Assembly (NCBI GenBank): GCA_009787775.1
Contig: WQSQ01000002.1
Location: forward strand, 1-64,000
Origin: Treponema sp.
Lineage (GTDB): Bacteria; Spirochaetota; Spirochaetia; Treponematales; Breznakiellaceae
Length of the DNA stretch: 64,000 nt
Reading direction: 5' to 3'
Both the position numbers and the translations under genes were made by a program. The notes beneath the pieces are model-generated. The model saw only the letters and a list, made by a program, of their open reading frames with translations. It did not search any database and was not told the DNA's origin. Below, piece by piece: positions 1-64,000 of the stretch (the first letter of the stretch is position 1; every line of letters starts with the position of its first letter).

Positions 1-471
1 TGCGCGGGAGAGATAATTAACGAAATTGGATTTTATAATTACTCAGGTCTTAAAGGATATGCTCCTGAAGGCTGTACGGCTCTGACAACCGCTTTTATGG
101 GCGATACATATGATTACTGGAAAAAAGTAAAGGATGAAGGCAGGTATAACGAAGAAAAAAAATCACTTGCAGATAAAATTATTAGGGCTCTTTGCGTGAA
201 ATATCCGCAGACGGAAGGAAAGATCGATGTCATTGATATAGCGACTCCTTTAACATATGAACGCTACACTGGCGCTTACCGGGGCTCATGGATGAGCGTC
301 ATGAAACCGGGAGACAAAATGACAGGCGGCAGCGGTTTTGTTAAAAACACAGAGGGCCTTTATTTCGCAGGTCACAGGCTGATACCGCCAGGAGGACTGC
401 CTGTAGCTCTTGTCAGCGGACGAACCGTGGCGCAGCTTGTCTGCCGTCAGTTTGGCGTAACGTTTAAGTGA
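1..471 (+). CDS. C-terminal part of an FAD/NAD(P)-binding oxidoreductase (phytoene desaturase-like), truncated by window start
   Basis: Frame 1 is open from base 1; C-terminal motif LYFAGHRLIPPGGLPVALVSGRTVAQLV resembles the FAD-binding C-terminus of amine oxidase/CrtI-type proteins. Confidence 0.65.
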   Translation, partial: CAGEIINEIGFYNYSGLKGYAPEGCTALTTAFMGDTYDYWKKVKDEGRYNEEKKSLADKIIRALCVKYPQTEGKIDVIDIATPLTYERYTGAYRGSWMSVMKPGDKMTGGSGFVKNTEGLYFAGHRLIPPGGLPVALVSGRTVAQLVCRQFGVTFK

Positions 472-500
472 AAATTATATTATATGTATGTATTTGCGCG

Positions 501-1547
501 TTACAGAGAATGGTTCATGTTTTGGTTTTTCTCCGCTCCACGCTTTAACCTGTCATTAATCGCCTCTCCAAGACCTGTTTGGGGCGCTTCCTGTGCGAAG
601 ATGCGGGAAACGTTAAGATTATCAAGTTCATGAAGCGTTTCAAAAAGGCAGGAAGCAGCTTCGGACATATGTCCCGATTCAGAAAGCACTTTAACAGCAT
701 CGGGAAGCATCTGCGTTTTTGTTTGCGCGTCACGCCATGCGTTCCTTGTTAGCCCGTCAAAAAAAAGAAACACGCTTGTGTCATCATAGGGCCTACGGAT
801 TATATCATCACTTTTTAAAACATAAAGCGGAGTTTTTGGAGCGTAATGGCTCTTCATTTGCCCCGGTGATGTAAATTTCTCTGCTCCTTGCTCAATGATA
901 CACGATCCATCTACTGGACCAATCAAGTTTTCGATTGCCTCTCTCGGCGTACCGCCGGGACGCAGTATTTTTATTTTATCGCCTGTAATATCAAGCACTG
1001 TGGACTCAACTCCAATTCGCGCAGGACCGCCGTCAAGGATCATGTCTATTTTTTCTCCAAGACTATCACGGACATGTTCCGCTCTTGTCGGGCTTAATGA
1101 GCTAAAAAGATTTGCGCTTGGAGCCGCGACCGCTGTTCCGGAAAGAGAAATTAATTTTTGAGCCGCTTCATTGTCAGGAAAACGAATAGCCGCGGTTGAA
1201 AGACCTGCTGTTGCGATTCCAGGTATTCTTTCATTTTTAGGTAAAACAATGGACAGCGGTCCCGGCCAGAAATTTTCCGCAAGGAGAAAAACTGTTTTTC
1301 GCGTTTCCTTATTTATTAGCGAGAAATCCGCAACATTTTCAAGTGAGTTAATAAAAGCAATATGTATTATCAAAGGATCAAAATGAGGTCGCTTTTTAAC
1401 ATCAAAAATTTTCGCAAGCGCCAGGGGATTAAACGCGTCAGCGCCAAGACCGTAAACAGTTTCAGTAGGAAACGCGATTAACCCTCCTTCTTTAAGAATA
1501 TTTGCGCCCATTTCGAGAGATTCTTGTGTTACAGTGAGGAATTTCAT
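501..1547 (-). CDS. L-threonylcarbamoyladenylate synthase (Sua5/YwlC type with C-terminal domain)
   Basis: 348 aa; GGLIAFPTETVYGLGADAFN, KKRPHFDPLIIHI, GTAVAAPSANLFSSLSPT motifs. Confidence 0.93.
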   Translation of the reverse strand: MKFLTVTQESLEMGANILKEGGLIAFPTETVYGLGADAFNPLALAKIFDVKKRPHFDPLIIHIAFINSLENVADFSLINKETRKTVFLLAENFWPGPLSIVLPKNERIPGIATAGLSTAAIRFPDNEAAQKLISLSGTAVAAPSANLFSSLSPTRAEHVRDSLGEKIDMILDGGPARIGVESTVLDITGDKIKILRPGGTPREAIENLIGPVDGSCIIEQGAEKFTSPGQMKSHYAPKTPLYVLKSDDIIRRPYDDTSVFLFFDGLTRNAWRDAQTKTQMLPDAVKVLSESGHMSEAASCLFETLHELDNLNVSRIFAQEAPQTGLGEAINDRLKRGAEKNQNMNHSL

Positions 1548-1585
1548 GTTATTCTTATACTACTGTTGAGTTTTAATATATGCAA

Positions 1586-1641
1586 TTGAAGATGTTCCAA
1601 AACTTTCGAACCGAAGGTTCGCGCTTTTGGAACAAGCTCAA
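1586..1641. repeat. Long imperfect palindrome between tsaC/sua5 and nrdJ
   Basis: TTGAAGATGTTCCAAAACTTTCGAACC gaa GGTTCGCGCTTTTGGAACAAGCTCAA, ~25 bp stem. Confidence 0.8.
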
Positions 1642-1667
1642 TTATCCTTCATCAAAAGGATTAGGGA

Positions 1668-4600
1668 ATGAAAGTACAGAGAATTTTCACTAATCGGGAA
1701 GAAGACCCGTATTTTGGTGTTATTTGGGAGCGGCGTAAGAGTGAAATCCGTAATCCCAACGGTAAGACGATTTTTTCCGAAGACACAGTCATTGTGCCCG
1801 TTTTTTGGAGTCAGATTGCAGCAGATATTATCGCGCAGAAATACTTTCGTAAGGCAGGTGTTCCTAAAGATAAAATCTACGAATGGAAAAAATGGGTAAA
1901 ATCAGGAGATGATTCTAAAGATCCTGGCAATTCATTGCCTGAAGACGGCGCAGAACATGACAGCAGGCAGGTTTTCCACCGGCTTGCCTATACATGGCTT
2001 GAGTGGGGCAGACAGAAAAAGTATTTTGACAGTAAAGAGGATGAAAACGCCTTTTACGATGAAACCTGCTATATGCTCGCGCATCAGCTTGCCGCGCCAA
2101 ACAGCCCGCAGTGGTTTAACACGGGACTTAATTCTGTATACGGAATCGACGGCCCGGCTCAGGGACATTTCTATTTTGATGTTGATATAAACAAAGTGGT
2201 TAAATCCGACAGCGCATATAAAAGACCTCAGCCTCATGCCTGTTTTATACTTTCTGTTGACGATGATCTTGTAAACGATGGCGGCATCATGGATCTTATG
2301 ACCCGTGAAGCGCGTCTTTTTAAATACGGATCAGGCACAGGGTCCAATTTTTCCAATATCCGCGGAATGAACGAGACTCTCTCCGGCGGAGGAGTTTCTT
2401 CAGGGCTTTTATCTTTTTTAAGAGTCGGTGACCGCTCGGCTTCTTCGATTAAATCGGGCGGCACAACCCGCAGAGCCGCCAAAATGGTAACCCTCGATGT
2501 TGATCATCCCGATGTTGAAAAATATATCGGCTGGAAAGCCGGAGAAGAGCATAAAGTCGCTTCGATGGTAACAGGCTCCCTTATACTGAAGAAATATACT
2601 GACGCCCTGAAAAAGGCTTTGGCAGGTTTCCGCGGCCCTGAGCAGGACAGGTTTAACGCTGAAAAAAATCACGAACTTGCAATGGTTCTGCGCTCCGCAT
2701 TAGGTGATAAAATTCCTCCGTCCTTTCTTTACCAGCAGCTTCGCCGCCTTGAACAGGGTGATGATGAAGTTAACGCGAATCTGTATTCCACCGCGTGGGA
2801 CGATGAGGCGTACAATACCGTTTCCGGACAAAGTTCCAACAACAGCCTGCGCCTAAGCGATGATTTTATGCGTGCGGTGCAGGACGGCGCTGACTGGGAA
2901 CTTAAAAGCCGTACCGAAGGAAAAACGGTAAAGTCTGTTAAAGCGCGCAAATTGTGGAATGATATAGCGAAAACAAGCTGGCAATGCGCCGATCCGGGAC
3001 TTCAGTATCACACAACAATTAACGACTGGCATACCTGCCCCGCGGGAGGCGAGATTCGCGCTTCCAACCCCTGCTCTGAGTATATGTTTCTTGATGACAC
3101 AGCCTGCAATCTTGCGTCAATAAATCTTGCCGCGCTTTACGATAACAAAAATAAAACATTTAATGTTAACGGATACCTTCACGCAATTGATGTCTGGACA
3201 ACGATTCTTGAAATCTCCGTTGTTATGGCGCAGTTCCCTTCCCCGCGAATCGCGGAATTATCCTATCAGTACCGCACGCTCGGCCTTGGTTACGCCAATT
3301 TGGGAACTCTTCTTATGATTATGGGGCTTGCCTATGATTCGCAGGAAGGCCGCTCTGTCGCAGCTTCTCTTTCAGCGCTTCTTTCAGGAGAAGCATACGC
3401 GCAGTCCGCGCGTATGGCAAAGGAACACGGCTCATTCTTGCGTTACGATGAAAACGCAGAAAACATGCTGCGCGTTATCCGCAACCACAGGCGCGCTGTG
3501 AACAACGCGCCTGACAGCGAATATGAAGGGCTTCACACAATTCCTGCGGGAATCGATCCCGCTTTTTGTCCTCCTTATTTACTGGACGCGGCGAAAGCAG
3601 CATGGGACAGAGCGCTTGATTTAGGAAAGGAAAGCGGTTACCGCAATGCCCAGGTTACCGCAATCGCGCCTACAGGAACTATCGGTTTATTGATGGATTG
3701 CGACACAACAGGAATTGAACCTGATTTCGCTCTTGTTAAATTTAAAAAGCTCGCAGGCGGCGGCTATTTTAAAATTATTAATCATTCGGTGCCACCCGCG
3801 CTTGCAAGCCTTGGTTACTCTGTGTCCGCAATAGAAGAGATTACCGCTTATGCGACAGGCAGGAAAACTTTAAAAAACGCGCCTGCGATTAATCATGAAA
3901 CGCTTAAAGCAAAAGGTTTTACGCCTGCTGTTTTAGACGCTGTGGAAGATGCCGTAAAAACAACTCTTAACCTTGAAAGCGTTTTTAATGCATATATACT
4001 CGGAAAGGAGTTTATTGAGGAAAACCTTGGATTACCGGAATCCACATGGTCGCTTCATGGATTTAATTTACTCAATCATCTTGGCTTTACAAATAAAAAT
4101 ATTGAGGACGCCGAGCTTTACGCCTGCGGTACAATGGGTCTTGAAGGCGCGCCCTCTCTAAAAACGGAGCATTACCCTGTATTTGACACAGCCGCTCCGT
4201 CAGGAAAAAACGGCAAACGTTCAATACCTTGGACAGCACACATCGGAATGATGGCGGCTGTTCAGCCTTTTATTTCCGGAGCGATTTCCAAAACAATCAA
4301 TATGCCAAACAGCGCAAATTACGATGATGTAAAAGGCGCGTATATGCTTTCATGGAAAAGTGGTCTTAAGGCCGTAGCGCTGTACCGCGACGGTTCCAAA
4401 CTTTCACAGCCCCTTAATACATTCGCTCCTGGAACAGATCCGCTGGCTGACACAATCCTCAAAGTAGAGAAAGGGCTTGAATATCCTCCTTTCCTGCTTG
4501 ATAAAAAGAAAACCGCTTCAAGCAGAGGTTTTCGTAAGCCTCTGCCTAACCGCAGGCTGGGTTACACTCAAAAAGCGAAGATCGGCGGCCACTCAATTTT

Positions 4601-5342
4601 TATCAGGACAGGCGAATACGAAGACGGAAGCCTTGGAGAAATTTTCCTTGATATGCACAAGGAGGGCGCTGCGTTTCGCAGTCTTTTGAACAGCTTCGCG
4701 ATTACAGTTTCCCTGGGGCTCCAGTACGGAGTCCCTCTGGAAGAATATGTTGACGCGTTTACATTCAGCCGCTTTGAACCTAACGGCATTGTACAGGGTC
4801 ATGATTATGTGAAGATGGCGACAAGCGTTATTGATTATGTCTTCCGCGACCTTGCGATCAGCTATCTGAAACGAAGTGACCTTGGACAGGTAAAACCAGA
4901 AGATCTGATTTCTACAGCGACAAAGAACGAAGCTGAACCCAAACCTCGCGTTGAAAGAAAAAGTCCTGCAGGCTTCAAACCGGCAGTCGGCAAAACCGTT
5001 AAAACTCAGCAGCCTGTAGACGGCAGCGAACATATAATCAATGATGCGCACTCTTCCTCCGGACGATTTTCGGATATTGCGGAGCAGGGCAGTATAGTAA
5101 AATCTTCAACCGGCTCTTCGTCGGAGAATGTCCCGTTAGCCCCGCAGGCGGCTTTGCCGAAATCGCAGGCAGCGGCAGCGGAAGAATCGTATTCACGGGA
5201 GAGCGAAGTTATAAAAATTGTCCAGGCTCGCATCAAAGGTTATGAGGGAGACCCTTGTTCTTCATGCGGATCATTTACGCTTGTCAGAAACGGAACATGC
5301 ATGAAATGCGATACCTGCGGAAGCACAACCGGTTGTTCGTAA
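1668..5342 (+). CDS. nrdJ: Vitamin B12-dependent (class II) ribonucleotide reductase
   Basis: 1224 aa; [62 protein letters not shown]-terminal [18 protein letters not shown] tail. Confidence 0.96.
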
Positions 5343-5385
5343 GGCCATTTATAAGGTAGAATTATACAACGAGTTGTGCCAATTT

Positions 5386-6495
5386 ATGATAAATATATTT
5401 TATGCGACATTTATTCCCGGCTTGCAGAGCCTTATTGCTGACGCAGTTAAAGAGCGTCTTTCTGATGTAAGGATACACAAGCTTCTTGACGGCGCTGTCC
5501 TTTTTGAGACGCTAATCAGCTACGATAAACTTAATCTCTGCTGTTTTAATAATATTTTCGAGGTAATAAACATTCTGGATAGTTCACAGGAGATTTCCGC
5601 GGAATCTAATGATAGTACAGAGATAATTTTAGAGAAACATATAGAATATTTTTTAAGGTATACGGAAGGAAAACCCCTGTGCAGTTCCGCGGTTAATACA
5701 GAACCAATTGTAAATAACAATAAAAAGTTTAATACATTTCGGATTGTTGTTTCCAATGAAAACGTTCCCGCGTCTATAGACGAAGAACTCCGTACGGAGG
5801 CGGAGAAAGCAATTTCCGGCCTTTCCGGCCTTAAAGTCAACCGCGCGCTGCCTGATACAGAGTTTTGGTTTTTGTACAGAAACGAAGTCAAATCACAGGG
5901 GCAGAGTTTCTCTGTTTTCATGAAACGGCTTACCCTGCACCCCTCATGGGAAAAAACCCTGCACAAGGGAGAGCTGCCTCCTCCTCTCGCGTGGGCATTG
6001 TGCCGCCTTGCTTCTCTTTCTTATAATGATGCTGTCCTTGATCCTTTCTGCGGATACGGTTCAATTCCCGAAGCGGCAATGAAATATTTTCACATAACAG
6101 AATTCCATGCAAATGATAATGACAGGCAGGTTGTTTCATATACCGCGGAACGGTTTAAAAAACGGAAAATCAGCAGTTTTTTCCTGCATAACGGCGATTA
6201 CAGCAAGCTGCCATTATTTATCGAAGAGAAAAGCATTGACGCGATTATCACAGACCCGCCGTGGGGGCAGTACAAAGATATTGCTGACAGCGGTTTTTTA
6301 AAAAAAATGTTTAATGTGTTTTACAGGCTCCTTAAGGGAAGCGGGAGAGCGGTTGTACTGTATACAGATGATGACAAATTAATAAAAGCGGCTGAATCAA
6401 GCTTCATTTTGCAGGAAAGTATTCCGATTTTACTTTCAGGCAGAAAAGCTGTGATTTATGTGTTCGCGAAGAAACTCAAAGCAGTTTCAGGCTGA
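5386..6495 (+). CDS. Putative SAM-dependent methyltransferase, UPF0020/THUMP-like RNA methylase type
   Basis: AVLDPFCGYGSIPEAA and IITDPPWGQY motifs; likely ATG at 5386 within the ORF called from 5374. Confidence 0.75.
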   Translation: MINIFYATFIPGLQSLIADAVKERLSDVRIHKLLDGAVLFETLISYDKLNLCCFNNIFEVINILDSSQEISAESNDSTEIILEKHIEYFLRYTEGKPLCSSAVNTEPIVNNNKKFNTFRIVVSNENVPASIDEELRTEAEKAISGLSGLKVNRALPDTEFWFLYRNEVKSQGQSFSVFMKRLTLHPSWEKTLHKGELPPPLAWALCRLASLSYNDAVLDPFCGYGSIPEAAMKYFHITEFHANDNDRQVVSYTAERFKKRKISSFFLHNGDYSKLPLFIEEKSIDAIITDPPWGQYKDIADSGFLKKMFNVFYRLLKGSGRAVVLYTDDDKLIKAAESSFILQESIPILLSGRKAVIYVFAKKLKAVSG

Positions 6496-6547
6496 AATCA
6501 CGGTCAATTCCATTAAAATTGTAGTTATATGGCTTTTAACAGATAGT

Positions 6548-6662
6548 CTTGTACAATGTTTTATATTAAGCTTGTACAATGTTTTGTACCAGGCTTGTAC
6601 AACAGGCTGTAATAGCCTTGTACAACATGTTGTAGTAGCCTTGTACAAAGATTTGTATTATT
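6548..6662. repeat. Tandem array, 5 copies, exact 23-bp period, 9-nt invariant core CTTGTACAA
   Basis: CTTGTACAA begins at 6548, 6571, 6594, 6617 and 6640; the remaining 14 nt are semi-variable. Confidence 0.95.
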
Positions 6663-6745
6663 TCAGTTAATCCCTATTCGCTCCGCATTGATATAAATGT
6701 GTTTTTGCGTTATATTGTTCTTATGTTTGAGCCGGGGATAGTAAT

Positions 6746-7402
6746 TTGAAGCTAAGATGGTTATTGTTTATCGCCTTTATTATATTTACTGTCGGGAGTG
6801 TTTATTCGCAGCAGGAGCTTATTATCGGTTCGTTTTTACAGGGTAATTTGGCTTCCGATAAGGAGATTTGGTACAGCGTAACGGCGGCTCAAAACGGTCT
6901 TTTGGTTGTGCAGACTGACGGCGATACTGATACTTTCCTGAAAGCCTATGATGCCGGTATGAATTTGATCGCTGAAAATGACGACGGGCCCAATGAACTG
7001 AATGCCAGCATTATATTATCAGTAAAACGCGGTAATACTTATTTTTTTTGTTTAACCGGTTACGACGGCATTATAAGCGGACTGTACAGTATATCCGCTT
7101 CTTATCTGCCTGTAACACAATTAAACGCAGGGAGTTCCTGCAGCGGAAATATTACAGACTGGTATTATAATTTTTTTATTTTTACAGCTTCGCGGAGCGG
7201 TACTCTTACAATTGAGACATCAGGCAGTACGGATACTTATCTGTATTTATACAATGAAGATTTGCAATTTTTGGATTATAATGACGATGGGGCCGGATTT
7301 CCAAATGATAGAATCGTAATAGAGGTTATATCAGGAAGAACATATTACATTGAACTTGGTGCATATGAATTCGGTCCGTATACTGTTTCTGCGTATTTAT
7401 AA
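6746..7402 (+). CDS. Secreted protein with two PPC-like beta-sandwich repeats
   Basis: Signal peptide; repeated GSFLQGNL..EIWYSVTAAQNGLLVVQTDGDTDTFLKAYD..AENDDGPN; TTG start. Confidence 0.7.
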   Translation: MKLRWLLFIAFIIFTVGSVYSQQELIIGSFLQGNLASDKEIWYSVTAAQNGLLVVQTDGDTDTFLKAYDAGMNLIAENDDGPNELNASIILSVKRGNTYFFCLTGYDGIISGLYSISASYLPVTQLNAGSSCSGNITDWYYNFFIFTASRSGTLTIETSGSTDTYLYLYNEDLQFLDYNDDGAGFPNDRIVIEVISGRTYYIELGAYEFGPYTVSAYL

Positions 7403-7431
7403 AAAAAATATTAATAATTAAGGAGAACAAC

Positions 7432-8718
7432 ATGAGGAAATTTTTTTGTCTAATTGCTATTCTGGTGTTTTTTGCAATAGGGAGCGTTTTTGCACAAACC
7501 ACACAGGAACTGCGTATCGGCTCGTTTTTATCGGGTAATTTAAGCCGCAGCCAGGAAATATGGTACAGCGTAAGGACAACCCAGACATGTATTTTATCTG
7601 TAGAGACTGAAAGCAATATAGATACATATCTGGAAGCTTATACCGCGCAAAGGGTATTAATTACTGAAAACGATGACGGTCCCAATGGCCTGGATGCCCG
7701 TATTAATTTACTGGCACAGGCCAATACAACCTATCTTTTTAAACTAAGAGGTTTACACAGCGATGTCAGCGGTTCATTTAGGATTCTTGCTGACTCCAGA
7801 CCTATAACAGAACTGCGCATTGGAAGTCCTGTAAGCGGAAATATTACATCAGGCGGAGAATATATTTACAGTGTCCGCGCTACCCAAAACGGATATCTCA
7901 TAGTTGAAACATCCGGCGATACCGATACTTACCTTACAGCTTATGATGAGAATTACAATTGGCTGGCAGAAGATGACGACGGCGCAGGGTATCCGAATGC
8001 AAGGATAAGGCTTCAGGTATCAACCGGTAAGAATTATATTTTTGCTGTAAAAGGTTTTGGGGATTCAGGCGGCGCATATCGTATATCAGCGGCTTCTCAG
8101 GGATATCCTGCCGCTACCGCGCTCAATGTCGGATCATTCCTGAACGGAAATATTGCATTAAACGGCGAGTATTGGTACAGTGTCCGTGCCTCCCAGAGCG
8201 GGTTTATCACTGTTGAAACATCCGGTAACACAGATACTTACCTTACGGCTTATGATGATGGTTATAATGTAATAGGTTATGATGATGACAGCGCAGGGGG
8301 AGGAAATGCCAGGTTAAGGATTCAGGTCGCAGCAGGCGGAACTTATTATTTTCAGTTAAGAGGTTATAGTTCAGAAATAACCGGCTCATATCGTATACTG
8401 GCGAATTATCAAGCGTTTCCGACTCCGACTCCAATAACCGTTGGATCATTCATAAACGGAAATATTGAATACGAAGGAGAAATATGGTACAGCGTCAGGA
8501 CTACAAGAAGCGGCCGCCTTACAGTTGAGACTTCGGGCAGCACTGATACTGTTCTGGACGCTTACTCCAGCGATTATCAGCATATTGATCGCAATGATGA
8601 CAATGAAGACCTCAATGCCAGGATAGGGATTAATAACGTTAGCGCCAACACCACCTATATTTTCAGATTAACTTCTTTCGGTGCAGGGCCTTTCCGCATT
8701 TACGCAATCATGGAATAA
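7432..8718 (+). CDS. Secreted protein with four PPC-like repeats, paralogue of the upstream gene
   Basis: Signal peptide; four ~100-aa repeats IGSFLxGNIxxxxEIWYSVRxxQxGxLxVETSGxTDTYLxAYDxxxxxxxxDDDxxxxNARI. Confidence 0.78.
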   Translation: MRKFFCLIAILVFFAIGSVFAQTTQELRIGSFLSGNLSRSQEIWYSVRTTQTCILSVETESNIDTYLEAYTAQRVLITENDDGPNGLDARINLLAQANTTYLFKLRGLHSDVSGSFRILADSRPITELRIGSPVSGNITSGGEYIYSVRATQNGYLIVETSGDTDTYLTAYDENYNWLAEDDDGAGYPNARIRLQVSTGKNYIFAVKGFGDSGGAYRISAASQGYPAATALNVGSFLNGNIALNGEYWYSVRASQSGFITVETSGNTDTYLTAYDDGYNVIGYDDDSAGGGNARLRIQVAAGGTYYFQLRGYSSEITGSYRILANYQAFPTPTPITVGSFINGNIEYEGEIWYSVRTTRSGRLTVETSGSTDTVLDAYSSDYQHIDRNDDNEDLNARIGINNVSANTTYIFRLTSFGAGPFRIYAIME

Positions 8719-8723
8719 GAGGA

Positions 8724-9110
8724 TTATGCCGCGATATTAAATAATACTCCTGCGGCAGGCGCCGCGGGGGTATAAACGCTTACAGAGTATGCTGCTTTTA
8801 TCTGTTTTTGATATTGTTCAATTAAGGCATTAATCCTTGCTTCGTCGCTGTTTTCTGTATCGCTGATGTTCGCAGAGGTTTGGTTTTTAATTCTTGAAAG
8901 CTGTTCAATTAATGTATCAAGGATTTTTAACTTTGAGATGTTAACGCCTGTAGTGCCTTCCGGTGCCGGAGTGCCTGAAACATGTTTAAAGTGCGAGTAT
9001 ATTAGCATACCAGGCGCAACAGGGAGAGACGCTCTTCCCCCCACGGCTGACGCGCTTATCGCGTAACCCATGCTTGGAAAAGCCTGATGCGGTATGGCTC
9101 CGGTACTCAT
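8724..9110 (-). CDS. Hypothetical protein
   Basis: 128 aa ORF, no family recognised. Confidence 0.5.
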   Translation of the reverse strand: MSTGAIPHQAFPSMGYAISASAVGGRASLPVAPGMLIYSHFKHVSGTPAPEGTTGVNISKLKILDTLIEQLSRIKNQTSANISDTENSDEARINALIEQYQKQIKAAYSVSVYTPAAPAAGVLFNIAA

Positions 9111-9161
9111 ATAATATACTCCTGCTATGAATATCGGAATTACCTATTAATTTTTTAGTAA

Positions 9162-10211
9162 TTAACGGTGAAAAGTCCGCAATATGAACCACCGTAATTT
9201 ATCTGCGGCGTTAAAGGATTTATAGAGAAACTTATTGTAGACAATATCGTAAGTGCCGATATTTTCCATCAGAACGGGATTATATCCTTCCTTAAAACGA
9301 TGAAAGCCGTACCATGGATCTTTAGCGTCCGGATTTGGTCCGAGCGAACCCCACATATCAAAACAACTGCATTTGTTTTCATGGCCGTATTTTATTACTT
9401 CCCACATTATTAAATTAGACGCCATTACTTCCCGAAAAGCGTCGCTTGAGGCTCCGTAGGGATAATAGAGTTTACTGTTAAAAAGAAAGATAATCCAGGC
9501 AGCAAGAACCTGGCCGTTATATATTGCGTGAAATATATGCAGCATGCTGTTTGCTTTGCAGCCGATTGTTTCCCACATTGTGCGGTAATATTGCGGTGCA
9601 TGGGAATAAAAACGTTGCCGGGAAGTTGTTTCCTGCATTAGACGAATATAGGTTTCCATGCCGCTCTCTGATGTATCTTCGACAACCTGTACGCCCTTTT
9701 TTACCGCAAGGCGGACATTGTAACGGGTTTTACTTCTCAAATTATCAAAAAGTTCATCAATTCCTGGAGTCAGATCAAGGTGAAAATTATATTTTGTAAA
9801 TAGATTCTTTCCGTGTACTGCTCCGTTTTGCAGTAAAAAATTCCTTTCCTGTTCAAAACTATTTCTAATATTATTTATAACAGAGGACGTATCTGCCGGA
9901 TGCGCAACATTCGGTTCAAGTTTAATAAAAATTGCCTTTTGTCTGTATGCAAACTCTTTTAAAGCGTCCAACTGTTCTGAATCAGGCATACAGCCTTTGG
10001 GGATATAGCCGACGGTGCTGCCAATAAAGGGGATTTTATGAAAGGAAGCCTGAAAAGCGTTAATCATTTTATCATTTTCAAATAATCCGAAGCGCTCAAT
10101 ATTCTGCCCTGTTGTTTTTTTAAATTCGCCCCAATCATAGGATTGAAGCGGATGGGTAACAGCTTCGTCATAAATGTCTTTTTCGTTATCAGTAATAGAT
10201 CGAATTTGCAT
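9162..10211 (-). CDS. FemAB/FemX-like peptidyltransferase (GNAT-fold, peptidoglycan bridge family)
   Basis: PLQSYDWGEFKKTTGQ, YNVRLAVKKGVQV, YYPYGASSDAFREVMASNLIMWEVIKYG..CFDMWG motifs. Confidence 0.88.
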   Translation of the reverse strand: MQIRSITDNEKDIYDEAVTHPLQSYDWGEFKKTTGQNIERFGLFENDKMINAFQASFHKIPFIGSTVGYIPKGCMPDSEQLDALKEFAYRQKAIFIKLEPNVAHPADTSSVINNIRNSFEQERNFLLQNGAVHGKNLFTKYNFHLDLTPGIDELFDNLRSKTRYNVRLAVKKGVQVVEDTSESGMETYIRLMQETTSRQRFYSHAPQYYRTMWETIGCKANSMLHIFHAIYNGQVLAAWIIFLFNSKLYYPYGASSDAFREVMASNLIMWEVIKYGHENKCSCFDMWGSLGPNPDAKDPWYGFHRFKEGYNPVLMENIGTYDIVYNKFLYKSFNAADKLRWFILRTFHR

Positions 10212-10215
10212 AGCG

Positions 10216-11463
10216 TTACCTGTTCAGCCTTACCCAATCGGCCAGCCGTCTTTCCAGAGGAATGATTTCGGCTGTGCTGCCGCTTCGTGCGCGATCATTT
10301 AAATAGGGAAGCACTACACGCTCCTTAATAACAGTCCAGTTGGCAGGCAATGTATTTGTTTGTATAAAATATTCGGAAGGAGGCATCCTACCTAAAAGTT
10401 CTGGATAGAATTGCGGATAAATGTACTCAGTGACCGAACTTAATGCCGAGAATCCCCCGCTGATACCGAAAATATTTTCATTTATTCTGTTAAGCCTTGA
10501 ATATTCAAGGAGAAGCCGCTGGTTCTCGACTTTGAAAAACCACATAATAAAGGATCTTGCCGCTGCCTGCGATTTTGACCATTTTGGAATACCTAGATAA
10601 ACCGTATCATCGGTTATAAGTATTTGATCCTGTTCCATAATCCATCGGAAATCAATAATATTCATCGCATCATTGCCTAACAGGAATAGTTCGCCGCTTT
10701 CAATGTACGAGAATAAAATTCTTCCTGATTGAATAAGTCTTACAGGGGACTCAAAGAAATACTTGAATGTAAAATCTTCTTCGATCTGACTTGATGTATT
10801 AATTTCATTTGTCCAATTATTGATAAAAATTAAGGACTGCTCAAGCGCTGCAGAATCCCATACAAGCGGTTCACCTTCCGTGAATGATGTTCCGAATAAC
10901 GCTGCCGCAGTCAGTAGAAAATTACTATTCCATAGCGGCGAGAAACCCATCTGCGTGTACGAACCGCGGCTTTCCCTGTTGAAGTTAAGGCTTAATTCTT
11001 TTATCTCGTTAAAATCAATGGTAAACTGGTTGGAGACATCCTTTTCCCTATCCTTGGAAAAAATTAGAGCCGGAATGTTATATGATACCGGCAAAAGATA
11101 TTGATTGCGATCAATTCTGCCGTCTGCAAGGAGCCTCTGATAAAAAATGTTTCTTGAAAGTTTTTTTGATCCAAAAATGTTGTTTAATGATTTAAAGTAA
11201 ACTTCAGTAGATGAATTTTTCAGCCAGCTTGCAATAATAATATCCGGACTGTTTGTTCTGCTTAACCCCGCGGTTGGAAATTCCATGTATCGTACACTGA
11301 CTTTATAACGGTTTTGTACAGTGTTGTAATATTCACCGTACAGCGCAATTTCCGGATGATCTGTCCATATTTGAATTATTTGTATATCATCACATGAGAT
11401 TAGCGTAATTGCCATAAGCAAAATATAAGCAATTAAGCTTCGCTGTGTATTTTCTTGCTGCAT
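10216..11463 (-). CDS. Lipoprotein, extracellular solute-binding-like
   Basis: Lipobox-like ITLISCDD; overall resemblance to family 1 solute-binding proteins. Confidence 0.6.
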   Translation of the reverse strand: MQQENTQRSLIAYILLMAITLISCDDIQIIQIWTDHPEIALYGEYYNTVQNRYKVSVRYMEFPTAGLSRTNSPDIIIASWLKNSSTEVYFKSLNNIFGSKKLSRNIFYQRLLADGRIDRNQYLLPVSYNIPALIFSKDREKDVSNQFTIDFNEIKELSLNFNRESRGSYTQMGFSPLWNSNFLLTAAALFGTSFTEGEPLVWDSAALEQSLIFINNWTNEINTSSQIEEDFTFKYFFESPVRLIQSGRILFSYIESGELFLLGNDAMNIIDFRWIMEQDQILITDDTVYLGIPKWSKSQAAARSFIMWFFKVENQRLLLEYSRLNRINENIFGISGGFSALSSVTEYIYPQFYPELLGRMPPSEYFIQTNTLPANWTVIKERVVLPYLNDRARSGSTAEIIPLERRLADWVRLNR

Positions 11464-11570
11464 GGTGTAAGTGTATTTTTCCCCTATGTGCTTGTCAATC
11501 TATCGCTTGCAGGGTTGACTCTTTTAAAAATGTAAGATAGTGTGAAGTTAATTGATGAATTTTGGAGAGA

Positions 11571-11882
11571 ATGATGTACGCTCTGGTTGAATTTAAAGGG
11601 AAACAATATAAAGCCGAGAAGGGTGCTCTGCTTAAAGTCAGTAAAATTGATGCCAATCCGGGAACAACCGTTAATATTGATACGGTTCTTTTGGTTTCCG
11701 GTGATTCAGTGCTGGTAGGGAGTCCCTATGTTGAAGGCGCAAAGGTATCTGCGACTGTGGAATCACACGGAAAAGATGATAAAATTATAGTTTTTAAGTA
11801 CAAACCGAAAAAAGATTACCGGAGAAAGCAGGGACATAGACAGGAATACTCAATTATCAAGATTGAAAATATTTCTGCTTGA
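11571..11882 (+). CDS. rplU: 50S ribosomal protein L21
   Basis: MYALVEFKGKQYKAEKGALLKV...KYKPKKDYRRKQGHRQEYSIIKI; start refined from ORF 11562. Confidence 0.96.
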   Translation: MMYALVEFKGKQYKAEKGALLKVSKIDANPGTTVNIDTVLLVSGDSVLVGSPYVEGAKVSATVESHGKDDKIIVFKYKPKKDYRRKQGHRQEYSIIKIENISA

Positions 11883-11945
11883 TATGGGCTTTTCCTGCAG
11901 ATTAATGATCAAGCGGACTTATATAACAATTTTTCTGGTGTTTAA

Positions 11946-12281
11946 ATGATCGAGGTAGAAGCGGTCCTTGATAACAGCGGGATATTAAGGTCATGCAAAG
12001 TGTCGGGTCATTCGGGATCCGGGAGGGCAGGAACAGACATTGTCTGCGCCGCCGTATCGGTTCTGACAAGAACGGCTTTCAGCGTCCTTTCCGGCCGAAG
12101 GGGAATAGATGTTCGCGGCAACGCTCCGGAAAAAGGTCAATTTTGGCTGGAAGCCGGTTATACGGCAGAAGGGAAAGATTTTCTGTTTGCTGCCGGGGAA
12201 TTCCTGTTAAATGGACTCTTGTCAGTTTCTCAGGAATTTCCAGATAATTGTAGCTTGACAGTTAAAAATATCGGTTTTTAA
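11946..12281 (+). CDS. prp: Ribosomal-processing cysteine protease Prp
   Basis: [27 protein letters not shown] motif; located between rplU and rpmA. Confidence 0.92.
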
Positions 12282-12307
12282 TTGTTTGCGTAAAGGTTAT
12301 AAAGAAA

Positions 12308-12347
12308 GGCGGTGTTCTGAAAGTTAGAATAACTTCTACGGACACCT
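12308..12347. repeat. Hairpin in the prp-rpmA intergenic region, similar to the 37.3 kb and 62.2 kb repeat hairpins
   Basis: GCGGTGTTCTGAAAGTTAGAATAACTTCTACGGACACC compared with GCGGTGTCCGAAAAGTATGAAATACTTGTTCGGACATC at 62.2 kb. Confidence 0.7.
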
Positions 12348-12373
12348 TCCTTGTTATTTCAGGAGGATATAAT

Positions 12374-12628
12374 ATGGCACGGAAACGCGGCGGAAGCGGT
12401 GCAAAAAACGGACGAGATTCAAATCCACAATATCTGGGAATAAAAACATCTGACGGCACTTTTGTAAAGGCCGGAACCGTAATTGCCCGACAGCGCGGGA
12501 CAAGGATTCACCCTGGAACAAATGTCGGCTGCGGCGGCGATTATACTCTCTTCGCGCTTGCTGACGGAAAGGTTAGTTTCCATGAACGCCGCGGCAGAAA
12601 ACTCGCTTCAATTGTAAGTGAAGGCTGA
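12374..12628 (+). CDS. rpmA: 50S ribosomal protein L27
   Basis: [61 protein letters not shown]. Confidence 0.97.
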
Positions 12629-12650
12629 TTTATAATAATTTGATTGAAAT

Positions 12651-13769
12651 TTGGAAAAGTTTGCTGATGAAGCAGTAATTGAAGTATCCTCGGGGAGCGG
12701 CGGTAATGGTTGTGCGGCTTTTCGAAGGGAGAAGTATGTTCCCAGGGGCGGACCTTCAGGCGGAGACGGCGGCAGGGGAGGGGATGTTGTTTTCACTATC
12801 CGTAGTAATTTACGCACTCTTTCCCATTTAAGGTATAAGTTTAGTTTTAAGGCTCAGAACGGTCGCGATGGAGGTAATGCCGGCAAGTATGGCCATAATG
12901 GAGCGGATGTAATTATACCACTGCCGCCGGACTCACTAATCCGTAACGTGGAAACAAATGAATTAATACGCGATTTTTCACAAAATCAGGAAGACTTTAT
13001 TTTCCTCAAGGGCGGCAATGGCGGGTGGGGAAATATTCACTTTAAATCGTCAGTGAATCAAGCTCCAACTAAAGCCCTGGGCGGCAAACCAGGTATAACA
13101 ACAAAACTGATAGTTGAATTACAGATAATGGCTGATATCGGCCTTGTCGGTTTTCCAAATGCAGGTAAATCAAGCCTTCTAAACCACTTTACAGACGCAA
13201 GGCCTAAAATAGCCGCATATCCCTTTACAACAAAAATTCCTAATCTGGGTGTTCTGACAATAAAAGATAGAGATATCATCATTGCCGACATTCCAGGTCT
13301 TATCGAAGGAGCGTCAAAAGGAGCAGGGCTTGGCATACGTTTTTTAAAACATATTTCGCGGACAAAAGTCCTTGCGTTCTTAATCGATCTTTCTGATGAT
13401 AACTATCTTAATTCCTTTAATGTTTTATTAAATGAGCTTAATTCATATTCGCATCAGCTTACAGGCAAAAAACGGCTGCTTGTAGGGACAAAAACCGATT
13501 TAGAAAATATATCGTCTGGTAGTATGAATTACTGGTCTGCGAAAGAAAGGCTGTTTAATCTTGCGGAAAAATATCCTGAGGAGGATGTTTTTGGTATTTC
13601 TGTTTTTTCAGGCAGCGGAATAAAAGAGCTGTCCGGTGCATTTTTGCGTTTAACAGAAACAACCGGCAAAACGGATATATACATTGATTCAAGCGATGAA
13701 GATAACATTTTTTCTGATGATATTTATGGAAATGGTATAATGCCTGTTTCCAAACAGGAGTTAAAGTGA
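12651..13769 (+). CDS. obg: GTPase Obg/CgtA
   Basis: Gly-rich Obg fold (GGPSGGDGGRGGDVVF) and GFPNAGKSSLLN / DIPGLIEGASKGAGLGIRFLKH. Confidence 0.96.
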   Translation: MEKFADEAVIEVSSGSGGNGCAAFRREKYVPRGGPSGGDGGRGGDVVFTIRSNLRTLSHLRYKFSFKAQNGRDGGNAGKYGHNGADVIIPLPPDSLIRNVETNELIRDFSQNQEDFIFLKGGNGGWGNIHFKSSVNQAPTKALGGKPGITTKLIVELQIMADIGLVGFPNAGKSSLLNHFTDARPKIAAYPFTTKIPNLGVLTIKDRDIIIADIPGLIEGASKGAGLGIRFLKHISRTKVLAFLIDLSDDNYLNSFNVLLNELNSYSHQLTGKKRLLVGTKTDLENISSGSMNYWSAKERLFNLAEKYPEEDVFGISVFSGSGIKELSGAFLRLTETTGKTDIYIDSSDEDNIFSDDIYGNGIMPVSKQELK

Positions 13770-14950
13770 AACTTGGTATTTTTGGAGGCAGTTTTAATCC
13801 GGTTCATCTAGGACATCTTTTTTTGGCAGATAATGCAATTTATTCGTTAAAACTTGACAGGGTAATTTTTATTCCGGCATACCGTTCTCCCTTTAAACTT
13901 GACGATATCTCTGCAGTAAGCGTAAATGACAGGGTTGATATGCTCGCTGCTGCAATTACATGTGACGGAAGGTACATTATTGATAATTGTGAAGTCAAAA
14001 GAGAAGGTGTTTCATATACAATTAACACCATCGAAGATATCCTAATCCGTTATAACCTTGTGGAAAAACCTGTTTTAATTATCGGCGATGATGTTGCCTG
14101 TGATTTTCCAAAATGGAGAGAAAGTGAAAGAATTCTTCAATTGGCAGAAATTGCTGTTGCACATAGAATTAACTCTGCGGTTGTAAAATATCCCTTTCCG
14201 CATATCCAGATCGAAAACAATGTAATGGATATTTCTTCACATGATGTCAGGCAGAAGATAAAAGACGGAAACATCTGGCGCTCACTGGTGCCGCCCGAAG
14301 TCAAAGCAATTATTGAAGACAGGCGGCTTTACGGTTTACACAGTGTTCCTGAAAAAAATAATGATTTTTCGTATAGGCTAATTCAACGAATTGAGGCTGC
14401 AGCACGAGATGCTCTTAATACGGAAAGGTTCCTGCATTCAAGGAATACAGCCATTGCCGCGTACGATTTGTGCCTTCGTTACGGCATTAATCCAATGACC
14501 GGCTATCTTGCCGGGATTGCCCATGATCTTGCAAAGCAGCTTGACGGAAAGCAATTATTAAAAATATTAAAATCCAAAAATAACATTTTTAAGATATCAG
14601 CTCTTGAATACGAAAAACCAAATCTTCTGCACGGCAAGGCTGCCGCTGTATTGCTAAGGGAGCATTTCTACATTAATAATAAAGACGTGCTGGAAGCAGT
14701 TGCCTTTCATACTCTGGGAAGCGAGCATATGGGGCTTCTTGCAAAGATTGTTTATATTGCAGATAAAACCGAAATTTCAAGGAACATTGATCCCGCGTTA
14801 AGGAAAATGTGTCTGAAAGGATCTAAGGAAAGCGATTTAGACAGTATTCTTTATGTCGTATTGGAAAAAACAATTGTTAAGTTAAAGTCAAAGGAACTGG
14901 ATTTATCAAATGACACATTAATGCTACTGGAGAAAATTAGAAAAAGATAA
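13766..14950 (+). CDS. nadD: NadD (nicotinate-nucleotide adenylyltransferase) fused to a YqeK-like HD hydrolase domain
   Basis: N-term GIFGGSFNPVHLGHLFLAD; C-term AYDLCLRYGINPMTGYLAGIAHDLAKQ...HGKAAAVLLRE...AVAFHTLGSEHMGLLAKIVYIADKTE. Confidence 0.9.
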   Translation: MKLGIFGGSFNPVHLGHLFLADNAIYSLKLDRVIFIPAYRSPFKLDDISAVSVNDRVDMLAAAITCDGRYIIDNCEVKREGVSYTINTIEDILIRYNLVEKPVLIIGDDVACDFPKWRESERILQLAEIAVAHRINSAVVKYPFPHIQIENNVMDISSHDVRQKIKDGNIWRSLVPPEVKAIIEDRRLYGLHSVPEKNNDFSYRLIQRIEAAARDALNTERFLHSRNTAIAAYDLCLRYGINPMTGYLAGIAHDLAKQLDGKQLLKILKSKNNIFKISALEYEKPNLLHGKAAAVLLREHFYINNKDVLEAVAFHTLGSEHMGLLAKIVYIADKTEISRNIDPALRKMCLKGSKESDLDSILYVVLEKTIVKLKSKELDLSNDTLMLLEKIRKR

Positions 14951-15055
14951 TCGGAAAAACTTTTAGTTATGGGTTTTCTGGCAGGATTACATAGCAGATA
15001 TTGCTGTATAATTGCGAATTTCTGCTATTCATAAACTATTATTAAGGAGTAAATA

Positions 15056-16264
15056 TTGAAAGTTCAAAAAAGCGATTCTTCGTTTCTGCTGCTTGGTTTA
15101 ATAATTTTTCTGCTTGTTTTTGGAACAGTCTTTTCAATATTAACATTTCGTAGCAATCCTGTGGGAGATGCTGTTTCTGATAACCGTGTTATCAATACTC
15201 TGTTTGTAATCGAAGATAATAAAATACCGCTCAGCACATATGTGCTTATGTATTATCCAGGTACAAAACGCGCTGCCATTTTTGATATACCCGGTGATCT
15301 TGGGCTTTTGATTTCCAGAATCAACCGTGTAGATCGTATAGACAGAGTTTATGATCCTGCAAGGATCAACAGTTATGAGAGTGAAATTGAGAAACTTTTA
15401 GGCATTGATATTAATTTTTCAATTGTTATTACAAAGGAAAATCTGGTTTCCCTGGTTGATCTTCTTGAAGGAGTCGAGATTTTTATTCCCTCTTCTGTAT
15501 TCTACCGTGATGATAACGGGATCATTTTATTTCCTTCCGGTATGACTGTTTTAGACGGTGATAAGGCAAGTCTTTATGCTGTCTACAGTCTGCCTCACGA
15601 AGACAGCGAAGTGGAAGTGTTCCGCAGGCAGCGTTTTTTTCTTGGTCTTGTTAATCGTCAGATTCAAATGAATGAAAACCTTAAAAATCCCGATGTGGCA
15701 AAGATGTATTATTCTCTTTTTAAAACCGGAATGAATCAGAATACTTTAATTAATCTGTTTAATGAATTTACGAACATTGATACAAACAGGACCAATATAC
15801 AATCAGTCAGCGGGAGTTTGCGGGAAGTATCGGAGCAAATGCTGATTATTCCGCACTGGGACGGAAGTTTGATAAAAGAGATTGTCCGGCAGACATTGGG
15901 AACGCTCACCCGCGAAATTGAAGATCATTTAATCGAACGCAGCTTGACCGTAGAAATATTAAACGGGACAGCAGTTAACGGGCTTGCAGGCAGGACTGCT
16001 GATATGTTTAGAAGTTTCGGTTTTGATGTAATTTCAATCGGGAATGCAGATCACAGTAATTATGACAGTACTGTTATCATTCACCGCGCGGGAGATCAAC
16101 ACCTTGTTAATGCTTTTGCCGAAATTATCCGTTGTACAAATATCCGCCGTGAGATGTCGGAAGAGCAGGAAGGAAACATTATGAATATTGATATTGAATA
16201 CAAAGCAGATATAACCCTGCTTATTGGAAGGAATTTTAATGGAAGATATGTTACTGGAGAATAG
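15056..16264 (+). CDS. LytR-CpsA-Psr (LCP)-like protein with LytR C-terminal domain
   Basis: Membrane anchor, IPGDLG..., SLTVEILNGTAVNGLAGRTADMFRSFGFDVISIGNAD (LytR_C). Confidence 0.75.
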   Translation: MKVQKSDSSFLLLGLIIFLLVFGTVFSILTFRSNPVGDAVSDNRVINTLFVIEDNKIPLSTYVLMYYPGTKRAAIFDIPGDLGLLISRINRVDRIDRVYDPARINSYESEIEKLLGIDINFSIVITKENLVSLVDLLEGVEIFIPSSVFYRDDNGIILFPSGMTVLDGDKASLYAVYSLPHEDSEVEVFRRQRFFLGLVNRQIQMNENLKNPDVAKMYYSLFKTGMNQNTLINLFNEFTNIDTNRTNIQSVSGSLREVSEQMLIIPHWDGSLIKEIVRQTLGTLTREIEDHLIERSLTVEILNGTAVNGLAGRTADMFRSFGFDVISIGNADHSNYDSTVIIHRAGDQHLVNAFAEIIRCTNIRREMSEEQEGNIMNIDIEYKADITLLIGRNFNGRYVTGE

Positions 16265-16625
16265 TAATAAAGTGAACAGTGAACCGCATCCGAAAGATGT
16301 GAAGATGATTGCCGATTTTTTACTTGATCACAGGGGAGAGGATGTGTCTGTCATGGATCTTCGCGGTATCTGTAACTGGACTGATTTTTTCATTATTGCA
16401 ACAGTCTCAAGCAGAACACATATGGATGGGATAAATCGGCACCTTAAGACATTTTGCCGTGATAATAAAATCGACATTTTAAATGGCTCTGGTAAAAATA
16501 ACGACGATGAATGGCGATTGATCGACCTTGGGTTAATAATCATACACCTAATGACTTCCGACACACGGGAATTTTACGGCCTTGAGCGGCTCTGGGCTCC
16601 TATTCCGCAAAAACAACAATCATGA
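16239..16625 (+). CDS. rsfS: Ribosomal silencing factor RsfS
   Basis: VSVMDLRGICNWTDFFIIATVSSRTHMDGI...EWRLIDLGLIIIHLMTSDTREFYGLERLW; start refined from 16224, overlaps the LCP gene. Confidence 0.92.
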   Translation: MEDMLLENSNKVNSEPHPKDVKMIADFLLDHRGEDVSVMDLRGICNWTDFFIIATVSSRTHMDGINRHLKTFCRDNKIDILNGSGKNNDDEWRLIDLGLIIIHLMTSDTREFYGLERLWAPIPQKQQS

Positions 16626-16702
16626 AACACGGAACTCCTCCCGATTCTGCGGCAGTTATTAACGTCCCGTGTAAATCAATTTTTATATAGTTTCATGATT
16701 AA

Positions 16703-17053
16703 TTATTCTTCGTCATCCCAGTCTTCATCCTCGTCTTCGTAATCATCATCATCTTCGTCTTCGTAATCATCATCATCTTCGTCTTCGTAATCATCATCAT
16801 CTTCGTCTTCATCCTCTTCATCGTCGTCATCTAAATCGTCTTCATCATCGTAGTCGTCTTCAGTGTCGTCATTAAAATCATCATCATCAATGTCATCGTC
16901 ACTGTAACTGTTGAAGATGAAATCCGGTAATTCACTGTTATCAGACTCGTAAGCAGCACTTTCGTATATTTGCATTAGTGCCAGCTCATCCTGTTCCGTA
17001 GCTTGACTAGGAACCTTCGCCGTATTGCTGTTATGCGGTAGATTCAGAATCAT
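16703..17053 (-). CDS. Highly acidic Asp/Glu-rich repeat protein of unknown function
   Basis: 116 aa; C-terminal half almost entirely D/E/Y with an 8-aa repeat YEDEDDDD. Confidence 0.6.
   Translation of the reverse strand: MILNLPHNSNTAKVPSQATEQDELALMQIYESAAYESDNSELPDFIFNSYSDDDIDDDDFNDDTEDDYDDEDDLDDDDEEDEDEDDDDYEDEDDDDYEDEDDDDYEDEDEDWDDEE
16741..16812. repeat. 24-bp in-frame tandem repeat, three near-identical copies
   Basis: AATCATCATCATCTTCGTCTTCGT at 16741, 16765 and 16789 (last copy ends ...TTCAT). Confidence 0.92.
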
Positions 17054-17231
17054 AATGCTCTCCCTTATAATTGATATTCTCTTGAATCTAAACTGAATTG
17101 AGAAACAAATAACTTCTCTCTAGAAACATAAGGGAGGATATATTATTTTGTCAACAGGTTTTTTTAATTTCTGTAAATATATTATTTGAGAATGTTCCAT
17201 AAGCCAACATGGTTTTGAAATAAACTCATTT

Positions 17232-18155
17232 ATGCTATTCTGCGAGTATATGCCCGTAAAAATAAATAATATCACTGTTTTTGCGCCTGCAAAAGTGAAC
17301 CTTCATCTTGCAATTCTTGACAAGCGTCAAGATGGTTTTCATAACCTTGAAAGTGTCTTTTTGGCTGTAGATTTTGGGGATACATTACATTTTAAATTAA
17401 ATAATGATGAATGTGAAACGGAAAATACGGAGATAGAGGTAATTTATGATAGGAATGAGGCCCGGATAGAACCTTTTTCTATACCTTTACAGGATAATAT
17501 TATTTTTAAAGCTATTTCGCTTTTTCGGGAAAAAACCGGTTTTTACCAGAAAATTGTAGCGAAAGTAGAAAAACGTATTCCTATTGGCAGCGGCCTTGGT
17601 GGAGGTTCTTCTGATGCTGCGGCAACCCTCCTTGCTTTGAATAAGATGGCTGGTTTTTTATGCAGCCATCAGGATCTCCTTGATATGGCGTTAACACTAG
17701 GCAGTGATGTTCCCTTCTTTATACATGAAACCTCCGGTTCTTATGTTTCAAATAGAGGAGAAAAAATTACGCCTTTTAAGGCTCCTTTAATGTACCTTGT
17801 TCTTGTAAATCCAGGATTTTCAAGCGATACCGCAGCTGCTTTCCGACTCCTTGATGAGTATCGCGCTCTAAATCCAACTAATGTATTAAATAATAATTAT
17901 GTGTACTTCATACCCACGTGTGAAAATTTTCGAAATGACTTTTTACAGGTTTTTAATGAAAGCGAGAAATCGGTATACTGCAGGATAATTTTGCAATTGC
18001 AGGAGGCAGGTGCGGATTTTGTAAATCTTTCCGGTTCCGGTTCAACATGTTTTGGGGTTTTTAAAGATGCGGAACATGCTCAAAAAGCTGCTGTATCAAT
18101 AAACGGCAATTGGAAATTTGTCAAAATGGTAAAAACATTCTTTATGAGCTGCTAA
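17232..18155 (+). CDS. ispE: 4-diphosphocytidyl-2-C-methyl-D-erythritol kinase
   Basis: APAKVNLHLAILDKRQDGFHNLESVF, PIGSGLGGGSSDAAATL, LSGSGSTCFGVF; ATG at 17250 also possible. Confidence 0.95.
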   Translation: MLFCEYMPVKINNITVFAPAKVNLHLAILDKRQDGFHNLESVFLAVDFGDTLHFKLNNDECETENTEIEVIYDRNEARIEPFSIPLQDNIIFKAISLFREKTGFYQKIVAKVEKRIPIGSGLGGGSSDAAATLLALNKMAGFLCSHQDLLDMALTLGSDVPFFIHETSGSYVSNRGEKITPFKAPLMYLVLVNPGFSSDTAAAFRLLDEYRALNPTNVLNNNYVYFIPTCENFRNDFLQVFNESEKSVYCRIILQLQEAGADFVNLSGSGSTCFGVFKDAEHAQKAAVSINGNWKFVKMVKTFFMSC

Positions 18156-18337
18156 TACTCAATATTCATATTATAAACATGTAAATACATAGAAATGTCA
18201 AATAAAAAAGTAATTAATTTACTTGCTTTCATGACAATTCAATAGTACAATGTAAATAACTTGGGCTTAATACATGATAAGCATTCCGAAGAAGCTGGTA
18301 TTAAGATTTAAAATTTGGACCTCAGAGGAGAGGAGCT

Positions 18338-18628
18338 ATGGAAATAACAGATATCAGGGTCCGTAAGGTGACCGGCGGCGGTAAGCCGAAGGCCTATGTA
18401 ACAGTGACTTTTGACGATTGCTTTGTGGTTCATAATATAAAGATCATTGAGGGTAAGACAGGAGTTTTTATCGCTATGCCCAGTCGGAAGACTCGTGCCG
18501 GTGAATATAAGGATGTCGCCCATCCGATTCATCCTGAGTTCAGGGCCGAATTACAAAAACGCATTTTGGAAAAGTATGATTCCGGTGATGTTGATGTGGT
18601 CGCTGACGGATCTGACGATAATGATTGA
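18338..18628 (+). CDS. spoVG: SpoVG family RNA/DNA-binding regulator
   Basis: [11 protein letters not shown]..., [42 protein letters not shown]. Confidence 0.97.
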
Positions 18629-18763
18629 TGATGGATGCGGAATGATTAATCGGGTATAACTTTTTAATTATTCCGTATTCAAAACTTTGCATCAGCCGCT
18701 TTCTTTGTAAACCTCTTGATTTAATTATTCAGTTCTTGTTATTCTCGTACATAGTGTTTATAA

Positions 18764-18835
18764 TGGGATGTCGGCAAGTGGTAAGCCACCGGTCTTTGGA
18801 GCCGGTATTCACAGGTTCGAATCCTGTCGTCCCAG
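18764..18835 (+). tRNA. tRNA-Gln (anticodon TTG)
   Basis: Acceptor TGGGATG/CGTCCCA, anticodon stem CCGGT-CTTTGGA-GCCGG, T-arm ACAGG-TTCGAAT-CCTGT. Confidence 0.95.
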
Positions 18836-18875
18836 TAGGGGTCAATCCCGGTAATTCTTTATTGAGGTTATTTAT

Positions 18876-19577
18876 ATGAGCAAGGTTATATTACAAGCAA
18901 AAAACCGTAAGAAATACGGTTCCGCCGAATCCCGTAGGCTTAGGAGGAACGGTAGAATTCCTGCTGTAATCTACGGAAGATCCGGTAATGCTGTTTCCAT
19001 CGATCTGGATTCCGTTGAATTTGTAAAAGGTACAAAAGGTATCTCTGAAAGTACCATTGTTAAGATTGCCGTAGAGGATAAAGCATATGACGCTTTTGTT
19101 AAAGGTACCCAAAGAAATATCATAGACGGTAATATTCTCCATATTGATTTTTACGAGGTTGAAAGTGGTGTCTCCCTCAGAGCAAAAGTCTCTCTTATTC
19201 TACATGGGAATCCCATTGGCGTGCGCGAAGGCGGTATACTGGAAACGCCTCTTCACGAAATTGAGATTGAATGTCTTCCAAAAGATCTGCCTGAAAGGAT
19301 CGAAATTGACATTTCCGGGCTTAAAGCCAATCAATCCCTGCATGTCAGGGATATTGTTCTTGGCGAGGGTGTCAAGCTTCTTTCCAATCCAGATCAAGTT
19401 ATAGCTCTTGTTAAATTCGCCAAAGCTGAAACTGCCGCCGCAGTTACTGCCGATTCTGCTGCTGCTGTTCCTGCTACAGGCACTGCTGCTCCAACAACTG
19501 TAACAGATAAAAAAGCCGCCACTGCCGCTGCCGCTCCTGCTGCCGCAGGTAAGAAATCAGCTGCCGATAAAAAATAA
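18876..19577 (+). CDS. rplY: 50S ribosomal protein L25 (CTC type) with Ala-rich C-terminal extension
   Basis: LQAKNRKKYGSAESRRLRRNGRIPAVIYGRSG; C-terminal low-complexity AAAPAAAGKKSAADKK. Confidence 0.94.
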   Translation: MSKVILQAKNRKKYGSAESRRLRRNGRIPAVIYGRSGNAVSIDLDSVEFVKGTKGISESTIVKIAVEDKAYDAFVKGTQRNIIDGNILHIDFYEVESGVSLRAKVSLILHGNPIGVREGGILETPLHEIEIECLPKDLPERIEIDISGLKANQSLHVRDIVLGEGVKLLSNPDQVIALVKFAKAETAAAVTADSAAAVPATGTAAPTTVTDKKAATAAAAPAAAGKKSAADKK

Positions 19578-19586
19578 CATTAAGTT

Positions 19587-19631
19587 AGTTGAGTTTTTTC
19601 CGAAAACTAAAGTTTTGGAAAAAGCTCAGTT
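19587..19631. repeat. Imperfect palindrome downstream of rplY, related to the 1586-1641 palindrome
   Basis: AGTTGAGTTTTTTCCGAAAACT / AGTTTTGGAAAAAGCTCAGTT; could also act as a terminator. Confidence 0.65.
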
Positions 19632-19759
19632 GATTTTAATACGGAATATTAATGATTTTTTCATTTCTTCCTTCAATGCGTCTTCTGCTCCGTTGTGGTA
19701 AGAATGAAAATTTGTTTTAGGCACAGAATTAGTTTGGAATCATTGGTGAGAAGCTAAGA

Positions 19760-20956
19760 ATGAAAGATGCTCCGCAATCCTCATTCTACGATCCCCGATC
19801 TCCAAACCTCATTTCGTATTATTTAGATATTATTAATAAATTTGAGAATAATGTATCCTCATTTTTACTCAAATATCAAAAGAACGCGTCTTTACTTGCC
19901 GCAGTTTCAGGCGGTGCTGACTCAATGGCTCTTCTTGCATCTCTTTGCGCTCTTCGGGACAGTGGCATTATAAATCAAGACGCGCTTTTCTGTATTCATG
20001 TCGAACATGGGCTTAGACCTGAATATGAAAGCCGCGGTGATGCTGAATTTGTCAGAAATTACTGTAAAACCAATAGAATTAAATGTTGCGTTAAATTTTT
20101 TCTGCCTGGAAAAATTAATCTGTTTGCGAAACGCAAGGGTACCGGTATTGAAGCTGCCGCTCGTTATTTCCGGCACAGATCTCTTTTGCATGAAGCAAAA
20201 CGCCTTGACAGTTTGAATAACAGAAGTCAAAAAACCTTTATTTTGCTTGCTCACACAAAGGATGATCTTCAGGAAACGGCGCTTATGCGTATTTTACGCG
20301 GAGCAGGCCCTGTTGGCCTATGCGTGATGCCTGTAAGGCGCGGCCGCCTCCTTCGTCCATTACTGCCGGTAACACGCGCGGATATTATTAAGTATCTGAA
20401 CGCAAAAAAAATTCTCTGGCGCGAGGATTCTACAAATAACGATGAAATATTTCTTCGCAATCGTGTTCGCCGTCAGCTTGTACCGCTTTTAAACGAGTCA
20501 TTTCCTTTCTGGAAAAAAGGCGTAATTGCTTTGGCGAAAACTCAACTGCTTATCGCAGATTTTATCACAGAGGAAGCTATAAAATCTATTAAATGGGAAG
20601 TACTTCCTAAATCCGCACAAAGAAAAGCTGTGTTCACAGAAGCGCAGAGGAGGGAAGAATTATTTACAGAAGAAGAGATTTTTTTTTCACAACCAGAAAT
20701 TGTCCGCGAAGAAGCGGTATTTAACGCATGCAATACCCTATTTTCCTCTCTGCCCCTGCGTGATACTTTTTCAAATAAAACTGTAAAACGTTCCGTTGTA
20801 AGGAACTTTTGCGAAGAGAAAGTAAAGGCGGCTGATCTTGGTACTGTAAAAATCAAGCGTAAAGACGGTAAAGTGATTATTTCCCGTGTATATAAAGAGT
20901 TCTTTGAATGCGGCTTTTCACGGTTGATCAAAGAGAAAGACTGCAATAATCTATAA
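19760..20956 (+). CDS. tilS: tRNA(Ile)-lysidine synthase TilS
   Basis: AVSGGADSMALLASL, HVEHGLRPEYESRGDAEFV, HTKDDLQETALMRILRGAGPVGL. Confidence 0.95.
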   Translation: MKDAPQSSFYDPRSPNLISYYLDIINKFENNVSSFLLKYQKNASLLAAVSGGADSMALLASLCALRDSGIINQDALFCIHVEHGLRPEYESRGDAEFVRNYCKTNRIKCCVKFFLPGKINLFAKRKGTGIEAAARYFRHRSLLHEAKRLDSLNNRSQKTFILLAHTKDDLQETALMRILRGAGPVGLCVMPVRRGRLLRPLLPVTRADIIKYLNAKKILWREDSTNNDEIFLRNRVRRQLVPLLNESFPFWKKGVIALAKTQLLIADFITEEAIKSIKWEVLPKSAQRKAVFTEAQRREELFTEEEIFFSQPEIVREEAVFNACNTLFSSLPLRDTFSNKTVKRSVVRNFCEEKVKAADLGTVKIKRKDGKVIISRVYKEFFECGFSRLIKEKDCNNL

Positions 20957-21055
20957 GTACTACTAAGTATGACATTATTTTGGCAGAATAACGCTGCTAT
21001 AATAATATGAAAAACATAAATTGCTTTAAATAATTATTTAATGCCGGAGGTATTA

Positions 21056-22918
21056 ATGCCAAACCTTAATGATAATATGCCTGATCGCGGATCTTCTACG
21101 CCTCGCCGACCAGGCGGCTTCGCGTTAGTTCTTTTTCTTGTTATAGTCGGCGTATTTATTGCATATTTTTTTAGGGGAGAAAATACCCCCGTTATGAATA
21201 TTACATACTCTGAGTTCACACGCTTTGTGAATGAAAGTCAGGTTGAATCTGTCACAATATATACAAATGATACGATTGATGTTTTTCTGAAAGGATCATC
21301 ATCAGGCGTTCAATATAGGACTAATATTCCGTACAGCGATCCAAATCTTTTATCAAATTTAAGGGATAAGAATATTAATATTTCCGGCTCTCCCGCAAAA
21401 GTCAGCCCGCTGCGTATTTTACTGGATATGCTTCCATGGATTTTTATTATTTCGATTATTATTTTAATGTTCAGAAACATGCAAGGTGCCGGAATGAAGA
21501 ATTTTTCTTTCGGTAAAAGCAAGGCAAAGCGTTATCAGGATGAAGGAAGGAAAGTTAGTTTTTCTGATGTAGCAGGACAGAAGGATGCCAAGTTTGAGCT
21601 TGAAGAAGTTGTGGAGTTTTTAAAAAATCCGCAGAAGTTTACAAAAATGGGAGCGCGCATTCCAAAGGGTGTTCTCCTTGTCGGAATGCCGGGAACCGGA
21701 AAAACATTAATGGCGCGTTCTGTCGCGGGAGAGGCGGGGGTCGCTTTTTTTCATATGTCCGGTTCAGACTTCGTTGAAATGTTTGTCGGCGTTGGAGCAA
21801 GCCGCGTAAGGGATCTCTTTGAACAGGGGCGGAAAAACGCTCCCTGCATAATTTTTATTGATGAACTTGACGCTGTCGGACGTACACGCGGCGCGGGGTA
21901 CGGCGGCGGACATGACGAGCGCGAGCAAACTTTAAATCAATTGTTAGTCGAAATGGACGGCTTTGATTCAAAGGATGGTGTAATTATTCTTGCTGCCACA
22001 AACCGTCCTGATGTTCTTGACCCCGCTCTTCTTCGTCCCGGACGATTTGACCGCCAGGTTGTAGTCGCGATGCCTGATATAAAGGAACGCGAAGCGATAC
22101 TGCAAATTCATTCCGCGAAAATTCCACTTGATAAGGAAATTGATCTTGTGCGTATCGCGCGTGCTACACCAGGAATGAGCGGTGCGGATATCGCGAACCT
22201 TGTGAATGAAGCAGCTCTTTTTGCTGCACGCAAGGACAGGACCGAAGTATTAATGTCCGATTTTGAGGAAGCAAGAGACAAGGTTTTAATGGGTGTTGCG
22301 CGAAAGACTCTTGTAGTATCAGACAAAGAACGGCGTATGACCGCAATTCACGAAGCGGGGCATGCTATTCTTCACTATTTTTTAAAAAACGCAGACCCTC
22401 TTCATAAGGTTACGATTGTTCCGCATGGCAGGGCGTTGGGCGCAGCTCTCTCGCTTCCTGAAGAAGACAGCTACAGTCGTTCCAAAGGCTGGATAGAGGA
22501 TCGTATCGCCATTTGTTACGGAGGCTGGCTTGCAGAAAGACTATTTTATAATGAGACTACTACAGGAACCAAAAATGACATTCAGCAAGCTACAGAACTT
22601 GCGCGTAACATGGTCTGTGAATGGGGGATGTCGGAAGCATTGGGTCCTGTGACCTACGGTCAGGAAGATGAACCGATCTTTATCGGAAAAGAAATTGCAC
22701 GTCACAAAGATTATTCTGAGAATACAGCGCAGAGAATTGACAATGCTGTCAGGGAAATAATTGATAGTGCAAGAAACAATGCCGCTTTAATTATTGAGAG
22801 CCATAAGGATGAGCTTGAAAAACTTGCCGATGCTCTTCTTGTAAAGGAAACACTCGGCGATGACGAAGTGCGTCATGTATTGGGGTTGCCGTCCAAAGAG
22901 GAAAGCAGAAATGAATAG
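21056..22918 (+). CDS. ftsH: ATP-dependent zinc metalloprotease FtsH
   Basis: [25 protein letters not shown] region, HEAGHA zinc site; ATG at 21056 preceded by CCGGAGG. Confidence 0.97.
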
Positions 22919-24977
22919 GAGATTTTTTTCTGCTAAAGCGTACTTAAACCATAGGTTCGCAGGTAAGCAGATGTTTAAGATAAATTGCTCCTCTCTGCTT
23001 CGCACTCCTTCTTCGCCTTTGTGGTTAATTTTCTTTTTCATCATGCCTGTCGTTGATATCCAGTCGCAGGACAATTCACAGGCGGCGCAGCAATATGTAA
23101 TGTGGATACAGAAGGCAATTGATGAACAGCGGTGGAATGACGCAGCGGCCGCTCTTGTACGGGCAAGTGATTATAACACTGTATCATCTGATATTTCTTA
23201 TCTTAATGCAGTTGTTGATAATTATTTTGGAGCAGATCGGAACATAATAATTTTCAATCTGGATAATGCGGCAGAAACAAACAGGTGGGTATCCTATAAT
23301 GAAAATTACGCGCTTCTTTTAAAAACCGAAATGCAAATTGCCCTGCGCGATTACAGAAATGCAATAATTACGCTCGATCGAATCGGAGCAAGAGGAGAAG
23401 CGGCGCTAAGCGTTCAAATGAGAGAGGATGTCGCAATGCTGCGCCTTTTGGCTTTACGCGGAATGATTTCTGGTTTCAACCCAGGATATGATATTGGACA
23501 GGCGCAGGCGCAGTTTCGAAGCCTTGTGCTTCAGACGATGGATAGATTTCCACGGGAACCGCGTCCTCTTCGCATCTTTTTTGAATATGTGCAAGCCGTG
23601 TATTCGCGGCGTTTAAACTCGCCGTCTGAGGGGGAACCGCGTAACATGATACCTTTGCAGCCAAACACGGCTTTAGATGTATATTTGCCTGAAAGCGATA
23701 TTAATCTTTTTGAGCTTGCAATAAGGCGGCTTCCTCTTTTGCTTGAAGCAGATTCAGACCTTGCATGGATGGCATCTCCTTTTATGAGGGATATTGATGC
23801 CGCGCGTCGTTATACCGCGGTTTACCGTGCTGGAGGTGTGCCTAATATCCAAAACAGGGATTTTATGCCGCATCCTGGATCAATTCCGGCAGCTTTGAAT
23901 CTTGGGTTAATAGACGATGTTAGGGCTATTGAAGAATTGTTTTCTGGAAGCCACGGGTTTAATTATCCTCTTCCTTCGGAAATAACCCAGGCGGGCGGTA
24001 ACATTCAGAGTTATGCATTCGGTAATCCAATAATTGCAAAGGATATAATGATTGAAACATACAGCCTGCTTCGCAGTGAAGAAGGGCGTGATTTATTTAC
24101 GCAAAAACTGTTATCATTTACCGGTATTATTACCAATGATGAGGATTATGACGGTTATATTGACTCAATCGCATATTATCATTCCGGAATAATCCGCCAT
24201 TTTAGTTATGACAGGGATCAGGACAATGTGTATGACCTTACTGTTGAATTTGACGCAAGCGGCATTCCGGAATCTGCACGGATGTTTATATTCGGGCAGA
24301 ACGATCAGGCTTATATAAATTGGGAACGATATCCTTCTGTCAGGCAAGTGATACTTGGCAATCCAAGGGAAAAATTCCGCATCACAGATCACAGCTATAT
24401 TGGCTTACATGAAACTCTATTAAATGATAATGTTATATTCACCTTCGGCCCTGTTGATTTTCAATACGCTCCTGTCATACTTACCGAACTTGGCGGGAGC
24501 AGAACAATGTCAGGGCTTCAATACCCTGAACCTGTTGGTCAATATATAGACCTTACATATCGATCTTTTATAACTATATGTTCCAGCATCACCCGTCCAA
24601 GCCTTGAAATAAACGGCGCAGTTGAAACAGTTTATATGAGCCGTGGTGTGATTTTACAGGCAGTTGAAATTCTGAACGGAAAACAGATTTCTTTTACAGA
24701 GTTTGATAGAGGATTCCCTGTAAGTCAGTACATTGATCTGGATTTGGACGGAAGACTTGAAACAATGCGCCGTTTCCGCCGTCCGGCGCAGGATTATATA
24801 TGGCATGACTTTCTTGACTACCGCAGACTTGTTGCTTCTTCAGAAAGCGATTGGCATGGCAACGGAAGATTTAAGACCATGGAAGTGTATCAGAACGATG
24901 GTTCGGTTGTTTATTATTTCGATACCGATGGAAGCGGTTCTTATAATTATTCTGAGACAAGTAAAAAAAATGAATAA
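22911..24977 (+). CDS. Large secreted protein of unknown function
   Basis: Signal-peptide-like segment LLRTPSSPLWLIFFFIMPVVDIQSQ; start refined from 22860, overlaps ftsH stop. Confidence 0.65.
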   Translation: MNRRFFSAKAYLNHRFAGKQMFKINCSSLLRTPSSPLWLIFFFIMPVVDIQSQDNSQAAQQYVMWIQKAIDEQRWNDAAAALVRASDYNTVSSDISYLNAVVDNYFGADRNIIIFNLDNAAETNRWVSYNENYALLLKTEMQIALRDYRNAIITLDRIGARGEAALSVQMREDVAMLRLLALRGMISGFNPGYDIGQAQAQFRSLVLQTMDRFPREPRPLRIFFEYVQAVYSRRLNSPSEGEPRNMIPLQPNTALDVYLPESDINLFELAIRRLPLLLEADSDLAWMASPFMRDIDAARRYTAVYRAGGVPNIQNRDFMPHPGSIPAALNLGLIDDVRAIEELFSGSHGFNYPLPSEITQAGGNIQSYAFGNPIIAKDIMIETYSLLRSEEGRDLFTQKLLSFTGIITNDEDYDGYIDSIAYYHSGIIRHFSYDRDQDNVYDLTVEFDASGIPESARMFIFGQNDQAYINWERYPSVRQVILGNPREKFRITDHSYIGLHETLLNDNVIFTFGPVDFQYAPVILTELGGSRTMSGLQYPEPVGQYIDLTYRSFITICSSITRPSLEINGAVETVYMSRGVILQAVEILNGKQISFTEFDRGFPVSQYIDLDLDGRLETMRRFRRPAQDYIWHDFLDYRRLVASSESDWHGNGRFKTMEVYQNDGSVVYYFDTDGSGSYNYSETSKKNE

Positions 24978-26841
24978 AAGGAAAGACTTTTCTGCAATGA
25001 TGCACCTGAACCAGCGGTTCTCTTATGTGTTTTTATGCCTTCTGATGATCAATTTTACCTTTATATGCTGTGTTACATCATGTAAAAGTGTAAATAACAG
25101 CGGGTTTACGCGTACAACAAGTTCGATCAGACTAAGTGATATTGAAAGTCAGCTTTCTGTTAATCCGGTTAACGCATTAAACCTGATATATATCTATAAA
25201 GAAGTTTATTCTGAAACAGAGAATAAAAATCAAGAGGACTGGTATCAATTATCATTATACGAACTGGAAGCGACAGGAAACCTGTTGAATCTTCAGCAAA
25301 AGGCAATTGAAGAGGGGCGGTGGGAAGCCGCTGAATCATTCGGAAGATCAATTGCAAGTTTAGGAATTGTTACAGAACATACCGGAAAAGAAGCGGATTT
25401 TATTCTTGCTGGTGCCAGGCAAAAGCTGGAAGACGGAAATAATCCCGGCGCATTTCTGGCGGCTGTAAGATCGCATGAAATTAAACCAATGGATAAAGAA
25501 TCCGCCCTCTTGTTTCTGGAAAGCGCTGTACATGCAAGACAGCGCCGCGCATCAGCATTCTTTCTTACCGCGGCGCTTACTGCAGGGGAAAAAAATATTC
25601 CTGATTATCTTTATGAATACGCGACGGGACATGACACAGTTACTGACATGATAAAAGGAGTTGCCACAGTTATTGTTGACAGGGGGTTCAGGGTAGAAAG
25701 AGGTATGGGCATGGTCGACAGAATAGGAGGTTCAGCCTTTTTTATCGATTCATCAGGGTTGTTAATCACCAATTACCATGTTATTGAAAGTGAAGTTGAT
25801 CCAAAACATCAAGGTTATTCAAGGCTTTATATCCGCATGGGAGACTCGACAAGTCCCCGTATTCCTGCACGTGTGATAGGCTATGATAAAGCATTGGATC
25901 TTGCAGTAATTAAAACAGAGATAGAAACCGAATATGTATTTTCCATTGTTGATCGCGTAATTCCGCGGGTAGGCGATACTGTGCTTGCAATCGGCTCGCC
26001 ATTGGGGCTTGAAAAAACTGTTACTTCCGGCATTGTCTCCGCGCTTGGAAGGCGTATTCAGCAAATTGGAGGCGTTATTCAAATTGACGCGGCCATAAAC
26101 AGCGGTAATTCAGGCGGCCCCATAGTAGACAATGAAGGAAGACTGGTCGGAGTTGCCTTTGCCGGTATTTCACAATATCAGGGGTTAAATTTTGCCATTC
26201 CCGCAGAAACGCTTGCCGCAGCTCTTCCTCGTATGTTAAATGGGGGAAAAGCGGAGCGTCCATGGCTTGGTCTTGCGTTATACGAAACATATTACGGAGC
26301 GGAAATAATCTACACTTTCCCTGGTACGCCAGCGGACAAGCAACTGATAAGCGATGGTTCGTTTATCAGGTCAATCAACGGCAGAAATATAACAGCTTTG
26401 CAGGGAGGATTGATTCCGGCTATGCAGGCAGCTGTCTTTTATTGCGGCCCCAATGAACTTGTTGCACTGGAAACAGCTGACAGCGGAGGCACCGTAAAGA
26501 AATATATTATGATGACTGTTATGCGCCCCGACCTTCCCCTTCTGGACGCGGCAAAAATTGACAGGCGCGAAAAGGTTGCCGCTCCTCTTTTCGGCATGAT
26601 ACTAACTCAATTACCAAGTACATTATTTTCTTCAAATTTCAGGGTCAACAAGGTTGTTCTGGGCTCAGTTGCCGACAGCGCCGGAATCTCACAGGACGAT
26701 CCCATTACAATCTCGCGTTTGCGGATATTTGAGGATGAAGGATATGCCCTGCTTGATATTTCAATTAAAAAACGGCGGATGGGATACCTCGAAACCAACA
26801 TGCAGCTTCCCGCCTACCTTGATTCACCCGATACTTTGTAA
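24970..26841 (+). CDS. S1C trypsin-like serine protease (DegP/HtrA-like) lipoprotein with C-terminal PDZ-like region
   Basis: LLITNYHVIES (His), DLAVIKTE (Asp), AAINSGNSGGPIVDNEGRLVGV (Ser); start refined from 24733. Confidence 0.9.
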   Translation: MNKRKDFSAMMHLNQRFSYVFLCLLMINFTFICCVTSCKSVNNSGFTRTTSSIRLSDIESQLSVNPVNALNLIYIYKEVYSETENKNQEDWYQLSLYELEATGNLLNLQQKAIEEGRWEAAESFGRSIASLGIVTEHTGKEADFILAGARQKLEDGNNPGAFLAAVRSHEIKPMDKESALLFLESAVHARQRRASAFFLTAALTAGEKNIPDYLYEYATGHDTVTDMIKGVATVIVDRGFRVERGMGMVDRIGGSAFFIDSSGLLITNYHVIESEVDPKHQGYSRLYIRMGDSTSPRIPARVIGYDKALDLAVIKTEIETEYVFSIVDRVIPRVGDTVLAIGSPLGLEKTVTSGIVSALGRRIQQIGGVIQIDAAINSGNSGGPIVDNEGRLVGVAFAGISQYQGLNFAIPAETLAAALPRMLNGGKAERPWLGLALYETYYGAEIIYTFPGTPADKQLISDGSFIRSINGRNITALQGGLIPAMQAAVFYCGPNELVALETADSGGTVKKYIMMTVMRPDLPLLDAAKIDRREKVAAPLFGMILTQLPSTLFSSNFRVNKVVLGSVADSAGISQDDPITISRLRIFEDEGYALLDISIKKRRMGYLETNMQLPAYLDSPDTL

Positions 26842-26847
26842 GAATAA

Positions 26848-27532
26848 TTATTCATTATGAATCCTTCCGCTTTCCCTGTAACTGCGCCAGTTGTTTTGGG
26901 AAAAAATTATATGATCAATAAAATGAAGTCCCAAGATGCGCGCGGCCGTTTGAAGGCGATCTGTTATTTCATCATCTTCCGGCGAACTTTCAAGCTGGCC
27001 TGACGGATGGTTATGCGCTACACAAAAGGCGGCAGCTCTGTCCTGAATTAAATCAGCAAAAACTTCGCGCGGATGAACGATGGTTTTATTTACCAGACCG
27101 ATTGTTACGATTCTTATAGCCAGTACTTCATGAGCTCCGTTTAGCGATAAACTGATAAAATGTTCCTGCTTTCTGTCGGCATAATGCCTGACAAGAGTAA
27201 AGATATCAGCAGGCTGTTTAATTCGAACCGAGAATGCGCCGTACCGCCTCTTTCCGAATTCCAGCATTGCGGATATCGTGCATGCTTTGGCTTCTCCTAT
27301 GGCTTGTAATTCCATTATATTCCTTGTATCGGGAATATCTTTGTTTCTGTCCAGGAAATTTAATAAATCCCCTGCAAGGGTTTTCACATTTTTTTATGAG
27401 TGCCGGTATTCAGAATGATTGAAAGCAATTCTCTGTCGGAAAGAGAAGCGGCTCCGTTTGCCAGCAGCTTTTCCCGGGGCTGCTGTTCGTTCGGGAGAGC
27501 TGAAAATACATTTGTTTTTTATTTTTTTTCAT
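26848..27532 (-). pseudogene. radC: radC-family gene (JAB/MPN domain), split into two or three reading frames at poly-A tracts
   Basis: 26848-27387 encodes VTIGLVNKTIVHPREVF..AFCVAHNHPSGQLESSPEDDEITDRL; N-terminal [36 protein letters not shown] lies upstream in another frame (27396-27511 -). Confidence 0.8.
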
Positions 27533-27635
27533 ACTCTCATATGGGTGTGATTATATTGATTTGCATGACTGAAATTAATCTTTCTTCGCGATTTGTTACA
27601 GTCACCTTTTATTATTTTTCGCCGAAAATTTAATT

Positions 27636-28286
27636 ATGGTAAAATTATTATTTCCAATATTATTAGTTTTTGCTTTCTTTTCCTGCGCTTCTTTATCAAG
27701 GGGAACCGGTTCTGTTCCAATTGAAGAGCCTGAATATACTGAAAAAGACATTGATCCTATTAAGGAAATTGAAACGGCACAAAAGCCTGAGCTTCCCGAA
27801 TATATCATGGGACAGGGAAAGGTCAGCGCTGATAAAATGGCTCTTTTTCTTGTTCAGAACAACTCAGTAATTGATTCAAACTACGCGAAAACACTTGCGG
27901 GATTTTATTTGCAAGAAGCTTTTTTCGAGGGAGTTAACCATGATATTGCATTTGTCCAGATGTGCCTGGAGACAGGCTATCTGCGTTATGGCGGAGACGT
28001 CAAACCGGAGCAGTATAATTTTGCCGGTATGGGAGCTGTAGGTAACGGAGAACCAGGCCTTTCTTTTCCTGACCCGCGAACAGGGGTGCGTGCGCATATC
28101 CAGCATCTGAAAGCCTATGGAAGCGAAGAACCTCTTAACAGAGAGCTTGTTAACCCCCGTTTCAGATATGTAAGGAGAGGAGCCGCTCCCACTTACGAGG
28201 GGCTTGCGGGTACATGGGCGGCTGACAGGCAGTATGCAGTTAAAATTAATTCAATTTTAAGGCGGCTTTATGATTTTGCTTTTTAA
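27636..28286 (+). CDS. Glucosaminidase-domain lipoprotein (FlgJ/Bax-like)
   Basis: Lipobox FFSCAS; ISRxYLQEAFFEGVNHDIAFVQMCLETGYLRYGGDVKPEQYNFAGMGAVG fold. Confidence 0.85.
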   Translation: MVKLLFPILLVFAFFSCASLSRGTGSVPIEEPEYTEKDIDPIKEIETAQKPELPEYIMGQGKVSADKMALFLVQNNSVIDSNYAKTLAGFYLQEAFFEGVNHDIAFVQMCLETGYLRYGGDVKPEQYNFAGMGAVGNGEPGLSFPDPRTGVRAHIQHLKAYGSEEPLNRELVNPRFRYVRRGAAPTYEGLAGTWAADRQYAVKINSILRRLYDFAF

Positions 28287-28423
28287 GGCAATCAGGGCTG
28301 TTTCTTGCCGGATTAACGTAAAATTATATATTTGACGTAATTCCAAAAGAGGGTATACTGGTAACAATGATGATTCATAACTGTAAAGCCGAAGAACAGC
28401 AGTATTTGGGGTATTAAATAGCG

Positions 28424-29623
28424 ATGGAAGTTACAGTTCAGATCTTTACAGGAGGGTTTTCCGGCGCATCGGTTCCGTTTGAACTTATTGAACAAAAACT
28501 GCTTTCCTTTATTAATCGGTTTCGTGTAACAAAAGTCATAATGGGATGGTCTGTTGATAAACCGCTCTATGAAAAAACAGCCGCTCTTTTGTCCAAACAT
28601 AATATAGAGTATTATCTGTGGTTTCCCGTATTTTCAGAAACAGGCGCATTAAAGAACCTGTCGCCTCTTGTTGACTATACAGGAAGCTCAATTGACAAAA
28701 GCGACAATAATCCGGATGAGGATTTTTTCTTTTGCTGTCCGAATAACAGATTTAACATAGCAAAAATTACCGACATATTCAATGAAAACTTCGCTTCAAT
28801 TAAATTCAACGGAGTTTTTCTGGACAGAATTCGTTATCCGTCATTTGCCGGAGAGCAGGGAAAAAGAGGCGTGTTTACATGTTTTTGCCCTGAATGCATA
28901 AAAATATACAGAAGTGAAAATTTTGACATTGAAAAACTTAAATTATCCCTGTGTGATCCCGAGTTTTCGCTTCTTGGTCTTAAAAAATATCTGGGCAGCG
29001 GAATGTATGAATTTCAGGATAAGGTCATATCGTCATTTTTTCAAATAAAAAGAAATATTATCTATTACAGCCTTCAGAGAATATGCATGTATTTCAGGAA
29101 AAAGAACTACAGTATCGGTTTAGATGTGTTCGCTCCTTTTTTATCGCAGTTTACAGGTCAGGATATAGTTAAACTTTCGGGACTGTGCGATTTTATAAAA
29201 CCGATGATGTACCGTACAACTTGCGCTCCTGCGGGACTGCCGTTTGAAACTGAAGCGCTGCTACAGCAAACTTGCGGCACGGAAAACGATAATTATAAAA
29301 GATTTTTCAAACTGTTGGGTATAAAACCTGAGTATCCTCCGTCTGCGTATGATGTACAATCCGGCGGTTTTAAAAACAAACCATTTGATGTTGATTTTAC
29401 TGTAAAGGAGCTGCATGATCTTTCGCTTTTATCCTTCTGTCCTGTTTATGCGGGTATTGAAATTAACAGGGTAAAAGACGCTGCACAGCCTGATCCTGCG
29501 TACATCGAAGAGACAATTAAAGCGTATTCTAAAGCCGGTATCCGCGGCTTTACACTCTCATGGAACCTGCTTGACATGCCAGAAGAAAATATTGATAAAG
29601 CGGTGCAGCTATTTTCGTCTTAA
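28424..29623 (+). CDS. Putative TIM-barrel glycosidase-like protein (GHL10-like)
   Basis: FNGVFLDRIRYPSFAGEQG, IGLDVFAPFLSQFTGQDI, FIKPMMYRTTCAPAG, GFTLSWNLLDM. Confidence 0.6.
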   Translation: MEVTVQIFTGGFSGASVPFELIEQKLLSFINRFRVTKVIMGWSVDKPLYEKTAALLSKHNIEYYLWFPVFSETGALKNLSPLVDYTGSSIDKSDNNPDEDFFFCCPNNRFNIAKITDIFNENFASIKFNGVFLDRIRYPSFAGEQGKRGVFTCFCPECIKIYRSENFDIEKLKLSLCDPEFSLLGLKKYLGSGMYEFQDKVISSFFQIKRNIIYYSLQRICMYFRKKNYSIGLDVFAPFLSQFTGQDIVKLSGLCDFIKPMMYRTTCAPAGLPFETEALLQQTCGTENDNYKRFFKLLGIKPEYPPSAYDVQSGGFKNKPFDVDFTVKELHDLSLLSFCPVYAGIEINRVKDAAQPDPAYIEETIKAYSKAGIRGFTLSWNLLDMPEENIDKAVQLFSS

Positions 29624-31107
29624 CACAATGATCCGCGATACTGGTTTATTCCCAGATTATCAAGCCTCTCTCTATGAATAATTAACCGTTTGGAAAAATC
29701 ATCAAAGTCTTTTTTATCTTTCGGTGTCCATAGCGATTCAGCGATTGCGCACATACGCGGGAAGATCATGTATTCCGCTATTTTCCCTGCATAAATCAAT
29801 TCTGACCACAGATTACCCTGTCCGCCAATCACATATTTCGCGTCTTTTTCATTCATTAAAGCAGGTACCGGATCCATTGAATATGATTTTAAGACTGTAG
29901 ATGCTTTTGCATACAACGCACCTGGTTCTTCCCTGGAATCCTGCTGCTTATAATCAAGATAGCAGCCGCCGGTGCAGGGCGACATGATTACTTCATGGCC
30001 GAGCCTTGCTGCTTTTATTCCGCCTTCGTCGCCTCTCCACGACATAACAACCGCTTCTTTTGGGAGTTTGAGCTGCCTGGCACCATCAGGACAGGAATCA
30101 TCGCCGAATCCATGGTTCGGAGTTTCGTTTGAGGTTCCAAGTATTTCATCCCAGCCTATCGCAGTTTTATGTTTTTCAGACAGCATCTGTACAAGTTTGA
30201 ATGTAATCCAGCTTTGCAGTTCTGCCGGTCTTTTTAATCCAAGCTCTTTCAGCCTGCTCCGGCATTTGGGACATGCTTCCCACCGGTTATACAAAACTTC
30301 ATCTCCGCCGATATGCACCCATTTTGAAGGGAAGAGACCTGCAAGCGTATCAAATACTTTTTCAGCCAAATCAAATATCCGATCATTTCCTGCGCATAAA
30401 ACATCTTCGAATATACCGAATCGTTCTTCAACTTCATATGGGCCGCCCGTGCAGCCAAATTCAGGATAGGAAGCGAGAATCGCACTTGCGTGCCCTGGAA
30501 GGTCAACTTCCGGAATCACTTCGATATGACGGACAGAGGCATAATTTACGACATCACGGATTTCATCTTCTGTATAGAAGCCGCCAGACGGGGGCAAATC
30601 CGGAATCCTGTAATTCTTCCGCAATGAGCCTATTTCAGTTAACAACGGATATTCTGCTACCTTAAACCGCCAGCCCTGATCGTCTGTAAGGTGCCAATGA
30701 AAACGGTTTATGTGGTGCAGGGAGAGAACATCCAGTAAATTTTTTATAAAAAGAACCGAATAAAAATACCTTGAGCAGTCAAGCATGAAGCCTCTCCAGG
30801 AAAAACGGGGATAATCCGTAATTTCCGCGCATGGCAGAGTAAGAACGCCGTCTTTAAACCCGGAAAGCGTTAGCTGACGAAAGGTTTCCATGCAGTGATG
30901 CATACCCGCATCTGCCGGGGCTTCGGCTGTTATTCTGTCTTTTTCGATGATAAGCCTGTATGCCTCAAATACCTTATCTGTATCCGCGCCGAATTGCTCT
31001 TGAGCGCATTCCTTCTTTATTATATCCGGCAGACTTTCAGACTTAAAGAAACCTTCGTTATATTTTACGGAAACCGGTTTTGGTATAATGGAAAGCTGTT
31101 CCCTCAT
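29620..31107 (-). CDS. Beta-N-acetylhexosaminidase, GH20
   Basis: RFSWRGFMLDCSRYFYSVLFIKNLLDVLSLHHINRFHWHLTDDQGWRF, VIPEVDLPGHASAIL, KWVHIGGDEV. Confidence 0.95.
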   Translation of the reverse strand: MREQLSIIPKPVSVKYNEGFFKSESLPDIIKKECAQEQFGADTDKVFEAYRLIIEKDRITAEAPADAGMHHCMETFRQLTLSGFKDGVLTLPCAEITDYPRFSWRGFMLDCSRYFYSVLFIKNLLDVLSLHHINRFHWHLTDDQGWRFKVAEYPLLTEIGSLRKNYRIPDLPPSGGFYTEDEIRDVVNYASVRHIEVIPEVDLPGHASAILASYPEFGCTGGPYEVEERFGIFEDVLCAGNDRIFDLAEKVFDTLAGLFPSKWVHIGGDEVLYNRWEACPKCRSRLKELGLKRPAELQSWITFKLVQMLSEKHKTAIGWDEILGTSNETPNHGFGDDSCPDGARQLKLPKEAVVMSWRGDEGGIKAARLGHEVIMSPCTGGCYLDYKQQDSREEPGALYAKASTVLKSYSMDPVPALMNEKDAKYVIGGQGNLWSELIYAGKIAEYMIFPRMCAIAESLWTPKDKKDFDDFSKRLIIHRERLDNLGINQYRGSLC

Positions 31108-31232
31108 TTATTGTTCTCCTTCTTAAAGATACTCCGTTCTGTGATTTCTGTTATTAGAATACAATAGATATGATTCCTATTATTGTCAATGAATATTTTT
31201 CCGAAACACCGGTACATTTGCCGCGGTAATAA

Positions 31233-31262
31233 TTTGACTTCGGGTTTTTTCTGTGATATATT
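31233..31262 (+). promoter_or_regulatory. Sigma70-like promoter for the GH4 gene, TTGACT-18-TATATT
   Basis: -35 TTGACT 31233-31238; -10 TATATT 31257-31262; predicted +1 at or next to the ATG (31269). Confidence 0.55.
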
Positions 31263-31268
31263 CGTGTT

Positions 31269-32549
31269 ATGCGTAAATTAAAAGCTGCTGTAATCGGCGC
31301 GGGAAGCACCTATACTCCCGAGCTTATAAGGGGTTTTATAGACAAACGCAGCAGTCTTGACTTTCAGTCATTTTGTTTAATGGATATAGACAGGGAAAAA
31401 CTTGATATTGTAGGCGGCCTTGCGAAAAGAATGCTCTATTCAAACTGGTTTAAGGGCGAGGTTGTTTTAACTTGCGATCTTGATGAGGCGATAAAGAACG
31501 CGGATTATATCTTTGCGCAGATTCGTGTCGGATGCATGCAGGCGCGTATTCGCGATGAAAAGATTCCGCTTAAGCACGGACTTTTGGGGCAGGAAACAAC
31601 GGGAGCGGGAGGTTTTATGAACGCGCTTCGTACAATTCCCGTTATGCTTGACATGGCAAGGCGCATAGAAAAACTTGCTCCTGATGCGTGGCTTATCAAT
31701 TTTACCAACCCGTCAGGTATTGTCGCCGAAGCTTTAATGAATCATTCAAAAGTAAAAATGGTCGGATTATGCAATTGTTTTGTTAATATGAAGGCAGGCA
31801 TTGCGGAAAATATCGGCAGGGAAGATTTTGACTATGAGTATATCGGTTTGAACCATTTAAGCTGGATTACTTCTGTTACTGTTGACGGGGAAAATGTTCT
31901 TGAAAAACTCGGCAAGTCAGTCGGCGCCAAACTTAAAAATATTCCTGATGTTGATTATGATGACGAACTTTTAGCGGCTGTTCCGGCTGTACCGTCATAT
32001 TACTTAAGCTATTTTTATATGCGCGATCAGCAGCTTCAAAAATGCCTTAAAGCAGAAAAAACGCGCGGAGAGATATGCGTTGGTATTGAAGATGCTCTTA
32101 TCGAAAAATACAGGAATCCTGATCTTAAAGATAAACCTAAGGAACTTGAAGAAAGGGGCGGCTCTCTTTATTCGGCTGCCGCTATAACCGTAGTTGACGC
32201 AATAGAAAACGATAAAAATGAGTACCATGTTGTCGGAGTCAGGAATAACGGCGCAATCCCTTTTATGGCGGATGATGATGTAGTGGAGATAAAGTGCATT
32301 GTGAACCGCAGCGGAATAACCCCTGTCGCTGTTAAGAATACGCAGAATCATTTCATTAAAGGATTGATGCAGGCGGTGAAAGCCTACGAGAAACTTACTG
32401 TAGCGGCCGCTGTTAACGGCAGCAGGAAAGACGCGCTTGCCGCTCTTATGATACATCCGCTTATAGGCGATTTTCAGAAAGCGAAAGCTGTATTCGATGA
32501 TATGGCAAGAGCCAACGCGGAATTCCTACCTAAAGGATTGCTGCCTTAA
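31269..32549 (+). CDS. Family 4 glycosidase (NAD-dependent 6-phospho-glycosidase type)
   Basis: KAAVIGAGSTYTPELIRGFIDK, INFTNPSGIVAEAL, VGLCNC, YIGLNHLSWI. Confidence 0.92.
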   Translation: MRKLKAAVIGAGSTYTPELIRGFIDKRSSLDFQSFCLMDIDREKLDIVGGLAKRMLYSNWFKGEVVLTCDLDEAIKNADYIFAQIRVGCMQARIRDEKIPLKHGLLGQETTGAGGFMNALRTIPVMLDMARRIEKLAPDAWLINFTNPSGIVAEALMNHSKVKMVGLCNCFVNMKAGIAENIGREDFDYEYIGLNHLSWITSVTVDGENVLEKLGKSVGAKLKNIPDVDYDDELLAAVPAVPSYYLSYFYMRDQQLQKCLKAEKTRGEICVGIEDALIEKYRNPDLKDKPKELEERGGSLYSAAAITVVDAIENDKNEYHVVGVRNNGAIPFMADDDVVEIKCIVNRSGITPVAVKNTQNHFIKGLMQAVKAYEKLTVAAAVNGSRKDALAALMIHPLIGDFQKAKAVFDDMARANAEFLPKGLLP

Positions 32550-32557
32550 GGACTAAC

Positions 32558-33559
32558 ATGGAATATGTTATCGGCGTAGATACAGGAGCGACTAAAAGCC
32601 ATCTCGCTCTGTTTGATACAGCAGGCGTTCTTGTCGATTTCGGCAGGTGGGGGCCTTTGAATCATGAAGCGCTTCCCGGCTCCTTTGATCAGTTTTATGA
32701 AGAACTCAAACAGTTTATATCGCAGGTTTTGGAAAAACACGCCTTGAAACCTGAACAGACAGCATCCGCTGTTTTCGGCATTGCCGGCGTTGATACCAAA
32801 AAACAGCACGGTATTGTATCCGAAATAATCGAAAAGATTGGATTTAATAAATTTACGCTGGCAAATGACGCGTTCCTTGGAATCCCTGCCGGGAGTCCTT
32901 CCTGTACCGGCGTATGCGCGATAAACGGAAGCGGCAGCACATTGGCAGGCATTAACAAACAGGGAAAGATGCTCCAGATAGGAGGGGTAGGGTATTTGTC
33001 GGCCGATTTCGGAGGAGGGGGAATGCTTGGTAAATCGGCAATCTCCGCCGTTTACAGGGAACTCTTTCGCAGGGGAGAGAAAACATGCCTCTCATCCGCT
33101 CTTATGGGAAAACTTGGAATTGAGGACAAGTATGACTTTATTGATAAAATGTATGAAAAGTTAGAGGACGGCAGTATCAACGTTCATGACTGCGGCAAAA
33201 TGCTTTTTGAAGCGGCAAAGGAAAATGATAAAGTCGCTTCCGGTATTCTGCGTGACTGCGGAACAAGTTACGCAAACGGCATTTCCGGCATGATAGACGA
33301 GCTTAACTTAGGCAGTGATAACGAAGATGTTAATGTTGTTTTTGCCGGTTCTGTTTTTGTTAAGGGCGGACATCCAATTGTTATTGATACAATTAAAGAT
33401 AAATTAAAAATTAACTGCCCGGGTATTAATATTAATTACAATCTTTTAAAAACACCGCCCGTCGCCGGAGCTGTTTATTGGGCGCTTAATAATTCAGGTA
33501 TTGGCGGCAAAAGCAGCTATTATGAAAAAGTCTGTAAACAGTTAAGCAATATCGATTAA
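32558..33559 (+). CDS. BadF/BadG/BcrA-type sugar kinase (N-acetylglucosamine kinase-like)
   Basis: YVIGVDTGATKSHLALFDTAG, VCAINGSGSTLAGINKQGK, GGVGYLSADFGGGGMLGKSAI. Confidence 0.88.
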   Translation: MEYVIGVDTGATKSHLALFDTAGVLVDFGRWGPLNHEALPGSFDQFYEELKQFISQVLEKHALKPEQTASAVFGIAGVDTKKQHGIVSEIIEKIGFNKFTLANDAFLGIPAGSPSCTGVCAINGSGSTLAGINKQGKMLQIGGVGYLSADFGGGGMLGKSAISAVYRELFRRGEKTCLSSALMGKLGIEDKYDFIDKMYEKLEDGSINVHDCGKMLFEAAKENDKVASGILRDCGTSYANGISGMIDELNLGSDNEDVNVVFAGSVFVKGGHPIVIDTIKDKLKINCPGININYNLLKTPPVAGAVYWALNNSGIGGKSSYYEKVCKQLSNID

Positions 33560-33633
33560 ACTTTTGCAAAAATATCTGTTGAATTGGTAAAGCTTAATTT
33601 AAGGTTTTCCCTTATGGACGGTATAATTGGTCT

Positions 33634-34476
33634 TTAACCTTTAACCGCTCCTGCGGATACACCCTTTGTTATCTGCTTCCTGAAGATTATGTAAAATATA
33701 ATCATCGGCATCATGCCTATTACAAGCGCGGTAAATTGCTTGCCGTAATCTGTGGCCAGGGCGCCTGCGAACATGTTAATTCCCAAAGGCACTGTTTTAA
33801 GACTGTCTGATGAAACCAGTATGTTAATCAGCATAAATTCATTCCATGTTCCTGTAACCTGAAGGATTGCGACAGTTGTAGCGACCGGCGCTGCCATTGG
33901 AAGGATTATCCACCAGAAAATACCAAGATATTTGGCGCCGTCAATGCGGGCGGATTCTATAACTTCGTTCGGAATACCTTTAATGTATTCTGTCGCTAGA
34001 TAAACGCCTATCGGAAGGCCGATTCCGATGTACGGGATAAGCACCCCAAGCCTTGTATTGTAAAGCCCGACAGTTCTTATTAACAAAAAGAGGGGAACCA
34101 TTATGCACTGAAGAGTTATTAAAATACCTATAATAAAGCTGCTGTGAAGGACAGGAGTTAATTTATTAGGCAGTTTGGCAAATGCGAAACCCGCCATAAA
34201 ACTTAATATAATTATAAAAATTGTTGTTATTGATGTATAAAAAACGCTGTTCAATATAAGCGTGGCAAAGTTAGCGTTAGTCCATGTTAAAGGATAATTT
34301 TTTACAAACCAGGATTCAGGTAGAGCCAGTTTGCTTGTAAGCATGTATTCCTGGGTCGTTTTAAAAGAAGCCATTATAACCCAGAATATAGGATAAATGG
34401 CAAGTACAGCGAATAAAACGAGTATAGCATACATTATGGTAAGTGTTACAGGATTTGTTTTACGGATATCACTCAT
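33634..34476 (-). CDS. Carbohydrate ABC transporter permease (MalG-like)
   Basis: EYIKGIPNEVIESARIDGAKYLGIFWWIILPMAAPVATTVAI EAA motif. Confidence 0.93.
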   Translation of the reverse strand: MSDIRKTNPVTLTIMYAILVLFAVLAIYPIFWVIMASFKTTQEYMLTSKLALPESWFVKNYPLTWTNANFATLILNSVFYTSITTIFIIILSFMAGFAFAKLPNKLTPVLHSSFIIGILITLQCIMVPLFLLIRTVGLYNTRLGVLIPYIGIGLPIGVYLATEYIKGIPNEVIESARIDGAKYLGIFWWIILPMAAPVATTVAILQVTGTWNEFMLINILVSSDSLKTVPLGINMFAGALATDYGKQFTALVIGMMPMIIFYIIFRKQITKGVSAGAVKG

Positions 34477-34477
34477 A

Positions 34478-35380
34478 TTAATCCTCTGTTGAAAAACGTT
34501 TTTCTACAGCTCTGGTTAACCCGATAAGAATAAAGCAGATTATTACCATTATTGTAGAAATGGAATTGGCTACGGGATAGTCAGGCGCCTGACGGAAGGC
34601 TTTTTTAAACATGTAGATGGAAAGAACGCTTGTGCTGTCCGCAGGGCGACCCTCAGTCATTACCCAGATAAGGTCAAATGATTTTAACGAGCCTGATATC
34701 GCAAGTATCGCGCAGGTAACGATAACACCTGACAATGCCGGTAAAATAATGTAACGCAGTGTCTGCCATTCGCTTGCTCCGTCAATCTTTGAAGCTTCTA
34801 TAATGGAAACATCAATCTTTTGAAGGTTCGCAAGGAAGATGAGCATATAAAGCCCTGTATACATCCAGAGTATTACAGCTAAAACAGGAATAATATCAGC
34901 GCCTGAAGGAATATACATAGCATCAGGATTAGACATTTTCTGCAACTCTAAAATAACGCTCTGTGAGCCGAGGAAAAATCTTTTAAACAGAATACCGATG
35001 ATTACAGCCGAGACTACATTGGGAAGGTAGATTACAGCCTGGAAAAAATCTGTTCCCTTTACAAGACCGCGGGAAAGTATGTAAGCAAGGAAGAATCCTA
35101 ATGGTATTTGACCCAGAACAGATATTAAAACAATGTAAATATTATTCTTTAACGCTACGTAAAAAAGCGGATCAGCGAAAACTTTTTTATAAGCTTCTAT
35201 TCCGCCAAAACCGTGGTTTTTTATATCCATAATTAAGCCGCTGCGGTATGTTGAAAAACTTAAAATAATTGAAAAAACTACAGGAAACGCCATTACGAAA
35301 AGGAATAGAAGCAGGGCAGGTAGAACAAGTATAGCGTAAGAAGTTCTTATTTCGGCTGCTTTTGTCAGATTTTTGTTCAT
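34478..35380 (-). CDS. Carbohydrate ABC transporter permease (MalF-like)
   Basis: VSIIEASKIDGASEWQTLRYIILPALSGVIVTCAI EAA motif. Confidence 0.93.
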   Translation of the reverse strand: MNKNLTKAAEIRTSYAILVLPALLLFLFVMAFPVVFSIILSFSTYRSGLIMDIKNHGFGGIEAYKKVFADPLFYVALKNNIYIVLISVLGQIPLGFFLAYILSRGLVKGTDFFQAVIYLPNVVSAVIIGILFKRFFLGSQSVILELQKMSNPDAMYIPSGADIIPVLAVILWMYTGLYMLIFLANLQKIDVSIIEASKIDGASEWQTLRYIILPALSGVIVTCAILAISGSLKSFDLIWVMTEGRPADSTSVLSIYMFKKAFRQAPDYPVANSISTIMVIICFILIGLTRAVEKRFSTED

Positions 35381-35410
35381 ACTTACCCTGCCTTCTATTC
35401 TATTTTTGTG

Positions 35411-36787
35411 TTATCTAGCCGGATACGCGTTCGGGTTTGCTCTCTTATACGCTTCCCATGCTGTCTGAACAGTAGCTGCTACCTGCGCGCCTGTCTGGCG
35501 CTGTAATGCAAGCTGAATCAAACCGGAATTGATTGGTTCATAAACTTCGGATGGTAATACACCGTCAATTACTGATGTAGATGTAGTAAAAGTATTTCCA
35601 ATCGCGCCGACAGCTCTCTGCATCGGTTCAAGCCGCATTGCATTAAAGTCAAGATCGGTTCTTGACGGAGTCGGCGTGCCGCCGTGCTCAGTCCTCAACT
35701 GGGAAACTTCCTTTCCGGTTAAATATTTAACAAGCTCCCATGCAAGTCTTTCTTTTTCCGAACCTGCGGGGATCGCGGCGCTCATTGCATATCCTACTCC
35801 GAGGATTACAGAGCTTGAACTGTTGATTGCTGTACCCGGAATATCAGGGAATACGCCGATTCTGATGCTATTCTGTCTTGCGGGGGTAATCAAAGCCTGT
35901 CCGGTATCTGCGTCAGTAATGAACGCGCCTACACGCCAGTCGCCGTCTATATAGTACGCGCCCTGGTTATTCGCGAACATACCCGGTCCATCACCATAAC
36001 CTACGCCTACAGCCGCTTGGGAAATTACGCCGTCTTGATACATCTGCCTGATAAAGTTAAGAGCGTTTACAAATGACGCATCCGTAAATTTCAGCGTACC
36101 GTTGTAGATTTTTTGTTCCCAATTCGCGCCGCAGAAACGCCCTGCTACCATCGAGAACAAGCAGCTTTGCATTACCCATTCGCTCTCGGCGGGGATAAGG
36201 ACTGTCTGATAACCGGCGGCCCTGAGTACGGGTACTTGAGCAACGAGATCGGCATAAGTTCTGGCAGGCTGAAGCCCAGCAGCGTTCAAAACCTCCATGT
36301 TTGTAAAGAAAGCATGGGTTGTTGTGATGCCCTGCGGGATCATTGCCATATAACCGGCCTGCTGCTGACTTGGATCCATTGTCAGGGGTAAATAGTTGTT
36401 TCTGAAGTTGCTTTCCCTGTTAATAAATGGCGTAAGATCCTTTAAAAGCTTCTGATCATGAAGATAATCCGACCTTCCGGACGGCCATACATACATTACA
36501 TCGGGGAGCTGCCCGGCTGCGGCATAAGCCCTCATCTTGTCGTGATAGGCATCATCAAAGAGATTTTCCCTTTCGATAATAACACCGGGATTATTCCTCT
36601 GGAATGTATTAAACCATAAATCCGCATCTGCTATCGCATTCGGCGCTGAAGCTTCAAGATAGTACAATACTCTGATTGTAGTGGTTGTATCCGATGCTGC
36701 TGCGTTGCGATTGCCGCCCGCAAACAGGGAGCCCGCAACCAATAGTGTGAGAATTAAAATCCCCACAACCCTTAATTTTGTAAACAT
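35411..36787 (-). CDS. Carbohydrate ABC transporter substrate-binding protein
   Basis: MFTKLRVVGILILTLLVAGSLFAGG signal; family 1 solute-binding pattern; start refined from 36850 with AGGAGG SD. Confidence 0.88.
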   Translation of the reverse strand: MFTKLRVVGILILTLLVAGSLFAGGNRNAAASDTTTTIRVLYYLEASAPNAIADADLWFNTFQRNNPGVIIERENLFDDAYHDKMRAYAAAGQLPDVMYVWPSGRSDYLHDQKLLKDLTPFINRESNFRNNYLPLTMDPSQQQAGYMAMIPQGITTTHAFFTNMEVLNAAGLQPARTYADLVAQVPVLRAAGYQTVLIPAESEWVMQSCLFSMVAGRFCGANWEQKIYNGTLKFTDASFVNALNFIRQMYQDGVISQAAVGVGYGDGPGMFANNQGAYYIDGDWRVGAFITDADTGQALITPARQNSIRIGVFPDIPGTAINSSSSVILGVGYAMSAAIPAGSEKERLAWELVKYLTGKEVSQLRTEHGGTPTPSRTDLDFNAMRLEPMQRAVGAIGNTFTTSTSVIDGVLPSEVYEPINSGLIQLALQRQTGAQVAATVQTAWEAYKRANPNAYPAR

Positions 36788-36987
36788 TGTTAAACCTCCT
36801 ATGGTTATGATTACTAAATTTATAATACAGCTATTTTTTACTGCGGTCAAATTAAATCTTTGTAAACGGCCTGGAGCCTGTTAAATTTGCAGATTTACGC
36901 AGTTATTAGGCCGGTTTCCGGCTTTATACTGAAATTACGGACAGTTTAAGCGTACACAAGTTTCTTTTTCCGCCTTAGTATTTGTTC

Positions 36988-37102
36988 ATCATTCAGCCTA
37001 TAGTAAGCTATCACTATAGTCTGTAGTTGCAAATCACTATAGGCTATAGTGATAGTTCACTATAGCCTATAGTGAACTGTCACTAAGCACTATATTAACA
37101 TA
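36988..37102. repeat. Tandem array, about 5 copies, exact 23-bp period, core TCACTATAGnCTATAGTGA
   Basis: Units at 36988 (degenerate), 37011, 37034, 37057 and 37080 (degenerate). Confidence 0.9.
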
Positions 37103-37146
37103 TAATTCAAGGCAGGAACTTTGTATCAGAATACCAATGTATAGGT

Positions 37147-37286
37147 GGGCTGTCCAGGAAGCCGGTTACTTACTGTACAGCCGGACTAAAGTCCGATGTT
37201 TTTTCTCCTGTTTCTCCCAAATAGTACGAAAAAACGACAATTAGGAAGGTGTCCGAAAAAGTATTTCATACTTTTCGGACACAGCC
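37147..37286 (+). repeat. Three-hairpin dispersed element, copy A
   Basis: GGGCTGT...TACAGCC hairpin; GTTTTTTC...GTACGAAAAAAC stem; GTGTCCGAAAAAGTATTTCATACTTTTCGGACAC hairpin; matches reverse complement of 62196-62324. Confidence 0.85.
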
Positions 37287-37400
37287 CAAAGAGAAGAAAA
37301 TACTCAAAAACTGATGTTTTTTCACATTTTCTATATAATATTGGGCAAAATCCGATAAACTCCTAGCCTCACTGCCTGTTTTATGCTATCATTACCAGTA

Positions 37401-37901
37401 ATGAGTAAATCAAAAACATTTCAGGTTGATCAAAAAGTAGTTTATCCAAGCCAGGGTGTCGGAGTAATCAAGTCTATAGTCCAGAAGAAGTTTAAAGACG
37501 CAAAAATCCCCTATTATGTTATATATCTCGAAGTAACTGACATGACTATTATGGTTCCGGTTGATAAGGCTGTGGGTCTGGGTATCCGCCCGACTGTTTC
37601 CAGAGACGAAGCCATGAAAGCGCTGGAACTTATCGGGGAAGACTATGAACCGATTCCTTCAGACTGGAAAATGCGCTATCAAATGAATCTTGAGCTTCTT
37701 AAAAAGGGAAGTATAAGGGATATAGCGGTTATTGTCCGTTCTCTTTATCACCGCAGCAAGGTTAAGGAACTGCCCATTCTCGAGCGCAAGCTTTACGATT
37801 CCGCGCTTAAGCTGCTGGAAGATGAAGTTTCCATTTCCCTGCGTAAATCAAAAGACGATGTTCAGAACTTGATTTTCGCAAGACTGGAACTGGAAGAGTA
37901 A
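37401..37901 (+). CDS. CarD family transcriptional regulator
   Basis: FQVDQKVVYPSQGVGVIKSI...VPVDKAVGLGIRPTVS; start refined from 37383. Confidence 0.93.
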   Translation: MSKSKTFQVDQKVVYPSQGVGVIKSIVQKKFKDAKIPYYVIYLEVTDMTIMVPVDKAVGLGIRPTVSRDEAMKALELIGEDYEPIPSDWKMRYQMNLELLKKGSIRDIAVIVRSLYHRSKVKELPILERKLYDSALKLLEDEVSISLRKSKDDVQNLIFARLELEE

Positions 37902-37915
37902 CGGGAGGGTTCGCT

Positions 37916-38605
37916 GTGAGTAATGATAAAATTGCTGCTGTAATTCTGGCTGCAGGCGCGTCCAGCAGAATGGACGGAGTCAAGAAGGAGTATCAAAAGC
38001 TTCCATCCGGTATTACTGTGCTGGAAACCGCTATCCGCACTTTTTCGTCTGTCGCCTCGGTGGATATAATCTGCATTGCCGCCTGTGAAACAACTGAAGC
38101 CCAGGACGCGATTACCCCTGAGTGCCGCGAGCTTTTAAAATCCAGGATTGTTTTCACTGACGGAGGCGCTACGCGCTGCGCTTCGGCTCTTAACGCGCTT
38201 CGCGCTCTTTCCAGATTCAATCCTGGTTATGTGCTAATTCATGACGGGGCAAGGCCGTTTGTCAGTATTCAGATGATAGAAAATATTATTACCGCTGTCA
38301 GGGAATACGGCGCTGTTATTCCTTTGCTTCCCCTCAGCGATACTCCCAAAGAATGTGAAGCAAGCGAAAAAGAACAAATTATGTTTATAAAGAGTCACTT
38401 AAAGAGGATGAATGTGGGGATTGCGCAGACACCTCAGGCTTTTAAATATTCTGAGATTCTCCGCGCGCATGAGATGGCGGCAAGTACGGAAGACGAAGAG
38501 TTTACAGATGACGCGGAGGTTTGGGGCAGGTTTGCAGGGAATGTCGCTGTTATTCCGGGCGATCCCGCGAACAGAAAGATAACCTTTAAAGAGGACCTGA
38601 CTTGA
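37916..38605 (+). CDS. ispD: 2-C-methyl-D-erythritol 4-phosphate cytidylyltransferase
   Basis: AAVILAAGASSRMDGVKKEYQKL, VLIHDGARPFVS, EFTDDAEVW, GDPANRKITFKEDL; GTG start. Confidence 0.94.
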   Translation: MSNDKIAAVILAAGASSRMDGVKKEYQKLPSGITVLETAIRTFSSVASVDIICIAACETTEAQDAITPECRELLKSRIVFTDGGATRCASALNALRALSRFNPGYVLIHDGARPFVSIQMIENIITAVREYGAVIPLLPLSDTPKECEASEKEQIMFIKSHLKRMNVGIAQTPQAFKYSEILRAHEMAASTEDEEFTDDAEVWGRFAGNVAVIPGDPANRKITFKEDLT

Positions 38606-38627
38606 GAGTTCTGCCGCGAAAAGAAAC

Positions 38628-39554
38628 ATGTATATAAAAAAACCCTTTGTGCTGCTTTGTGCGCCTTTGTGGTTAATATTGTTTCTTCTTGGTATTGCGG
38701 CATGTGAGCGGAAGAATGCTGAAAATATTCCTGTTCAGTCTCTTGTTACATGGTCCGGCGCGTATCCCGCAGCGATATTACAGACAGGTGAATATCCGCT
38801 TTGGTTTCAGCTAACAGAAAACGGGCCTGTTCATATTGCTTTTGCGGAAGAAGCGCTTTTTTCCCGCGATCTTGTTCCGTGGCCGTATGCGCTGCATATC
38901 AGGTACATGGAAGAAAGGGACGGCGGTATTGTTATGGCTGTGAACCGCTATGGTTTTTTAAAACTAGGCCCTGAAAACGCATCTTTGGGGAGCGGGCTTC
39001 CCCTGTATTGTTTTTACGGCGGAAATTACTGGAGTGAGTATACAGTAGGCGGCCTTGTTTTTTATGAAGGAGAGCCGGCCGCTCTTGTTTACCCTGATGA
39101 TCGTTTTCTGGATTCTGCTTCGACTCTCCTTAATGGAAAATCTCCGGTGTCCGTGATATGGTCATTTAACATGAACTCCAATGTTCCCTATCCTTTGGAT
39201 ATTCCCGCGCTGCAATTCTTCCCGCAGGATGACGGATGGGCAATAGATACGCTGCGTCAGGGAAGCGACGGCTTTTTCCATTACAGAGCTGTAAAAAGGA
39301 ATGACCCTTTTCCAGAAATCCGTACGCTGCGTACTGCGAATCTTTCGCAGGCAGGAGAGGAAACATCCATAGAAATATTTTATGATTCTTTTCCGCGCGA
39401 CAGCGGGATTACTGTTAATCCGCGTTTACCCGAACTGCCTGAAGGATTTGCATACACTGGAACAGGTTATGCCTCAGACAGTTTATTCGCATCATGGGAA
39501 GAACAGATTGATTACAGTATCGGAGCCGCGGGGTTTGTTATAATTAAGCCTTAA
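38628..39554 (+). CDS. Lipoprotein of unknown function
   Basis: Lipobox LLGIAAC; no family recognised. Confidence 0.6.
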   Translation: MYIKKPFVLLCAPLWLILFLLGIAACERKNAENIPVQSLVTWSGAYPAAILQTGEYPLWFQLTENGPVHIAFAEEALFSRDLVPWPYALHIRYMEERDGGIVMAVNRYGFLKLGPENASLGSGLPLYCFYGGNYWSEYTVGGLVFYEGEPAALVYPDDRFLDSASTLLNGKSPVSVIWSFNMNSNVPYPLDIPALQFFPQDDGWAIDTLRQGSDGFFHYRAVKRNDPFPEIRTLRTANLSQAGEETSIEIFYDSFPRDSGITVNPRLPELPEGFAYTGTGYASDSLFASWEEQIDYSIGAAGFVIIKP

Positions 39555-39585
39555 CATTTCCCTTTAATTTTTATAGACTTATGTT

Positions 39586-40437
39586 ATGGAAAAACTTCGG
39601 ATATTGATTCCAAAGGGAAGAATTTTCGATAATGTCAGCCGTCTGTTCGCAGAAGCCGGATTTCCGATTTCTCTTGCGGACAGAACATACAGACCGTCGC
39701 TTGGAGTCTCATGGCTTGACGCTAAAATCATGAAGCCCCAGAATGTGGGGGAGCTTCTTGAATTAGGCAGCCATGACGCGGGCTTTACAGGCATTGACTG
39801 GATAAATGAAAGCGGCTCCGATGTTGAAAAAATACTAGATCTTGGTTTTGATAAAGTGCGTATTGTCGCAGCTGTTCCTCATGATTATGATGAGGATAAA
39901 TTAAAATCCAAAAAAATTGTTGCGGCGACAGAGTATGTTAATCTTGCAAAAAAATGGCTTGATTCCCGTGGATATCAATACCGTATACTTCGCACTTACG
40001 GCGCGACTGAAGTTTTTCCGCCGGATGACGCGGATATGATAATCGATAATACTTCTTCGGGGCAGACATTAAAAGATAACGGCCTTAAAATAATCGGTAC
40101 ATTGCTTGAATCATCAACATATTTTGCCGCTTCACGCCGCGCCATGGAAAACGCGGAAAAAAGAAGCCGCATTGAAGAACTTTCGATGCTTTTCCGCGCA
40201 GTCCTTGACGGACGGGAACGCGTAATGCTCGAAATGAACATTCCAAAGGAGCAATTTGAATCCCTTTCATACCTCCCTGCGATGCGCAGCCCTACAATCG
40301 CGTCTTTATACGGAGACGCCGGTTTTGCCGTGAAAATCGCTGTTAACAAACATGAAGTTCCAGACATTATTCCCAAGCTTAAAAAAATGGGCGCTCTTGA
40401 TATCGTGGAGTATGACCTTCGAAAAGTTGTGCAGTGA
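39586..40437 (+). CDS. hisG: ATP phosphoribosyltransferase (long form)
   Basis: LRILIPKGRIFDNV, DAGFTGIDWI, DNTSSGQTLKDNGLKII; C-terminal regulatory-type domain. Confidence 0.95.
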   Translation: MEKLRILIPKGRIFDNVSRLFAEAGFPISLADRTYRPSLGVSWLDAKIMKPQNVGELLELGSHDAGFTGIDWINESGSDVEKILDLGFDKVRIVAAVPHDYDEDKLKSKKIVAATEYVNLAKKWLDSRGYQYRILRTYGATEVFPPDDADMIIDNTSSGQTLKDNGLKIIGTLLESSTYFAASRRAMENAEKRSRIEELSMLFRAVLDGRERVMLEMNIPKEQFESLSYLPAMRSPTIASLYGDAGFAVKIAVNKHEVPDIIPKLKKMGALDIVEYDLRKVVQ

Positions 40438-40444
40438 GGAAAAA

Positions 40445-41092
40445 ATGAGCAGGATTGCGGAGATAGACAGAAAAACCAGCGAGACAGAAATATTTATAAG
40501 ACTGAATATTGACGGTAAAGGCGAATCAAAACTTGATTATCCCGTAGGATTTATGTCGCATATGCTGAAAACATTTGCGCGTCACGGGTTGTTTGATATT
40601 GAGGTACGCGCGAAGGGAGATGTTGAAGTAGATCAGCATCACATTGTGGAAGATACGGGGATTGTGCTCGGGCAATGTTTTGCCAAAGCGTTAGGTGATA
40701 AACGCGGCATCAGGCGGAGCGGAAGCTGCATTTTCCCGATGGATGAGTGTCTTGCGCGCGCCGCCGCGGATATGTCAGGAAGGGCGTTTTTGTTCTTTGA
40801 CGGCCAGCTTACATGCGCTCCGTTTGTTTGTGCGGCGGATAACGGAACACAGAGCGAGTTTCAAACCGATGTAATCGAAGATTTCTGGCAGGCTTTTGTA
40901 TGCGCCGCCGGGTGCAATCTGCATCTGGAAATTATCCGCGGAAGAAGCGATCATCATAAAATAGAAGCGCTTTTTAAAGCAGCTTCCCGCGCGTTACGCG
41001 CAGCATGCGAACATGATGAACGCGCCCGTGACTCGATTCCGTCGACCAAGGGAGTTATTCCCGGCTTTAAATCTCCTGGAGTCATGGTTTGA
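40445..41092 (+). CDS. hisB: Imidazoleglycerol-phosphate dehydratase
   Basis: GFMSHMLKTFARHGLFDI, DQHHIVEDTGIVLGQCF, GRSDHHKIEALFKAASRALR; start refined from 40352. Confidence 0.96.
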   Translation: MSRIAEIDRKTSETEIFIRLNIDGKGESKLDYPVGFMSHMLKTFARHGLFDIEVRAKGDVEVDQHHIVEDTGIVLGQCFAKALGDKRGIRRSGSCIFPMDECLARAAADMSGRAFLFFDGQLTCAPFVCAADNGTQSEFQTDVIEDFWQAFVCAAGCNLHLEIIRGRSDHHKIEALFKAASRALRAACEHDERARDSIPSTKGVIPGFKSPGVMV

Positions 41093-41712
41093 TCGGCGTA
41101 ATTGATTACGGCGCGGGGAATCTAGGTTCTGTAATGAACGCGCTTAAAAGGCTTTCATCTCCCTCTCGTTTTGCATCAGGGCCTGAGGAGCTTGTTCCGG
41201 CATCTTCTCCTTTTGAAAAGATTATTTTTCCAGGAGACGGACATTTCGCCACAGCAATGTATTCACTTGAAAAATCAGGCTACGCGCAGGCGATTAAAGA
41301 ATGGATAAAAGCTGATAAACCTTTTTTAGGAATATGTATCGGCTTACAATTATTGTTTGAGTCATCTGAAGAAACCCGGCAAAAGCAAAGTGAAGAAGTT
41401 AAGGGGCTTTCAGTAATTAAGGGAAATGTTAAACGCTTTCCCGGGCGCAAAGTTCCGCAGATTGGCTGGAATTGGACAACAGCCCGCCCTGAATCAAAAT
41501 TATTTAAAGGTTTAAGCAAAGGAAGTTTTTTTTATTACATACATTCATATTATGCCGACCCTTTAGAAAAGGAAATCAGCGCCGCACAAACCGAATATTA
41601 TGTGCGTTATTGCTGCGCTGTGGAAAAAGGTGCGCTTGCGGCTGTGCAGTTTCATCCTGAAAAATCAGGAACCGCAGGGCTTGCGTTATTAAGAAACTGG
41701 ATTTTGCATTAA
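41089..41712 (+). CDS. hisH: Imidazole glycerol phosphate synthase subunit HisH
   Basis: VIDYGAGNLGSVMNAL, FLGICIGLQLLFE, VQFHPEKSG. Confidence 0.96.
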   Translation: MIGVIDYGAGNLGSVMNALKRLSSPSRFASGPEELVPASSPFEKIIFPGDGHFATAMYSLEKSGYAQAIKEWIKADKPFLGICIGLQLLFESSEETRQKQSEEVKGLSVIKGNVKRFPGRKVPQIGWNWTTARPESKLFKGLSKGSFFYYIHSYYADPLEKEISAAQTEYYVRYCCAVEKGALAAVQFHPEKSGTAGLALLRNWILH

Positions 41713-41814
41713 TTTTTTAGTTAGTCGCTGAACTATGTTCCGAGTAAATAATGCGGACACATTACCGATGACTCTAATTGGTGTTTATTTATAATGCGCA
41801 CTTGTGTTCAAGAA

Positions 41815-42936
41815 TTAATATAACACAACTTGTTTTTTTAATATGCCGTTGATATTATCCAAGAGATTGTTTTTTAAAGCATTGGATTGCTCGTTTTTTT
41901 TATCAACGTTTTCGCAGTATTTGGATATTTCATTTTGTTTTTTTAAGTCAGTCTTATCTCCGCAAACCGGTATTTTCACAATTATATCTCCCAATCTTGA
42001 TTTGCCGCCTTTGTGAGTAAATGAAAAGGGTTTTTTCATTACTTCTGATAGAATTGCATATTTAAGATACTCATTTGTTATTTGAGAGGTAAACTCATCT
42101 CTTATTACAAGAGGAATAACCTTTTCAGATAATGAGAATCGCCCTTCTCTATAAAACAATCCAATTGAACCATCTATATTCCATGTCAGGCAATCACTAA
42201 AATATTTAATATTTTCTAAATTATCTTGCAGATAACCATAACCAGTTTCATCAAAAAATTTAGATGCTCCAAAAACAGGGATTTTACCTGGATTATTTAA
42301 TACAAAATCCCTGGTTAAAAACGAATTGTTTGTAGTTATGGATAAATCGCATATTTCTTTTACCAATTTTGTTGTAAAAGTCTCCAGCATGTCATCGATA
42401 AAATATGGAATTGAGATCTCATGTGCATTTAATTCTTTTATTTGGCTATACAATTCATTCTTCTTATAGGTTAGCAGCTTGTACTTTTCAGCAAGACATT
42501 TTTGTTGTTCTAAATTAAATTTTCCTTGAAGGTCTATGGGTATCGTTATTTTCACACGTTTCATGTTTGATAACGAAGCGCGGAAATTTCTGTCGAATGA
42601 CAATGTTTCTTTTAATAAATATAACTGATAAATTAAGTATGATGGCTCAATATTTTTACTCAATATTGTAATTGTCCCGCAATGGTCTGTTGTTGCGAAC
42701 GATGTATTGGGCTGTATATGATTTAAATCAAAATTTCCATCAATACCCCATAAAATTACGTCGTAATCAAAGGAAGTAAAATTGGATTTATCTATGAATC
42801 CAAATGGCTCGAACACATTCGCACTAAAAACGGGAATGTTACCTGCTATAGACGGCAATTTATTCCTTAAAACCCGTTTCCCAATTTCGAGTTTAAAATA
42901 TTGTTTATCACCTAAGACGATTTCACAATATTTCAT
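41815..42936 (-). CDS. HsdS-like restriction-modification specificity subunit
   Basis: Two target-recognition-like halves (GNIPVFSAN..FGFIDKSNF and GKIPVFGASKFFDETGYG), each followed by helical segment. Confidence 0.85.
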   Translation of the reverse strand: MKYCEIVLGDKQYFKLEIGKRVLRNKLPSIAGNIPVFSANVFEPFGFIDKSNFTSFDYDVILWGIDGNFDLNHIQPNTSFATTDHCGTITILSKNIEPSYLIYQLYLLKETLSFDRNFRASLSNMKRVKITIPIDLQGKFNLEQQKCLAEKYKLLTYKKNELYSQIKELNAHEISIPYFIDDMLETFTTKLVKEICDLSITTNNSFLTRDFVLNNPGKIPVFGASKFFDETGYGYLQDNLENIKYFSDCLTWNIDGSIGLFYREGRFSLSEKVIPLVIRDEFTSQITNEYLKYAILSEVMKKPFSFTHKGGKSRLGDIIVKIPVCGDKTDLKKQNEISKYCENVDKKNEQSNALKNNLLDNINGILKKQVVLY

Positions 42937-42939
42937 GCT

Positions 42940-45000
42940 TTAATCCTTTATCTTGGAAATCACATGAAGATAATCGTCCAATACTGCTTTAAGTCCGGTT
43001 AATTCTTCTTCGAATTCATCTAGAGTTATTGTTTTTTTTGACTCTTCAATACCTAATGCAATTTTCTCATCAATAGACCACCACCTGTCAATAACCCAAT
43101 GTGAAGAATCTTTAAATAAAATTACGGGCTGTATTTTGCATCTTGGATATTTTGATACGAACCGCTCGTTAAAATCTAATTTTGACGCACAAAAGAATTT
43201 GAATAATGTTTCCATTTCAGGCAAATCTGTTTCAGGAATATCTTCTCTCCTTATGCTTGTCAGTTTTTCTCCGATATCAGAAGCAAGATAAGTAAAAACA
43301 GGATCAGTTTGTACTTCATCGGGATGCTGCTTCTTCATTAAAACCAGTATATAAGCGTGAACACTATTGGTAAAAAAAGTCCTTACGGGAAGTGATATAA
43401 GCGCCTCTAATATACAATTTTGCAAAATATGGTCACGTAATTTTTTTCCTTGGATCCTGCTTAATAAACCATCCGGAATTACTATAAAAGCTCTCCCGCC
43501 TTTTTTGAGAGAATTTACAATCCATTCTAAAGCGAGCCCCTCGAGCCCAAGAGCATTTACCGGATACTTGTCTTTTGTATGAGGTGTTACACGAATTTCT
43601 TCTTTAATAATCCCTGAACCTCTTGTGACATAAGGAGGATTGCTTAGAATATAATCATATTTTTCATCTTCGTTTTCTATTATGTGGCCAAATGTTCCTA
43701 AATTATCCTTAAAAAGCTTAAAAGTAGAATTGAATATATTTGAAAAGCTTAGAGTGCAAGTTGGATACCTAAATAAAATTTCTGATAAGTATATTAACAT
43801 GTTTGCCTTGGCTAATATAATTGTTCGTTCATCTTCTCTTTCAAATCCTTTATCAAAACCATGAAAAATAAATGATGGTGAAATGTCACCGTTTTTATCT
43901 GGTATGTATTCTTTGCGCATAGAATCATTCAAATTAAGCAGTTCAAGTAAAAATCCTCCAACACCGCAAAATGGATCACAGATTCGTTTATTCTGAAATT
44001 TGAATGTATTATCATTAAGCTGAGCCATGCGAATTATTGATTGAACAAGTTTTCGCGGCGTAAAATATTGTCCCATAGCCTCTACTTCCTGCTTTAGAAA
44101 ACTTTCGTATAGCTTGGTTTTGAACTGTTTATCAATATTTGTTAAGCTGCCGACTTCTTCACTATAATCATTAAGATGTTTCAATGAACGCGCAAACAAA
44201 AGCGATTGAGAAAGATTTGCATTACCTGCTTCATCTACAAAGATAGTTCCGTTAATAATTGTGGTCCCGTCAGCACCCTCGCGGAACAACCGCCGGATTT
44301 TACGCCGCGAATTCTTTGCATAATAATCCAACGCGTCGCTTGCGTCAATTTTAGATTTATTAAAAACTTTTTCAAAACAATAATCGCTGCCTAAGACTTT
44401 TAAATCGCTTAAGAATTTGAAGATAAAGAGTTCAACAACATTATACAAGCATTTAATTGGCGTTTTACCTGTAGCCGCCCAAATGGTCTGCCATAATCTG
44501 TTTGCCAATGAAGTCGGATTGATGAACTCAGCTCGTTTTATTCTTGAATTCTTTATTGAAATGGATTGATTGATTTGATCAATTAAAAACTCAATAGTGT
44601 CAATATTGCTTACTTGCGTATTGCTGAAAACTGTTCTAATTTCTTCACCGGCATCATTGCATATTTTGTCGCCATTAAGAGCGTTAACCCAAAATGTTTT
44701 TGTCCCGTCAGTAACTATAAAAATTTTACATATTAGTTTTGCAATATTGATTTCTTGAGCTATGGCATTTAAAATCAATTTATTTGAATTAAGTTCATGC
44801 GGTTGTTTATATTCGACAAAAGCAACAACTTCTTTTTGGTACAGCATTAAACCATCGGGTTTTTTGTTTCCAAAGCCATTATAATCCTTTCTCTTAAGTA
44901 TTCCGGCTTTTACAAGCTGATTTATAGTTGAATTTCCTAATTTAAAATAGGTAAATTTCCCAATTTGCTGAGGTATGGTTTGAAGGAGTTCTTCACTCAT
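42940..45000 (-). CDS. N6-adenine DNA methyltransferase with N-terminal PD-(D/E)XK-like nuclease domain
   Basis: KKPDGLMLYQKEVVAFVEYKQ nuclease-like; YFTPRKLVQSIIRMA, ICDPFCGVGGFLLELL, YDYILSNPPYVT methylase motifs. Confidence 0.85.
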   Translation of the reverse strand: MSEELLQTIPQQIGKFTYFKLGNSTINQLVKAGILKRKDYNGFGNKKPDGLMLYQKEVVAFVEYKQPHELNSNKLILNAIAQEINIAKLICKIFIVTDGTKTFWVNALNGDKICNDAGEEIRTVFSNTQVSNIDTIEFLIDQINQSISIKNSRIKRAEFINPTSLANRLWQTIWAATGKTPIKCLYNVVELFIFKFLSDLKVLGSDYCFEKVFNKSKIDASDALDYYAKNSRRKIRRLFREGADGTTIINGTIFVDEAGNANLSQSLLFARSLKHLNDYSEEVGSLTNIDKQFKTKLYESFLKQEVEAMGQYFTPRKLVQSIIRMAQLNDNTFKFQNKRICDPFCGVGGFLLELLNLNDSMRKEYIPDKNGDISPSFIFHGFDKGFEREDERTIILAKANMLIYLSEILFRYPTCTLSFSNIFNSTFKLFKDNLGTFGHIIENEDEKYDYILSNPPYVTRGSGIIKEEIRVTPHTKDKYPVNALGLEGLALEWIVNSLKKGGRAFIVIPDGLLSRIQGKKLRDHILQNCILEALISLPVRTFFTNSVHAYILVLMKKQHPDEVQTDPVFTYLASDIGEKLTSIRREDIPETDLPEMETLFKFFCASKLDFNERFVSKYPRCKIQPVILFKDSSHWVIDRWWSIDEKIALGIEESKKTITLDEFEEELTGLKAVLDDYLHVISKIKD

Positions 45001-45191
45001 TAGTACTCTCCTTTTTTCCCGTTTGTATGTGCATTTATATATTTATCAACATCAGAAGCTCTAATACGCCACGAACGGTTTCCAACTTTAGAAGCAGACA
45101 GTTTACTATTAGTTATCAAACGGCGAATAGTTTTTTCAGACAATTGAAGATATTTTGCGGTTTGCGAAACCGTTAATAATTCATCAGTCAT
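45000..45191 (-). CDS. Excisionase/MerR-type helix-turn-helix protein
   Basis: LLTVSQTAKYLQLSEKTIRRLITNSKLSASKVGNRSWRIRASDVDKYI; overlaps the start of the methylase gene. Confidence 0.9.
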   Translation of the reverse strand: MTDELLTVSQTAKYLQLSEKTIRRLITNSKLSASKVGNRSWRIRASDVDKYINAHTNGKKGEY

Positions 45192-45535
45192 TATTACCCC
45201 CTTCAATAATGTTCAGAATCAATAAAAACACAGTATAACACTGGAATACTATATTGTTAAGCTATTTTCGAGAAATATTTAGACATTAATGGACATTAGT
45301 TCCCATATGAAGACATCTATAAGAGAGGTGAAACTTTGTACCCTTGTGGTAGAATACCATTCCATAGAATAAAATCGGAACCATGTTAGGTTTTATTTTT
45401 GCCGAGAGGTTTAATGCCCCGTACCTTTGGGTGCTCTTAAGGGTATTAAACCCAGAATGCAATTCCACGGGAGAACGAACGATACCTGCTTGCAGTGAGG
45501 TATTGTTCATTGTATTTTATATAAAGGGTGAACAA

Positions 45536-46345
45536 ATGCAGGCAAAAAGAATTATTCCATGTCTTGATGTCGATGACGGCAAGGTGGTAAAAGGCGTAAA
45601 GTTTGAAGGCATTAAGGATGTCGGCGATCCGGGAGAACTTGCGCGCAGGTATAATGACGAAGGAGCGGATGAGCTTACCTTTCTTGATATCGGCGCTTCC
45701 CATAAAAGCCGTGCGACATTGCTTGGTGTTGTAAAAAAGGTCGCCGAAGAAGTTTTTATTCCGCTTTGCGTAGGAGGCGGAATCAGAACAATTGACGATA
45801 TGCGGGACGCGATGAACTCAGGAGCTGATAAGGTATCGGTCTGCACTTCCGCGCTTAACCGTCCCGAATTATTACGCGAAATGGCAAACGCCTACGGCAG
45901 CCAGTGCGTTGTGCTTTCGCTGGACGCAAAGCGCGTAAAAACAAACACAGGCGAATTGCGCTGGCACGCGTTTACGCACGGCGGAAGGAATGATACAGGG
46001 CTTGACGCGGTTGAATGGGCGATCCGCGCTGTCGAACTCGGTGCGGGAGAGATCCTTCTTAATTCTATTGACGCAGACGGAACAGGAGCGGGTTACGACC
46101 TTGAACTGACACGGCGCATTCTTAACGCCGTGCCTGTCCCTGTAATCGCCTCGGGCGGAGCGGGAACTCTCGATCAAATAGCGAATGTCCTTTTAAGTAC
46201 AGCGTCTTCTGAGACAGACGCGTTATCTGAAGAAGCGCCGGGCGCTGACGCGGCTCTGGTTGCTTCTCTTTTGCATTTTAACAAAACGACAATTCAGGAT
46301 ATTAAAAAGTACGCCGAAGATAAAGGCGTTTGTGTCAGGCGGTAA
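45536..46345 (+). CDS. hisF: Imidazole glycerol phosphate synthase subunit HisF
   Basis: AKRIIPCLDVDDGKVVKGVKFEGIKDVGDP, DAVEWAIRAVELGAGEILLNSIDADGTGAGYDL; start refined from 45383. Confidence 0.96.
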   Translation: MQAKRIIPCLDVDDGKVVKGVKFEGIKDVGDPGELARRYNDEGADELTFLDIGASHKSRATLLGVVKKVAEEVFIPLCVGGGIRTIDDMRDAMNSGADKVSVCTSALNRPELLREMANAYGSQCVVLSLDAKRVKTNTGELRWHAFTHGGRNDTGLDAVEWAIRAVELGAGEILLNSIDADGTGAGYDLELTRRILNAVPVPVIASGGAGTLDQIANVLLSTASSETDALSEEAPGADAALVASLLHFNKTTIQDIKKYAEDKGVCVRR

Positions 46346-46346
46346 T

Positions 46347-49019
46347 ATGAAAAATTATTTCAGTACAGGATTTTATCCTGTTGTCTTTTTATTTTTTTTC
46401 TGCATGTTTTTTTATGACTGTGAAAAAAGCGGTGAATCTTTAGATTCTTTTCAGAATGATGATGACGCCAATCATCTGGAAGGCGCTCAACTTTCCTCCG
46501 ATGCACGCGGCGCGCCTGTTTTGCATAACATTAGCCTGATCAGTGTTAATAATATGCAAACATCAATTGACGCTTCCGCTCACAGTAAATACCTTCGCGA
46601 TCCTCTGCGTTTTTTTGATCTTCCCGACGGAGGCGTTCCGCAGGGCCGCACCGCGGTTGTGGGAAGCGACGTATGTCTTTTTTATCCTGTGGAAAGTATT
46701 TCTTCCGATGATGAACTTATGCTGCTGCCTGTAGGAGAGCCGGTTCCGTTCGCCGCCATTATTCCATTAGGTGAAGAATTAAAAAACAGCTTCGCGTATA
46801 AGGGCTGGTTCTCTTTTCAGGATAATTTTAATTATTTTTACAAAACTGTCTGGAACGGCAAAGCGGGAATTGTTTTCGGAGCGGATCTTTACGGTATCGG
46901 AAAATCAAATTCGGATAACAGGATAAACGCGCTATTGTATAAAAATAACGGTTATTTTGAAAACTTTTATCAATACTGCGGATATGACAGGATAAGAGAG
47001 GACATAGCGGCGGAACTTAAAAAAAACGGCATCGCTTTCCAAAGTGTAAGACCCGGCGAATACAGTCTTAGCCTTGAAAGGCCTGACGATATGATAAGTC
47101 TCTATATGGGACTTCTTGACAAAACCGCCGCAAGTATTTTTGTTACAACAGACCTCGCGGCCCATGTAAACCATCTGATTTTTGACAGGCTGCTTCAATA
47201 TCTTGAGGAAGAATATTTTTATCCACAGATGGCTGCGTTAACAGATGAGTATATAAAAACCATAGAACAGATGAGAGGACAGTTCCCGCAGGAGATAATC
47301 AACGCAAGTCTTCTTTATTTTCAGACTGCGCAGGCGCTGTTGGCACTCGCCCCTGAAAAAATTGAAGGGCAGGATTACCTTAAAACCGTTGAATACAGGG
47401 AAAAAGACGCGCAGCGCGTTCTTTCTTTTTTCCCGCAGCAGGTCAGGGACGAGATTCAAAAAATGGATGCCGCCTCCGGAATTGATTCTTCATCAATTTT
47501 CCCGTTTATGAAGGAAGATTATTCCCAGTACAAGTCAAGGGGCCACTACACCAAAAACGGAGTGTTATCTGCATATTTCCGCGCTCTTATGTGGTACGGG
47601 CGCATTAACTTTAATCTTGGAGGAGGAGGAGATACAAGGGAGTACGCGCTCAGAATGGCGCCTCTGGCTCTTTTTATTACGGATATTACTGAAGCTTCGC
47701 CTGTAATAAAACATATATGGAGCTCGCTTTTTGATCCCATTACGGAATTAATCGGCGTGTCGGATGATATAAGTTTTATTGAACTCGCTCCTTTATGGGA
47801 AAGAATTAAAGGAAATAGTTTTAATCAGTGGTACGGTAATCCCGTCAATGTTGAAAGATTTATCACGGAAGAATACAGCGAGATGCGTCCTCCTTCAATT
47901 TCCGGTTTTTCCCTTCTTGAAGGCCCGCATGACGGAGGGTACCTGATCGAGGATTACAAACCTCCGATGGGATGGCGTTTGTTCGGCCAGCGTTATACGC
48001 TGGACAGCGAAATTCATCAGCATTTATCGCCGCCCAGATACTATAACGTTGCTTCCCCCCGTCATATGGTAAAGGGTCTTGATATTATGAAAGTTTTGGG
48101 TTCCGCTACCGCGGACTGGCTGTTAGGTGAAAGCGATTACCGGATACACGCGGGGCTTGAAGAGAAAATGAATGAACTTCAGCGCGATCTTGAAAAAGTA
48201 AATATCGATTATTGGATGTCAACATATTACAATAATGTTTTATACCAGATAAAGACGCTCTCCATGTTTGAAGGCGGAACAGGTTTTTATTTTACCGAAA
48301 AGCCGGGATGGAGTTTAAAAGCGATGAACTCAGCTCACGGAGTGTGGGCGGAGCTTCGCCACGATACAATTCTTTACGCCAAGCAGGTTTACGCTGAAAT
48401 GGGAGGAGGAAGCGATGATCCTACTTTCAGAACAAAACCTCTTCCCGCTCCCATTCATTACCTTGAACCGAACATTCCTTTTTGGAACGCCTCGATAGTC
48501 GCTTTTCAGAAGTTATATGAAATATTGCAGAAGTACGGTTACCTTGATGGAAACACATCTCAGATGCTGACAAGGCTGCATGAGCTTTATATTAAAGCGG
48601 CGGAAATTTCCCTTGTGGAAGCGGAAGATAAACCTGTATCAGAGGCAGACTCGGTATGGATAAGCATAATTGCAAGAGAGCTCGCTTATTTATCGCTTAC
48701 TCATACAATCAGGTACGGCTATGTTGAAGATGAGAATACGCTGCGGATGGCTCTTGCCGCGGATGTTTATACTAACGCTGAAATCGGACTTGTTCTGGAA
48801 ACCGCGGTCGGTATTCCTTACCGTCTTTACATCCCTCTCAATGACGGCCAGGGGGGCAGGCGTATCGCGGTCGGATACGGTTTCAGTTATTACGAGTTTC
48901 ACCAGCCGATGTCGAACAGGCTTAACAATGAACAGTGGAAGGAAATTGTATACGCGAATAACCAGGATATGAGTGAATATCTTCCCTTCTGGATGCAGGG
49001 GAGAGTTCTGCCGCCTTGA
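46347..49019 (+). CDS. DUF3160-like lipoprotein
   Basis: Lipobox-like CMFFYDC; VPFAAI..., long helical protein with RYKSRGHYTKN and LGEAALWYGRINF-like segments recalled from DUF3160 family. Confidence 0.7.
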   Translation: MKNYFSTGFYPVVFLFFFCMFFYDCEKSGESLDSFQNDDDANHLEGAQLSSDARGAPVLHNISLISVNNMQTSIDASAHSKYLRDPLRFFDLPDGGVPQGRTAVVGSDVCLFYPVESISSDDELMLLPVGEPVPFAAIIPLGEELKNSFAYKGWFSFQDNFNYFYKTVWNGKAGIVFGADLYGIGKSNSDNRINALLYKNNGYFENFYQYCGYDRIREDIAAELKKNGIAFQSVRPGEYSLSLERPDDMISLYMGLLDKTAASIFVTTDLAAHVNHLIFDRLLQYLEEEYFYPQMAALTDEYIKTIEQMRGQFPQEIINASLLYFQTAQALLALAPEKIEGQDYLKTVEYREKDAQRVLSFFPQQVRDEIQKMDAASGIDSSSIFPFMKEDYSQYKSRGHYTKNGVLSAYFRALMWYGRINFNLGGGGDTREYALRMAPLALFITDITEASPVIKHIWSSLFDPITELIGVSDDISFIELAPLWERIKGNSFNQWYGNPVNVERFITEEYSEMRPPSISGFSLLEGPHDGGYLIEDYKPPMGWRLFGQRYTLDSEIHQHLSPPRYYNVASPRHMVKGLDIMKVLGSATADWLLGESDYRIHAGLEEKMNELQRDLEKVNIDYWMSTYYNNVLYQIKTLSMFEGGTGFYFTEKPGWSLKAMNSAHGVWAELRHDTILYAKQVYAEMGGGSDDPTFRTKPLPAPIHYLEPNIPFWNASIVAFQKLYEILQKYGYLDGNTSQMLTRLHELYIKAAEISLVEAEDKPVSEADSVWISIIARELAYLSLTHTIRYGYVEDENTLRMALAADVYTNAEIGLVLETAVGIPYRLYIPLNDGQGGRRIAVGYGFSYYEFHQPMSNRLNNEQWKEIVYANNQDMSEYLPFWMQGRVLPP

Positions 49020-49029
49020 TAACGTATTT

Positions 49030-49962
49030 ATGACAAAAGAATTATTTCTTTTTATGAAAATCCTATTGTTCGTTTTAATTCTGTCTGTATTTTCGTGTAA
49101 CAAAAATATAAATGAACCTTCAGCTAATAAAGAATCCGCAGTTTCTCAAATACCTTTATACCATACATGGCTTTCTCTTAAGGAGATGGAATACAAATCT
49201 TCAGGCGCTTTGTCTGTAAATAATGTGCCGCGTGATTTTCTTCCTTGGGCAGGAATAGTAAGCCATCATATTCTTGCACATGATTATATTGACGCGTGGT
49301 TTTTTCATCTTTCTCAAATGAGGGATATTAAAAGGTTTTTTATCATAAGCCCTGATCATTACGGCGTTTCTCTTCAGCCTTTTTCATTAACCATTGGAAG
49401 CTGGGACAGCAGAATATCAGGCAATGCTTCCGGCAGCATTGGTTTTGTTGAATCTGACAGGGATAAAGTTAATGAAATAGCCGGACTGCTTGAGGTATCA
49501 CTTGATCCAAATGTGTTTTTTATGGAACACGGAATATCCGCATTAATGCCTTATATTAAAAAATATTTTCCGGAGGCAAAAGTTATCGCCATTGCCGTTA
49601 GCGCGGAATCTGAAGTAAATACGCGCACAGGAGGAATGCTTACTGATGTTCTTGAAAAAGAATTTGATATAAAGGGAAAATTGGAAAATTTTTTATTAAT
49701 TTCATCGGATTTTTCTCATAAAGGCGGCGTTGAAGAGACGGCATTAAATGATTATAAATCAATGCAGTACCTTAAAAATATTAACAATGCTTTTTGGAAT
49801 ATGGTTATATGCGATAACCGAATGGGAATCTATGTTCTTGATCGCATGGGGAAAAAAAATTCAGAGTCTGTAATTCTATATCATACAAGTTCATACGATA
49901 TTTCCGGGTATGACGAAGATATAACAAGTTACTTTTTTGTTTATTTCGCAGATAAAGAGTAA
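49030..49962 (+). CDS. MEMO1-family (AmmeMemoRadiSam protein B-like) lipoprotein
   Basis: GIVSHHILAHDYIDAWFFHLSQMRDIKRFFIISPDHYG; MEHGISALMPYIKKYFPEAKVIAIAVS; lipobox LSVFSC. Confidence 0.8.
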   Translation: MTKELFLFMKILLFVLILSVFSCNKNINEPSANKESAVSQIPLYHTWLSLKEMEYKSSGALSVNNVPRDFLPWAGIVSHHILAHDYIDAWFFHLSQMRDIKRFFIISPDHYGVSLQPFSLTIGSWDSRISGNASGSIGFVESDRDKVNEIAGLLEVSLDPNVFFMEHGISALMPYIKKYFPEAKVIAIAVSAESEVNTRTGGMLTDVLEKEFDIKGKLENFLLISSDFSHKGGVEETALNDYKSMQYLKNINNAFWNMVICDNRMGIYVLDRMGKKNSESVILYHTSSYDISGYDEDITSYFFVYFADKE

Positions 49963-49968
49963 AACAGG

Positions 49969-50673
49969 TCAGATGTTTTTCAAATATTTCCTGTAGTCGC
50001 CGATCAGTAAACGGTATGGTTTTTCATCTTCTTCTATGACAGGAAAGCGGTCTATATTTTCGCAGAAAAAATTATCTCGATGATCATCATTAACCATGGA
50101 TACTTCGCCCAAAAGAAGCATTTCGTCCTCTGTCCAAAATTGATGGAAAATCCCCTGCTGTAATGTAATGCTTTCCCCTTTTTCAAGACTGATAACCGCG
50201 CCTGCTTTTACTGTAAAATTCCGTCCGTCAACTGAAACAGGCACATTGGAATACTTATCCAATTCTTTGTCATTTAAAGAGTGATAAAGCTGAACCTTTA
50301 AACATCCTGTACTTGTGCGGTTAATAATATCTTCCATTTTGGATTTATGAAAATGGAAAGGCGTTATCTGATTCTTTCTTACAATTAATATTTTCTCCGC
50401 GTACGGTTTTCCGTACGGTTTTTTTACATTTCCGTTGCGGATAGTGAACAATAAAAGACCGCATTTTTCAAAATCTCCTCTGCCAAAATCTGTTAGATCC
50501 CAGCCAAACTGATTGTTTGTAATTTCTTTATACTCAGGCCCTTTATTACTCCATTCTTCAGCAGTCCAGAAGGAGAAAGGCGGCAATGCAAATTGCATTT
50601 TTTCAAGGAATATTTCTGTTTCACGGATATAACTATTTATATGCGAACGTTTCATGCATATAATTATATACAA
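49969..50673 (-). CDS. D-lyxose isomerase-like cupin
   Basis: FGWDLTDFGRGDFEKCGLLLFTIRNG, EKILIVRKNQITPFHFHKSKMEDIINR, GIFHQFW. Confidence 0.82.
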   Translation of the reverse strand: MYIIICMKRSHINSYIRETEIFLEKMQFALPPFSFWTAEEWSNKGPEYKEITNNQFGWDLTDFGRGDFEKCGLLLFTIRNGNVKKPYGKPYAEKILIVRKNQITPFHFHKSKMEDIINRTSTGCLKVQLYHSLNDKELDKYSNVPVSVDGRNFTVKAGAVISLEKGESITLQQGIFHQFWTEDEMLLLGEVSMVNDDHRDNFFCENIDRFPVIEEDEKPYRLLIGDYRKYLKNI

Positions 50674-50684
50674 ATATTTGAATT

Positions 50685-51551
50685 TTATTCAAATTTAATT
50701 TCCAGAGAGTCGCAAATCGGATTATAACCGATTTTTTTATATATACTGTTGGATACAGGATTTGCAAGATCTGTGTAAAGGACGCATTTTGTAAAGCCCT
50801 TTTCAAGTATAAGGCGGCTTACGGCTGCAACGCAGGATGTGGCATAACCTTTACCCCGAAAATATGGGGGAGTATAAACATAACTTACGCCGCAAACAGT
50901 CTGCATTTCTCTGGATTTTTGCGCCATGGCAACAGGGATGCCGTTTTCTTCCAGAATATACAATGTCTGTCCTTTTATGTGATACCGATAGTGCTCAGGA
51001 TCGGGGTTTATATTCAACACTTCGCCAAAACAGTCAAAGTTGAAACTTTCTAGCCAGTATGGGAGGAACGGCATATCGCTTTCACGCGCAAGCCTTAATG
51101 TGCCGGTTTTTGGAATATCCGGATTTACACTTACAAGTTCATGAATGCGCATTTTTGTTTTTATTTTATATTGAACGTTATTCGCTTTCGCATAAGCTCC
51201 GGCGAAATATTCAGCCAATGTATTTTCTGTCATTACTCCGGGAATTTTATTTCCCGTTTGTGCAATTCCTTTTATAAGGCATGTAACCGCGCCGTCATTT
51301 AGTTTATTGTCTTTCGCAAAAAGAGTCAGGTTATAAGGCGGCGTCATAATCGCTGTTAAAAGGATTTCTTCTTTATCAGATACTGTCGCCATAAACCAAA
51401 GAGCGGGATCACGCCATCCGGTTTTATCCTTCCCTTCATTACCCATGATTAGGTTGCCTAACGGAATCAGGTTTTGCGCTTCGCCCCGCATCATTATACT
51501 GCAGGTGTCTTTGTAAAATATTTTTATGTCCTTATAAAGGTTAAACTGCAT
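50685..51551 (-). CDS. GNAT family N-acetyltransferase
   Basis: SYVYTPPYFRGKGYATSCVAAVSRLILEKGFTKCVLYTDLANPVSNSIYKKIGY. Confidence 0.92.
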   Translation of the reverse strand: MQFNLYKDIKIFYKDTCSIMMRGEAQNLIPLGNLIMGNEGKDKTGWRDPALWFMATVSDKEEILLTAIMTPPYNLTLFAKDNKLNDGAVTCLIKGIAQTGNKIPGVMTENTLAEYFAGAYAKANNVQYKIKTKMRIHELVSVNPDIPKTGTLRLARESDMPFLPYWLESFNFDCFGEVLNINPDPEHYRYHIKGQTLYILEENGIPVAMAQKSREMQTVCGVSYVYTPPYFRGKGYATSCVAAVSRLILEKGFTKCVLYTDLANPVSNSIYKKIGYNPICDSLEIKFE

Positions 51552-51601
51552 TATTGGTTTGTCACAGAATTTTATATTTAGTTTGTTTGGAGTAATAATT
51601 T

Positions 51602-51880
51602 CTAATAATTTATTAAATATCCTTTTTCAACGGCTTTATCCAATAATTTTAAAACAAAATTCCATATCTCCTTTGATCCTTGTTCAATATGTTTATTATT
51701 TTTTATGATCATATCATAATTTACATTATTATTTTTCCATGCACAACCCTCTGTTAGGTAATTTTGTAATAAAGGTTCTAACCTGTCAAATACTGCTGCG
51801 AATTTTGCCTCATTTGTTTCCTTGTTCTCAAATTCATTCCATAATATCTATAAAATATTCCTTTTTATCATTTTTTCGGA
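51602..51880 (-). pseudogene. C-terminal remnant of an HD-domain hydrolase
   Basis: Minus frame reads LWNEFENKETNEAKFAAVFDRLEPLLQNYLTEGCAWKNNNVNYDM...LLDKAVEKGYLINY* with no HD motif upstream; KKEYFIDIME continues in another frame. Confidence 0.6.
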
Positions 51881-51974
51881 GACGATTGCGGGAAGCTTTT
51901 GGATGAAATGAATCCGGCGTTGACAGCGCAGCAGTCATCGAATTAAACGAATTAAATCGATTAGAGTTGAAATA

Positions 51975-52325
51975 ATGCATGATATATTTAATAATGGGAG
52001 CATGGATACTGCGGTGCAAGCCGAAATTGATAAACTTAAAGATCTCATAATAAATGCTGTTCCTGTAGAGCAAATATATCTTTTTGGTTCTTATGCCTAT
52101 GGAACGCCTCATAAAGATTCAGACCTTGATTTTTATGTGGTCTTAAAAGATGATGTTGAACTGCGGGAGCTTGACGCAGGCTTACAGATACGGATGGCGA
52201 TTGTTCCCGAAATGAATATGCCCTTTGATATAATTGCTAAAAAGAAGTCCAATTTTTTACAGCGTATTAACGGTCCTACTCTGGAGAGAAAAATAAACAG
52301 GGACGGGAATCGTATTTATGGGTAA
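51975..52325 (+). CDS. MNT-type nucleotidyltransferase (MntA-like antitoxin)
   Basis: VEQIYLFGSYAYGTPHKDSDLDFYVVLKDD (GS...DxD). Confidence 0.9.
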   Translation: MHDIFNNGSMDTAVQAEIDKLKDLIINAVPVEQIYLFGSYAYGTPHKDSDLDFYVVLKDDVELRELDAGLQIRMAIVPEMNMPFDIIAKKKSNFLQRINGPTLERKINRDGNRIYG

Positions 52326-52723
52326 ACAGGATAATACACTCAGGGACTGGCGGTTTTTAGCTGATCGGGATTTAGGTGTGGCGGAGCATCTTACAGCCAA
52401 TATGAGACCCATTCCAACTGAAATTATTACATATCATTGCCAGTAAGCCGTAGAAAAATACTTAAAAGGCGTTCTGGTGATTTTTGGAGAAGATCCTCCT
52501 TAATATTCACGATTTTAATAAATTAGTTATAATTGCCGAAAAACACCGCCCAAATTTTGTCAGTATCAGGACTCCTTGCGGTGTGATAACTCATTTTGCC
52601 ATTCAACCCAGATATGATTTGGGATTGAGCCTTTTGGAAGAAGATATGAATTTAGTCCTTACTCATACCTATTCGATTAAGGAGTTTTTACAGAAAGAAA
52701 TACCTGAGTTGTTTGTGAACTAG
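52318..52723 (+). pseudogene. HEPN-domain protein, disrupted by an in-frame stop and a frameshift
   Basis: LRDWRFLADRDLGVAEHLTANMRPIPTEIITYHCQ*AVEKYLKGVLVIFGEDP / NIHDFNKLVIIAEKHRPNF...QPRYDLGLSLLEEDM; stop TAA 52444-52446, frameshift near 52500. Confidence 0.85.
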
Positions 52724-52888
52724 TTAAACGAATAATACGAAGATATAATTGACAGACAGGCAATAAATGACTATGAAGCAAAAGAAAAAAAAGGAAGAGT
52801 AAAGTTTGTTGGTTCAAGTGAAATTATACTTGATATTATATAAATAATATATATTATTCTATATATATTATTATCCAAGGAGCAGACT

Positions 52889-53161
52889 ATGTTGGTGGAA
52901 CCAAAGCAAATGGTACCTATTACAAGGCTTCAAAAAGAATTAACCCAAACAGTAAGGACTTTATCCAGTACCGGAGAAGCGGTATATATTTTAAAAAATA
53001 ACAACATGGAAGCTGTTTTGTTGTCATTTAAAGAATATGAGTATTTAAAAGAAATTGAAGAAATCTATGAACGATATGAAATAAAAAAAATAATAGATAA
53101 AAGAATGGAAACATATAATCCTAAAAATAATGTTTCATGGAAAAAAATTAAAAGAAAATAA
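52889..53161 (+). CDS. Phd/YefM-type antitoxin
   Basis: VPITRLQKELTQTVRTLSSTGEAVYILKNNNMEAVLLSFKEYEYL. Confidence 0.88.
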   Translation: MLVEPKQMVPITRLQKELTQTVRTLSSTGEAVYILKNNNMEAVLLSFKEYEYLKEIEEIYERYEIKKIIDKRMETYNPKNNVSWKKIKRK

Positions 53162-53166
53162 GTATC

Positions 53167-53478
53167 ATGGATATACAATTAATTCCTGAAGCTCAAAAAG
53201 AATATAAAAATCTTGATGGAAGCCTAAGAAAAATAGTTGATGATAAATTTGAAGATTTAGAAGAAAATCCGTATTTAGGTGAATCATTAGGAAATAAAAA
53301 TAATATTGATCTAACGGGGTATTATAAAATATATTTTAATAAAAAGAAATATAGAATTGTATACAGAATAACAGAAGATGAAAAAAATATAGAAATAATA
53401 GAAATTTGGGGAATAGGCAAAAAAGACAAAATGGAAATATATAAAGATGTAGAAAAAAGAATTGAAAAAAGAAAATAA
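53167..53478 (+). CDS. RelE/ParE-family toxin
   Basis: QKEYKNLDGSLRKIVDDKFEDLEENPYLGESLGN..LTGYYKIYFNKKKYRIVYRI. Confidence 0.9.
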   Translation: MDIQLIPEAQKEYKNLDGSLRKIVDDKFEDLEENPYLGESLGNKNNIDLTGYYKIYFNKKKYRIVYRITEDEKNIEIIEIWGIGKKDKMEIYKDVEKRIEKRK

Positions 53479-53534
53479 ATATATTTTAATAAATCCGCAT
53501 TGAATCTTCTCCTGTTTTTATTTATAATACTCTC

Positions 53535-54851
53535 ATGGTCATAGCATCAATTGATATACAAAACGGCAAAGTTGTTCAGTTAAAACAGGGTGATGAACTC
53601 ATTCTTCAACGCGATAATGCTCCGGATCTGGCGGCGCAGTTCGATATTTACGGCGAAATCGCGGTAATCGATCTTGACGCCGCGATGAACAAAGGTTCAA
53701 ACCTGGAAATGATAAAACCTCTTTTACGGAAAGCCGAGTGCAGGGTAGGCGGCGGTATAAGGACAGTGCGGCAGGCTGGAGAGCTTGTCAGTCTTGGTGC
53801 GCGGAAAATCATTGTAGGGTCAGGCGCTTTCCGCGATCCTGCGAAAAAAGGCGCAGGTATTGACGGCGGAGAGTTCGCGGTAAATATTCCCTTCCTTGAA
53901 GAAATGACAAAAAAGATTGGGCGGCAGAGGCTGATTGTAGCAGTCGACGCGCGCGCAGTAAATACAGGGTTTAACGAAATTGTCGTGGACGGCTGGAAAA
54001 CTCCTACAGGCCTTGATCTGATAAAAGCCGCGAAAGCCGTTGAACCTTACGCGTCTGAACTGCTTTTTACCTGCGTAGAACGCGAAGGCACAATGACAGG
54101 AATCGATCCTGAACCTGTGCGGAAATTACGCGAAGAGGTTAACTGCCAAATCACCGCGGCAGGAGGCGTTTCAACATTGGGAGAAATTGAGGATATGGCC
54201 GCTCTTGGCTGCGATGTGCAGCTTGGCATGGCTCTGTATACCGGAAAAATAAATTTAGCGGACGCGTTTATAGCGTCCCTTAACTGGAAGAAATGCCGGG
54301 AATGGGGATACCTTATCCCTGTTATAGTTCAAACCCCGGACGGACAGGTATTAATGACAGGCTTCGCCGATAAAGAAGCGTTAGCCGAAACATTCAAGCG
54401 CGGCAATGTGTGTTTTCACAGCCGGACAAGAGATAAACTCTGGATGAAGGGAGAGACCTCAGGCAGTGTTTTAAAACTTGTCCGTCTTCGCGTCGACTGC
54501 GACCGGGACGCAGTTCTTGCTGTTGCACAGCCCGCAGGCCCTGTTTGCCATACAGGCGCGTGGTCATGCTTTTCAGCTAACAGGAACTATACGCTTGAAT
54601 ATCTGCAGGATATAATCAAAGAGCGCCTGCGAAATCCGGCGCCCGGCTCTTACACCGCCGCGCTTGATGACGGACTTGTTCGCGAAAAAATCATGGAAGA
54701 AGCAAAGGAACTGTGCGAAGCGAAAGACCGCGGAGAAATCATCTGGGAAGCGGCGGATCTTTTATATTTTACCACAGTGCTTGCGTCGCGCGCGGACGTT
54801 ACAATCAAGGAAATACTTGATGAATTAGACAGAAGACATAGTAAACAGTGA
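53535..54851 (+). CDS. hisA: HisA fused to HisI and HisE (isomerase + PR-AMP cyclohydrolase + PR-ATP pyrophosphatase)
   Basis: HisA: SIDIQNGKVVQLKQGD, GGGIRTV; HisI: GQVLMTGFADKEAL..VCFHSRTRDKLWMKGETSG; HisE: VREKIMEEAKELCEAKDRGEIIWEAADLLYF. Confidence 0.94.
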   Translation: MVIASIDIQNGKVVQLKQGDELILQRDNAPDLAAQFDIYGEIAVIDLDAAMNKGSNLEMIKPLLRKAECRVGGGIRTVRQAGELVSLGARKIIVGSGAFRDPAKKGAGIDGGEFAVNIPFLEEMTKKIGRQRLIVAVDARAVNTGFNEIVVDGWKTPTGLDLIKAAKAVEPYASELLFTCVEREGTMTGIDPEPVRKLREEVNCQITAAGGVSTLGEIEDMAALGCDVQLGMALYTGKINLADAFIASLNWKKCREWGYLIPVIVQTPDGQVLMTGFADKEALAETFKRGNVCFHSRTRDKLWMKGETSGSVLKLVRLRVDCDRDAVLAVAQPAGPVCHTGAWSCFSANRNYTLEYLQDIIKERLRNPAPGSYTAALDDGLVREKIMEEAKELCEAKDRGEIIWEAADLLYFTTVLASRADVTIKEILDELDRRHSKQ

Positions 54852-54854
54852 ATT

Positions 54855-55925
54855 ATGAATAATTATTGGAATGAGCGCGCAAGGAATTTATCTCCGTATA
54901 CTCCCGGCGAACAGCCCAAAGACAGGCAGTTTATAAAGCTTAACACAAATGAAAATCCTTATCCTCCGTCTCCCAAAGTAATTGAGGCTGTTAAAAAGGC
55001 GGCGGATGACAGTTTACGCCTTTATCCGGATCCTGAATGTACCGCCTTTCGCGAAGCTGCGGCAGCCTGTTACGGTGTAAATCCACAGCAGGTATTTGCA
55101 GGTAACGGCTCCGATGAGATTCTTGCTTTCGCGTTCGGCGCGTTCTTTGAAAAAACAATACTTTTCCCGGATATTACATATAGTTTTTACCCTGTTTACG
55201 CGGATCTTTGGGATATACCGTACAGCCTTATACCGCTCAGGGAAGATTTTTCCATAAATATAAGCGATTACAGGATACCTTCGGACGGCGTTGTAATTTC
55301 AAACCCTAACGCGCCTACCGGAATCGCTCTAGAGCTTAATGATATTATATTTCTGGCGGAATTTCTTGAAAGGCAGAAAAAGGTTTTTATTGTGGATGAA
55401 GCATACGCCGCCTTCGGCGCGCAATCCGCGGTGACACTAATAAATAAATTTCCAAATTTGCTTATAGTAAACACTCTTTCAAAATCAACCTCTCTTGCGG
55501 GACTGCGCGCGGGTTTCGCGATCGGCAATGAGAATTTAATTGAAGGGCTTAGGCGTATGCGCGATTCTTTTAATTCATACACATTGGATCGTCTTGCACT
55601 GGCGGGGGGCGAAGCCGCGGTAAAAGATACGCAGTATTACAGCGGTATCAATAGCCGGGTAATCGCGACAAGAGAGCGGGTAACAGAAATACTGCGCAGC
55701 CTTAACTTTACCGTTTTGCCTTCCTGCGCAAATTTTATATTTATAAGATTCTCAAGTTTGGGAGGCAGGGAATTGTTTCAAGCCCTGAGGGAGCAGGGAA
55801 TACTGGTCCGGCATTTTAACAGGGAAAGAATCGCAGATTTTATCAGGGTCAGCATTGGAACGGATGAACAGATGGATATATTTATTAAAACATGCAAAGA
55901 TATTACAGAAAGGAGAAAAGGATGA
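54855..55925 (+). CDS. hisC: Histidinol-phosphate aminotransferase
   Basis: IKLNTNENPYPPSPKVIEAV, SNPNAPTGIALEL, TLSKSTSLAGLRAGFAIGN. Confidence 0.95.
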   Translation: MNNYWNERARNLSPYTPGEQPKDRQFIKLNTNENPYPPSPKVIEAVKKAADDSLRLYPDPECTAFREAAAACYGVNPQQVFAGNGSDEILAFAFGAFFEKTILFPDITYSFYPVYADLWDIPYSLIPLREDFSINISDYRIPSDGVVISNPNAPTGIALELNDIIFLAEFLERQKKVFIVDEAYAAFGAQSAVTLINKFPNLLIVNTLSKSTSLAGLRAGFAIGNENLIEGLRRMRDSFNSYTLDRLALAGGEAAVKDTQYYSGINSRVIATRERVTEILRSLNFTVLPSCANFIFIRFSSLGGRELFQALREQGILVRHFNRERIADFIRVSIGTDEQMDIFIKTCKDITERRKG

Positions 55926-57277
55926 AAGTTATCAAGAGCGAAGAATTTGACGCTTACTGGAAGAAAGAAAAAAGAAAAAGCGATGATCCTGGAACAGATA
56001 ATAAAGTCAGAAACATTATTGAGGAAGTGCGCGCCAAAGGAGACGCCGCAGTCAGGAAATTCGCGTCAAAATACGATAAATCATCTCCGATGCAGCTTGA
56101 AGTTCCCGTAACGGAAGCAAATCTTGCCCTTGAAGAATTACGCGCAAATGATCCTGAATTGACACAGGCGCTTGCGCTCGCTGCAAATAATATAATGCGT
56201 TTCGCGCAGAAGCAGAAAGAGCAATATGTCAATTTTGAACATGAAATGGCAGACGGAGTCATAACAGGGCAAAAGGTAATTCCTGTTCAACGCGCCGCAA
56301 TATATATTCCCGGCGGGCGGTTTCCTCTTTTTTCTTCCGTGCTGATGGGAATGATTCCCGCATTCTGCGCGGGTGTAGAAGAAGTGCTTCTGTCATCGCC
56401 TCCTGCGGAGAACGGAAAGCCTGACAAAAAAATACTTGCCGCGGCAGCCATTGCCGCCGAAGTATCGGATAACAAGACAATGCGCATATTTTCTGTCGGC
56501 GGAGCGCAGGCAATCGCCGCGTTTGCCCTTGGTACTGAATCAATTCCCCGCGCCGACATTATCGCAGGCCCCGGTAACAAATATGTAGCCGCCGCGAAAC
56601 GAATACTTTTCGGCGAAGCCGGAATTGATTTTATCGCAGGCCCGTCCGATGTTTTGATTATTTCCGATCCCCAGTCAAGCCAGGTGGACAGCGAATCAAA
56701 TATTGACGGTCTAAAAGAAAACGAGATAGGCGCGAATCTTGTCGCCGCGGACATGCTCGCGCAGGCGGAACATGATCCGGACGCCAGGGCAAGAGCGCTT
56801 GTTCCCAACAGGGTATTCGCGGATAAGATAAACGCTGTAATAGAGAGAATGATTCTGGCATTACCGACAAAAAAAATCGCCCGCTCCTCAATTAATTCAG
56901 GCGGCGTTATTATAGTTTATAAAAGCAAAAACGAAGCGATACGCATCGCAAATACAATCGCGCCTGAACACCTTGAGCTTCACCTGACAGACGCTGACAG
57001 CTGGATTCCGTCATTAAAAAATTACGGGTCTCTCTTTATAGGGCAGCTTTCGGCGGAAGTATTCGGAGATTACGCAGCGGGGCTTAATCACACATTGCCG
57101 ACATCAGGAAGCTCAAAATTTACGGGAGGCCTGTCAGTACATAATTTCCTGAAGATTGTTACAACCCTTAACTGCTCGCCTGGAAAAGGTTTTGATAAAG
57201 TGCGCGGCGCGGCGGAAATTATCGGACGCGCCGAAGGGCTGGAAGGTCATGTGCAAAGCGCCGCCTGTCGGCGTTAA
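55922..57277 (+). CDS. hisD: Histidinol dehydrogenase
   Basis: RAAIYIPGGRFPLFSSVLMGMIPA, FSVGGAQAIAAFALGTESIPRADIIAGPGNKYVAAAKR; start refined from 55892. Confidence 0.96.
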   Translation: MKVIKSEEFDAYWKKEKRKSDDPGTDNKVRNIIEEVRAKGDAAVRKFASKYDKSSPMQLEVPVTEANLALEELRANDPELTQALALAANNIMRFAQKQKEQYVNFEHEMADGVITGQKVIPVQRAAIYIPGGRFPLFSSVLMGMIPAFCAGVEEVLLSSPPAENGKPDKKILAAAAIAAEVSDNKTMRIFSVGGAQAIAAFALGTESIPRADIIAGPGNKYVAAAKRILFGEAGIDFIAGPSDVLIISDPQSSQVDSESNIDGLKENEIGANLVAADMLAQAEHDPDARARALVPNRVFADKINAVIERMILALPTKKIARSSINSGGVIIVYKSKNEAIRIANTIAPEHLELHLTDADSWIPSLKNYGSLFIGQLSAEVFGDYAAGLNHTLPTSGSSKFTGGLSVHNFLKIVTTLNCSPGKGFDKVRGAAEIIGRAEGLEGHVQSAACRR

Positions 57278-57285
57278 GCAAGAGA

Positions 57286-58362
57286 GTGAGTATGCTTAGA
57301 ATAGGGATAATCGGAGCCGGCAATATCAGCAAGATTTATCTTGATAACCTGACAGGAATGTTCGGAAAAAGGGTAAAAGTGGTTTCTATTGCCGACATTA
57401 TTTTTGAGAAAGCTCAGAAGGCGGCGGAAAATTATAAAATAAAAGCTTTTAATTCAGCTGAGGAAATGATTAAAGGCAGCGATATCGATCTGATACTGAA
57501 CATCACTCCTCCTGCTTCCCATTATGAAGCGGCTCTTGCCGCGGTCAGTGCGGGAAAGCATGTTTATAATGAAAAACCGTTCTGTACGAAACGTGAAGAT
57601 GCGGCGCAGCTTATAAAAACCGCGGCGGAAAAAATGGTAAGGGTAGGAGGAGCGCCCGATACTTTTCTTGGAGCAGGCCTTCAAACCTGCCGCAAACTTA
57701 TAGACGACGGCTGGATAGGGCAGCCTGTCGCAGCGACAGCTATCATGATGAGTCATGGCCCTGAACACTGGCATCCCAGTCCGCACTTTTTCTATCAGGA
57801 GGGCGGCGGGCCGATGTTCGATGTAGGCCCTTATTATTTAACGGCGCTTGTCAGTATTCTGGGCCCTGTTAAAAGAGTCTGCGGCAGTGCGAGAATCAGT
57901 AATCCTACAAGGACAATTACAAATCAGTTTCAGTACGGTGAAATTATTAATGTCGAAGTCCCTACGCATATCGCAGGCGTGCTTGAGTTTGCAGGCGGGC
58001 CTATTGGGACAATAATCACAAGTTTTGACGTGTACTCCCATTCGCTGCCGCGTATTGAAATATACGGAACAGAAGGTACATTACAGGTTCCCGACCCCAA
58101 TACATTCGGCGGCCCGATATTCGCCAAACGTTTCCGTGAGGAAAAATGGTCGGAGATTCCGCTGTTAAAAAACTATAAGGAAAACTCCCGCGGACTTGGG
58201 CTTACCGAAATGGCGGAGGCGATTGAAAGCAAGAAACCTCACCGCGCATCCGCAGAGCTTGTAAGCCATGTACTTGAAATCATGCACGGAATACACGACG
58301 CCTGCGCCTCGGGAAAATATCATAAACTGAAAACCAGGTGCAAGCGCCCTGAAGCTTTATAA
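57286..58362 (+). CDS. Gfo/Idh/MocA family oxidoreductase
   Basis: RIGIIGAGNISKIYLDNL, ILNITPPASHYEAALAAVSAGKHVYNEKPFCTKREDAAQL. Confidence 0.93.
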   Translation: MSMLRIGIIGAGNISKIYLDNLTGMFGKRVKVVSIADIIFEKAQKAAENYKIKAFNSAEEMIKGSDIDLILNITPPASHYEAALAAVSAGKHVYNEKPFCTKREDAAQLIKTAAEKMVRVGGAPDTFLGAGLQTCRKLIDDGWIGQPVAATAIMMSHGPEHWHPSPHFFYQEGGGPMFDVGPYYLTALVSILGPVKRVCGSARISNPTRTITNQFQYGEIINVEVPTHIAGVLEFAGGPIGTIITSFDVYSHSLPRIEIYGTEGTLQVPDPNTFGGPIFAKRFREEKWSEIPLLKNYKENSRGLGLTEMAEAIESKKPHRASAELVSHVLEIMHGIHDACASGKYHKLKTRCKRPEAL

Positions 58363-60078
58363 TCTGCCTCTTTTAATCTTTTTCGTTGTTGTCATTTCCA
58401 TTGGGTTATCAAGGAGTTCGAACTTGTTAATCTTCTGATACGGCTGCAGTCTCTGGTTAACTTCCTTGATAATGCTGTCAATCTGGGTTTTCAATTCGTC
58501 TTTGGAAGGAGCTCCGCCTTTCGCGTTTTTATAATCAGGGTTGGGATAAACAAGCGCTTCGATGCCTTCTGTTTTCATTTTCTCATCCAGTACATATCCG
58601 CGGATAAGAATCTGATCGATTACCTCGTAAAGCTGGAACTCGTTTTCTATTTCTTCGGGGTATACGTTTTTCCCGCCTTCTGTAACAATCATGTTCTTGG
58701 CGCGGCCTGTAAGATACAGATAACCTTCGCTGTCCTGATAGCCAAGATCGCCTGTTTTTAAATAACCGTCAGCTGTAAAGGACTGTGCTGTTTCATCGGG
58801 CATGTTGTAATAACCGAGCATTACCATCGGGCCTCTTACAATTACCTCTCCTACGCCGCGTTCATCGGGATTGAGAATCTTCATGTCAACCTGCGGACAC
58901 GGGCGGCCGACACTGGTTTCTTTATACGCTTCGATTGGGTTAATTGCAATAATCGGGGAAGTTTCCGTTAAACCGTAGCCCTGAACAAAGTCGATGCCGA
59001 GCTGGTTGTACTTGCGGAATACACTGGGCGCAAGAGGGCCGCCTCCTGAAATACAGATGCGTATCGATGTAAGGGATGCCTTGTCAAGAACAAACTTGAA
59101 CATCCTTTTGCCCGGGTTTACTTTAAATATTTTCTTAATGACGCCTGATATCCCCATCATGAAAGAAATTAAGCCGTAAACAACAGGGCCTTTCGCCTTA
59201 AGACCGCGGATGATTCCCGCCAGCACCTTGTTAAAGAGCATCGGTACGCCCAACAGCATTGTTATCTGCGCTTCTTTAAGGTCTTTTAATATCTGGCTTG
59301 TTACCATTTTCTTTCCGAATACAACTTCCGCTCCTACAGAGATTGTTTCGATAAAAACCGCGAGCATTGTGTATGAATGATGAATCGGAAGAATCGCGTA
59401 AAATATGTCTGTATGAAGAATTATGAGGGGAGTTCCCTGAGCAAGATAAACATCTGATACAAGGTTTTTATGCGTAAGCATTACCCCCTTGGGAACGCCT
59501 GTCGTGCCTGACGTAAAAAGAATCGCGGCAAGGTCTTTTTCTTCCGCTTTTTCAATTTTAGCTTCAGGCCCGTCAAGATCGTACACATACGTCCCGATGC
59601 CTTTTTTCAGGGAAATAACTTCATCCAGTTTAACCGGTTTCTGCATATAGTAATCGTATTTTTCTTCATCCACAAAAAGCATCCTTGCTCCGGATGCTTT
59701 TAATAAAGAATCAATTTCTTCGTTTTTAAGCTGATAATCAATCGGCACAATTACGGCGCCTGCGAACAGAATCGCAAGATATGTAACTGCCCATTCAGGT
59801 GCGTTCTTTCCGGATACCGCAACCCTGTCTCCGCGCTTTATTCCCTTGCTGTTAAGCCAGCGCGCGACAGCCTCTATTATTTTTAATGACTGAGTATAGT
59901 TAAGGCTTATTCTGTCCGGATCAAATATGGTAAAGCACAGACGTTCAGGGTACCTTGAAACTGTAATCCTGAACATTTCCGGCATAGTGGGCCAATCCCC
60001 CTTAAAATCCTTTCCCCGATAATCATTCAAAAACTCCCAGGGTTTCTCGGTGTGTGGAACTGCCATGATATCCTCCAA
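58357..60078 (-). CDS. AMP-binding long-chain acyl-CoA synthetase-like protein
   Basis: AAILFTSGTTGVPKGVMLTHKNL, VQGYGLTETSPIIAINP, DGYLKTGDLGYQDSEGYLYLTGRAKNMIVTEGGKNVYPEEIE. Confidence 0.94.
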   Translation of the reverse strand: MEDIMAVPHTEKPWEFLNDYRGKDFKGDWPTMPEMFRITVSRYPERLCFTIFDPDRISLNYTQSLKIIEAVARWLNSKGIKRGDRVAVSGKNAPEWAVTYLAILFAGAVIVPIDYQLKNEEIDSLLKASGARMLFVDEEKYDYYMQKPVKLDEVISLKKGIGTYVYDLDGPEAKIEKAEEKDLAAILFTSGTTGVPKGVMLTHKNLVSDVYLAQGTPLIILHTDIFYAILPIHHSYTMLAVFIETISVGAEVVFGKKMVTSQILKDLKEAQITMLLGVPMLFNKVLAGIIRGLKAKGPVVYGLISFMMGISGVIKKIFKVNPGKRMFKFVLDKASLTSIRICISGGGPLAPSVFRKYNQLGIDFVQGYGLTETSPIIAINPIEAYKETSVGRPCPQVDMKILNPDERGVGEVIVRGPMVMLGYYNMPDETAQSFTADGYLKTGDLGYQDSEGYLYLTGRAKNMIVTEGGKNVYPEEIENEFQLYEVIDQILIRGYVLDEKMKTEGIEALVYPNPDYKNAKGGAPSKDELKTQIDSIIKEVNQRLQPYQKINKFELLDNPMEMTTTKKIKRGRL

Positions 60079-60169
60079 AATCTTTATATTGGTAAAAGGG
60101 CATTAAAACCCCTGTTACTTATGACGCTTTACAGGTCACAATAACATCCATTTTGACATGTTTTTTGAA

Positions 60170-60261
60170 AATGTACAATTGTATATTTAATTCCGGTATA
60201 AAGGTCTATTACAGCCTGGAAAAAACAGCCACCCCAGTCCGGAATAAAGGCTTATTAATAC
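60170..60261. repeat. Degenerate tandem array with 23-bp spacing
   Basis: CCGGTATAAAGGTCTATTACAGC (60193) and CCGGAATAAAGGCTTATTAATAC (60239) lie 46 bp apart; CTGGAAAAAACAGCCACCCCAGT at 60216. Confidence 0.5.
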
Positions 60262-60360
60262 AAAAACGCATTTTTCTCTTGCAAACTTTAAAAAAGTATA
60301 ACAGTATTTAATAATGTAAAAATTGCGTTATATTAAACAATATTAATAAGGAGAAATGAC

Positions 60361-62160
60361 ATGAAAATTAAAAAAGAGACAAGGGTTAGTATTTTTGTAC
60401 TAATCATGTTAACCACGTTTATATCCTTTACCTTTACCTCCTGCGGTCCTGCCTGCGAACATGTCAATGTTGACATAGAAAGGGCAACCTGTACCCAAGA
60501 TAAGAAATGTCTGGATTGCGGTAAAACAGTACAAGGTAAACTAGGACACACTGCTGATGAGGAAACACGCACTATAACGACATATCCAACTTATGACGCC
60601 GCAGGCGCATATCAGGCAAATTGTGTAAGATGCGGCGAATCTATAACAGGCAGTATTGCCCGCCTTGATTATACGCCTAACCTTAAGTATGAATCGGTAG
60701 ACGGCAGGGTAACGGTTTCAATAGGAGAAGCAGGCGTAAATTATGCCAGTATCCTTAATGATATTAGAATTCCTTCAGCAGTTCCCAGTACAGATCCTCT
60801 GAGCGGAAAAACTAGTACGGATCCTCTAAGGGGACGAAGTGTAGCCGCCATAGCTGTAGACGGATTCAGAGGAACTGCTATTACGAACGTGAAAATCCCC
60901 GAAGGCGTTACTTCTATCGGAGCGGGTGCGTTCTATGGCTGTACCAGCCTTGCTGACATAAAAATCCCCTCCAGCGTTACTACTGTCGGCGCAGGCGCGT
61001 TTACAGGCTGTACCAGCCTTAAGAACATAGAAATTGATAATAGTAATATTAATTACGGCGAAGCTTTTGATAAAAATATTATTGAAAGTGTAGTGATTAA
61101 TGTCGCTGCAATCCACGAAAATGCGTTTAAAGATTTCATCAGCCTTAAGGATGTAACAATCGGCAGCAGAGTTACATCCATAGGCGCGAATGCATTCTCC
61201 GGCTGCACCAGCCTTGAAAGCATAACAATCAAGTCGGCGACTTTACCTGATCTCAGCGAAGCTTTTGATGTAGCAAATATCAAAACCGTGAAAATCGAAA
61301 ATGTTACCTCTATAGGCCCTGGTACATTCAAAGATTTTACCAGTCTTGAAAGCGTAACAATCGGCAGCAGCGTTAATACAATAGGACGGGAGGCGTTCTC
61401 CGGCTGCACCAGCCTTGCAGGTATAACAATCCCAAACAATGTCACTTCCATAGGAGAGAAAGCGTTCTATGGCTGTACCAGCCTTGCAAATATAACAATC
61501 CCCAACAGTGTTACTACCATAGACAATAATGCATTTGAAGGCTGCACTAATCTTACAAGCGTAACATTCAGCAGCAACAGTAGGGTTTCTTCTATCGGTA
61601 ATTCTGCTTTTACTGGCTGCACCAGCCTTGCAAGTATAACAATCCCCAGCAGCGTTACTACCATCGGCAATAGTGCGTTTGAAGGCTGCACTAATCTTGC
61701 AAGTGTAACAATCCCCAGCAGCGTTACTGCCATTGGTAATTATGCGTTCTCTAGTTGCAAACTTACATCACCTATAACAATCCCCAGCAGCGTTAAAACT
61801 ATCGGTAATTATGCGTTTTCCAACAGCGGCCTTACAAGCGTAACAATATCCAGCGGAAGCACTGCTTCCATAGGTAATAATGCGTTCCAAAGCTGCACCA
61901 GCCTTGCAAGCATAACGATCCCCGAAGGTGTTACCAGTATCAACCAATATGCTTTTAGCGGCTGTATCAGTCTTTTAAGCATTACTATTCCAAGTAGTGT
62001 TACATCCGTTGGCAATTTAGCCTTTAGCGGCTGGCTTGCCAATCAAGACATATTCATAAAACATAATAGTCTTAATCCAACCGGATGGAGTAATAATTGG
62101 TATATGAATTGTGCGGCGTCAATCTATGGAACCCAAGATCAACTCTGGCCGCAACAATAA
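60361..62160 (+). CDS. BspA-like leucine-rich-repeat (LRR_5) surface lipoprotein
   Basis: Lipobox SFTFTSC; many 23-aa repeats SxVTxIGxxAFxGCTSLxxITIPS; N-terminal CxxC pairs. Confidence 0.93.
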   Translation: MKIKKETRVSIFVLIMLTTFISFTFTSCGPACEHVNVDIERATCTQDKKCLDCGKTVQGKLGHTADEETRTITTYPTYDAAGAYQANCVRCGESITGSIARLDYTPNLKYESVDGRVTVSIGEAGVNYASILNDIRIPSAVPSTDPLSGKTSTDPLRGRSVAAIAVDGFRGTAITNVKIPEGVTSIGAGAFYGCTSLADIKIPSSVTTVGAGAFTGCTSLKNIEIDNSNINYGEAFDKNIIESVVINVAAIHENAFKDFISLKDVTIGSRVTSIGANAFSGCTSLESITIKSATLPDLSEAFDVANIKTVKIENVTSIGPGTFKDFTSLESVTIGSSVNTIGREAFSGCTSLAGITIPNNVTSIGEKAFYGCTSLANITIPNSVTTIDNNAFEGCTNLTSVTFSSNSRVSSIGNSAFTGCTSLASITIPSSVTTIGNSAFEGCTNLASVTIPSSVTAIGNYAFSSCKLTSPITIPSSVKTIGNYAFSNSGLTSVTISSGSTASIGNNAFQSCTSLASITIPEGVTSINQYAFSGCISLLSITIPSSVTSVGNLAFSGWLANQDIFIKHNSLNPTGWSNNWYMNCAASIYGTQDQLWPQQ

Positions 62161-62195
62161 ACGTAAGCAGCTTTAAACCATTTTGAAACAAGCCT

Positions 62196-62324
62196 GGCGG
62201 TGTCCGAAAAGTATGAAATACTTGTTCGGACATCTTCTTTATTGTGGTTTTTTCGTAGTATTTCGCTGAAATAGGGGAAAAAACGAGAGCTGTTCAAGAA
62301 GTAACCAACTTCTTGTACAGCCCC
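62196..62324 (-). repeat. Three-hairpin dispersed element, copy B
   Basis: Reverse complement GGCTGTACAAGAAGTTGGTTACTTCTTGAACAGC..CGTTTTTTCCCCTATTTCAGCGAAATACTACGAAAAAACC..GTCCGAACAAGTATTTCATACTTTTCGGACACC matches copy A. Confidence 0.85.
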
Positions 62325-62343
62325 AGGCTTTGTGTGGGGTTGT

Positions 62344-62481
62344 GTCAAGGCCTGGTGTGAGATCGCGTCAAGCATTGGTGTGAGATCGCGTCAAGGCCTG
62401 GTGGATGACCGCGTCAAGCATTGGTGTAAGATCGCGTCAAGCATTGGTGTGAGATCGCGTCAAGGCTTGACGGGAGGTCTG
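62344..62481. repeat. Tandem array, 6 copies (plus a degenerate one at 62321), exact 23-bp period
   Basis: GTCAAG starts at 62344, 62367, 62390, 62413, 62436 and 62459; consensus GTCAAGCATTGGTGTGAGATCGC. Confidence 0.95.
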
Positions 62482-62582
62482 TCCTGAATTAGGGACAGAC
62501 GTAAAGTTAATGATTTGGTGTTTCTAGTTTTTACAAGGCTTCTGTCCTGCAATGTTGGTTTTTTACGTAAAATAATGATATA

Positions 62583-63323
62583 TTGATGTCTATGAGACGC
62601 TTTCTGTCATTTACGGCCCTGCTGTTCTTTACATGGTTTTGCTGTGTTTTTTTATCCTGCGCCTCGAGGATAGAGGGCTCTCTTGCTTCAGACGGCTCAG
62701 CGCTCATGTCTGTAAACATACGTCTGGAGCCCAGAATGACAACACTGATTCGTTCTCTTTCAAGAGCAGGCGGTCAGTCAAACGGGCCTGTGCTTGATGG
62801 TCCTGCCATTGCCCGTTCAATGTCAAGCGCGCCGGGTGTTGCCTCGGCGTCGCTTGGAAATACATCTGAGGCTGCGATAGAAGGGCAGGTGCGTATTTCT
62901 CAAATAGGGGAGTTCCTGTCCGCCGCGGAAACAGGCAGAAATGTCCGAAGAGGTTTTATCACATTTGAACAGACCGCAGCAGGCGGGCGGTGTAATATCA
63001 ACATAAACCGGCAAAACGGCCCTGCGATACTTGAGTTATTATCCCCCGAAATCTCCGATTACCTGAACGCTCTTATGGCGCCTCTTGCTACAGGCGAGGA
63101 ATTAAATAAAACCGAATACCTTAATCTTGTCGCTTCCTTCTACAACCGGACAATAAGTGATGAAATCGCCTACTCAAGAATCCGCGCCTCCATTGACTTT
63201 CCCGGCAATATTACCAGCGTCAGGGGAGGAACCTACTCCGGCAGAAGAGCGGAATTTGACATACCCCTTTTGGACCTCCTTGTCGCGGAAACCCCCCTTA
63301 TCTATGAAGTAACCTGGAACTGA
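62583..63323 (+). CDS. Lipoprotein of unknown function
   Basis: MMSMRRFLSFTALLFFTWFCCVFLSCAS lipobox. Confidence 0.65.
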   Translation: MMSMRRFLSFTALLFFTWFCCVFLSCASRIEGSLASDGSALMSVNIRLEPRMTTLIRSLSRAGGQSNGPVLDGPAIARSMSSAPGVASASLGNTSEAAIEGQVRISQIGEFLSAAETGRNVRRGFITFEQTAAGGRCNININRQNGPAILELLSPEISDYLNALMAPLATGEELNKTEYLNLVASFYNRTISDEIAYSRIRASIDFPGNITSVRGGTYSGRRAEFDIPLLDLLVAETPLIYEVTWN

Positions 63324-63392
63324 GGTTCAAATTAGCTTTATTTCGCTTTCCGTTATATAATACGTTAATTAGAGGATGACACGGAGGATCAT

Positions 63393-64000
63393 ATGGGTTT
63401 GATAAAAGCGTTGGCAGGAGCTGTCGGGGGAACATTTGCGGATCAGTGGCTTGAGTTCTTTGTCTGCGAGAGTATGGACGCGAATGTGCTTGCGGCGAAG
63501 GGGCAGAAACGTATAAGCAAGAGAAGCAGTAATACAAAAGGTGAGGATAATATCATATCGAACGGTTCGGGTATTGTTGTAAACAAGGGACAGGCTGCGG
63601 TCATTATAGACAACGGGCGCGTTATGGAATTCTGCTCCGAAGAAGGGCACTATACTTATGACCAGTCAAGCGAATCCAGTGTTTTCTTCGGAGGGCTCGA
63701 TAAGGGAATAGTAGGTATTTTTAAGAGTATAGGGGATCGTTTTAAACACGGCGGAAGTCCGGGAAAAGACCAGAGGATTTACTATTTCAACACTAAAGAG
63801 ATTATGGGAAATAAATACGGTACTCCAAACCCGATTCCGTACCTTATAGTTGATCCTAATATTAATCTCCGTATGACAATAAGCCTGCGCGCGAACGGAG
63901 AATATTCCTACAGAATGATAAACCCGCTGCTTTTTTATTCCAATGTCTGCGGTAATGTGACTGAAGATTACAGAAGGGACAATATTGACAGCCAGCTTAA
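63393..64000 (+). CDS. SPFH-domain/YdjI-like protein, truncated by window end
   Basis: MGLIKALAGAVGGTFADQWLEFFVCESMDANVLAAKGQKR...NGSGIVVNKGQAAVIIDNGRV..; SD GGAGG; open to window end. Confidence 0.8.
   Translation, partial: MGLIKALAGAVGGTFADQWLEFFVCESMDANVLAAKGQKRISKRSSNTKGEDNIISNGSGIVVNKGQAAVIIDNGRVMEFCSEEGHYTYDQSSESSVFFGGLDKGIVGIFKSIGDRFKHGGSPGKDQRIYYFNTKEIMGNKYGTPNPIPYLIVDPNINLRMTISLRANGEYSYRMINPLLFYSNVCGNVTEDYRRDNIDSQL

Follow-up and report, generated by a model that had tools for sequence, protein, structure and literature searches.

What does a row of five short repeats, set exactly 23 bp apart, do between a methyltransferase gene and a gene for a secreted protein? The window (the whole stretch of 64,000 nucleotides of Treponema sp. 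DNA analysed here) carries such a row, together with two further arrays at the same pitch (Table 1). A preliminary description of the locus had reported five CTTGTACAA units at exact 23-bp pitch, and the five starts (6548, 6571, 6594, 6617 and 6640, with the fifth unit ending at 6662) confirm this. It had also proposed that the spacing is constrained and that the array could serve as an operator or as a protein-binding scaffold. A search of Rfam gave no match at the array. The methyltransferase gene lies downstream of a class II ribonucleotide reductase gene in several relatives too, and a neighbourhood comparison found no PPC gene beside it in relatives.

Table 1. Features of the window, with their positions, and the module layouts of the seven repeat families.
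Feature	Position	Strand	Layout or description
Left neighbour, UPF0020/RlmKL-like methyltransferase	5374..6495	+	
Family A array	6548..6662	+	5 units, 23-bp pitch; common register GTACAA-NNNN-(T/C)TGTAn + 7-bp spacer nAGCCTT
First full module in register	6551..6573	+	arm GTACAA 6551-6556, variable centre TGTT 6557-6560, arm TTATAT 6561-6566, spacer TAAGCTT 6567-6573
Right neighbour, gene for secreted PPC-domain protein	6746..7402	+	
Low-complexity repeat	16721..16900		TCATCATCT/TCGTCTTC-type
Family B array	36995..37094	-	TAGTGA-NNNN-TCACTA + spacer TAGNCTA; within ~290-bp element
Dispersed hairpin-rich repeat, ~89 bp	37150..37238	+	region to 37286; adjoins the family B array
BspA-type leucine-rich-repeat gene	60361..62160		69-bp repeats (23 aa)
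Second copy of the ~89-bp repeat	62196..62284	-	beside the family C array
Family C array	62344..62486	+	GGTGTG-NNNN-CGCGTC + spacer AAGNCTT; 23-bp pitch
Family A module (G000)			GTACAA-n4-TTGTAC + TAGCCTT
Family B module (G000)			TAGTGA-n4-TCACTA + TAGnCTA
Family C module (G000)			GGTGTG-n4-CGCGTC + AAGnCTT
Family D module (G000)			TTACAG-n4-GAATAA + TAGCCTA
Family E module (G024)			TGTTGn-n4-TCGACA + TAGCCTA
Family F module (G024)			GTTnnn-n4-nnnAAC + AGGCTTA
Family G module (G024)			GATCGG-n4-CCGATC + CnGnnCT

The genome from which the window comes (G000, Treponema sp.; 2.04 Mb in 109 contigs, 71% complete) was sampled over 447 kb, consisting of the window and 20 stretches, with ten stretches (200 kb) picked blind to arrays. 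When each lag from 8 to 75 was scanned for self-matches, we found 22 arrays at lag 23, 20 at lag 46 and 20 at lag 69, compared to 0-3 at every other lag. Tandem Repeats Finder agrees with the lag-23 peak, and the ten blind stretches contain 7 arrays at this lag. The excess of 23-bp tandem repeats, which the preliminary description had named as a check, is therefore present. Across the genome, 10 places together hold 23 copies of CTTGTACAA-N14-CTTGTACAA (reversed control: 0), and a longer family A unit pattern with at most three mismatches has 111 matches (control: 1). These matches fall in ~26 places, ~20 of which hold two or more units, and we accordingly count ~20 A arrays. The 9-mer core, described as constant in the five units of the window array, is conserved across these ~20 arrays. 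At least four sequence families are found at the 23-bp pitch in G000, namely A (TTGTACAA, the window array), B (CACTATAGnCTATAGTGA), C (GCGTCAAG...) and D (stretch L037); one further family was later met on contig C48 through the spacer and pitch pattern described below.

Successive units are exactly 23 bp apart in 40 of 42 steps in family A and in all 104 steps in family B. Indels are thus not tolerated, which is unlike a neutral minisatellite. The 54 A units sampled are all mutually distinct, and their distance at nine variable positions is 4.65 within arrays compared to 4.98 between arrays. Entropy is 0-0.5 bits at most positions of TACA / TGTA / AG.CTT and 1.1-1.6 bits in the centre; the arm and spacer core hardly varies, and the centre, four bases long, is near saturation. 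Only part of the 14 nucleotides first described as variable is free (positions 10-13 of the unit and the two that follow TTGTA), whereas (T/C)TGTA and AGCC(TTG) are strongly constrained. With a fixed core, a near-invariant pitch and no two units alike, the proposal of constrained spacing instead of recent duplication holds.

Aligning the units of seven families in a common register (A-D from G000 and E, F and G from the congener G024) reveals a shared layout, in which a 6-bp arm, four variable bp and a complementary 6-bp arm (16 bp in all) are followed by a 7-bp spacer with an AGNCT core. One dyad axis is dominant in six of the seven families, with 0.55-0.72 complementary pairs compared to a mean of 0.23-0.28 for the other 22 axes (sd 0.07-0.09); in family D, with five units, the axis is ambiguous. 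All seven families fit the 16+7 layout with an AGNCT-type spacer, family G being the weakest, and the arms of family C pair largely by G.T on one strand. Furthermore, hybrid arrays combine families in exact register: a C array takes an A-type arm at its end (L034), B continues as A (L175), A continues as D (L025), and B elements open with an A-type arm (L043, L178). A pattern made of spacer and pitch only (four WAGnCTW set 23 bp apart, no arm letters) has 8 matches in G000, 47 in G024 and 0 in 38 other congeners, with 0 and 1 for the reversed control. The shared layout, the matches to this pattern and the in-register hybrids together show that the array families are not independent accidents. 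We conclude that the arrays are a real, constrained and dispersed tandem-dyad system, in which a fixed 23-bp frame carries several sequences.

Of 39 cases, 38 are intergenic; the arrays lie between tandem, divergent and convergent gene pairs alike, with no orientation preference and with unrelated genes beside them from locus to locus. Family B is found at ~22 loci in the genome as a non-coding element of ~290 bp, whose flanks are conserved; no conserved flank was found for the A arrays. Alignments of the B elements revealed no obvious terminal inverted repeats, and no target duplications were recognised. When three A loci are compared with G010, the nearest relative checked, similarity stops at the gene end, the intergenic DNA is unalignable and the next genes differ. 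This pattern fits insertion-prone DNA and is no proof of insertion. As no empty insertion site was found in G010, where the flanking DNA is not alignable, we infer mobility from dispersal alone. Matches to PF00589 (tyrosine recombinase/integrase) number 5 in G000 and 5 in G024, within a congener range of 2-16, and PF01797 (Y1_Tnp) has no match in G000 (71% complete) or G024 (77% complete) and one in 18 of 40 congeners; no candidate mover was found from these counts. On a separate note, the congener G051 has twelve weak Y1_Tnp-like open frames, an expansion absent in other congeners.

A dyad can be a protein-binding site in double-stranded DNA or fold as a hairpin. Arm covariation beyond shuffling is absent in family B (118 distinct units) and in C, E and G, and B has no covariation in the pairing across the spacer either. 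Family A has weak covariation at one of eight pairs (p about 0.005), and family F of G024 has clear compensatory arm swaps (CCG/CGG, GAG/CTC, CAT/ATG), which derive from few events. Single-strand folds of the arrays are stable (z -3.2 to -8.5), about equally on both strands for A, B and F. Any dyad array would fold, however. Given the lack of arm covariation in B, we regard the modules as probable dyad sites in double-stranded form, the simplest reader being a dimeric protein; family F calls for caution. A hairpin or RNA function was set aside as first choice on the same ground.

Several other explanations have to be weighed against such protein sites. The preliminary description offered an operator, which for the PPC gene would mean a repressor or activator bound at five upstream sites. 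The array does end 84 bp before the PPC reading frame and the dyad GTACAA-N4-TTGTAC resembles a dimer operator, but arrays of the same family are found just as often behind genes or between convergent ones as they are upstream, their neighbours are unrelated, and the methyltransferase/PPC neighbourhood is unconserved in relatives. An operator role for this one gene does not account for the array family and, as the arrays have no orientation preference, we consider it highly unlikely for the PPC gene; the other half of the proposal, a protein-binding scaffold, is still the best reading of a putative role. Replication slippage on palindromes, giving rise to neutral minisatellites, would account for the direct tandem organisation and for the nearly identical units of some C and D arrays. 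It is nevertheless a very unlikely origin, because unrelated sequences have a single pitch, constraint is limited to core and spacer around a saturated centre, no A units are identical and hybrid arrays keep register. Ordinary minisatellites that match the spacer and pitch pattern in viral contigs, in contrast, do have identical units. Transcribed arrays could also fold into rows of hairpins acting in mRNA stability, in termination or as decoy RNA. The fold z-scores and the G.T-compatible pairing of family C favour structured RNA of this kind, yet the indifference to gene orientation, the similar folding of both strands in A, B and F, the missing covariation in 118 B units and the absence of an Rfam match make it improbable.

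One of the closest known systems is the REP/BIME class, whose short extragenic palindromes are likewise found in high copy and in regularly spaced sets, are species-specific and are presumably mobile (PMC3733652, PMC2817692). The arrays resemble it in being extragenic palindromes of 20-40 bp in high copy and regularly spaced groups, with stable folds, species-specific copy number and, in family F, compensatory arms. If they worked in this way, the palindromes would be single-stranded hairpins recognised and mobilised by an HUH (Y1) transposase. We regard this as unlikely: the arrays are strict direct tandems on one strand at one 23-bp pitch instead of alternating units, several unrelated sequences share one frame, and unit-level covariation is missing from C, E, G and the large family B. 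By test the arrays are not REP/BIME, since the consensus units of the seven families have no constant GTAG or CGTC tag and no Y1 transposase was found in either carrier genome (both incomplete), although some REP-bearing species are without RAYTs (PMC3733652). Another possibility is that a tyrosine recombinase crosses over within the AGNCT spacer, the core site being flanked by inverted arms, so that arrays grow or mix by spacer exchange. The arm-7-arm geometry, the 16-bp modules swapped whole, the interfamily junctions in exact register and the hybrid junctions across the spacer in family F would all suit such recombination sites. We find them quite unlikely nonetheless, as tyrosine recombinases are not expanded in either carrier genome and the conserved spacer with varying arms is the reverse of what recombinase specificity would lead one to expect.

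Plasmid iterons and partition centromere repeats consist of 4-7 tandem sites of 17-23 bp with a conserved core and a variable linker, read by protein on double-stranded DNA. The arrays are similar in having at least four direct repeats of ~17-23 bp with a conserved core at constant pitch. They differ in that dozens of them, in several families, are spread across one chromosome (~20 A and ~22 B loci), with unrelated neighbours and no tie to a single rep/par, origin or partition locus. The ~290-bp B element, non-coding and with conserved flanks, recalls a MITE, although no terminal inverted repeats or target duplications were recognised in it; family A is without a conserved flank. CRISPR arrays also have regular palindromic repeats with constant and variable parts. 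CRISPR repeats are 24-48 bp according to a paper on REP elements; here the units abut directly at dozens of loci, and the variable part is 4 bp. We ruled out CRISPR identity because no unique spacers of regular size separate the repeats.

The expectation that the array would recur in relatives held for the architecture in one congener and failed for the sequence. Family A was found in none of the 40 congeners searched, and family B is likewise not found there beyond a single B-like patch of 46 bp in G003. In ~0.98 Mb of sampled DNA, covering 38 congeners and a relative further removed, we found no 23-bp arrays apart from low-complexity DNA. However, 215 kb sampled from the congener G024 contain five 23-bp arrays of new sequences, together with four 21-bp arrays, of which three have dyads. 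The absence of family A from relatives is thus a patchy distribution, and the phenomenon itself is not absent, as the same architecture is found with other sequences in G024. The 21-bp arrays (L098, L099, L102:8436-8831 and L104) may be coding repeats, 21 being a multiple of 3, and some show compensatory arm changes (CTGAGC-G-GCTCAG / CTGAGT-G-ACTCAG).

Beyond the genus, family A has no match in plasmids and phages, and neither A nor B was found in viral contigs. Two matches to family A in GTDB genome contigs, both in Bacteroidota MAGs, are chance-like and without unit structure. The spacer and pitch pattern has seven matches in viral contigs, of which five are minisatellites of identical units and two are degenerate dyad arrays that serve as leads only. 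One of the latter (L211:5746-5945; IMG/VR 3300018063_000015, a putative virus, uncultivated) has TAGnCTA + nACTAA-n4-TTAGTn repeated every 23 bp, no two units being the same; this is the same layout outside the genus. The other (L216:5480-5965; IMG/VR 3300028809_000055) has CTAA...TTAG hairpin modules with varying inner sequence at a pitch of 23-24, and its contig also encodes a weakly ParB-like protein (PHROG 1033, E 5e-4) ~2.3 kb from the array.

We propose that the window array is a copy of a non-coding element that is dispersed between genes and consists of a row of 4-7 dyad modules in a 23-bp frame. Each module would be bound, as double-stranded DNA, by one dimer of a sequence-specific protein, and the fixed 23-bp step would let 4-7 dimers dock side by side. 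Such multi-dimer docking arrays may have been dispersed as non-autonomous mobile DNA; the docking protein, or a mobile element using that protein, would move or maintain them. Arms of different sequence would then correspond to different specificities, through diverged paralogues or diverged sites, within one geometry. We infer both the docking and the mode of dispersal, and hold this explanation to be evenly poised between right and wrong. Against docking we count the arm swaps of family F, as in a hairpin, the weak covariation at one pair in family A, the G.T pairing of family C and the significantly stable single-strand folds.

In the literature searched, no prior description of such arrays was found. 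It is usually the sequence that defines a dispersed repeat in bacteria, whereas the conserved feature of the 23-bp arrays is their geometry: the frame carries at least four unrelated families in G000 and at least three more in G024. One geometry with many sequences mixed in register points to a putative protein that reads the pitch and the short AGNCT spacer. More tentatively, the arrays could represent a class of satellite-like element not described before in bacteria, defined by an arm6-N4-arm6-AGNCT frame at 23-bp pitch, with a 21-bp sister class and with unrelated arms mixed in register. If true, this class would imply a protein family that sets geometry while changing sequence specificity, perhaps as a selfish or chromosome-organising system gained and lost from one species to another. 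Arrays of this kind would be a bacterial counterpart of satellite DNA, in which sequence turns over and form is kept.

A few further features of the genome were noted. The ~89-bp hairpin-rich repeat has ~10 copies in the genome, one of them adjoining an A array (C1:232-310), and carries GGCTGTAC-like half-sites resembling family A; its two copies in the window are 87% complementary. Elsewhere (L032:8703-11288), an A array lies between two tandem paralogues resembling basic-membrane-protein (PnrA/Bmp-type) lipoproteins. The repeats of the leucine-rich-repeat gene in the window are coding and unrelated, their length being a multiple of 23 by coincidence. Finally, the low-complexity repeat of the window probably codes for an acidic tract on the minus strand.
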